A DNA stretch of 34,841 nt. Source: Candidatus Galligastranaerophilus intestinavium (GTDB lineage: Bacteria; Cyanobacteriota; Vampirovibrionia; Gastranaerophilales; Gastranaerophilaceae). The position numbers were made by a program, and so were the translations under genes. The stretch covers positions 1-34,841 of the forward strand of contig DVJQ01000056.1 of the NCBI GenBank assembly GCA_018716625.1, written 5' to 3'. This document shows positions 1 to 34,841 of this stretch, one piece after another. A model generated the notes under the pieces. The model saw only the letters and a list, made by a program, of their open reading frames with translations. It had not been told where the DNA came from and searched no databases. Within the stretch, counting starts at the first letter, position 1. Every line of letters begins with the position of its first letter.

Positions 1-103
1 TTGCTCTTTTTGTAATAACGGGAGCTAAGAGTGTAAGTATCACAGAGATAATTAAAATTGATACAAGAAGTTCTGCTAATGTAAAAGCGTTTTGTTTTTT
101 CAT
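1..103 (-). CDS. Prepilin-type N-terminal domain protein (partial, runs off left edge)
   Basis: The reverse strand opens at an ATG (103-101) preceded by an AAGGA ribosome site 7 bases upstream, and stays open to the window edge (34 codons). The peptide begins MKKQNAFTLAELL and continues into a hydrophobic stretch ending near LLAPVITKR. This is the class III (type IV pilin/pseudopilin) signal: a short basic leader, then F-T-L-x-E with the conserved Glu at +5, then a hydrophobic helix. Prepilin peptidase would cut between Ala6 and Phe7. The usual -1 residue is Gly, so Ala is a deviation. Only the leader and helix are visible, so pilin, pseudopilin or another secreted protein with this signal cannot be told apart. 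Confidence 0.8.
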   Translation of the reverse strand, partial: MKKQNAFTLAELLVSILIISVILTLLAPVITKRA

Positions 104-250
104 ATTTATTCCTTATTTAGTTATTTTCAGACAGTTAGAAACAATGTGTAAGTTTTTTACTTCTAAAATATTGAAATCAAAAACTAACCATGTGGATTAT
201 AGAACATGTTTATTACTTTTGCAAATATTTAGTAATACTTTTATGGTTTA

Positions 251-278
251 AAAAGCATTGCTTGCACTCTATGCTTTT
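251..278. promoter_or_regulatory. Inverted repeat upstream of the XRE regulator (candidate operator)
   Basis: AAAAGCAT (251-258) is repeated in perfect inverted form as ATGCTTTT (271-278) with 12 bases between. It lies 27 bases ahead of the start of the helix-turn-helix gene, where an autoregulatory site would be expected. A 5'-UTR hairpin is an alternative. The rest of the 202-base gap (104-305) shows no gene. Confidence 0.4.
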
Positions 279-305
279 ATTGGGGCAGCAAGGGGTATTT
301 AAAAA

Positions 306-626
306 ATGATAGCCGAGGACAAAAAATTTATAGGTCAAAAGATAAAACAGCAAAGAAAGCGTCTAAAGTTGACGCAGTTTGAACTTGCAGAAAAAGTCGG
401 AATACACGAAAAACAACTCTCCAGAATTGAAGCGGGCTTACACTACCCTTCTTTAGAAAATTTTATAAAAATTCTTCGCATATTAAACATAAGTCTTTCG
501 GAGTTTGAAGAAAAAAAAGAAATAAACCCAATAAAAGACGATATTTGCCAACTTTTGGACGAGTCAGACAATTATGAGTTAAAAATTTATAGAGATGTCA
601 TAAAAACCCTTAAAAAGAATTTATAA
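306..626 (+). CDS. XRE/Cro-family helix-turn-helix transcriptional regulator
   Basis: This 106-residue protein carries one Cro/C1-type helix-turn-helix at about residues 10-66. The motif runs IGQKIKQQRKRLKLTQFELA (scaffold and first helix), then a recognition region around EKQLSRIEAG and PSLENFIKIL. The C-terminal 40 residues are acidic and helical with no recognised sensor domain, so it is probably a small dimeric repressor. An AAGGGG ribosome site precedes the ATG. The gene ends one base before the stop of the convergent protease gene. Its targets are unknown. An inverted repeat at 251-278 may be its own operator, and the divergent prepilin-like gene could be a target. Confidence 0.85.
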   Translation: MIAEDKKFIGQKIKQQRKRLKLTQFELAEKVGIHEKQLSRIEAGLHYPSLENFIKILRILNISLSEFEEKKEINPIKDDICQLLDESDNYELKIYRDVIKTLKKNL

Positions 627-1325
627 TCAACGAAATTTCCCCGTTGTTTTTGCAAGACTAATAAATTCTTTTGCGTAGTTTACAGGTACGGCAAAACCTA
701 TGCCGATGTTTGAACGATTATTATCTGGGTTATAAATTGATTGGTTTATACCAATTACTTCACCGTCAAGGTTTAAAAGCGGTCCGCCCGAGCACCCCGG
801 GTTAATGGCAGCATCTGTCTGCAATTTTTTTCTGTCATAGTCAATACGAGAGATTATACCCGTTGTAAGTGTACCCCTAAAACCAAAGGGGTTGCCTATT
901 GCAAGAACTCTTTGTCCGACCTTGACCGTTTCAGAATCTCCAAGGCGTATTGTAGAGAGTTTTTCTTTTGGGGTAATTTTTATAAGCGCCAAGTCATTTT
1001 TGTCCTTGAGTACGGCAAAAACAGTAGCCTTGTAAGTTTTACCGCTTTGGGTGGTGACTTCTATATTTTTTGATTGGTTAATAACATGAGAGCTTGTAAG
1101 AATAATACCTGAAGGGTCAATAACACAACCTGTACCTGATGAAATACCTTGATCCAAATCCGCGTCAATTGCAACAATTGAAGGTGTTATTTTTTCATAA
1201 ACACTAATACTTGCACTCTCATCATCGGAGCGAGCAGAGTTTGAAGCAAAAGAAGGAATGTTAACATTACTTAATAAAACAAAAAAAACAGGCAATAAAA
1301 TTGCAAAAAAAGTTTTTTTAAACAT
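627..1325 (-). CDS. Secreted trypsin-like (HtrA/DegP, S1C) serine protease without PDZ domain
   Basis: The protein has 232 residues. It starts with a signal peptide (basic MFKK, hydrophobic core to about residue 20, likely cut after SFA near 27), so it should act in the periplasm or outside. The trypsin fold follows with the full triad: His80 in LTSSHV, Asp111 in KNDLALI and Ser179 in INPGCSGGP. The family norm at the last site is GNSGGP, so Cys replaces Asn before the serine. HtrA proteins usually add one or two PDZ domains; here the protein stops at GFAVPVNYAKEFI plus about 15 residues, with no PDZ and no anchor. Protein quality control is the family role, but the substrates are unknown. 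It is a single gene convergent with the XRE regulator. Confidence 0.88.
   Translation of the reverse strand: MFKKTFFAILLPVFFVLLSNVNIPSFASNSARSDDESASISVYEKITPSIVAIDADLDQGISSGTGCVIDPSGIILTSSHVINQSKNIEVTTQSGKTYKATVFAVLKDKNDLALIKITPKEKLSTIRLGDSETVKVGQRVLAIGNPFGFRGTLTTGIISRIDYDRKKLQTDAAINPGCSGGPLLNLDGEVIGINQSIYNPDNNRSNIGIGFAVPVNYAKEFISLAKTTGKFR
628..651 (+). terminator. Possible weak terminator of the XRE gene
   Basis: CAACG (628-632) pairs with CGTTG (642-646) and is followed by five T. The stem has only 5 bp and lies inside the 3' end of the convergent protease gene, so this is a weak call. Confidence 0.3.
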
Positions 1326-1391
1326 GTATAGACCACTCCATTATCGTATAGGGGATAATAGAGAATATAAAGCGGGAAGTTCATTTATTCA

Positions 1392-1420
1392 TTGCCCAAC
1401 ATGATATGTTGTGGTACAAT
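1392..1420 (+). promoter_or_regulatory. Sigma-70-type promoter of the Ycf23/DUF561 gene
   Basis: TTGCCC (1392-1397) and TACAAT (1415-1420) are separated by 17 bases. Transcription would begin near 1427. That falls downstream of an in-frame ATG at 1392 and so favours the start at 1449. Confidence 0.6.
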
Positions 1421-1448
1421 TCTTGTAAATTTTAGGAAAGGAAGAAAC

Positions 1449-2237
1449 ATGAGAAGTATTGAAGTTTTCAAAAGACATTTGAGAGAGAAAAGGGCAATTA
1501 AAATTATTTCCGGAATTGACAACTATGATCTCGAAAATGTAAAAAAAGTTGTAAGTGCTGCACAAATGGGTCTTGCAAGTGCTGTTGACGTAGCTTGCGA
1601 TAAGGCAGTTTTTGATGTTGCAACAAAAAATACCAATCTGCCGATATTTGTATCATCAATTCAACCATTTAAACTTGCACAGGCAGTAAAATGGGGTGCT
1701 AATGCGGTAGAAATCGGCAATTTTGACGCTTTATACGCAAAAGGTGAAAGCTTTAGCACAGATGTTGTTTACGAAATAACACTTGAAACAATGAGCTTGC
1801 TTGAAGGCAAAAATACATTTGTTTGCGTTACAATCCCCGGGAATGCGGACATTAAAGACCAAATTGAACTGGCAAAAAAACTTGAATTACTTGGTGTTGA
1901 CCTAATTCAGACAGAAGGTATGAAGCCTCAAGGAGTAAAAACAGTTGGTGCAAAAGCACTTCTTGAAACCGCTCAGGCTACAATCGGCAACACTCTTGAA
2001 TTGTCACGTCATGTATCAATTCCGATTATGAGCGCATCAGGAATTAGCGCGCAAACTACACCTCTTGCTTTTGCTGCAGGCGCAAGCGCAGTAGGAGTTG
2101 GCTCTGCTGTTAATAAACTTGATACTCAAATTGAAATGGTAGCAACAATTAGAAATATAGTTGCTTCAGTTTCTCAAAGAAACTCTTTAAATCGCGAATA
2201 TGCGAGAAACACAAAAGAGCTTGGAATGTTGAAATAG
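1449..2237 (+). CDS. ycf23: Ycf23/DUF561 family protein (TIM-barrel-like)
   Basis: The 262-residue protein matches the Ycf23 family of cyanobacteria and red-algal plastids. It shows AIKIISGIDNYDLENV near the start, DVACDKAV, PIFVSSIQPFKL, AVEIGNFDALY, FVCVTIPG, GVDLIQTEGM and IPIMSASGIS, and a C-terminal GASAVGVGSAVNKL that resembles a phosphate-binding loop of a TIM barrel. The reaction is not known to me; the fold suggests an enzyme. I start it at 1449, where AGGAAAGG lies 7 bases upstream, because the promoter at 1392-1420 would exclude the longer in-frame start. It is a single gene closed by a strong terminator. Its presence is a phylogenetic hint, since no photosynthesis gene is visible nearby. 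Confidence 0.85.
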   Translation: MRSIEVFKRHLREKRAIKIISGIDNYDLENVKKVVSAAQMGLASAVDVACDKAVFDVATKNTNLPIFVSSIQPFKLAQAVKWGANAVEIGNFDALYAKGESFSTDVVYEITLETMSLLEGKNTFVCVTIPGNADIKDQIELAKKLELLGVDLIQTEGMKPQGVKTVGAKALLETAQATIGNTLELSRHVSIPIMSASGISAQTTPLAFAAGASAVGVGSAVNKLDTQIEMVATIRNIVASVSQRNSLNREYARNTKELGMLK

Positions 2238-2260
2238 TTAAATAAAAATCGCAACCATAT

Positions 2261-2297
2261 AAAAACCCGCTTTTGTTGAATAGCAAAGCGGGTTTTT
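2261..2297. terminator. Bidirectional Rho-independent terminator
   Basis: A 13-bp stem pairs AAAAACCCGCTTT (2261-2273) with AAAGCGGGTTTTT (2285-2297), with T-runs in both reading directions. It serves the ycf23 gene on the plus strand and the glycosyltransferase-like gene on the minus strand. Confidence 0.9.
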
Positions 2298-2313
2298 TAA
2301 AAATAATAAAAGC

Positions 2314-3879
2314 TTATTCGCCTCTGTGAGTCATATTATCAATTATACCTTTAATCTCACAGTTTAAATAATTTGGACAACTATTCCATATCAGTGTTTG
2401 CTGTATTGTGTCATCAGGAGACAATGCTCTACATTCCCCCTTTAGTACATCAACCGTACCATCCGGTACAGAGCAAAAATTTCCGCAAGTTTGACACACT
2501 TTTAGTGTAAGACCCTTTGCCTTTAGTTTGTTTACCATATCATTCATGGCATCATACATTCTTATAAAAGAATCCGAAGTTATATGTCTTTTATTATGCT
2601 CAAATACGACTTTTCGCATTCCATCTTCAGAAACCAACAATAGTCGACACAATTCATCCTTTTTACCGTCAAAAACGACCGAATTTATAGCAGCGGAATT
2701 AACGTTTTCATCTTCATGATTTTTATTCTCAATCCAAATCAAAGAAATTTTTTTCATAAATATCTTTGCTCTTTGCCAAAAAATACAGGCGGGGTATAGA
2801 GTTATATAAAACAATTCTTTTAAATTAAGTCTTGCAGCAAAAGCACCTATAATAAAATTAAAAACAAGCAAAAGTCCCAAATGAAATGCAAATTTTAATT
2901 CAAGAGGGGTAAAATAACGCAGAATACACAAAAGCAAGACTATATAAGAAACCATAACACCGAGTGTGTCAGGCTTTAGCATAAAAAATACAAATTCTTT
3001 AAAATTCCAAGGTTTTACAAACATCCTTGGGAAATAATACTTGAACATAGCAAGCTTTTGCATAAAAGAAGCGCAAGAAGCGTTGTAATTATCAACTTCG
3101 ACCCACGTATTTAAAAACGGAGAAAATGTGGGGCGAATACCGTTTGAAGCAAGAAACAATGAAAATTTCAACTCATTATTTTTTGTTTCAAAACACACCC
3201 TACCGGTTTTTTCCAAAACATCAGCACTTATTACGCAATTTTGACCATCAAGGACAATTGGCATTTCAAACATTGTCCTTACGATATTTTGAACTTTGTT
3301 TTGATACTTTAAATAAGAGCGAAAAACCTGACATTTAATTTGACTTAAAAACTCATCCTGATGACAATTAACACTTAAAGAGCCACTTAAAACACAGGAG
3401 GGATAAATCACTTTATTAATATAAGATAAATAATTTTCATCCACCATTCTGTCAGCACCTAAAAATACAAACGCGCTAAATCTGTTTTCAGCAACCAATT
3501 TTTGTACAATCAAAGACAAGGACTTGTCTTTTGAAAAATATTCGGGATTTTCTATAATATGAATCTGTGCGCCATAAGCAAACTCAGGCACCGAAACATT
3601 TTCTCTGTCCCTTTTAAAAACAACATGCACTTCATAGTTTTGTCTTGAATATGTCTGATTGTCTAGCACTTTTAGCAAGTCGTAAAGTCTTTTATTGGTT
3701 GAATCCGCCCAGATTATAACACAAAGAGTATTTAGTGCACTTGATGATTGCAAAAGCATTTTTGTATCAGATACATACTCTTTTGCACCAAAGGCTTTTA
3801 TGTTGAGAGTTAGAGTGTAAATCGAATAAATTGATATATATATAAATAATGAAAATAAAACCAAATTTATTAATAGCAT
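2314..3879 (-). CDS. Membrane glycosyltransferase-like protein (GT2-like) with cysteine-rich C-terminal tail
   Basis: This 521-residue protein has an N-terminal membrane helix (about 2-24), then a GT-A-like region. Signs of the latter are TLCVIIWADSTNKRLYDLLK with LDNQTYSRQNYEVHVVF, as in family 2 glycosyltransferases, and FVFLGADRMVDENYL at the place of the DXD motif, here degenerate (ADRM). Hydrophobic segments at about 305-370 form further membrane helices. The last 120 residues are soluble and carry six cysteines: C462, C465, C469, C483, C501 and C507, suggesting a metal or Fe-S site. I do not recognise this tail. Sugar donor and acceptor cannot be named, and the weak DXD leaves activity in doubt. 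The ribosome site is poor, but starting later would remove the first helix. It is a single gene diverging from ilvE. Confidence 0.6.
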   Translation of the reverse strand: MLLINLVLFSLFIYISIYSIYTLTLNIKAFGAKEYVSDTKMLLQSSSALNTLCVIIWADSTNKRLYDLLKVLDNQTYSRQNYEVHVVFKRDRENVSVPEFAYGAQIHIIENPEYFSKDKSLSLIVQKLVAENRFSAFVFLGADRMVDENYLSYINKVIYPSCVLSGSLSVNCHQDEFLSQIKCQVFRSYLKYQNKVQNIVRTMFEMPIVLDGQNCVISADVLEKTGRVCFETKNNELKFSLFLASNGIRPTFSPFLNTWVEVDNYNASCASFMQKLAMFKYYFPRMFVKPWNFKEFVFFMLKPDTLGVMVSYIVLLLCILRYFTPLELKFAFHLGLLLVFNFIIGAFAARLNLKELFYITLYPACIFWQRAKIFMKKISLIWIENKNHEDENVNSAAINSVVFDGKKDELCRLLLVSEDGMRKVVFEHNKRHITSDSFIRMYDAMNDMVNKLKAKGLTLKVCQTCGNFCSVPDGTVDVLKGECRALSPDDTIQQTLIWNSCPNYLNCEIKGIIDNMTHRGE

Positions 3880-3898
3880 TGCTACATTCTATATAAAA

Positions 3899-3927
3899 AT
3901 AATATAAAAATCTAGCTTTTTTTACAA
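3899..3927 (-). promoter_or_regulatory. Predicted promoter of the glycosyltransferase-like gene
   Basis: Read on the minus strand, TTGTAA (3927-3922) and TATTAT (3904-3899) are 17 bases apart, and the -10 box ends 19 bases before the ATG. The region is AT-rich, so chance matches are possible. Confidence 0.45.
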
Positions 3928-3975
3928 TATTTTGCGATAATTAACAGGTACATAATTTAATTTTGGAGGAACAAA

Positions 3976-4896
3976 ATGAGCCAAGAGTTTTATTACATGG
4001 ACGGCAAGTATGTACCATCAGATGAAGCAATGATTCCTGTCAGAACCCACGCTTTTTTATATGGCACATCAGTTTTTGAAGGTATCAGGGGATACTACAA
4101 CGAGCAAGAAGATCAAATTTATGCTTTCCGTATGAAAGAGCACTTTGAAAGACTTTTAAACAGCTGCAAAATTATGCATATGGATCCAAAACACACTCTT
4201 GAGGAATATATGCAAATTACAAAGGATTTATTAAAGAAAAATAACTACCGCCAAGATTGTTACATAAGACCTGAAGTCTATAAAAGCGCACTTAAAATAG
4301 GCCCGACACTTATTGATAACACTGACTCTGTTCTAATATTTACAATCAAGTTGGGAAATTATTTTGGCGAAGAAAAAATGCTAAAAGTATGCATTTCAAA
4401 CTGGAACAGACTTGAAGACAACACTATTCCGCCGCGTGCAAAAGTATCCGGAGCTTATGCAAACACAGCCCTTATGATAACAGATGCCAAACTTGCAGGC
4501 TTTGATGAGTGTATCTCGCTTTCTGCCTCAGGCCATGTTGCAGAAGGCTCCGCTATGAATTTCTTTATAGTTGAAGGCGACACGCTTGTTACAACACAAA
4601 CAACAAGCAATATTTTAGTAGGTGTAACAAGAAACACCATTCTTGAAATTGCAAAAGAAGAATTGGGGCTCAAAGTTTGCGAAAGAGAAATAGACAGAAC
4701 AGAGCTCTACACTGCAGATGAAGCATTTTTCTGCGGTACGGGCGCACAAATTGCACCGATTGGCTCTATTGACAATCGTACAATAGGCAACGGACAAACA
4801 GGAGAAAAAACAGCGGCAATTGCAAAACTATACTATGACATTGTTCGCGGTAAAGTTGAAAAATATAAAAAATGGTGCACACCGATTTATGAATAA
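3976..4896 (+). CDS. ilvE: Branched-chain amino acid aminotransferase
   Basis: The enzyme moves amino groups between glutamate and the 2-oxo acids of valine, leucine and isoleucine, the last step of their synthesis, using PLP in the cytoplasm. The 306 residues are of normal length for fold-type IV aminotransferases. Visible motifs are YGTSVFEGIRGY (27-40), IPPRAKVSGAYANT with the PLP lysine at Lys156, and GHVAEGSAMNFF with the PLP-binding Glu, followed by SNILVGVTRNTIL. The longer spacing and the RGY motif favour IlvE over aminodeoxychorismate lyase or D-amino acid transaminase. GGAGG lies 6 bases ahead of the ATG. The 3' end overlaps the next gene by 8 bases, so the two are probably translated from one message. 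No other branched-chain gene is nearby. Confidence 0.93.
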   Translation: MSQEFYYMDGKYVPSDEAMIPVRTHAFLYGTSVFEGIRGYYNEQEDQIYAFRMKEHFERLLNSCKIMHMDPKHTLEEYMQITKDLLKKNNYRQDCYIRPEVYKSALKIGPTLIDNTDSVLIFTIKLGNYFGEEKMLKVCISNWNRLEDNTIPPRAKVSGAYANTALMITDAKLAGFDECISLSASGHVAEGSAMNFFIVEGDTLVTTQTTSNILVGVTRNTILEIAKEELGLKVCEREIDRTELYTADEAFFCGTGAQIAPIGSIDNRTIGNGQTGEKTAAIAKLYYDIVRGKVEKYKKWCTPIYE

Positions 4897-5641
4897 TCTT
4901 GGCATTAGTTTTTTGGGACAATGTGTCCAAAATTTCACAAGAGCTATAAAATACACTTTTGGGGGTAACGTTGCCCTCAGAAGTGTAATTGCGCAAGCTG
5001 CGCAAATAGGCTTTGATTCACTTGGAATATCGCTTATGATTGTTTTTATAGCAGCATCCGTCATAGCCCTTCAAGTGTCAAACCAGTTCTTAATGTCAGG
5101 TGCAGACAGCTACATAGGCGGTTTTTTAGCAATTGCACTTATAAGAGAAATTGCCCCCGGCTTTGCCGCTCTTGCAATAGGAGCACGTGCAGGGACTGCA
5201 ATTACGGCTCAAATTGCCAATATGAAAGTAACATCTCAGGTGGATGCCATGAAAGTCTTACATGTTGATCCCGTTGGCTATTATTTTGCACCAAGAATTC
5301 TTGCAGGTGCGATGAGCGTAACTTGCGTTGTAGTTTTAGCTGAATTTATCGGGATTTTAGGCGGGATGATTGTTGCATACTTTTCGGTCGGACTACATCC
5401 AAACCGCTATTTTAACTCTGTTTGGCTTATGCTAAACACAAAGGATATATATGTAAGTTTACTCAAGGGATTTTTATTTGGCGCAATTATTTCTACCGTT
5501 TGCGCAACAGTCGGATATAACACTATAGGCGGTGCAAAAAACGTTGGAGAATCAACCACAAAATCCGCTATTTTGTGCACAATTTACTTACTTTTTGCAG
5601 ATTTATTGATTGGCTTTCTTTTCTACACAGGTAATCATTAG
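4889..5641 (+). CDS. mlaE: MlaE-type ABC transporter permease (lipid transport)
   Basis: MlaE permeases sit in the inner membrane and, with the MlaF ATPase and the MCE protein MlaD, move phospholipids between the two membranes; cyanobacteria and plastids have related systems (TGD1-like). The 250 residues have four to five hydrophobic segments and the family signature: IREIAPGFAALAIGARAGTAITA at about 89-111 (read as IREIAPGF, then ARAGTAITA), NMKVTSQVDAMKVL and the carboxyl-terminal GFLFGAIISTVCATVGY. I chose the ATG at 4889, inside the last codons of ilvE. It gives the usual length, whereas longer in-frame starts add a polar tail. It has no clear ribosome site, which suggests translational coupling to ilvE. 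No mlaF or mlaD lies nearby, so the partners must be elsewhere. Confidence 0.88.
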   Translation: MNNLGISFLGQCVQNFTRAIKYTFGGNVALRSVIAQAAQIGFDSLGISLMIVFIAASVIALQVSNQFLMSGADSYIGGFLAIALIREIAPGFAALAIGARAGTAITAQIANMKVTSQVDAMKVLHVDPVGYYFAPRILAGAMSVTCVVVLAEFIGILGGMIVAYFSVGLHPNRYFNSVWLMLNTKDIYVSLLKGFLFGAIISTVCATVGYNTIGGAKNVGESTTKSAILCTIYLLFADLLIGFLFYTGNH

Positions 5642-5755
5642 TTTGGTGTATTTTTTTTAGCTCATACTAAATCTTTTCAACATTTTAGACGATGAAGCAC
5701 AACCTTCAATGGAGTATCCTTTTATTATCAAACTTGGTGTAGAAGGAAATATGTT

Positions 5756-6202
5756 TTGAGGAGGTTTACTTTTAGGCTGCAAAGTATCCTGAATATAAGG
5801 GAGAAAAAACTTGAGGATGAGAGGCTGAAACTCGCTGAAATTATATCTAAACTGGAAACACAAAAAGATATTTTGCTCGAGATGAATGAAAAAAAAGAAA
5901 ATCTGGAAAAAGAATTAAGCGATTTACTTAACAATCAGGTTCTTGATATTCAGTTTACCGTGAACTACAAAGGCTACATAAAGCAATTATCGGATGATAT
6001 TAAAACACAGTTTGAAGTAATAAAAAGAACTCAAAGCGAACTGAGCGAACAACAAAAGAAAGTTTCTGAAGCGTATAGAGAGGTAAAAATACTTGAAAAG
6101 CTAAAAGAAAAACAGTACAAAGATTTTCTGTTCGAATACGAACAAAGTCAAATAAAAGAAATCGACGACATAACAAGCTCAAGACAAAAGAAAGTTATAT
6201 AA
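5756..6202 (+). CDS. fliJ: Flagellar export chaperone/stalk protein FliJ
   Basis: FliJ is a small coiled-coil protein of the flagellar type III export apparatus; it links the FliI ATPase ring to FlhA and escorts FliM-class and hook substrates. The 148 residues are almost wholly charged helix with heptad character and open with the family hallmark FTFRLQSILNIREKKLEDE (4-22). The start is TTG at 5756, with AAGGAA 7 bases upstream; the first plausible in-frame ATG lies inside the coiled coil and would lose the hallmark. It is the first gene of the flagellar block and its stop directly abuts the fliK start. FliI, which normally precedes FliJ, is absent: the gene upstream is mlaE, 114 bases away. 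Confidence 0.87.
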   Translation: MRRFTFRLQSILNIREKKLEDERLKLAEIISKLETQKDILLEMNEKKENLEKELSDLLNNQVLDIQFTVNYKGYIKQLSDDIKTQFEVIKRTQSELSEQQKKVSEAYREVKILEKLKEKQYKDFLFEYEQSQIKEIDDITSSRQKKVI

Positions 6203-7912
6203 ATGCAAAACTTAGCTATTTTAACAAATAACTCAAATAATCAACTCGGTGAAGAGATAAATCTGTTAGGCCAAAATTTTAACACTGATGAAATAATAAA
6301 CAAAGGAAAAGACTTTTTAAAAGTTCTAAATAACGACAACGCTGCATCACAAAAAACACAGCTAAATAATAATTATCAAAACACAAATAAAAAAGATTTT
6401 AACAAGAGGGAAAACACATTAAATAAGAATAATGTAGAGAACGACAAAGACTACACTCAAGCAGTAAAAGAAAATATACAAGAAAACAAAACTGACAAAA
6501 AAGACAAAACACAAGACACAAAAAATAAAGAACAAAATACTAACGAAATTCAAAAGTACAACACTGAAACAGTTAAACAAGAAGATAAAAAGACACTTGA
6601 TGAAATAAAAGCGAAAAACGTAAAAGAATTTAGCGAAGAAACAGCACAAGGCACAAATACAAAAGTATTAAGCAGTGATGAAGTAATTCAAGAGGCAGTC
6701 AGCAAAATTAACAATCTGATTGAAACCTCATTAGACGGACAGTTAAACCTTGAAGACGTGGAAGCGCTAAAAAATGCACTTGAAGAAATACAAGCACAAA
6801 TCAATAACAATGAACTCGTTGTAAGTGAAGAAACCAAACAAGTACTAAAAGATGTTCTAAACAGGCTTCTAACTCAAAACCCCGAAGACCTTGCTGTATC
6901 AGAACTTCAAAAAGATTTGAAACAGTTATCTCAAGATATAAAAGCAGGTGCTTTCAAACCTGATTCGCAAATCAAACTTGAAGAAGAAAATTCTAATCCG
7001 AACAGAGCGCTTGAACTTGATGTTCAAGAAGTACAAACAAATAAAGAAAATAAAACAAAAGAAACGTTGAACGACAAAAACTCAAACACAATAAACACGT
7101 CCCAATCCTCTGTAAATGTATCATCACAAGTTAAAGAAGTGCAACCAACACAAGAGGACAAAGTCGACATTGAACAGCAAATGCTTGATGATATGAATGT
7201 TCAAATCGATGAAGTTTCAAGTTCGCAAACATCTTCAAATTCAAACAATCAAAACTACACAACGGCACAGGATGAAGTTATTAAACTGCAAATACAAAAT
7301 GCGGACAACGACTCAAATACACCTGTTACATTCACGTTTGACAAAACAATTAAAAACACAAACCCAAACAGTCAAATTCGTCTTGAAGGAGTTACAAAAG
7401 AGCTCAATGCAAATGATATTCTAAACCAAATAGGGTCAAAATTTGAACAACTAAAAGACGGTTCAAGCACAAAAATAACAATGACTCTGCGCCCTAATGA
7501 CCTTGGAAGAGTTACAATCGAGCTTTTATCAACAGCTAACGGAATTACAACAAATATAATTGCGCAAAACTCACAGGTAAAAGAGCTTTTGGATAAAAAT
7601 ATCGATATATTAAAACAACAACTCGCACAGCAAGGGGTAAATGTACAAAATGTCCAAGTTAAAACCGTAGAGCAAAATTCTCAAGCAAACTTGAATAACA
7701 GCTACAATGACAGAAACGGTGAACAAGGTCAAAATCAAAACAATTCAAACAGCAGAAATGACGGTCAAAATAATCAAAACAGACAACACAAAAACGAAAA
7801 CTTTAAATTTAACCATTCAAACATCATAGAAAATGTTGACTTTGAAAACACTCACAACAATGCAACAACAAGCATAAATACCCTAAGAGGAAAAATCAGT
7901 TACAATCTTTAA
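6203..7912 (+). CDS. fliK: Flagellar hook-length control protein FliK
   Basis: FliK is exported during hook assembly and switches the export gate from hook to filament substrates once the hook is long enough. The 569 residues consist of a long low-complexity ruler rich in Asn, Gln, Lys, Thr and Glu (about 1-390) and a compact C-terminal Flg_hook domain at about 420-510. That domain shows TKITMTLRPNDLGRVTIEL, the signature of the switch domain (the MxLxPxxLGxVxVxL pattern), then SQVKELLDKNIDILKQQLAQ and GVNVQNVQV. A second Asn/Gln-rich tail ends the protein. Identification rests on that domain plus the position between fliJ and flgD; the ruler has little sequence constraint. The start codon directly follows the fliJ stop. 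Confidence 0.87.
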   Translation: MQNLAILTNNSNNQLGEEINLLGQNFNTDEIINKGKDFLKVLNNDNAASQKTQLNNNYQNTNKKDFNKRENTLNKNNVENDKDYTQAVKENIQENKTDKKDKTQDTKNKEQNTNEIQKYNTETVKQEDKKTLDEIKAKNVKEFSEETAQGTNTKVLSSDEVIQEAVSKINNLIETSLDGQLNLEDVEALKNALEEIQAQINNNELVVSEETKQVLKDVLNRLLTQNPEDLAVSELQKDLKQLSQDIKAGAFKPDSQIKLEEENSNPNRALELDVQEVQTNKENKTKETLNDKNSNTINTSQSSVNVSSQVKEVQPTQEDKVDIEQQMLDDMNVQIDEVSSSQTSSNSNNQNYTTAQDEVIKLQIQNADNDSNTPVTFTFDKTIKNTNPNSQIRLEGVTKELNANDILNQIGSKFEQLKDGSSTKITMTLRPNDLGRVTIELLSTANGITTNIIAQNSQVKELLDKNIDILKQQLAQQGVNVQNVQVKTVEQNSQANLNNSYNDRNGEQGQNQNNSNSRNDGQNNQNRQHKNENFKFNHSNIIENVDFENTHNNATTSINTLRGKISYNL

Positions 7913-7930
7913 AACAAACAAGGAGAGATA

Positions 7931-8527
7931 ATGTCATCGAGCATTATAAATGAAATTACAAATATGCAAAACTGGACTTCACAACAAGAAGCCCTGAAAG
8001 CTAAAACCGAAGGTACAAGCAACGAGCTTGATCAGGATATGTTTTTAAAACTTATGCTTGAACAACTTAAATATCAGGACCCGCTTAACCCTATGAGCAA
8101 CCAAGATTTCTTAGCTCAACAAGCACAATTTACACAGCTTGAACAACTTACACAATTAACCGAAACCATTGAAGCAAACAGCGGGCTTACTCAAGGTATG
8201 GATCTAATCGGCAAAGAAGTAACCCTTATGGATCCTGACGATCCGACCGCAACAATAAGCGGGGTGGTTGAAGAAGCAGTATTTTATCAAAACGGATGTG
8301 CCGTAAAAATTAATGGCAAAGAATACCCCGCAGGACTTATCCTGAGCGCAAAAGAACCATCTGCAAGTACATCAGAACCATCAGGTGAAGAAACAACTGA
8401 AGATAGTACAAATAAAGATGACAGCACAAACAGTACAAACACAGCAGTTAACGCACTCACAAACGCAGCAAGCGTATCAAGCATAGCAAGAGCTGCCAAA
8501 TACGTAACTGAAGAAATTTTAAAATAA
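7931..8527 (+). CDS. flgD: Flagellar hook assembly (capping) protein FlgD
   Basis: FlgD caps the growing hook and is needed for FlgE subunits to polymerise; it leaves when the hook is complete. The N-terminal export and capping region is clear: DQDMFLKLMLEQLKYQDPLN and MSNQDFLAQQAQFTQLEQL (about 34-78). A small beta domain follows (GMDLIGKEVTLMDP to KEYPAGLILSA, about 92-140), as in the short Bacillus-type FlgD; the larger Tudor/Ig pair of enterobacterial FlgD is absent. The last 55 residues are a Ser/Thr/Glu-rich linker and a short helix that I do not recognise. AAGGAG lies 5 bases ahead of the ATG. The gene sits between fliK and flgE. Confidence 0.92.
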   Translation: MSSSIINEITNMQNWTSQQEALKAKTEGTSNELDQDMFLKLMLEQLKYQDPLNPMSNQDFLAQQAQFTQLEQLTQLTETIEANSGLTQGMDLIGKEVTLMDPDDPTATISGVVEEAVFYQNGCAVKINGKEYPAGLILSAKEPSASTSEPSGEETTEDSTNKDDSTNSTNTAVNALTNAASVSSIARAAKYVTEEILK

Positions 8528-8553
8528 AAAATCAAGGGAGGAGAAAAAACTAA

Positions 8554-9909
8554 ATGTCACAAGCGATGTACACAGCAATGTCAGGCATTAACGCAAACCA
8601 GCTGCACATAAATGTAGTTGCGGATAACATTGCAAACTTGAATACAACAGCATTTAAAGAGTCACAAATGACTTTTAAAGATGTATGGTATCAAACAAGA
8701 ACAACAGGAAGCGCACCAACAGGTAATCTTGGCGGTACAAATCCTTTTCAAATAGGTGTAGGTACAACTGTTGCAGGCATTTCTCGCAACTGGGCTGCAA
8801 ATAATATCAATACAACAGGTAGGGGTACAGACTTGGCATTGCAAGGCAACGGATTTTTTACGGTAATGGATGCGGAAGGAAGTATATTTTTAACTCGTGA
8901 CGGTAGTTTTGACCTTGATGCAAACGGAAACCTTGTAACATCTATGGGCTACAAAGTACTTGGTACAAACTCTGACTACTCAATGAGTGCAACTGAGGTA
9001 CCCATATACATCCCTCAGACAATAAGAGCAGGAGCCTATGCTCAACCGCAAGGTATTCTTGCAAACAAAGATGTGACACAACTTAACGGCACAGACGGAG
9101 CTATAACAGCCGGAACATTTACAATAACACCTACAGTAGGCGGAGTTGAACAGGCACCTATTGAAGTTTCAATTTCAGGCACAGGCACTGTACAAAATAT
9201 GATAAATGAGATTAATGCAGATTTAGCTGGTCAAAATATAACTTGTGAACTTGTTGACGGCGCAATAACCTTCAAAACGGCAGGCAATGTAGAAAAAATA
9301 AGATTTACCTCGGGTTCATCAAACTTTGTTGATCAAACAGACATAGCACTTCAGGCAGATGGAACAGGTGTGTATACTTCAAAAACAATTGACTACAAAG
9401 TAGATATCAACCCCGGTGATGGCAGCAAAGATGCTATGATATTTAAAAGCATGTCTGTCGGAAGCAACGGTATAATAACAGCAACCTACGATAACGGTGA
9501 TTCCATTACAGTTTGGGAAGACCCCGATGACGGTTCAAGACTTTTTAAATACACAACCGCATCAGGTGTTGAAATACTTGGTCCAAACGATGTTACTGCG
9601 CACCCCGCGGTTTTAGTTCCCGAGAACTTGCAAATTCAATGTGCAACCGTTAGAAACTATGAAGGTCTTGTAGGTCAAGGTAATAACCTATATAGCACAG
9701 GTCCTGACACAGGTGACGTAATTTTTTCATGCGGTAATGATAATGGTATAGGAGCTGTTGTTTCAGGCGGTCTTGAAGCATCAAATGTTGACTTATCAAG
9801 ACAATTTTCAAATATGATTATGGCTCAGCGCGGTATTGAGGCAAATTCAAGAGTATTTGACACCGCAAACAGCATTTTACAAACCCTTGTGTATCTTGGA
9901 AGAGGCTAG
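8554..9909 (+). CDS. flgE: Flagellar hook protein FlgE
   Basis: FlgE subunits polymerise into the hook, the flexible joint between rod and filament. The 451 residues carry both conserved ends of the rod/hook family. At the N terminus: MYTAMSGINANQLHINVVAD, then NIANLNTTAFKESQ. Next comes the LALQGNGFFTVMDAEGS region with FLTRDGSF. At the C terminus: GGLEASNVDLSRQFSNMI, then MAQRGIEANSRVFDTANSIL. The middle (about 150-360) is the variable surface domain. Length favours the hook protein over the shorter rod proteins FlgF and FlgG. AGGGAGG precedes the ATG by about 12 bases. It ends the flagellar block and is followed by a strong terminator. Confidence 0.95.
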   Translation: MSQAMYTAMSGINANQLHINVVADNIANLNTTAFKESQMTFKDVWYQTRTTGSAPTGNLGGTNPFQIGVGTTVAGISRNWAANNINTTGRGTDLALQGNGFFTVMDAEGSIFLTRDGSFDLDANGNLVTSMGYKVLGTNSDYSMSATEVPIYIPQTIRAGAYAQPQGILANKDVTQLNGTDGAITAGTFTITPTVGGVEQAPIEVSISGTGTVQNMINEINADLAGQNITCELVDGAITFKTAGNVEKIRFTSGSSNFVDQTDIALQADGTGVYTSKTIDYKVDINPGDGSKDAMIFKSMSVGSNGIITATYDNGDSITVWEDPDDGSRLFKYTTASGVEILGPNDVTAHPAVLVPENLQIQCATVRNYEGLVGQGNNLYSTGPDTGDVIFSCGNDNGIGAVVSGGLEASNVDLSRQFSNMIMAQRGIEANSRVFDTANSILQTLVYLGRG

Positions 9910-9939
9910 TAAACAGTTTACATTCCAACTTTTTAAATC

Positions 9940-9975
9940 TGTCCGGATAAATCAGCAATCCGGACATTTTATTTT
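9940..9975 (+). terminator. Rho-independent terminator after flgE
   Basis: TGTCCGGAT (9940-9948) pairs perfectly with ATCCGGACA (9958-9966) across a 9-base loop and is followed by TTTTATTTTTTT. It closes the flagellar block. Confidence 0.9.
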
Positions 9976-9976
9976 T

Positions 9977-11440
9977 TTATTTTACAAGTACATCTAACTC
10001 ACTAAAATCACTTAAATAAGGCATATGTGACTCGGTAATTAACTCACCTGGCAACAGTACCGAAATCCCCGGAGGACAAAGCGCAATAACCTCGGCACAT
10101 ATTCTGCCTATAGCGTCTTCTTTTTTAATTCGTTCTTTTTTTGAAAAATAAGCCTCTCTTGGTGTCATAACAACACTTGGCGCTGTAAGCGGCATAAACT
10201 TAATGCCTTCAAGGTAAGCTAAATCAGGATAATTTGATATTGAAATTTTTCTTAAAGCGTCAAGCAACACATCAAACTCAGCTTTAGTGTTGCCTATATT
10301 TGACAGTATCAAAATACCTTCATCAGATGCACTTTCAATTTCAATTTGAAAATCCAATTCCAAAATACTCTCAAGGCGTTTTCCGCTTAATCCGTCTACC
10401 TTTAAAAATATTTTTGTAACATCAAATGCTACAGCACTTTGCGAATTCAAAACCCGCACTCCATCTATTTTTGAAGCTTCAGACCTAAAATAAAGAGCAT
10501 TATCTATAGCATTTTCAATTGCAGTAGAACCTTCTTTTGAAGATAAAAAGGCTCTTGCGGCGTCTAAGCTTGTAAGCAAAAGCAAAGAAGGACTTGTTGT
10601 ATGCAAAAGTTTCAACGCATGTTCAATTTTATGCACATCAAAACGTGAATTTTTTGAAATGTGCAACATAGAGCTCTGTGTCATTGAACCGCCGGTTTTG
10701 TGCAGCGAATGTACAACAGCATCAGCACCGCATCTTAGCGCAGATTTTGGAAGAACATCCGAAAAATTCCATAAACAGCCATGCGCCTCATCCACAATAA
10801 GAGCCACATCAAACTCATGGCAAACATGTGAAATTGCTTCAATGTCGGACACAACACCTTCATAAGTAGGATTTGTAACCCAAACCAAAGAAATATCAGG
10901 GTCATCTTCAAGACATTTTCTCAGGCTTTTTGCATCAAGCGAACCATAAATTGCCCAATCGTCAAGTTTTTTTGGCATAATCCACTTTGGATTTGCACCT
11001 GATATAATCATGCCTGATAAAACAGAGCGATGACAATTTCTGCCGATTGCAATTTTATCATTAGGTTTTGTAAGCGCAAAAGCAAGTGCTAAATTTGCAA
11101 TAGTTGAACCGCCTGTTAAAAAGAATGTTCTTTTTGAACCGAAAACATCACTTGCAAGCCTTTGAGCTTCGTCGATTGCTCCTGTTGAAGGGAACAGGGT
11201 ACCCAAATTATCAAATTCATCGGTTGTATCAATATTAAGTGCGTCAATTCCCATTAAAGAGGCAAAATCAGCATACACGCCCTGCCCCCTGTTGTGCCCG
11301 GGAATATGGAAACCTGTGCAAGGAGAATCTTTATATCTTCTCATTGCATCAACCAGAGGAGCATATGTACCCTTTTGTGCAATTAACTCATCTTCTTTAA
11401 AACTTATTAAATTTTTATCGCCGTAGTTTTTCATTTTCAT
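9977..11440 (-). CDS. Orn/Lys/Arg decarboxylase family protein (PLP-dependent, fold type I)
   Basis: Members decarboxylate arginine, lysine or ornithine to make polyamine precursors. Motifs, numbered from the ATG at 11440 (487 residues): FHIPGHNRGQG near 44, FFLTGGSTIAN near 106, IVDEAHGCLW with the PLP-ring Asp217, and VVHSLHKTGGSMTQSSML with the PLP lysine Lys248. The C-terminal domain ends with CPPGISVLLPGELIT. The length fits the short Bacillus SpeA/cyanobacterial group, not the 700-residue enterobacterial enzymes. Which amino acid it uses cannot be read from sequence; arginine is a guess. The start is uncertain: ATG codons at 11440 and 11434 and a TTG at 11485 are in frame, and none has a ribosome site. 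Confidence 0.88.
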   Translation of the reverse strand: MKMKNYGDKNLISFKEDELIAQKGTYAPLVDAMRRYKDSPCTGFHIPGHNRGQGVYADFASLMGIDALNIDTTDEFDNLGTLFPSTGAIDEAQRLASDVFGSKRTFFLTGGSTIANLALAFALTKPNDKIAIGRNCHRSVLSGMIISGANPKWIMPKKLDDWAIYGSLDAKSLRKCLEDDPDISLVWVTNPTYEGVVSDIEAISHVCHEFDVALIVDEAHGCLWNFSDVLPKSALRCGADAVVHSLHKTGGSMTQSSMLHISKNSRFDVHKIEHALKLLHTTSPSLLLLTSLDAARAFLSSKEGSTAIENAIDNALYFRSEASKIDGVRVLNSQSAVAFDVTKIFLKVDGLSGKRLESILELDFQIEIESASDEGILILSNIGNTKAEFDVLLDALRKISISNYPDLAYLEGIKFMPLTAPSVVMTPREAYFSKKERIKKEDAIGRICAEVIALCPPGISVLLPGELITESHMPYLSDFSELDVLVK

Positions 11441-11527
11441 AAATATTATATACATAAAAACAAAAAAATTTATATTTTTGCGCAAAATTTTTTTTCTACA
11501 TGTTTTGTATGATAAAGTGTTATTTCG

Positions 11528-11556
11528 TTGTTTCGTGTTTTGAAAAATGATATAAT
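11528..11556 (+). promoter_or_regulatory. Near-consensus sigma-70 promoter of the small 110-residue protein
   Basis: TTGTTT (11528-11533) and a perfect TATAAT (11551-11556) are separated by 17 bases. They stand about 30 bases ahead of the AAGGAA ribosome site and the ATG. Confidence 0.7.
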
Positions 11557-11587
11557 CGCTTAAAACGAGGTATAAGGAACATAAACT

Positions 11588-11920
11588 ATGGTCGACAATC
11601 GTTCGGCAGGCTTCTTTGGAATAGGCGGTAGTTTTAATTTTAAATCCGGCGACATTTCAGGGACTGCAGCAAGAACTTCTGATGAAAAAAACGGGCAAGG
11701 CGGTGAATATTTTGCCCAAGGTCAAGAGTTTGAAGAGGACGAAAACTTCAGACAAGAACCTTATGTTGACCGCTCTGCAGTGCTTCGTGCATCATTAGAT
11801 TCCCTTGCAACACTAAATGCTGCAAATATCAATAAAAGAGAGAAAATAAAACCAAAACAGGAAAAAAAGAAAAACAAAAAAGACTCAACAATATCAAAAG
11901 AAGAATTACAAGAAGAATAA
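11588..11920 (+). CDS. Uncharacterised small protein (110 residues)
   Basis: I do not recognise this family. The protein has a Gly/Phe-rich N terminus (FFGIGGSFNFKSGD), an acidic middle (EFEEDENF), a short predicted helix (AVLRASLDSLATLNAANI, about 63-80) and a strongly basic, then acidic, tail. There is no signal peptide, membrane segment or cysteine, so it is probably cytoplasmic and partly disordered. The case for a real gene is good: a near-consensus promoter, AAGGAA 8 bases ahead of the ATG, and a hairpin terminator right at the stop codon. It therefore forms its own single-gene unit. The strong promoter suggests substantial expression. Confidence 0.75.
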   Translation: MVDNRSAGFFGIGGSFNFKSGDISGTAARTSDEKNGQGGEYFAQGQEFEEDENFRQEPYVDRSAVLRASLDSLATLNAANINKREKIKPKQEKKKNKKDSTISKEELQEE

Positions 11921-11948
11921 CCGCCCAAAATAGGGCGGTTTATTTTAT
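11919..11948 (+). terminator. Rho-independent terminator after the small protein gene
   Basis: AACCGCCC (11919-11926) pairs with GGGCGGTT (11933-11940) across a 6-base loop, followed by TATTTTATT. The stem includes the last bases of the stop codon. Confidence 0.85.
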
Positions 11949-12790
11949 TGATTAACTGTCATTCTTTTATAAGCAAGCATCACAACGGATGTTATAAACG
12001 GGAATAAAAGCACATAAACAAGGCTTGAAACAAGATTTGCAATTGACTGTATAAAGTTTTCCGAAATAAAAAATGAACATATAAAACTTGCAAGAAAGAC
12101 AAATATAAGTTCTAAAATAATTGTAATTATATTAACCACTAGACCAAGGGCGAAAATAAACCAAAATTTACTGCCTTTTATCATATTGAATGATTTTAAA
12201 AATACGTCATAGGGCTTTAAATCTTTCTCCATTGTGAAAATCGGCACTATAAAAGTAATTTTTACATAATACCAAATTAGTGCCACTGTCATTAAAAGTA
12301 TTGCCATTGCCAAAATTAACGGAAGTGCTTGTTTTGCAATGTTGTATGATACGGCAAACACTATAAGCATGCCTGCAACAAATATTAATATGCCAAAAAG
12401 TGCCGCCCAAAGTAAAACTTTTGCGTAGTTACCTTGTCTTTTTAAAATGTCATTTTTATAAATTTGAAGGTAAAAACCTTTATTTTCATCGTAATCATTA
12501 GTACCAAGCGTGAAATAACAGCTTAAGAGCAGATATTTCCAAAAGCCTATGCAGAATAAAATTATTCCGACTATAAGGCATATTAACATTGGAATAATAT
12601 AAGGTATGAGCGCTTCGCCATCCAGTTTTTGAATTACCGTAAGAAAAATACAGGGAAAAAGCGAAAGTATTATCCCTAAAATTTGCATTACAACAGGAAA
12701 AAACGCACATTTGATAAACGTAAATAAATTTTTTGCCAAAAAGTCAAACGATCTTCCTATGATATTATAAAACATATACTTTCTATCCAC
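11945..12790 (-). CDS. Uncharacterised multi-pass membrane protein
   Basis: The protein has 281 residues with about six long hydrophobic segments, near 25-50, 62-92, 127-150, 153-178, 207-235 and 245-272. Short polar loops and the amphipathic region KDLKPYDVFLKSFNMIKGSK lie between the fourth and fifth. The layout, with paired helices and a loop of the FxxSFxxxKG type, recalls DUF975-like and related bacterial membrane proteins of unknown function, but I cannot assign a family with confidence. The start is GTG, with AAAGGAG 6 bases upstream. It is a single gene lying between the small protein terminator and the divergent PHP gene, 42 bases or more away. Confidence 0.7.
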   Translation of the reverse strand: MDRKYMFYNIIGRSFDFLAKNLFTFIKCAFFPVVMQILGIILSLFPCIFLTVIQKLDGEALIPYIIPMLICLIVGIILFCIGFWKYLLLSCYFTLGTNDYDENKGFYLQIYKNDILKRQGNYAKVLLWAALFGILIFVAGMLIVFAVSYNIAKQALPLILAMAILLMTVALIWYYVKITFIVPIFTMEKDLKPYDVFLKSFNMIKGSKFWFIFALGLVVNIITIILELIFVFLASFICSFFISENFIQSIANLVSSLVYVLLFPFITSVVMLAYKRMTVNQ

Positions 12791-12859
12791 GGCACGCTCC
12801 TTTAAATTTATGTTATTATATACTTTATCAGATTGAAAAGGATAAAAGCAATAATATTA

Positions 12860-13504
12860 ATGAATGTTAAGGATAGAATAAATTCAATCAAGTCAACGGC
12901 TTATTACAAGAGTGCAAATCTTCACATTCACTCAACATACTCTGATGGCAAATGCAGTTTTGAAAGCCTTGTTGATCAGGGAAAATTGCTAAAACTTGAA
13001 CATATGTCAATTGTTGATCACAACAGTGTTGAAGGCTGGAGAAATTTTAATACCAAGGATTACAACTTTTTAATAACGGGCGTAGAATTTGATTGTTTTT
13101 ACAAAGGAACACTTTTGCATATTTTAGGATACGGAATAGATCCCAATCATCCTGATATTTTAAACATTTGCGCAAAATCAAAAAAAGAAACACAATATGA
13201 CATAGTAAGACTTTTTAAATCGCGCCACCCAAAAAAAGTAATTAATGCGATTCATAATGCAGGCGGAATTGCAGTAATGGCACACCCATGCTGCTGTTGG
13301 GTAATAAATCTTGACAGCTTTACAAAAAGTTTAAAAAATCTTGGACTAGATGGAATTGAAGTATATTACCCGTATAAGCGTCACAGAGGTATTATAAAAT
13401 TTCATTCAAGAAAGAAAATTAAAGACTTGGCCATTAAACACAACCTTGTAATGACAGGCGGAACAGATGAGCATGGGTCCTTAATTAAACAATATGAGAG
13501 TTGA
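12860..13504 (+). CDS. PHP-domain metal-dependent phosphoesterase
   Basis: PHP proteins hydrolyse phosphate esters with a cluster of two or three metals. All four motifs are visible: NLHIHSTYSDG (HxH), SIVDHNSVEGW, MAHPCCCW and GGTDEHGS. The protein is closest to the TrpH/YciV group (3',5'-nucleotide bisphosphate or oligoribonucleotide phosphatases), though at 214 residues it is short, ending 8 residues after the last motif. The substrate is inferred only from the family. The start is uncertain: the ATG at 12860 has AAGGA 17 bases upstream, farther than usual, and an in-frame TTG lies at 12833 with no ribosome site. The end overlaps the convergent response-regulator gene by 20 bases. Confidence 0.8.
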   Translation: MNVKDRINSIKSTAYYKSANLHIHSTYSDGKCSFESLVDQGKLLKLEHMSIVDHNSVEGWRNFNTKDYNFLITGVEFDCFYKGTLLHILGYGIDPNHPDILNICAKSKKETQYDIVRLFKSRHPKKVINAIHNAGGIAVMAHPCCCWVINLDSFTKSLKNLGLDGIEVYYPYKRHRGIIKFHSRKKIKDLAIKHNLVMTGGTDEHGSLIKQYES

Positions 13505-14603
13505 TTTCTTTTTGAAGATAGCTGTATTTCTTGTAATATTCTTCAGGATTTTCTTTTGCTGCCCTGATTGTATCACCCAAGCTGATAAAAAGCTCTGCCA
13601 GACTCGGATCAAACTGGGTGCCTGAGCATTTTTTTATTTCTTCGATTGCAACCTCATGATCGAGAGCTTTTCTGTATGAACGAGTGGAGGTCATAGCGTC
13701 ATATGTATCTGCAAGAGCTATAACTCTTGCCGAAAGAGGTATTTCTTCTCCTTTTAAATGCTCCGGATAACCGCTGCCGTCCCACTTTTCATGATGAGCT
13801 TTAAGCCAGTTGCTGATACCGTTTAATTTTTTAATGCTTGAAATAAGTTTTTCAGAGTTTTCCGGATGGGATTTCATAATTGCAAATTCTTCATCCGTTA
13901 ATTTTCCGGGTTTGCACAAAATGCTCTGGGGAATGGCGATTTTGCCTATATCGTGCAAAAGACCCGCCATTTCGATTTCCTCAAGCGTGTTGTCGTCAAG
14001 TCCCAGTTCTTTTGCAAGAATTAAAGAATACAAAGTCACGCGAAGCGAATGACCATGGGTATAAGGGTCTTTTGCGTCAAGCGCAGATGATATTGATTTT
14101 ATTGTTTTATAAAACAGCTCTCTTAAATCCGTTAAAATTGCAGACTTTGAACTTGCAAGGTCAAATTTATCCAGTCCGTTTTCAATAACCTGCTGCAATT
14201 CTTGAGGATCAAAAGGTTTTAGCATGTATTGAAAAAGGTTACATTTATTCACCGCGTCCATAAGTATTTCAATGTCACTAAAGCCTGTTAACAGAATTTT
14301 TATTACATCAGGCGAAATCTCGTTTGCTTTTTCTAAAAACTCAGTGCCTTCCATAACGGGCATTTTATGGTCGGAAACAATAAGGGATATCCTGTCAACA
14401 TTATCTCTTAAAACATCCAAACCTTCCTTGCCATTTGTTGCAGTTAGGATATTATACTTACCACGAAGCGTTCTTTTTAAAAGTTGCAAATTATTAACCT
14501 CGTCATCCACAAGCAAGACAGTATGTGCAGCTTTAGAATGATTTGTTTGCAAAATATCATCAATGTTATTTAAGAATAATTCATTCTCCGTATTCAGTGA
14601 CAT
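13485..14603 (-). CDS. Response regulator with HD-GYP domain (cyclic-di-GMP phosphodiesterase)
   Basis: The 372 residues join an N-terminal receiver domain (about 26-145) to a C-terminal HD-GYP domain (about 160-360). The receiver has the acidic pair in LLVDDE, the phosphate-accepting Asp78 in VSDHKMP, Thr106 and Lys129 in MLKPFD. The effector keeps the HD pair (His217, Asp218 in LLHDIGKIAIP), HHEKWDGSGYP with GYP at 278-280, and LADTYDAMTSTRSYR. HD-GYP proteins degrade cyclic di-GMP, the signal that balances motility and attachment, which fits a cell with flagella and pili. No histidine kinase is adjacent. I start at the ATG 14603, where GAGG lies 7 bases upstream, not at the in-frame TTG 12 bases earlier. 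Confidence 0.93.
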   Translation of the reverse strand: MSLNTENELFLNNIDDILQTNHSKAAHTVLLVDDEVNNLQLLKRTLRGKYNILTATNGKEGLDVLRDNVDRISLIVSDHKMPVMEGTEFLEKANEISPDVIKILLTGFSDIEILMDAVNKCNLFQYMLKPFDPQELQQVIENGLDKFDLASSKSAILTDLRELFYKTIKSISSALDAKDPYTHGHSLRVTLYSLILAKELGLDDNTLEEIEMAGLLHDIGKIAIPQSILCKPGKLTDEEFAIMKSHPENSEKLISSIKKLNGISNWLKAHHEKWDGSGYPEHLKGEEIPLSARVIALADTYDAMTSTRSYRKALDHEVAIEEIKKCSGTQFDPSLAELFISLGDTIRAAKENPEEYYKKYSYLQKEINSHIV

Positions 14604-14680
14604 AACTAACCTCAAGTATACAAGGGTATTATCGACACCGAATAAAAAAACTTTAATTAAATTTAAAAAAATTAATAAAT

Positions 14681-15172
14681 CTAGTCACCTAGCTTTTGTG
14701 GCTTAAATTCTTCAATTACCTTTTCATCAAGCCCTTTTGTCAACAAGTTTGTAACAACTCGCACGCCCAATATCATAAAAATGTATGCAACTATATTTTC
14801 TTTATTTGTATTTAGAGTTTCAAGCACATCTTTAATTTTTGCTTTTTTAAAAATTACTTCAAGCTCCTTTGGATCCTTGGTTGGAACTTTAAAAAATTTT
14901 GTAAACCCTGCAATGGCAAACGCATAAGAAGCAAGCTTACCGCTCATTTTCTCAAGTTTTCCCTGTTTACCGTCACCTTTTCTGTTGGGCAATAATGACA
15001 TTGCACTAAATGCTCCTGCAGTCAAGATTGCCACAGGGAGAGCATTTTTAGCGTTTGACCTTACTATGGGATTTTTAAAGGATTTTTTTACTTGGTTGCA
15101 AGTTCCCTTTGCAACAGTTCTTGCGCTTGAGTATATATTCTTACCCATATCTGCAATTTTGGTGACTTCCAT
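14681..15172 (-). CDS. Uncharacterised protein with hydrophobic segments
   Basis: I do not recognise this 163-residue protein. The first 45 residues are basic (KNIYSSARTVAKG, QVKKSFKNPIVRSNAKNA). Three moderately hydrophobic segments follow: ALPVAILTAGAFSAMSLLP (44-62), a region around ASYAFAIAGFTKFF (81-94) and IVAYIFMILGVRVVTNLL (126-143). There is no cleavable signal peptide. It may sit in the inner membrane or bind it peripherally. AAGAGG lies 6 bases ahead of the ATG. A near-perfect palindrome lies about 37 bases upstream. The neighbour on the same strand is another unknown, separated by a terminator, so the two are probably transcribed apart. Confidence 0.65.
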   Translation of the reverse strand: MEVTKIADMGKNIYSSARTVAKGTCNQVKKSFKNPIVRSNAKNALPVAILTAGAFSAMSLLPNRKGDGKQGKLEKMSGKLASYAFAIAGFTKFFKVPTKDPKELEVIFKKAKIKDVLETLNTNKENIVAYIFMILGVRVVTNLLTKGLDEKVIEEFKPQKLGD

Positions 15173-15208
15173 AAAAAACCTCTTGCGTATTATCCACTAT
15201 AATAAAAC

Positions 15209-15228
15209 GCATAAAAAAGTTTTTATGC
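15209..15228. repeat. Short palindrome upstream of an uncharacterised gene (candidate operator)
   Basis: GCATAAAAA (15209-15217) is matched in inverted form by TTTTTATGC (15220-15228) with 2 bases between. It lies about 37 bases ahead of the minus-strand start at 15172, roughly where a -35 region would be. A 2-base spacer is too short for a stable hairpin, so a binding site for a dimeric regulator is more likely. Confidence 0.4.
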
Positions 15229-15272
15229 CACAGTAGGGTATATTTGGGTATAATTGTTACAATATTTAACAT

Positions 15273-15297
15273 AAAACACCCCAAAAGGGGTGTTTTT
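15273..15297. terminator. Bidirectional hairpin terminator
   Basis: AAAACACCCC (15273-15282) pairs with GGGGTGTTTT (15287-15296) around an AAAA loop. The minus-strand stop codon at 15298-15296 enters the stem, and T-runs flank both sides. It ends the 15296-15715 gene. Confidence 0.9.
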
Positions 15298-15715
15298 AAT
15301 CTTGCATATAAGTAAATTGTTCTTCTGTTCTTTTGTCGAGTGTTTCCTGCAGACCCTCAATATCTGCGTTTATTGCTTGCAGCTTCGGCTCTCTTGCGGT
15401 TATTCTTTGCTGAATTATACTTTCTTTTGCTTCGTTTTCAGCGAGAACTTTTCTCATCATATTATCAAATTTATCTGCAATTTGGCTAAGTTTTTGTAAA
15501 GCTTGGGTATATTCTTCCGTTGAAAGATCCTCTGAAGAATCCAGCTCCATTTGCACCATTTGCTCCTCTGCAGCTTGTTGTCGCATAATTTCCGCTTGTT
15601 GATTAGAAGACATAGTCTGCTGAGTTTGAAGCATTTGGCTGTCTTCCATCGCTTGAGCCTGCCATGTACTTCTCAGATCAACATAATTCAACATTTGTAA
15701 CAAAAGGTTTAACAT
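15296..15715 (-). CDS. Uncharacterised Gln-rich coiled-coil protein
   Basis: This 139-residue protein is almost entirely helical. The first third is rich in Gln and Met (residues 27-55 contain MLQTQQTMSSNQQAEIMRQQ). The remainder has heptad-like spacing (YTQALQKLSQIADKFDNMMR, LQAINADIEGLQETLDKR), so it probably forms a coiled coil. It has no signal peptide, membrane helix or cysteine. The composition and size resemble small structural or secretion-associated helical proteins, but I cannot name a family. GAGG lies 10 bases ahead of the ATG. It is a single gene with its own terminator, divergent from coaX. Confidence 0.68.
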   Translation of the reverse strand: MLNLLLQMLNYVDLRSTWQAQAMEDSQMLQTQQTMSSNQQAEIMRQQAAEEQMVQMELDSSEDLSTEEYTQALQKLSQIADKFDNMMRKVLAENEAKESIIQQRITAREPKLQAINADIEGLQETLDKRTEEQFTYMQD

Positions 15716-15854
15716 CTTCTAAATCCTCTATCTTGTGTTTGTATATATATAAAAAATACTTTTTATATAAAATTGCCAAAAAATATATACTTTAGTTAAC
15801 AAAACTTAATATAATGATAGAGCACCGCTTATTTTTTTGTGATAAATTATAAGC

Positions 15855-16682
15855 ATGCTTTTAGTTGTAGATATAGGAAATACAAACACAAATCTCGGCG
15901 TATTCTCGGATGATAACAAGCTCAAGAGCAGTTGGAATATATCATCCGACATCAAGCGCTTTGAAGATGAGTATGGGATTTTAATACTGTCGCTTTTGCA
16001 AAACTCAAATATCACCCAGCATATAAACGGCGCAATAATTTCAAGCGTTGTGGCGCCCTTAACTCAAACATACAAAAAAGCCCTTAAAAAATATCTGAAT
16101 ATAGACGCTTTCGTACTTTCACACAAGGCAAAACTGCCTGTAAATATTGATTTAGAGCAGCCAAAAGAAGCCGGAGCCGACAGACTTGCAAACGCCTCCG
16201 CCGCAGCAGTTTACTACAAATTGCCCGCGATAGTTATTGATCTCGGGACGGCGACAAGTTTTGACATTGTTGATAAAGACAGAAATTTTATCGGCGGCTT
16301 AATCGCCCCGGGGCTTAAAATTCAGGCAAAATCACTCAGTCAGTTTACGTCAAAATTACCTAAATTAAAAATTGAAGCTCCCAAAAATGCAATTGGAAAA
16401 GACACAATAAGCGCAATGTTATCAGGCATAGTAAGGGGACATGCTGCCATGATTGACGGTATGGTTAAAGCTTGCGAAAAAGAGCTCGGAGAAAGGGCAA
16501 CAGTCATTGCAACAGGCGGATATTCATCCGTACTTTTTGATAATATGGAGCGCGGTTTTGACTATATCAACCCAAACCTTACCCTTGAGGGATTAAAATA
16601 TTTATACGGAATTAATTGTGGAGAAGTTGAAAATGACAGACAAAATTACACTGAAGGTACAAAAACTGCCTCACTGCTTTGA
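15855..16682 (+). CDS. coaX: Type III pantothenate kinase
   Basis: CoaX phosphorylates pantothenate with ATP, the first step of coenzyme A synthesis; it is an ASKHA-fold kinase needing a monovalent cation. The motifs are DIGNTNTNLGVF (6-17, phosphate 1), KEAGADRLANA (about 104-114), AIVIDLGTATSFDIVD (phosphate 2) and FIGGLIAPGLKIQ, with IATGGYSSVLF near the end. The conserved part ends at NPNLTLEGLKYLYGIN. The reading frame then runs about 18 codons further, giving 275 residues against a usual 255 or so and overlapping dut by 50 bases. The start has no clear ribosome site, but a TATAAT lies at 15810-15815. Confidence 0.92.
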   Translation: MLLVVDIGNTNTNLGVFSDDNKLKSSWNISSDIKRFEDEYGILILSLLQNSNITQHINGAIISSVVAPLTQTYKKALKKYLNIDAFVLSHKAKLPVNIDLEQPKEAGADRLANASAAAVYYKLPAIVIDLGTATSFDIVDKDRNFIGGLIAPGLKIQAKSLSQFTSKLPKLKIEAPKNAIGKDTISAMLSGIVRGHAAMIDGMVKACEKELGERATVIATGGYSSVLFDNMERGFDYINPNLTLEGLKYLYGINCGEVENDRQNYTEGTKTASLL

Positions 16683-17082
16683 ACTACCAAAATATCAAAC
16701 ACAAGGTGCCGCAGCTATGGATTTATATGCGGCGAATGAAACGACAATTGTACTAAAACCGCTTGAAAGAGCGCTTGTGCCGACAGGCATTAAAATTGAA
16801 TTACCGCACAATTACGAAGCGCAAGTCCGTCCAAGAAGCGGACTGGCAATAAAAAGCGGCATAAGCCTGTCTAATTGCGTCGGAACAATTGATGAGGACT
16901 ACAGGGGAGAAGTTTGCGTAGGTTTAATAAACCTGTCAAATGAAGAATTTAGCATACACAGAGGCGACAGAATTGCGCAAATGCTTGTAGCACCGGTATC
17001 AAAGGCTCAAATTGAAGTTGTTGAAGAACTTTCAAAAACCGAGCGCCAAGAGGGCGGGTTTGGTTCAACCGGCATTAAATAG
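16633..17082 (+). CDS. dut: Deoxyuridine 5'-triphosphate nucleotidohydrolase (dUTPase)
   Basis: Dut hydrolyses dUTP to dUMP and pyrophosphate, which keeps uracil out of DNA and supplies the thymidylate precursor. The 149 residues are the trimeric all-beta type with all five motifs in order: AAMDLYA, RPRSGLA, GTIDEDYRGEV, RGDRIAQML and GGFGSTG, the last being the arm that closes the neighbouring active site. I start at the ATG 16633 because GGAGAAG lies 6 bases upstream; an in-frame GTG at 16618 has no such site. The start lies inside the 3' end of coaX, and the stop overlaps the convergent folC by 18 bases. Confidence 0.95.
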   Translation: MTDKITLKVQKLPHCFELPKYQTQGAAAMDLYAANETTIVLKPLERALVPTGIKIELPHNYEAQVRPRSGLAIKSGISLSNCVGTIDEDYRGEVCVGLINLSNEEFSIHRGDRIAQMLVAPVSKAQIEVVEELSKTERQEGGFGSTGIK

Positions 17083-18267
17083 CTTGCCGAGCATATAAAG
17101 CGAACCGCAAACAACTTTTAAATTTTGCTTTTCGTCCAATATTTTACGAGGGTCGCAAGTCTTTTGCGACCTTTGTTTAATATTATCGGGAAGCTGTTCA
17201 TATTTTAGAGCATTTGGATAATCAAATTCGTAAAAATACAGTTCATCACCCTCATTTAATAATATTTCCAACATTTTTTCATAGTCTTTATTATTTAAAC
17301 AGCCAAAAATAAAAGTTTTTTTCTCGTTTTTAAAATATTTATCCAAAAAATCCCTTAAAGCCCTTATCCCCGAAGGATTATGAGCACCATCAATCAAAAG
17401 ATTTTTATCCCTGTCATATTCAAGTCGAAACCTCCACTTTACTTTTTTAATTGCATCCGCAACGGTTTGCTCACCTACCTTAAAAGGAAGGGTTTTAACA
17501 GCTTCAAGTACAAGTGCCAGATTCTGAGATTGCCAATCTCCCAAAAGAGAAAAGGGGAGTTTTTTGCCGTTAATATATACGTAATTGTTTTTGCCGTCAA
17601 ACTCAATTTTTAAATTGTTTTCAACGGTGTATAAAGACGAATTTTGCTTATTTGCGCAAGATTTAATAACACCGTAGCCTTTGTTATCGACAGATACAAC
17701 AGTCGGACAGTTATGTTTTATGATACCTGCTTTTTGATAGGCAATTTCATCTATAGTGCTGCCAAGACGCGCCGTATGATCAAAGTCTATTGTCGTAATA
17801 ACGCTGCAAATAGGCTTTTTAATCACGTTTGTGGAGTCATATCTGCCGCCCAGACCAACTTCCAATATCACATATTTAACATTTTTATCATAAAAGTACT
17901 TCATGGCTGCAACACTTAAAAGTTCAAACTCCGTAAGTTCTTCTCCCGCCTCAAGTGCTATTTTTATATATTTATCCAAATCATCGCAAGTAATAGGGAC
18001 ATTATTTATTTTTATTCGCTCACAATATGAAAACAGGTGCGGACTTGTAAAAAGTCCGACGTTTACCGAACTATTTAAAAAATGTTCGCACAAAATTTCA
18101 TTCAACATGGCACAGACAGAGCCCTTACCGTTTGTACCCGCAACATGGATAAAATTAATATAATCTTGCGGATTATTTAAACTCTCAAGTGCCAAAAGCG
18201 TGCGCTCTAACCCAAGGTCAATGTGGAATTTATCGGTGGATGTTAAAATACTCTGAGCACTTTGCAT
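17065..18267 (-). CDS. folC: Folylpolyglutamate synthase / dihydrofolate synthase
   Basis: FolC adds glutamate to dihydropteroate and/or to folates using ATP; it is a relative of the Mur ligases. The 400 residues show HVAGTNGKGSVCAML (P-loop, 41-55), GLFTSPHL, LEVGLGGRYDSTNV, ITTIDFDHTARLGSTIDEIA followed by YQKAGIIK, and LLIDGAHNPSGIRAL at the C-terminal domain junction. The folate-type P-loop and GLGGR..DSTNV distinguish it from MurC-F. The ATG at 18267 has AAGGAAA about 7 bases upstream and lies 1 base after the murG stop, so folC ends the murF-to-murG operon. A longer frame begins at an ATG inside murG but lacks a ribosome site. Confidence 0.93.
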   Translation of the reverse strand: MQSAQSILTSTDKFHIDLGLERTLLALESLNNPQDYINFIHVAGTNGKGSVCAMLNEILCEHFLNSSVNVGLFTSPHLFSYCERIKINNVPITCDDLDKYIKIALEAGEELTEFELLSVAAMKYFYDKNVKYVILEVGLGGRYDSTNVIKKPICSVITTIDFDHTARLGSTIDEIAYQKAGIIKHNCPTVVSVDNKGYGVIKSCANKQNSSLYTVENNLKIEFDGKNNYVYINGKKLPFSLLGDWQSQNLALVLEAVKTLPFKVGEQTVADAIKKVKWRFRLEYDRDKNLLIDGAHNPSGIRALRDFLDKYFKNEKKTFIFGCLNNKDYEKMLEILLNEGDELYFYEFDYPNALKYEQLPDNIKQRSQKTCDPRKILDEKQNLKVVCGSLYMLGKLFNAG

Positions 18268-18268
18268 C

Positions 18269-19369
18269 TTATTTCCTTGCAGCATTATTAATCAACTCGA
18301 CAATTTTTTGTGCAGCATCATACTTTGCATTTTCTTTTGCACATTTTGAAGCACTCAAAAGTTTGTCTTTGTCCAAAACATACTCATCAAGCACACTTAA
18401 CAGGCTCTTTGGTGTACAATCATTATCATCCAAATAAAGCGCCGCACCAAGTTCGCACATTTTTTTGGCATTAATTCTCTGGTGATCTGCCGCAGCATAA
18501 GGGTAAGGTACAAGAACACTTGCAAGGCCCGCTGCACACAATTCGCTGAGTGAAAGCGAACCCGCCCTTGATATTGCAACATCGGACGCCATAAGGGCGT
18601 ATGCCATATTATCAAAGTAAGGGCGCAATAACAAATTTTTAGGCATTTGTGTGAAACGTTTTCTTATATCATCGTAATTTTTCTTGCCCGTTTGCCATAT
18701 TATTTGAACATCTTCATCTTTTGAATATTTTTCGACAACCAAAAATGCCGACTCGTTAATTTTCTTTGCGCCCAAAGAACCGCCCATAATAAGTATTACA
18801 AATTTTGCCTCAATACCGAGAGCTTTTTTTGCTTCATCCTTGCTCAAGGTTTTAAAATCATCCCTTATAGGATTGCCGCAACAAAATACATTTTTACATT
18901 TTGTATATTCTTTTGCACTCTCAAACGCCAAAGACAAAGCGCTAGCACCCGAGGAAAAGAGTCTTGAAACAACACCGGGGTGAGCATCACAGTCATGAAG
19001 AACATAGGGTATATTAAAAATTTTTGCACAAATTAATATCGGCGCACAAACATAACCGCCTGTTGCAAAGACCACATCGGGCCTGTATTTAAGTGTATAG
19101 AATATTGCAGCTAACGTTGCTAAAAACAACTTAATAAAAAACAAAACAAGTTTAAATGAAACTTTTCTTGGCATGCCTGAAACATCGTAGCTTAGAAATT
19201 TTAAGCCCTCATTTGTCGCAATTTGATATTCCAGATTTTTTTTATTACCCAAATAGAAAATATTGTCCTTATCCACACCTGTTTTAACAAGCTCACGAAT
19301 AACGGCAATTGAGGGGTATATATGTCCGCCTGTACCGCCGCCTGTAATAAAATATTTAATATTGCGCAT
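18269..19369 (-). CDS. murG: UDP-N-acetylglucosamine--N-acetylmuramyl-pentapeptide transferase MurG
   Basis: MurG adds GlcNAc from UDP-GlcNAc to lipid I, making lipid II on the cytoplasmic face of the membrane. The 366 residues are of normal length for a GT-B enzyme of family 28. Visible motifs are the N-terminal GGGTGGHIYPS (10-20), YVLHDCDAHPG, ILIMGGSLGAKKINE and the donor-binding region SRAGSLSLSELCAAGLASVL with PYPYAAADHQRINA. A hydrophobic patch near LVLFFIKLFLATLAAIFYTL may serve membrane association. The start overlaps the ftsW end by 14 bases and an AAGGAT site lies 9 bases upstream. Confidence 0.95.
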   Translation of the reverse strand: MRNIKYFITGGGTGGHIYPSIAVIRELVKTGVDKDNIFYLGNKKNLEYQIATNEGLKFLSYDVSGMPRKVSFKLVLFFIKLFLATLAAIFYTLKYRPDVVFATGGYVCAPILICAKIFNIPYVLHDCDAHPGVVSRLFSSGASALSLAFESAKEYTKCKNVFCCGNPIRDDFKTLSKDEAKKALGIEAKFVILIMGGSLGAKKINESAFLVVEKYSKDEDVQIIWQTGKKNYDDIRKRFTQMPKNLLLRPYFDNMAYALMASDVAISRAGSLSLSELCAAGLASVLVPYPYAAADHQRINAKKMCELGAALYLDDNDCTPKSLLSVLDEYVLDKDKLLSASKCAKENAKYDAAQKIVELINNAARK

Positions 19370-20510
19370 AGGGTTTAATCCTTTGAACTCTTTTTTTAGA
19401 TATATTTAACAATACACCAAACATGCAAAGAGAAACAAACAAGGATGAGCCGCCGTAACTTATAAACGGCAAAGGTATACCCGTTGCGGGCAAAAACGAG
19501 CTTGCAACAGAGATATTCATTAAGGCTTGGAAACATATTGAAAAAGTTATGCCTACCGCAAGCAACTTGCCAAACATATCAGGACAACGCTTTGCAACTA
19601 TAAAACCGCGATAAGCAAACATAGCAAACAGACAAATTATAAAAAAGCAGCCCAAAAAACCAAATTCTTCCGCAATTACCGCAAAAATAAAATCAGTATG
19701 CCCCTCTGGCAGCCAAGACAATTTTTGCTTTGAATTGCCAAATCCGACCCCAAAAAAACCGCCGCCTGCAAATGCAACAAGGGATTGAATAATATTGTAC
19801 CCTGCGTTATGAGGGTCTTTTTGAGGGTCCAACCAAACAATAATACGCTGTTTTTGATACCCTAATATTGAAAATGCCAAAACAGGTATTGCGCAGGTGA
19901 GTGCGGCAATTATTGTTTTTACTCTGCCGCCTGCAACAAAATACAACACAACACTTGTCATAGACAGCAAAATTACCATAGACAAGTTCGGCTGTTTTAA
20001 AATCAAAAATAACATAGCGGCAAAAAGTGCGTAAAATGGTATTTTCTTTTCATCCAGTATATTTATGTTGGATGAAAACAAAGAGGCGAAAGCCAAAACA
20101 ACTGCAGGCTTTGCAAGCTCAGAAGGTTGAAACTGCAAGGGTCCTATAGCAAGCCATCTTTTTGCTTCATTAACCATCAATCCCAATGGCGAAAACTGCA
20201 CCATCAAAAGCAAAACAAGGACAAAAGCACAAGCAGGCATTGCCCAGCCTTTGAGATTTTTGTAATCATATCTTGACAAAAAAGACGCACACACGACTCC
20301 TGCTACAAGCCATGCAAGCTGTTTAATTGTGAAAACCAAAGGGTTGTCACCGTTTGCAATTGCACGAGGGGAACCCGCTGAAAATATCGCCATAATCCCG
20401 ATTACCACAAGAAAAATAACAACCGTCACAAGAGTATTATCAGGTTGAGAAATTATATAATTATTTCCCGATTCTCTATCGTGATACGAGTTGTTTCTTT
20501 GATAGGACAT
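19356..20510 (-). CDS. ftsW: Septal peptidoglycan polymerase FtsW (SEDS family)
   Basis: FtsW polymerises lipid II into glycan strands at the division septum together with a class B penicillin-binding protein. The 384 residues form about ten membrane helices after a polar N-terminal tail of about 25 residues. Diagnostic SEDS segments are FQPSELAKPAVVLAFA, GFFGVGFGNSKQKLSWLPEG, HTDFIFAVIAEEFGF and the C-terminal TGIPLPFISYGGSSLF. Position between murD and murG favours FtsW over RodA. The ATG at 20510 lies inside the murD 3' end (35-base overlap); the nearest GGAGG is 12 bases away, a little far. The frame extends upstream without a better start. Confidence 0.92.
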   Translation of the reverse strand: MSYQRNNSYHDRESGNNYIISQPDNTLVTVVIFLVVIGIMAIFSAGSPRAIANGDNPLVFTIKQLAWLVAGVVCASFLSRYDYKNLKGWAMPACAFVLVLLLMVQFSPLGLMVNEAKRWLAIGPLQFQPSELAKPAVVLAFASLFSSNINILDEKKIPFYALFAAMLFLILKQPNLSMVILLSMTSVVLYFVAGGRVKTIIAALTCAIPVLAFSILGYQKQRIIVWLDPQKDPHNAGYNIIQSLVAFAGGGFFGVGFGNSKQKLSWLPEGHTDFIFAVIAEEFGFLGCFFIICLFAMFAYRGFIVAKRCPDMFGKLLAVGITFSICFQALMNISVASSFLPATGIPLPFISYGGSSLFVSLCMFGVLLNISKKRVQRIKPYAQY

Positions 20511-21837
20511 AGCGCCTAAATGCCTCCCCTCTCTCCTCGTAGTTTTTAAACATATCAAAACTTGCACATGCAGGTGAGAGAAGAACAACGTCAGGCTTAT
20601 CAAGACTTGCCAAATCTATTGCCTCCTCAAGCGACTGGGCATGTACAATATTTGTATAGCCGCTACTGTAAAGTTCATCCGTAAACCTGTCCGTAGCTTC
20701 ACCGATTAAAACAACTTTTGAAATACGTTGTTTAACAAGTTCTATAAATTCTTTTAAAGATGTATTTTTATCCCTGCCGCCTGCAATTAAAACTGTTTTC
20801 TTACCTTTAAAAGAATTAATTGCAACAATTGCAGCCTCAGGGTTTGTTGCTTTTGAGTCATTATAATAAGCTGTTTCATCCAGCATTCTTATAAATTCAC
20901 ATCTGTGCGCAGGGGCTTTAAACGACTCTATTGCACTTACAATTGTTTTGTTGTCAATATTTTCAACTTTTGCCGCAATAATACAGCCCATAACATTTTG
21001 CAGATTGTGATTTCCGACAATAGGCACATCTTTTGTATCAATTATTTTTTCAGCGCCGTAATAAATTGCATTATTTTCAATATAACAATTACCCTCAATA
21101 CAAGGCAGTTCCGACTTTTCAAGAGCAAAAAAGTGAGTGTTGCAGTTTAATTTTTCAGCAAGATTCTTTACTCTTTCATCGTCAAAATTCAAAATAGCAT
21201 GAGAATTTTTATCCATTCTTTTAAATATAGCCGCTTTTGCCTCAAAATACCCGTCAATTCCACCATGCCAAGCAAGGTGATCGGGAGTTAAATTACAAAA
21301 TACTGCAATCTTTGGGGCAAGCTCTTTTGAATAATTCAATTGGTAAGAACTTGCTTCAACAATAAGATAATCAGGGTTATTATTTAAACAATCAAAAGGC
21401 GATGTGCCGACATTGCCGCAATATGGTGCAATATATTTTTCGGAAAATATGTGCGACATCAAAAGAGTTGTTGTAGTTTTTCCGTTAGTCCCTGTTACAA
21501 CAACCATTTGCGGCTTTGCTTTGTCCTTAATATATCTAAAAATATATTCAATGTCTGAAAAATACTCTACATTATTTTTTTCAAGCTCTTTTAAAATTTG
21601 TGCGTCACGCGGTATTGAAGGGCTTATTATTGCAAACTTTGCACCTTTTATAAATTCATCACTGTGAGCGCCAAATTCAAGCTTTACACCAGATTTTTCA
21701 AGCTCAATAATATCTTTTGAGTCCTCGTCTTTTTTTTGAGCAGATTCTGTCAAATAAACATTACAAAAAGAGGATAAATATCTTGCAGCAGCAATGCCCG
21801 TAACAGAAAAACCGACAATTAAAACTTTATCTTTCAT
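20476..21837 (-). CDS. murD: UDP-N-acetylmuramoyl-L-alanine--D-glutamate ligase MurD
   Basis: MurD adds D-glutamate to UDP-MurNAc-L-Ala using ATP. The 453 residues show the N-terminal Rossmann-like substrate domain (KVLIVGFSVTGIAAARYL), the central ATP domain with VVVTGTNGKTTTTLLMSHIF (P-loop 115-123) and TPDHLAWHGGIDGYFEAKAA, and the C-terminal domain after AYYNDSKATNPEAAIVAI, with LIAGGRDKNTSLKEF. These residues separate MurD from the related MurC, MurE and MurF. I start at the ATG 21837, 4 bases after the mraY stop, rather than at the in-frame start 14 codons earlier inside mraY. Confidence 0.95.
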   Translation of the reverse strand: MKDKVLIVGFSVTGIAAARYLSSFCNVYLTESAQKKDEDSKDIIELEKSGVKLEFGAHSDEFIKGAKFAIISPSIPRDAQILKELEKNNVEYFSDIEYIFRYIKDKAKPQMVVVTGTNGKTTTTLLMSHIFSEKYIAPYCGNVGTSPFDCLNNNPDYLIVEASSYQLNYSKELAPKIAVFCNLTPDHLAWHGGIDGYFEAKAAIFKRMDKNSHAILNFDDERVKNLAEKLNCNTHFFALEKSELPCIEGNCYIENNAIYYGAEKIIDTKDVPIVGNHNLQNVMGCIIAAKVENIDNKTIVSAIESFKAPAHRCEFIRMLDETAYYNDSKATNPEAAIVAINSFKGKKTVLIAGGRDKNTSLKEFIELVKQRISKVVLIGEATDRFTDELYSSGYTNIVHAQSLEEAIDLASLDKPDVVLLSPACASFDMFKNYEERGEAFRRYVLSKKQLVSR

Positions 21838-21841
21838 AAAC

Positions 21842-22816
21842 TTAATTCCCAAACATTTTTTGAATATAAAAACCTGCAATTGCAGCTATGCCGCCCAGAG
21901 CAGATACTAAAGAAAATACAAAAACAATCTTTTTCTCTCCCCAGCCGCAAAGTTCAAAATGATGATGAATAGGGCTCATTTTAAACACCCTTTTGCCTGT
22001 AAGTCTGAAACTTGCCACCTGTATCATAACAGAGAGAGTCTCGCATATAAAAAGTATACCGATTGGTATAAGCCACAATTCAAATTTGCCCATAATTGCA
22101 ATTGTCGCAAGTAAACCTCCAAGCGCTAAAGAGCCCGTATCACCCATAAAAATCTTGGCAGGATTTTTATTAAAATACAAAAAACCAAGACAAGCAGCAC
22201 AAGTTGCCGCAGAGATAATTGCAAGATCGGTATATCCGTTTAACTTGCACAAAATTGCACATGCGCCAAATGCAAAGACGGAACAACCCGCAGCAAGACC
22301 GTCCAAACCATCGGTTAAATTAAGTGCATTTGATGAACCGACAATCATAAACACTGCAAACAGTGGATAAAACCAGCCTAAATCAATTGAAAAGTTCATA
22401 AAACTTATCTCTGTTCTGCCTGAAAAAATCAGGTAAAAAGCAGGCAACATGGAAACAGCTATCTGCAAAAGCAGTTTACCCCTTGCTGATAAACCCATAT
22501 TTTGATGAGCCTTGATTTTTTTGATATCATCCTCAAACCCCGTAAATGTATAAAAAATAAGGGTCATAAGGACAATAAGCGCACCCGTTGTAGTTTCTTG
22601 TGCCATAAACAAAGCAATCAACGAAGCAACAAGAATTGACGCCACAAGGAAAACGCCGCCCGTTGTGGGTGTTTTATTTTTTTGCGCGTGTAATTTTGCA
22701 ACTTCTTCTCTTATGTACTGTCCATACATTTTCTTTTTCATAAACGCAAGATATGGCACACCTAATAAAAGTGTAAGTATTAGTGCTATTAATGCTGAAA
22801 CGCTCATCATTATCAT
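21842..22816 (-). CDS. mraY: Phospho-N-acetylmuramoyl-pentapeptide transferase MraY
   Basis: MraY moves phospho-MurNAc-pentapeptide from UDP to undecaprenyl phosphate, making lipid I in the inner membrane. The 324 residues contain about ten membrane helices and all catalytic loops: HAQKNKTPTTGGVF (43-56), GFEDDIKKIKAH with the DD pair at 96-97, SSNALNLTDGLDGLAAG, FMGDTGSLALGG and MSPIHHHFELCGWGEKKIV. The HHH motif marks MraY, as opposed to WecA-type transferases. The start ATG overlaps the murF stop (ATGA, 4 bases); two further in-frame ATG codons lie within the next 9 bases and could be used instead. Confidence 0.96.
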   Translation of the reverse strand: MIMMSVSALIALILTLLLGVPYLAFMKKKMYGQYIREEVAKLHAQKNKTPTTGGVFLVASILVASLIALFMAQETTTGALIVLMTLIFYTFTGFEDDIKKIKAHQNMGLSARGKLLLQIAVSMLPAFYLIFSGRTEISFMNFSIDLGWFYPLFAVFMIVGSSNALNLTDGLDGLAAGCSVFAFGACAILCKLNGYTDLAIISAATCAACLGFLYFNKNPAKIFMGDTGSLALGGLLATIAIMGKFELWLIPIGILFICETLSVMIQVASFRLTGKRVFKMSPIHHHFELCGWGEKKIVFVFSLVSALGGIAAIAGFYIQKMFGN

Positions 22817-24132
22817 AATCTGCCTACCATTTCGATTATTTCCTCAAATTTCATTGCACGAGAAGCTTTGAGCAAAATTGTAGAACCTTTTTCAATGTTT
22901 TCAAGAATATATTTTGCACATTCAAAATTAGTTTCAAACTCAACTCCCTCAAGAGTGGAACTTCTTAATATATATTTTGCCAAATTACCTACTGTTAGAA
23001 GTTTTACACCCTTGTAAGAACACAAAAACTCACCTATTTCTTTATGATAAGCAATTTCATCCTTACCAAGTTCGCCCATATTGCCTAATACAAGCACCAA
23101 GGGAGTCTTATAAACCGACAGAAAGGTTTTTAAAACAGCTTTCATCGACTCAGGATTGGCATTATAGCTGTCATTTATAAATGTCAAACCTTTTATTTTG
23201 CTTATTTCCCAACGTTTTTCGATAGGCTTATAGTTAAGCAAACCTTTTTGTATATTTTGTATCGAAATATTTAATTTTTTTGCAGCTTCAATAACCAAAA
23301 GCGCATTTTCAATATTGTAATCACCTTCAACGTTAAGTTCAAAGTCAACATTTTCATACGTAAATTTTGAATGAGAGATACTCATTTTTACATTTGAAAC
23401 ATTTTCATATCTTGTAAAAATCTTTTCACCCTCATAGTTGAGATTGTCTTTAATTCTTGTGGAATCAGGACTTATAAAAACACCGTCTTTTTTGAGTCCT
23501 GCCGCTATTTCACACTTTGCAACAGCAATATTTTTCAAATTACCCAAACGCTCAACATGGGCCGAGCCTACATTTGTCACAATGCCTATATCAGGCTCGC
23601 AATAAGATGACAGGAGTTCTATTTCACCCAAATTCCTCATGCCCATCTCAACAACGGCAGCTTCACAATCCTGAGGCATTGTAAAAAATGTTTCACACAA
23701 ACCAATTTCATTGTTGTGATTTAAAAGGGTTTTGTGAGTCTTATATGTAGTACAAAGAACACTATAGAGCATTTCTTTTGTTGTTGTTTTTCCTGAAGAC
23801 CCCGTTATCGCAACTATTTTCGGGTTAATTTTCTTTCTTATATAATTTGCAAGTTTAAGGTAAGCAACAAGAGAATTATCAACATATAAAACAAAATCCG
23901 CACTTTTATTAACTTTGTACTTATCCTGCGTAAAATAACCTCTTGCACCAGCCTCAAGCGCTTTATCTATAAAATTATGCCCGTCATAATTTTCTCCGCG
24001 CAAAGGCAGGTAAATATTCCCTTTTTGCAGTTTTCTGGTATCGGTTGAAATCTCAAAACATCCCGAGCTGTCTTTTTCAAAGAGAACTTGAGCGCCTGTA
24101 CATGTAATAATTTCACTTAATGTAAACTTCAA
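22813..24132 (-). CDS. murF: UDP-N-acetylmuramoyl-tripeptide--D-alanyl-D-alanine ligase MurF
   Basis: MurF attaches D-Ala-D-Ala to the UDP-MurNAc tripeptide, completing the pentapeptide. The 439 residues show the substrate domain (ISTDTRKLQKGNIYLPLRGE and DGHNFIDKALEAGA), the P-loop AITGSSGKTTTKEML (108-122), the HNNEIGLCET loop, VVEMGMRNLGEIELL, VTNVGSAHVERLG and FINDSYNANPESMKAVL. The DSYNANPESM motif is diagnostic for MurF. The start is TTG, with GGAG 7 bases upstream; no in-frame ATG fits. It is the first gene of the minus-strand cell-wall operon and has a predicted promoter at 24165-24193. Confidence 0.95.
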   Translation of the reverse strand: MKFTLSEIITCTGAQVLFEKDSSGCFEISTDTRKLQKGNIYLPLRGENYDGHNFIDKALEAGARGYFTQDKYKVNKSADFVLYVDNSLVAYLKLANYIRKKINPKIVAITGSSGKTTTKEMLYSVLCTTYKTHKTLLNHNNEIGLCETFFTMPQDCEAAVVEMGMRNLGEIELLSSYCEPDIGIVTNVGSAHVERLGNLKNIAVAKCEIAAGLKKDGVFISPDSTRIKDNLNYEGEKIFTRYENVSNVKMSISHSKFTYENVDFELNVEGDYNIENALLVIEAAKKLNISIQNIQKGLLNYKPIEKRWEISKIKGLTFINDSYNANPESMKAVLKTFLSVYKTPLVLVLGNMGELGKDEIAYHKEIGEFLCSYKGVKLLTVGNLAKYILRSSTLEGVEFETNFECAKYILENIEKGSTILLKASRAMKFEEIIEMVGRL

Positions 24133-24164
24133 AACAAATCTCCAAACAACAGATTTTTGAAATA

Positions 24165-24193
24165 ATTGTAAATCAAACAGAATATGATGTAAA
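24165..24193 (-). promoter_or_regulatory. Predicted promoter of the murF operon
   Basis: On the minus strand, TTTACA (24193-24188) and TACAAT (24170-24165) are separated by 17 bases, 33 bases ahead of the murF TTG. It overlaps the plus-strand promoter of the DUF4127 gene almost completely. Confidence 0.6.
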
Positions 24194-24195
24194 AT
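24166..24195 (+). promoter_or_regulatory. Predicted promoter of the DUF4127-waaA-dapF unit
   Basis: TTGTAA (24166-24171) and TAAAAT (24190-24195) are separated by 18 bases. The expected transcription start coincides with the A of the ATG at 24202, so the message may be leaderless; no ribosome site is visible. Confidence 0.5.
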
Positions 24196-24201
24196 AATTT
24201 T

Positions 24202-25608
24202 ATGAAAAAAATTGCACTTATACCTATTGATAATCGCCCTATATGCTATACGCTCGTAAGAGATATTCTTAAACAGGATAATAGCATAGAGCTTTTTATG
24301 CCTGAAAGAAATTTTCTTGGCACTCTCAAAAAAAATGCCGACATCGAAAAAATTTATAACTTTATTGAAAATATGCCAAAAGCAGACATTTTTGTAATTT
24401 CCCTTGATACTATAGCTTACGGCGGTCTTATCAGCTCAAGAAGGTGTCCTGAGAATTTCGAACAAATAAAAGAAAGACTTTTAAGTTTTAGAAAGTTACT
24501 CAAACAAAAAGCGGAAAAAATATATGCTTTCTCAAGCATAATGCGCATTTCAAACAACAACATAAACGAAGAAGAAAAAGATTACTGGGCACAATGGGGC
24601 AAAAGAATTTTTGAATTTTCATATTATCAGCACAAATCGAGAAAAGAAAAAACATATAATTGTGTCTACAATCAAGTTCCAAGGGATATTTTGGAAGACT
24701 ATTTAGACACCAGAAAGAGAAATTTTGATATAAACAAACTCTACCTTGACTGGGTTGAGGATAAAACCATTGATATGCTTGTTTTTTCAAAAGACGATAC
24801 GGGTGAATACGGTCTAAATGTTGAAGAAGCAGAACTTTTGGAATACGAAATAAAGAACCGAAAATTAAATGCACAAGTTAAAACAGGAGCGGATGAAATC
24901 CCGCTGACTCTGCTTGCAAGAGCACTTGCAGAAAACAACTCTATAAGCATGGATGTAGAATATACAAATCCTGACAGCATAGGTAAAATCTCAAGATACG
25001 AGGATATTAGCGTAAAAAATTGCGTAGAGGGTCAAATAAAACTTGCAAACTGTGCAATTTCGCAAAACACAGATTTAAAGTTCATTATAAATAACTTTAA
25101 AAACACACAGGGAGATTATGTCTTAGGGGATGTAATAAACACATTTAACAAAAGTTTTAAAGTGCCTGAAGAAAACTTTTTTGTTGCAGATATTTCAAAT
25201 GCCAACGGGGCAGATAAAGGCTTCATAAAAGAGTTAATTAAAAACAAATGCCCAAAAAATATGTATGGATTTTGCGCTTACAACACAAGTGCAAACTCTG
25301 TAGGGTGTGCTATTTTAAGTGCTGTTACGAAACTTTTGGCACAAAAAAACGGCTCATATAATGACAATGCATTTAAAAAACTAATGTTTATAAGACTGCT
25401 TGATGACTGGGCTTATCAAGCAGATATAAGAAAATTTGTAAGAGAGTCAGGGCTTGATTTTACACAAGCTCTAAAAACAAAAGTACAAGAGTTTAAAAAT
25501 TATGAAAAAATAATCGCAAATTATCTTGATTTTGATTATAATAATGTAAACTATACACTCCCTTGGGATAGAAGCTTTGAGGCAGAGATTGATGTTAAAA
25601 TTATATAA
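24202..25608 (+). CDS. DUF4127 family protein
   Basis: This 468-residue protein matches the DUF4127 family, whose function I do not know. Hallmarks are IALIPIDNRPICYTLVRDIL at the N terminus, SLDTIAYGGLISSRRCPEN (about 68-86), SSIMRISNNN, KDDTGEYGLNVEEAELLEYE, TGADEIPLTLLARALAEN and DISNANGADKGFI, and late RLLDDWAYQADIRKFVR. Conserved Asp, Arg and Asn residues suggest an enzyme. There is no signal peptide or membrane helix, so it is cytoplasmic. The last 17 bases overlap waaA, so the two should be translated together, and dapF follows. The gene diverges from the murF operon. No ribosome site precedes the ATG, and the -10 box ends 6 bases before it. Confidence 0.8.
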   Translation: MKKIALIPIDNRPICYTLVRDILKQDNSIELFMPERNFLGTLKKNADIEKIYNFIENMPKADIFVISLDTIAYGGLISSRRCPENFEQIKERLLSFRKLLKQKAEKIYAFSSIMRISNNNINEEEKDYWAQWGKRIFEFSYYQHKSRKEKTYNCVYNQVPRDILEDYLDTRKRNFDINKLYLDWVEDKTIDMLVFSKDDTGEYGLNVEEAELLEYEIKNRKLNAQVKTGADEIPLTLLARALAENNSISMDVEYTNPDSIGKISRYEDISVKNCVEGQIKLANCAISQNTDLKFIINNFKNTQGDYVLGDVINTFNKSFKVPEENFFVADISNANGADKGFIKELIKNKCPKNMYGFCAYNTSANSVGCAILSAVTKLLAQKNGSYNDNAFKKLMFIRLLDDWAYQADIRKFVRESGLDFTQALKTKVQEFKNYEKIIANYLDFDYNNVNYTLPWDRSFEAEIDVKII

Positions 25609-26851
25609 TTTTTTATACAACTTGCTGGCTGTGCCCTTAATTAATATACTTGGACTTTTTTCACAAAAAATTGAAGCAGGCAAAAAGGAAAAATTCGGCA
25701 ACTACGGCTTTAAGTTTTTAAATCGCACAATATGGATTCATGCAGTTTCAGTCGGCGAGGTTATGCTGGCTCAAACCCTCATAAACAATATGCACTTTAA
25801 AAACGATATTGTCCTTACAACATCAACACCACAAGGGCAAGAGCTTGCAAAAAATAAATTATCTGACAAATGCAAAGTTATAACTTATTTTCCCTACGAC
25901 ACAACAAAAGCGATTAAAAATGCAGTAAAAGCCATTAACCCCGAAATGGTTATAATAGTTGAAACGGAAATATGGCCAAATTTCGCCCATATAATGAAAG
26001 AGCTTGCAATACCCTTATTTATTATAAACGGAAGGATATCGGAGAGGACTTTTAAAAGCTACAAAAGACTGTCTTTTTTCTTTAAAAATGTTCTTAAAAA
26101 TTACAGTGCGATTTTAGCCCAAACAAACGAGGACGCGAAAAGATTTGTTGAAATAGGCGCAGCTGAAAACAAAGTTGTTGTATCAGGGAATATAAAATTT
26201 GACATAGAAAAACCTGATAATTATATTAAACACAAATACAGGCTGCTTTTTAAAGCACTTAATGAAAAAGTGATGATATTTGCTTCAACTCACCCTGATG
26301 AAAATAAACTATTGATAGAAACTTATGTCAAGCTAAAAGACGATTTTGAGGACTTAAAACTAATTATAGCCCCAAGACATCTTGAAAATGTTGAAAGCGT
26401 AGAAAACATACTAAACTCAAAAAGCATACTTTCAGGCAAAAAAAGTGCTGATGCCTCTTTTGATAAATGCGACGCAATAATACTTGATACAACAGGCGAG
26501 CTTTCTAATATATACAGCATATGTGACGTTTGCGTAATTTGCGGCAGTTTTGACAAAACAGGCGGACACAACCCTCTTGAGGCAACAATTTGGGGCAAAC
26601 CCGTAATTAGCGGTCCAAACATAAAAAACTTTCGCTATATATACAAAAATCTTACAGAGCAAGGCTGTGCAATAATTGTAAAAAGTACCGAGGAACTAAA
26701 AGACAAAGTAGCGGAATTTTTATCTGATGAAAAATATATTGAAAGAATAAGCACCAATTGTACAAATGCAATTGAAAAAAATAGTGGCGCGACTGATTTT
26801 ACTATAAACTACATTGAAAAATTCAACAGGGAGCAATATGAAAACAATTAA
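25592..26851 (+). CDS. waaA: 3-deoxy-D-manno-octulosonic acid (Kdo) transferase
   Basis: WaaA (KdtA) transfers Kdo from CMP-Kdo to lipid A precursor on the cytoplasmic face of the inner membrane, so the cell should make lipopolysaccharide. The 419 residues start with a hydrophobic anchor (about 5-24), then the GT-B N-terminal domain with WIHAVSVGEVMLAQ (catalytic Glu56), TTSTPQGQELA, IIVETEIWPNF and FIINGRISERTFKSYK. The C-terminal domain has IFASTHPDEN, LIIAPRHLENVE and GSFDKTGGHNPLEATIWGKP. I start at the ATG 25592, 9 bases after GAGG and inside the DUF4127 3' end. How many Kdo residues it adds cannot be told. Confidence 0.94.
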   Translation: MLKLYNFLYNLLAVPLINILGLFSQKIEAGKKEKFGNYGFKFLNRTIWIHAVSVGEVMLAQTLINNMHFKNDIVLTTSTPQGQELAKNKLSDKCKVITYFPYDTTKAIKNAVKAINPEMVIIVETEIWPNFAHIMKELAIPLFIINGRISERTFKSYKRLSFFFKNVLKNYSAILAQTNEDAKRFVEIGAAENKVVVSGNIKFDIEKPDNYIKHKYRLLFKALNEKVMIFASTHPDENKLLIETYVKLKDDFEDLKLIIAPRHLENVESVENILNSKSILSGKKSADASFDKCDAIILDTTGELSNIYSICDVCVICGSFDKTGGHNPLEATIWGKPVISGPNIKNFRYIYKNLTEQGCAIIVKSTEELKDKVAEFLSDEKYIERISTNCTNAIEKNSGATDFTINYIEKFNREQYENN

Positions 26852-27638
26852 ATTTGAAAAATGGCAAGGTCTTGGCAATGATTTCATAATTTTAACAGAG
26901 GAAAAAGCAACCCCTGAGCTTGCAAAAATAATGTGCGACAGAAATTTTGGAATAGGCGCTGATGGTCTTTTTTCACCCAAAAAAACTTTAAATACGGACA
27001 TTGGTTGGGATTTTTACAACTCTGACGGCTCAGTTGCACAAATGTGCGGTAATGGGATACGTTGTTTTGCAAAATTTGTACGTGAGCACAATTTGGTAAA
27101 CAAAGATGAATTTAGTGTAGAAACTCTTGCAGGGACAATAATACCGAGCATTTTAGAGGACGGCAGAGTACGGGTTGATATGGGCATGCCCATTTTAGAT
27201 GCAAAAAAAATACCTGTTGATGTTTCAACACCGCAAGACTTTGAAATCGAAGGTTTTAGAGCAAGCGCGGTTAGCATGGGCAATCCGCACTGTGTTATTT
27301 TTACCGATGGCGACAGTAAAAAACTTGCGCGCGAATTTGGACCAAAAATTGAGCCCCATAAACTTTTCCCGCAAAAAACAAATGTAGAATTTGTTAAAAT
27401 AGAAAATCGCTCAAAAATGCGCCTTGACGTATACGAGAGAGGCTGCGGAATTACTCTTGCATGCGGAACAGGGGCATGTGCCGCAACAGTTGCAGGCATT
27501 TTAAAAGGCTTGCTTGATAACACAGTAACCGTAGAGCTTCCGGGAGGAGAGCTTACAATAGAATACAACGGCAAAAACGTCTATATGACAGGATGTGCAA
27601 CAAAAGTTTTTGAAGGCGAATTTTTCTGTAAAAAATAA
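26838..27638 (+). CDS. dapF: Diaminopimelate epimerase
   Basis: DapF converts LL- to meso-diaminopimelate, used in peptidoglycan crosslinks and as the lysine precursor; it needs no cofactor and works with two cysteines. Both are present: Cys70 in NSDGSVAQMCGNGIRCF and Cys209 in ERGCGITLACGTGACAA. Other motifs are WQGLGNDFI, FGIGADGL and VSMGNPHCVIF. The length of 266 residues is normal. The ATG at 26838 has GGGAG 5 bases upstream and overlaps the end of waaA by 14 bases; an in-frame TTG at 26814 is less likely. It supplies the amino acid used by the Mur enzymes encoded in the divergent operon. Confidence 0.96.
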   Translation: MKTIKFEKWQGLGNDFIILTEEKATPELAKIMCDRNFGIGADGLFSPKKTLNTDIGWDFYNSDGSVAQMCGNGIRCFAKFVREHNLVNKDEFSVETLAGTIIPSILEDGRVRVDMGMPILDAKKIPVDVSTPQDFEIEGFRASAVSMGNPHCVIFTDGDSKKLAREFGPKIEPHKLFPQKTNVEFVKIENRSKMRLDVYERGCGITLACGTGACAATVAGILKGLLDNTVTVELPGGELTIEYNGKNVYMTGCATKVFEGEFFCKK

Positions 27639-27663
27639 ATATTTAGATATGTTAAGTTTTTTG

Positions 27664-27692
27664 TTGTTTCAAAAATATATTTGTGCTAGCAT
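27664..27692 (+). promoter_or_regulatory. Predicted promoter of rpsF-ssb-rpsR
   Basis: TTGTTT (27664-27669) lies 17 bases ahead of TAGCAT (27687-27692), which is preceded by TGC, an extended -10. AAGGAG and the rpsF ATG follow. Confidence 0.45.
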
Positions 27693-27725
27693 TTTGTAAC
27701 AAAGTAAGTACAATAAGGAGAAATC

Positions 27726-28022
27726 ATGAAAAAATACGAACTGCTTGCAACAATAAAACCAAATTTAGATAATGATGAAGCAGATAAAGTTATTGCAAAA
27801 ATCGAAGAATCGGTTAGTTCGCTGGGCGGCAGCGTTATTAATACCGATAAAATGGGCAGAAAAAAACTTGCTTATGACGTAAAAGGTTTCAGGGACGGAT
27901 TTATGGCTGTTTTAAAAATAAATCTTGATGCTGATAAAGTTGTTGAATTTAAAAGACAGCTTAAACTTAACGAAAACGTAATAAGAACAATGTTTATAGA
28001 ACAACAAGCAGTGAAAGCGTAG
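27726..28022 (+). CDS. rpsF: 30S ribosomal protein S6
   Basis: S6 binds 16S rRNA in the platform of the small subunit together with S18. The 98 residues show the ferredoxin-like fold pattern: YELLATIKPNLDNDEADKVI, then GGSVINTDKMGRKKLAYDVK, GFMAVLKINLDADKVVEFKR and LNENVIRTMF. AAGGAG lies 5 bases ahead of the ATG. It heads the widely conserved rpsF-ssb-rpsR unit. In other bacteria the S6-S18 pair can bind its own leader RNA; the short leader here shows no obvious such structure. Confidence 0.96.
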   Translation: MKKYELLATIKPNLDNDEADKVIAKIEESVSSLGGSVINTDKMGRKKLAYDVKGFRDGFMAVLKINLDADKVVEFKRQLKLNENVIRTMFIEQQAVKA

Positions 28023-28025
28023 AAA

Positions 28026-28424
28026 ATGACTTTAGCAAAAATCTTTATAACGGGAAAAGTTGTAAAAAACCCTGAGAAAAGGTTTACACAAAACGATTTG
28101 CCTATTACAAGTTTTACAATAGATGTCAATCCTCAGGAAGAAAGTCTGGTAAGGGTTTTTGCGATGGGCAATTTAGCCGAAACTGTTGAGCAAACAGTAA
28201 AAGAAGGCGACAGCGTAATTGTTGAAGGCAGACTGCAAACAAATACGTTTAAAACCTCAAACGGCAGAGATAAAAAGATTTTTGAAATAAATGCTTCAAC
28301 AGTTGAAAAGATATCGGGAGGCGCAACAACACAGGCAAATGCACCTAAAAAGGAAAACCTCGTGCAGTTCGCGACAGAAGAAATATCTCAAGATTTAATT
28401 GATGAAGACGAAATACCGTTTTAG
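28026..28424 (+). CDS. ssb: Single-stranded DNA-binding protein
   Basis: SSB coats single-stranded DNA in replication, repair and recombination and recruits partners through its C-terminal tail. The 132 residues have one OB fold (about 3-105: FITGKVVKNPEKRFT, VRVFAMGNLAETVEQ, GDSVIVEGRLQTNTF) and end with the acidic tip DEDEIPF, close to the DDDIPF consensus. The linker is short (about 15 residues). It begins 3 bases after rpsF. The first beta strand starts almost at once, and the usual aromatic W/F residues are partly replaced. Function is secure from fold, tail and operon position. Confidence 0.93.
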   Translation: MTLAKIFITGKVVKNPEKRFTQNDLPITSFTIDVNPQEESLVRVFAMGNLAETVEQTVKEGDSVIVEGRLQTNTFKTSNGRDKKIFEINASTVEKISGGATTQANAPKKENLVQFATEEISQDLIDEDEIPF

Positions 28425-28448
28425 AAAACAACAGAAAAGGAAATAAAA

Positions 28449-28685
28449 ATGGCAAAAGAAACACTTAAAGACAGCAAAAAAAGAAAAAATTGCAGCTTCT
28501 GCGCCGATAAAGTAGAAGCACTTGACTACAAAGACACTTCAAAATTAAAAAGATTTTTATCCGAAGCAGGTAAAATTCTTCCAAGAAGAATAACAGGAAA
28601 CTGCGCTTACCACCAAAGAATGCTTGCTAAAGCAGTTAAACGCTCAAGAGAAGCAGCTCTTATCGGATACGTATTTGAAAACTAA
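28449..28685 (+). CDS. rpsR: 30S ribosomal protein S18
   Basis: S18 pairs with S6 on the small-subunit platform. The 78 residues include [40 protein letters not shown] and [20 protein letters not shown], a standard S18 core. The CSFC pair could bind zinc, as in some cysteine-containing ribosomal proteins; this is inference. AAGGA lies 7 bases ahead of the ATG. It ends the operon at a strong terminator. rplI (L9), which often follows, is absent; the purine operon meets it head-on. Confidence 0.96.
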
Positions 28686-28690
28686 GTTTT

Positions 28691-28718
28691 AAAAACCGCC
28701 TTTTAAAGGCGGTTTTTT
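28691..28718. terminator. Bidirectional Rho-independent terminator
   Basis: AAAAACCGCCTT (28691-28702) pairs perfectly with AAGGCGGTTTTT (28707-28718) around a 4-base loop, with T-runs in both directions. It separates the convergent rpsR and purD and overlaps the last bases of purD. Confidence 0.92.
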
Positions 28719-29949
28719 ATCTTAATCTAATATCTTTTCTGTAAATTTTTCCATCAAATTTTATCTCTTGTGCTGCCTTGTAAATATCTAAAAGCGCATT
28801 TTTACCGCTTTTAACAAGGCTCAAAACTCGCCCGCCGTTTGTGTAATATTTACCCTCAAGCTTTTTTACACCTGCAAGCAAAACTTTTACTCCGTATTTT
28901 TTTGCAGCCTCAAGGTTAAAAATCTCGCAGCCTGTTTGAGGCGAAAAAGGATAACCGCATGAGGCTAAAACCACACAGTAAGAAGGCTCTTCTTTAAATT
29001 TAAAATCAATCTCATCCAACTTCCCATCAACCATTTTTAAAAAAACATCCAAAATATCGCCGCAAAAATTATCAAGCACTGACTGTATTTCAGGATCACC
29101 AAAACGCATATTATACTCAAGAACATAAAGTCCCTCATTGCACATCATAAGCCCCGAGTAAACAACCCCGCAAAAATCCGCCTTGCTCAAGCTTAATGCG
29201 TCATTTAGTTTCTTTAGATAATTGTTAACTTCATTCAGTTCAAAATCGGACAACTTGCAAGGATAAGCAGAACCCATGCCTCCTGTATTTTCACCCTTAT
29301 CATCGTCTAAAAGCTTTTTAAAATCACATGCCGGACTAAAACTCTTTAACGTCTTGCCGTCCCAAAGTGAAAATACGGACAACTCGCGCCCAAAGAGTCT
29401 TTGTTCCAAAATTATTTTTTTTGAAGAATTACCAAATTTGCCCCCCAAAAAGTCTTTTGCAACATTTTTTGCCTCCTCAAACGTTTTTGGCAAATATACA
29501 CCCTTGCCCTGCGCCAGCCCATCTGCCTTTATAACCGGAGGATTGGTAAATTTTAAAAGCGCACCATCTATTTGAGAAATATCCTCAATTAAAAAATAAT
29601 TTGCAGTTTTTATATTAAACTTTTTCATAAAGCTTTTTGCAAAACTCTTTGAACTCTCAAGCTGTGCCCAGTAGCTATTTGCGCCAATTACATTAATTTT
29701 AAATTTTAAAAATACATCGCAAATTCCATCAGCCAAAGGCGCCTCAGGTCCTACTATTAAAAGATTAATACCAATGTCGCGTGCTTTTTTGGCAAGTTCG
29801 TAATAATCACAAAATTCAATCACATTAAATGGCGCAAAAGCGCCGGTTTTGGCAAAATAAATATCATTTTCCCCTAAAAGCTTTGAATTTTTTAGTGTTT
29901 CATACAGCGCATGTTCTCTTGCGCCTGAACCGAACAACAATATTTTCAT
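28717..29949 (-). CDS. purD: Phosphoribosylamine--glycine ligase
   Basis: PurD makes glycinamide ribonucleotide from phosphoribosylamine, glycine and ATP, the second step of purine synthesis. The 410 residues have the ATP-grasp layout: ILLFGSGAREHAL at the start, VGPEAPLADGI, SSKSFAKSFMKKFNI, PPVIKADGLAQGKGVYL (ATP-binding strand), KGENTGGMGSAYP, and VLEYNMRFGDPEIQSVL near the metal site. The typical length is 420-430, so it is slightly compact. It is the last gene of the purine operon; its ATG overlaps the purN stop by 4 bases (ATGA). Confidence 0.95.
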   Translation of the reverse strand: MKILLFGSGAREHALYETLKNSKLLGENDIYFAKTGAFAPFNVIEFCDYYELAKKARDIGINLLIVGPEAPLADGICDVFLKFKINVIGANSYWAQLESSKSFAKSFMKKFNIKTANYFLIEDISQIDGALLKFTNPPVIKADGLAQGKGVYLPKTFEEAKNVAKDFLGGKFGNSSKKIILEQRLFGRELSVFSLWDGKTLKSFSPACDFKKLLDDDKGENTGGMGSAYPCKLSDFELNEVNNYLKKLNDALSLSKADFCGVVYSGLMMCNEGLYVLEYNMRFGDPEIQSVLDNFCGDILDVFLKMVDGKLDEIDFKFKEEPSYCVVLASCGYPFSPQTGCEIFNLEAAKKYGVKVLLAGVKKLEGKYYTNGGRVLSLVKSGKNALLDIYKAAQEIKFDGKIYRKDIRLR

Positions 29950-30461
29950 AAAAGCTCCTCAATAACTTTAGGGTACAATTTATGCTCCATTTTATGAATT
30001 TTTTCCTCCAATTCAAAAAGTGTCATAAAAGTCTCAATTTTACACTTTTGCTGCGCAATTATCTCTCCCGAGTCAACCTCTTTTATAACATAGTGAATGC
30101 TCACGCCGGTTTCTTTTTCGCCTGATAAAAAAGCTCTTTTTATAGCATTTTTTCCTTTGAATTTTGGCAAAAGGGAAGGATGAATATTTACAAAAGTACC
30201 CAAATTAAGTACTTCTTGGGGTAATATTCGCATATAGCCCGCTAAAACATACAAGTCAAATTTATTATTTTTTAAAAATTCATAAGTATTTTCAAATTCA
30301 ACAAAATGCGAGCTTATACCCAAATTTTTCGCCCTTTTTAGGACTTTTGCATACTTTTTGTCACACAAAAGCTCGACTTGAACATTTTTGTCTTTAAAAT
30401 AGTGAACAATAGCCTCAAAATTTGAACCTTCACCTGAAGCAAACACAAGGATTTTTTTCAT
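29946..30461 (-). CDS. purN: Phosphoribosylglycinamide formyltransferase
   Basis: PurN transfers a formyl group from 10-formyltetrahydrofolate to glycinamide ribonucleotide, step three of the pathway. The 171 residues are shorter than the usual 190-210 but keep the fold and catalytic triad: FASGEGSNFEAIV (phosphate loop), VNIHPSLLPKFKG with Asn92 and His94, and GVSIHYVIKEVDSGEIIAQQ with Asp130. The loss is in surface loops (for example around CDKKYAKVLKRA) and in the C-terminal tail. Both ends overlap neighbours by 4 bases. Confidence 0.94.
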   Translation of the reverse strand: MKKILVFASGEGSNFEAIVHYFKDKNVQVELLCDKKYAKVLKRAKNLGISSHFVEFENTYEFLKNNKFDLYVLAGYMRILPQEVLNLGTFVNIHPSLLPKFKGKNAIKRAFLSGEKETGVSIHYVIKEVDSGEIIAQQKCKIETFMTLFELEEKIHKMEHKLYPKVIEELL

Positions 30462-31390
30462 TCAACCTCGCCAAAAACAAAAGAGTCATAGTCTTTTGTC
30501 AACTCAAGAACTTTTTTTACATATTTGTGATTTATTACAAGACAAAAACCCACACCCATATTAAAGGTCTTAAATGCTTCATCGTTGCCTGTTAAATCTT
30601 TTAGTTTTTCAAAAAGATAAGTTTGCGGAATTTTACTCCAATCAAGCCCAAGGGTTAAATCATCTCTCACAGCCCTGCTTAAATTAGCCGATATGCCGCC
30701 GCCTGTTATATTTGCGCAAGAATTTAAAAGCTTTTTATTGTGCAATTGCATAACCGTATCATAATATATTCTAACAGGCTTTAAACACTGAATAAAATCC
30801 TCGCAATTGAGCTTTTTATCATTATACAAGCGCCTGATAAGCGAAAAACCGTTAGCATGGACACCGTTTGATTTAAGAGCAATAACAACATCTCCTCTTG
30901 AGGTGTTATTTTTAGACAAAATATCCTCTTTTTTTACAATGCCCAAAAGAAAACCTGCCACGTCAAAATATTTTTTTAAAATTAAATCTCCAAGCTCTGA
31001 GGTTTCCCCGCCCAAAAGGCTGCAATTGTATTTTTTTAATATTTTATTTAATTCTAAAATAAAATTGCTTAACAGAGTTTTATCAAGAGTGTTTGTTGCA
31101 ATGTAGTCAAGAAAAAACAAGGGCTTTGCACCGCAGCAAATTAAATCATTTATATTCATTGCAAAAAGGTCGTTTGCAATTGTTTTTACATCACTGTTTT
31201 CAACAAGCGGAATAATTTTTGTCCCTATGCCGTCGCAACAAGCCGCAAAACAGTAATCCTCAAGCACACTATGCTCGTATAAACCCGCAAAAGAACCTAT
31301 ATTATTTTTTCCTGCCACATCGGCAATAATATTTGTAAATTCATCAGCCTTTTTAATATCTACACCCGCCTCAAGGTAAGTATATTTCAT
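30458..31390 (-). CDS. purM: Phosphoribosylformylglycinamidine cyclo-ligase (AIR synthetase)
   Basis: PurM closes the imidazole ring, step five, using ATP. The 310 residues (usual about 340-350) show YLEAGVDIKKADEF, CCDGIGTKIIPL, IANDLFAMNINDLICCGAKP, FLDYIAT, LLGGETSELGDL, VIALKSNGVHANGFSLIRRL, NITGGGISANLSRAV and FKTFNMGVGFCLV. These correspond to the four conserved regions of the family; the deletion relative to relatives is at the C terminus, after the FNMGVG motif. It overlaps purF and purN by 4 bases each. Confidence 0.95.
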   Translation of the reverse strand: MKYTYLEAGVDIKKADEFTNIIADVAGKNNIGSFAGLYEHSVLEDYCFAACCDGIGTKIIPLVENSDVKTIANDLFAMNINDLICCGAKPLFFLDYIATNTLDKTLLSNFILELNKILKKYNCSLLGGETSELGDLILKKYFDVAGFLLGIVKKEDILSKNNTSRGDVVIALKSNGVHANGFSLIRRLYNDKKLNCEDFIQCLKPVRIYYDTVMQLHNKKLLNSCANITGGGISANLSRAVRDDLTLGLDWSKIPQTYLFEKLKDLTGNDEAFKTFNMGVGFCLVINHKYVKKVLELTKDYDSFVFGEVE

Positions 31391-32763
31391 TTTTCATCCC
31401 CCTTAAAGCACTTTTTGCACCATATATTACCGCAAAAAACATCGCTTAAACGCTCAAGCGGCAAAAACCCTACACTATCCGCACCGATTTGCCTTGCAAT
31501 TTCTACATCGGTTTTATTATAAGAAATAAGTTCCTCTTTTGTCGGTATATCCACCCCCCAAAGACAAGTATTGACAATCTTTGGAGAAACAGAGCGCATA
31601 TGAACCTCTTTTGCACCGCAACTTTTTAAAATTTTTATAATCTCCTTGGATGTAGTACCTCTTACAAGAGAATCATCAATCAATACAACTTTTTTACCCT
31701 CAACAACAGACTTTACGGGGATAAACTTTTCAAGAACATTTTTTGTTCTTTTGTTTTGTTCGGGCTGAATAAAAGAGCGCTCCATCCAGCTATTTCTAAT
31801 CAACCCCAGATGAAAAGGGATTTTAAGCGCCCAAGAATACCCTATTGCACAGGCAAGACCACTATCCATAACAGGTATTGCAACATCAGCTACAAATTTT
31901 TTACTTTCGCACCCCGCAAGAATTTCACCGAGCTTATAGCGAGTATTATATACGCTTTTTGAAAAAATATTTGAAGCCGCGCAAGCAAAATAAATTTGCT
32001 CAAATACACATTGACAAACATTTTTACTTTCTTGTGCTTTTTTTATCTCATAGCCGGATTCGTTTATCTCAACACCGTATGAGGGCAAAATTTCAACGGT
32101 TCTTTTTACGTTTAAACCATAAAAAGCAACGTCCTCGGAAGCCACAAAATCACCCTCCTCGCAGCTTGCAAAAACTAAAGGTCGATAACCGAAGGGGTCG
32201 CGAAACGCCATAATGCGATTTGGCAAATAGAGTAAAATGCAGTATGAACCAAGCGAAAAATTCTCCTCAAGGCATTTTGCAACTTCTTCATAAGTCCAAA
32301 GAGAGGGCTTTTTTTTAAGCGAGAATATAATTCTTTTTAAAATAACCTCAGAATCAGAGGAACTTAAAAAAACCTCGCCTATTCTTTCGAACTTTTCTCT
32401 AATCGCCCTTGCCTCAGACACATTGCCGTTATGTGCAAGCGAAACGTCCTCGCCCATATAGCTGACTTTTAGCGGCTGTATATTTTCTTTTCGAGAATCT
32501 CCAAATGTTGAGTACCTCAGATGTCCTATTCCGAAATTCCCTTTTATTTTTACATTTCTAAGTGCTACGTTTACAAGCCCAAAATCCTTGTGCAGAGTTT
32601 GCTTTTCTCCTCCGCAACAAATTCCTGCCGCCTCTTGCCCTCTGTGCTGCAACTTTAAAAGTGCGCATTTTAAATATGGTGCAATGTCGCCGCATTTACA
32701 GTACCCGCCAAAAATACCGCATTCTTCATTTATTTTGTCGTTTTTAAAATTGTTCAAGAGCAT
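31387..32763 (-). CDS. purF: Amidophosphoribosyltransferase
   Basis: PurF makes phosphoribosylamine from PRPP and glutamine, the committed step. The 458 residues start with a propeptide of 14 residues (NDKINEE) that would be removed to free the nucleophile Cys15 in ECGIFG. Glutaminase motifs follow (LQHRGQEAAGI, GHLRYSTFG, LAHNGN), then DPFGYRPL and the PRPP loop VVLIDDSLVRGTTSKEI. Cysteines at about 252 (CVFEQIYFA), 400 (VNTCLWGVDIPT), 449 and 452 (CKKC) match the [4Fe-4S] ligands of the Bacillus-type enzyme, so this is the Fe-S form. It overlaps the purL end by 20 bases; no ribosome site is visible, which suggests coupling. Confidence 0.95.
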   Translation of the reverse strand: MLLNNFKNDKINEECGIFGGYCKCGDIAPYLKCALLKLQHRGQEAAGICCGGEKQTLHKDFGLVNVALRNVKIKGNFGIGHLRYSTFGDSRKENIQPLKVSYMGEDVSLAHNGNVSEARAIREKFERIGEVFLSSSDSEVILKRIIFSLKKKPSLWTYEEVAKCLEENFSLGSYCILLYLPNRIMAFRDPFGYRPLVFASCEEGDFVASEDVAFYGLNVKRTVEILPSYGVEINESGYEIKKAQESKNVCQCVFEQIYFACAASNIFSKSVYNTRYKLGEILAGCESKKFVADVAIPVMDSGLACAIGYSWALKIPFHLGLIRNSWMERSFIQPEQNKRTKNVLEKFIPVKSVVEGKKVVLIDDSLVRGTTSKEIIKILKSCGAKEVHMRSVSPKIVNTCLWGVDIPTKEELISYNKTDVEIARQIGADSVGFLPLERLSDVFCGNIWCKKCFKGDEK

Positions 32764-34841
32764 TTTTTATTGAATTATTGTAATCTTTTCTCAGTTCATC
32801 CAAGTTAAAACTGTAACCGTCAAACTCTATTTTATCACCAACACACTTTCCCAGATGACAATGAGGAATATTATTTTTAACAAGATAATTTTTCATTTTT
32901 TCAAAATCAACACAAGACACAATATAGCGACCTTCAATCTCGCCAAAAAGGAGTTTTAGCTTTTGCCAATCTTCAAGGATATTTTTAGGCAAAAGACTTC
33001 CGCAAAAACCAATATCTGACCTAAACAATACCTCAAGCAGCGCCCCTAAAATCCCGCCTTTTGAAACATCGCTTGCACCTGAGATGATTTTTTTGTTTAT
33101 CATATCCAAAATCGCGTTTTTAAGCTTTAACTCTAAGTCAACATCAATTTGATCAAGCTTCCCGCAAAGACAATTAAAAAGCACACTTTGATATAAAGAG
33201 GCGCCAACGTTTGACTCAAGAGTTATTTTTTTACCCAAAAGAAAAACTTCTTCATCTTTTTGAAAAATTGCGGAGGTTAAATTTTGCTCGTTCTCACAAT
33301 AACCTAACATACCTATAGTTACAGTGGGGTAAATGCGCCTGTTGTCCTTTTCGTTATAAAATGAAACGTTTCCCGAAACAACAGGAACGCTAAAGTCTTT
33401 TGAAATATCGCAAAGCCCCTCAATTGAGCGAACAAAAGAATATTTTGTATAGTCATTTTTTGGACTTGCAAAGTTTAGACAATTTGTAAAACCCATAGGC
33501 TCAAAGCCTGATGAAATAAGGTTCCTGCAGCTTTCAAGAAAAGTGCTTTTTGCGCCCAAATAAGGGTTTAGCTCGACAAATCTCGGTTTTGAATCCATAC
33601 AAAGACCTATAAAACCATTTTCGATTTTAACAGCTGCAGCACCTGAAATATCAGGCTGCATGTAGGTTCTGCCCCCGACGGCATAATCCCACTGTTCAAA
33701 AAACCATTTTTTAGAGGCAAATTCTTTGCAACTTACAAGTTTTTTTAGCGCGCACTCTAATTTCATATTCTCCCTGCACTCGCACGCATTGATTTTTGGC
33801 TCAACAACCGGTTCAAGGTTATAAAAATACGGTTCGCAAATTACATCCAAAGGAGTGCTGGAGAGTATTTCGCCTCTTTTTTTTATTATGTAATTATTGC
33901 CTAAAAAAGTTTTGCCGATACAGGAAATATCAAGCTCGAACTTTTGTGCAATTTCAAAAATCTTATCCAGCGCATTTTTTTCTACAGCAAAAACCATTCT
34001 CTCTTGAGTTTCACTCAGCAAAATTTGAGCTGCGCTCATATTTTCCGTTGCAAGATGTATTTTATCCAAATCAAGTTCTATAGAGCAGCCACCCTTATAA
34101 GCCATCTCCGAAGTTGAACTCAAAAGCCCTGCCGCACCACAGTCTTGACAAGCAATAACACCGTCAACATTTAAAATTTCAATACACGCCTCAATCAGCT
34201 TTTTTTTAGCAAAAGGATCACCTATTTGCACATGGATTTTTTCTTCTTTGGTGTCTTTTTTTAATTTTTTAGATGCAAAAGCAGCACCACCTACTCCATC
34301 CAAGCCTGTAGCAGAGCCCAAAATAACTATTTCAAGGTTTTCTTTTGCACTTGATAATTTAACCTTATCAACAGGTACAACACCCACAGCCATGACATTT
34401 ACAAGCGGTAAATCTCTGTAACACTCATCAAATATTACCTCTCCGCCTACATTTGCAATACCGCAAGAGTTGCCGTAATCACTTATTCCCCTTGTAACTC
34501 CGTCGATTAAATGTTTTTGTTCCGCACAAAATTTTAAAGAATTTAAAAGTGCAATGGGACGGGCATTTAGCGCAAGTATATCGCGAATTATTCCGCCAAT
34601 ACCCGTTGCTGCACCCTGATAGGGTTCAACCGCACAGGGGTGATTGTGTGATTCGGTTTTGAAAAACACACCTAAATTGCCTATTTTCACCCCGCCTGCA
34701 TTTTCCTGATGAAAAAGCGCACCTTTAAAGTTTAATTTATTAAGCTGCAATTTTGAGTGCAAATATCCGCAATGCTCGCTCCACATTGCGCTAAAAATGT
34801 GCCTTTCAAGCTCATTCATTTTTCTTTTTAAACGTTTTTCA
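32744..34841 (-). CDS. purL: Phosphoribosylformylglycinamidine synthase, PurL subunit (5' end beyond the window)
   Basis: PurL uses ATP and ammonia to convert FGAR to FGAM, step four; the small PurL form works with PurQ and PurS. About 698 residues are visible. The ATG at 34819 is not the true start: the frame stays open to the edge, and the residues before SAMWSEHCGYLHSK (LKRKMNELERHIF) align with the conserved stretch that precedes this motif in PurL, so roughly 40 residues are missing. Other motifs are FKTESHNHPCAVEPYQGAAT, GSATGLDGVGGAAFAS, CQDCGAAGLLSSTSEMA and SGNVSFYNE. The length excludes the large PurL fused to glutaminase, so purQ and purS should be elsewhere. Confidence 0.95.
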   Translation of the reverse strand, partial: EKRLKRKMNELERHIFSAMWSEHCGYLHSKLQLNKLNFKGALFHQENAGGVKIGNLGVFFKTESHNHPCAVEPYQGAATGIGGIIRDILALNARPIALLNSLKFCAEQKHLIDGVTRGISDYGNSCGIANVGGEVIFDECYRDLPLVNVMAVGVVPVDKVKLSSAKENLEIVILGSATGLDGVGGAAFASKKLKKDTKEEKIHVQIGDPFAKKKLIEACIEILNVDGVIACQDCGAAGLLSSTSEMAYKGGCSIELDLDKIHLATENMSAAQILLSETQERMVFAVEKNALDKIFEIAQKFELDISCIGKTFLGNNYIIKKRGEILSSTPLDVICEPYFYNLEPVVEPKINACECRENMKLECALKKLVSCKEFASKKWFFEQWDYAVGGRTYMQPDISGAAAVKIENGFIGLCMDSKPRFVELNPYLGAKSTFLESCRNLISSGFEPMGFTNCLNFASPKNDYTKYSFVRSIEGLCDISKDFSVPVVSGNVSFYNEKDNRRIYPTVTIGMLGYCENEQNLTSAIFQKDEEVFLLGKKITLESNVGASLYQSVLFNCLCGKLDQIDVDLELKLKNAILDMINKKIISGASDVSKGGILGALLEVLFRSDIGFCGSLLPKNILEDWQKLKLLFGEIEGRYIVSCVDFEKMKNYLVKNNIPHCHLGKCVGDKIEFDGYSFNLDELRKDYNNSIKNALEQF

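Follow-up and report, generated by a model that had tools for sequence, protein, structure and literature searches.

A gap of 69 nt (positions 24133–24201) separates two divergent genes in the 34841-nt stretch of DNA analysed here (the window), and it raises the question of how transcription in both directions can be started from so short a piece of DNA. The source genome (G000; 1.76 Mb) belongs to Candidatus Gastranaerophilales, which the NCBI taxonomy places within Candidatus Melainabacteria, adjoining Cyanobacteria. To the left of the gap lies murF (22813–24132, minus strand), with a TTG start at 24132 and a GGAG Shine–Dalgarno sequence in its leader; it is the first gene of a mraY-murD-ftsW-murG cluster, in which the names ftsW and murG were taken from the translations, without a family search. 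To the right, on the plus strand, lie a predicted leaderless DUF4127 gene (24202–25608, ATG at 24202; PF13552, E 4.4e-106), a waaA-like Kdo transferase gene (25577–26851; PF04413, E 1.5e-57) and dapF (26814–27638; PF01678, E 1.4e-60). A search for Rfam RNA elements gave no match at the gathering score anywhere in the window, and the AT skew at 6001–8000 (0.42) was unusually strong compared with the remainder. From the sequence we consider it likely that the gap is one compact two-way start site, in which two σ70-type promoters are interlocked on the same 31 bp.

The preliminary description of this gap had proposed a minus promoter, TTTACA-17-TACAAT (24193–24165), and a plus promoter, TTGTAA-18-TAAAAT (24166–24195), and both were found at exactly these positions. 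Their boxes are imperfect, matching the consensus at 10/12 positions for the minus pair and 9/12 for the plus pair. The box coordinates bear out that each −10 element lies on the −35 element of the opposite promoter: the minus −10 (24165–24170) overlaps the plus −35 (24166–24171), and the minus −35 (24188–24193) overlaps the plus −10 (24190–24195), so that two opposed promoters have their boxes on common DNA between divergent genes. The original term ‘face-to-face’ is, however, not appropriate. Transcripts from face-to-face promoters run toward and across each other and overlap, whereas here the −10 boxes are outermost and the genes diverge, so that the transcripts would depart in opposite directions from predicted starts at about 24158 (minus) and 24202 (plus), 44 nt apart, and would not collide.

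Boxes recognized by consensus alone are weak evidence. A consensus scan found 10 promoter-like sites in 2.5 kb, compared with 10.0±3.2 in shuffled sequence, and among 20000 dinucleotide shuffles of the gap a plus site appeared in 21.6%, a minus site in 17.4%, both in 3.9% and an interlocked pair in 0.69%. The sampled G000 DNA (302513 bases) held 14 interlocked pairs, three of them inside the window. What lifts the murF/DUF4127 boxes above chance is their conservation, together with their spacing from the start codons.

DUF4127 is present in all 15 genomes of the window's own genus (g1) and in 190 of the 191 genomes of the family, and among the loci examined the divergent murF/DUF4127 pair was found in six genera, namely g1, four others (g26, g35, g37 and g3) and the sister genus g21 (3/9 genomes). 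The alignment across relatives that had been suggested as a check came out in favour of both promoters, which are kept in 15/15 g1 genomes and in 29/29 genomes when g26, g35, g37 and g3 are included, with no indels. The conserved core (24165–24195, both strands) reads ATTGTAAATCAAACAGAATATGATGTAAAAT, or a close variant of it, in all 29 genomes of these five genera; the minus −10 TACAAT and the plus −35 TTGTAA occur in every one, and g3 has TACAAT as its plus −10 and TGTACA as its minus −35. As the aligned rows were cut out by a pattern that fixes 16 of the 31 columns, the invariance of those 16 is there by construction; gaps listed without pattern selection nevertheless showed the same conservation. 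Among the columns left free by the pattern, A10–A12, A14, T20 and G21 are invariant (29/29) and C9 nearly so (28/29), and the centre (columns 16–19) is variable. These free columns belong to the spacer common to both promoters (24173–24187), which is conserved beyond the needs of two hexamer pairs.

We then compared this conservation with the divergence of murF and with control promoters. Five other g1 genomes are identical to G000 at 29–31 of the 31 core positions, with 43–50% at murF four-fold sites, and eight genomes of the four other core-bearing genera at 23–29/31, with 31–52% at the four-fold sites; in the three g21 genomes the best core-like match reached only 20–22/31. The controls trailed the core in between-genus identity, with 15–21/31 for the comM promoter (10 genomes) and 16–22/31 for that of a Clp_N gene (6 genomes, a further 4 of 10 being left out as they gave no match). 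Within g1 the invariant columns out of 31 numbered 29 for the core, 25 for the Clp_N-gene promoter (in an alignment where the start of a single row, L212, is misplaced), 19 for the rsmA/GCS2 gap and 10 for comM, whose promoters preserve little beyond the −10 region. As the Clp_N-gene promoter is also strongly conserved in g1, within-genus conservation alone is not unique to the core. We also observed that the comM locus is identical in G000 (L187) and G014 (L188), both in its protein and in the upstream DNA listed, despite DUF4127 proteins that are only 77% identical; this may reflect a shared or misbinned contig, or a recent transfer.

The spacing of the boxes from the start codons was assessed in 221 genes of G000 (the window plus L147–L166) by counting the distance from the end of TANAAT to the start codon. 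In 17/221 genes this distance was exactly 6 nt, whereas the other positions averaged 1.86 genes each (maximum 4), and a Shine–Dalgarno sequence was present in none of these 17 and in 98 of the 204 others. A g6 genome had TANAAT 6–7 nt before the start in 17/138 genes (one with a Shine–Dalgarno sequence) and a g26 genome in 13/145 (none). A leaderless class of this kind makes up approximately 8–12% of genes in three Gastranaerophilales genomes, namely G000, G081 (L167–L176) and G116 (L177–L186). Other examples in G000 are a divergent pair of rsmA-like (RrnaAD) and GCS2 genes 64 nt apart (L165:1657–3841), both predicted leaderless, whose promoters seem to adjoin through the −35 regions, and a predicted leaderless 455-aa ORF (L155:8591–9955) whose only Pfam matches are to Clp_N, in five stretches.

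DUF4127 fits this class in all 29 core genomes, where its start lies 6–7 nt after the plus −10 and no Shine–Dalgarno sequence precedes it, and for these two reasons we predict that its mRNA is leaderless. Across 75 genomes, the gene fitted the leaderless type in 51 (20 of 35 genera; Shine–Dalgarno sequence in 0/51); in 19 it had no box (five of these with a Shine–Dalgarno sequence), and in the remaining five no start was found by the start rule used. Upstream of DUF4127 in other genera (L090, L091, L096, L097, L104, L105, L109 and L115) a different common sequence, (A/T)TAACATATAAT, precedes the ATG, and beyond it some of these loci have a GTTACC-like sequence that perhaps belongs to another divergent gene. 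The partner gene is usually led, with 24–97 nt from the −10 to the murF start and a Shine–Dalgarno sequence present in 27/27 genomes of g1, g26, g35 and g37 (a count that accepts GGGG too). In both g3 genomes, the murF ATG instead lies 6 nt after TACAAT, without a Shine–Dalgarno sequence. That both genes can adopt the leaderless distance from these boxes is, in our view, the strongest argument from sequence for the use of both −10 elements.

A search for the core with up to three mismatches returned a single match in the G000 genome and matches in 21 of the 191 family genomes (8 g1, 8 g26, 2 g35, 2 g37 and 1 g22), the two g3 genomes being caught only by a looser core pattern. The g22 match (L123; G069:C3:75400–75429) has three mismatches, and neither murF nor DUF4127 was found within the surrounding 3 kb, so it is probably due to chance. 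With no mismatch allowed, a pattern for the dyad found only the gap site in 15/15 genomes; one mismatch added a few scattered matches. This single site per genome, with its scattered near-matches, rules out a regulon of core-like sites. A tree built from 28 DUF4127 rows places the core-bearing genera and g21 in one group (support 99/94), within which g1 and g21 are sisters (93/93), and core presence mapped on this tree requires two changes, consistent with a single gain and a later loss in g21. Where g21 has a divergent gap, it is 110–123 nt long and its promoter-like boxes, identified by eye, stand apart; in other g21 genomes murF and DUF4127 are unlinked, as they mostly are elsewhere in the family. 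What the core tracks is the murF/DUF4127 pair.

Several other readings of the core were weighed against that of two interlocked promoters. It may mainly be an operator at which a dimeric regulator spans both promoters and sets the two transcripts together, with the boxes embedded in it, a reading that we hold to be possible but rather unlikely. Of the 15 dyad pairs of the window core, centred on position 24180, 10 are matched (8–12 over the 29 genomes), a score reached by only 0.4% of the sampled 31-mers of matching AT content, and the invariant spacer columns outside the hexamers, which the hexamers do not fully explain, leave room for such a protein, particularly when set beside the meagre conservation at comM. 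However, at zero mismatches the dyad pattern gave no second copy in any of the 15 genomes, as a regulon would require, and no regulator gene was found for the core. The conservation is also less than fully symmetrical, columns 11, 12 and 14 being invariant but not their mirror partners. The two core halves, TGATGTAAAAT and, on the opposite strand, TGATTTACAAT, each resemble a −10 box, so that part of the symmetry may reflect the similarity of the two promoters. Somewhat more doubtful still is the idea of a dedicated switch with one site per genome, acquired a single time along with the gene pairing and then lost from g21, at which either a dimeric regulator or a polymerase choosing its orientation would set murF against DUF4127, which would then act in cell-wall synthesis.

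We think it improbable that only one promoter works, most likely the leaderless plus one, with the other arising from AT-richness and the near symmetry of the boxes. The frequency of consensus interlocked pairs in the 302 kb sampled speaks for such an accident, but murF requires a start within the short gap, the minus −10 is present in 29/29 genomes and the g3 murF genes sit at leaderless distance from it. Even less credible is the suggestion, made when the gap was first described, that the overlap serves to keep the genes for peptidoglycan precursors in balance with those for Kdo and meso-DAP. In the window and in 5/5 g1 loci with long flanks DUF4127 is indeed followed by waaA and dapF, but the core is kept whatever follows: dapF is found without waaA in three g26 loci and one g35 locus, waaA is found in one g37 locus with no dapF within the 1.5 kb examined, and in G053 (g3) neither is next to DUF4127, whose neighbour is convergent and encodes PCRF and RF-1 domains. 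As the downstream genes change while the core stays, peptidoglycan against Kdo/DAP is not the conserved element of this locus; moreover, g21 manages without the core, and elsewhere in the family the pair is mostly unlinked.

In E. coli, bioA/bioBFCD and argE/argCBH also have overlapping divergent promoters in one short gap, although these, unlike the murF/DUF4127 core, are covered by a known operator (for BirA and ArgR respectively). The BirA operator of bio consists of TTGTAAACC, approximately 15 nt and GGTTTACAA; we rejected it as a candidate, the right half being TGATGTAAAA or a close variant and never GGTTTACAA in any row. The WalR/RpaB (HLR1) box, with two TGTAAA/TTTACA-type hexamers 10–11 bp apart, was discarded on spacing, the two copies here (24167 and 24188) being 21 bp apart. 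As a kind, overlapping divergent promoters are already known, from fepA–fes of E. coli (PMC4469952) among others. According to the part of that source consulted, fepA–fes has overlapping divergent σ70 promoters that may compete for polymerase, and it resembles the present locus in that the two promoters of divergent genes occupy common DNA; the murF/DUF4127 core differs in being conserved across genera, in having one leaderless side and in having no known regulator. The bidirectional promoters of Warman and Grainger are described, in the sections consulted, as having overlapping −10 elements and a distance of 7–25 bp, most often 18, between the starts (PMC10268837). The core is like them in that partly symmetrical promoter DNA would be read both ways by polymerase, but it falls outside that ‘shared −10’ class with its two separate −10 elements and its wider predicted start distance.

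The DUF4127 side resembles the TA-led leaderless genes, which have TANNNT about 12 nt before the start and lack a Shine–Dalgarno sequence (PMC3160421), and the window gene has its box in the same position and likewise no Shine–Dalgarno sequence. The same source, as far as its text was consulted, reports that many Cyanobacteria use neither signal, and the groups with leaderless genes that it names there do not include the present lineage. In the literature searched, outside which most subscription journals lay, we found neither ‘leaderless’ in connection with Melainabacteria, Vampirovibrio or Gastranaerophilales nor any mention of DUF4127, and Gastranaerophilales combined with ‘transcription start’ retrieved, in the texts as searched, a diet study only.

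Taking these data together, the two-way promoter core is very probably real, judged from its sequence across genera. We propose that RNA polymerase would bind the 31 bp core in either orientation and never in both together. Leftward initiation at about 24158 would give an mRNA of the murF cluster with a leader of about 26 nt containing the Shine–Dalgarno sequence, and rightward initiation at 24202, the first base of the DUF4127 start codon, would give a leaderless mRNA; we infer both starts, and the polymerase used, from the boxes. Initiation in the two directions should be mutually exclusive on steric grounds, as a polymerase bound for one direction would sit on the opposite promoter's boxes within these 31 bp, and this exclusion probably does no more than set a fixed ratio of two housekeeping transcripts. 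As regulation, the core is otherwise ordinary. Its significance is as a clean, naturally replicated interlocked two-way promoter across several genera, for which g21 provides a core-less sister genus for comparison. With a predicted leaderless gene on one side and a led one on the other, and no predicted leader on either side in g3, it allows the minimal spacing of divergent start codons to be studied, and it links the uncharacterized DUF4127 gene to murF.
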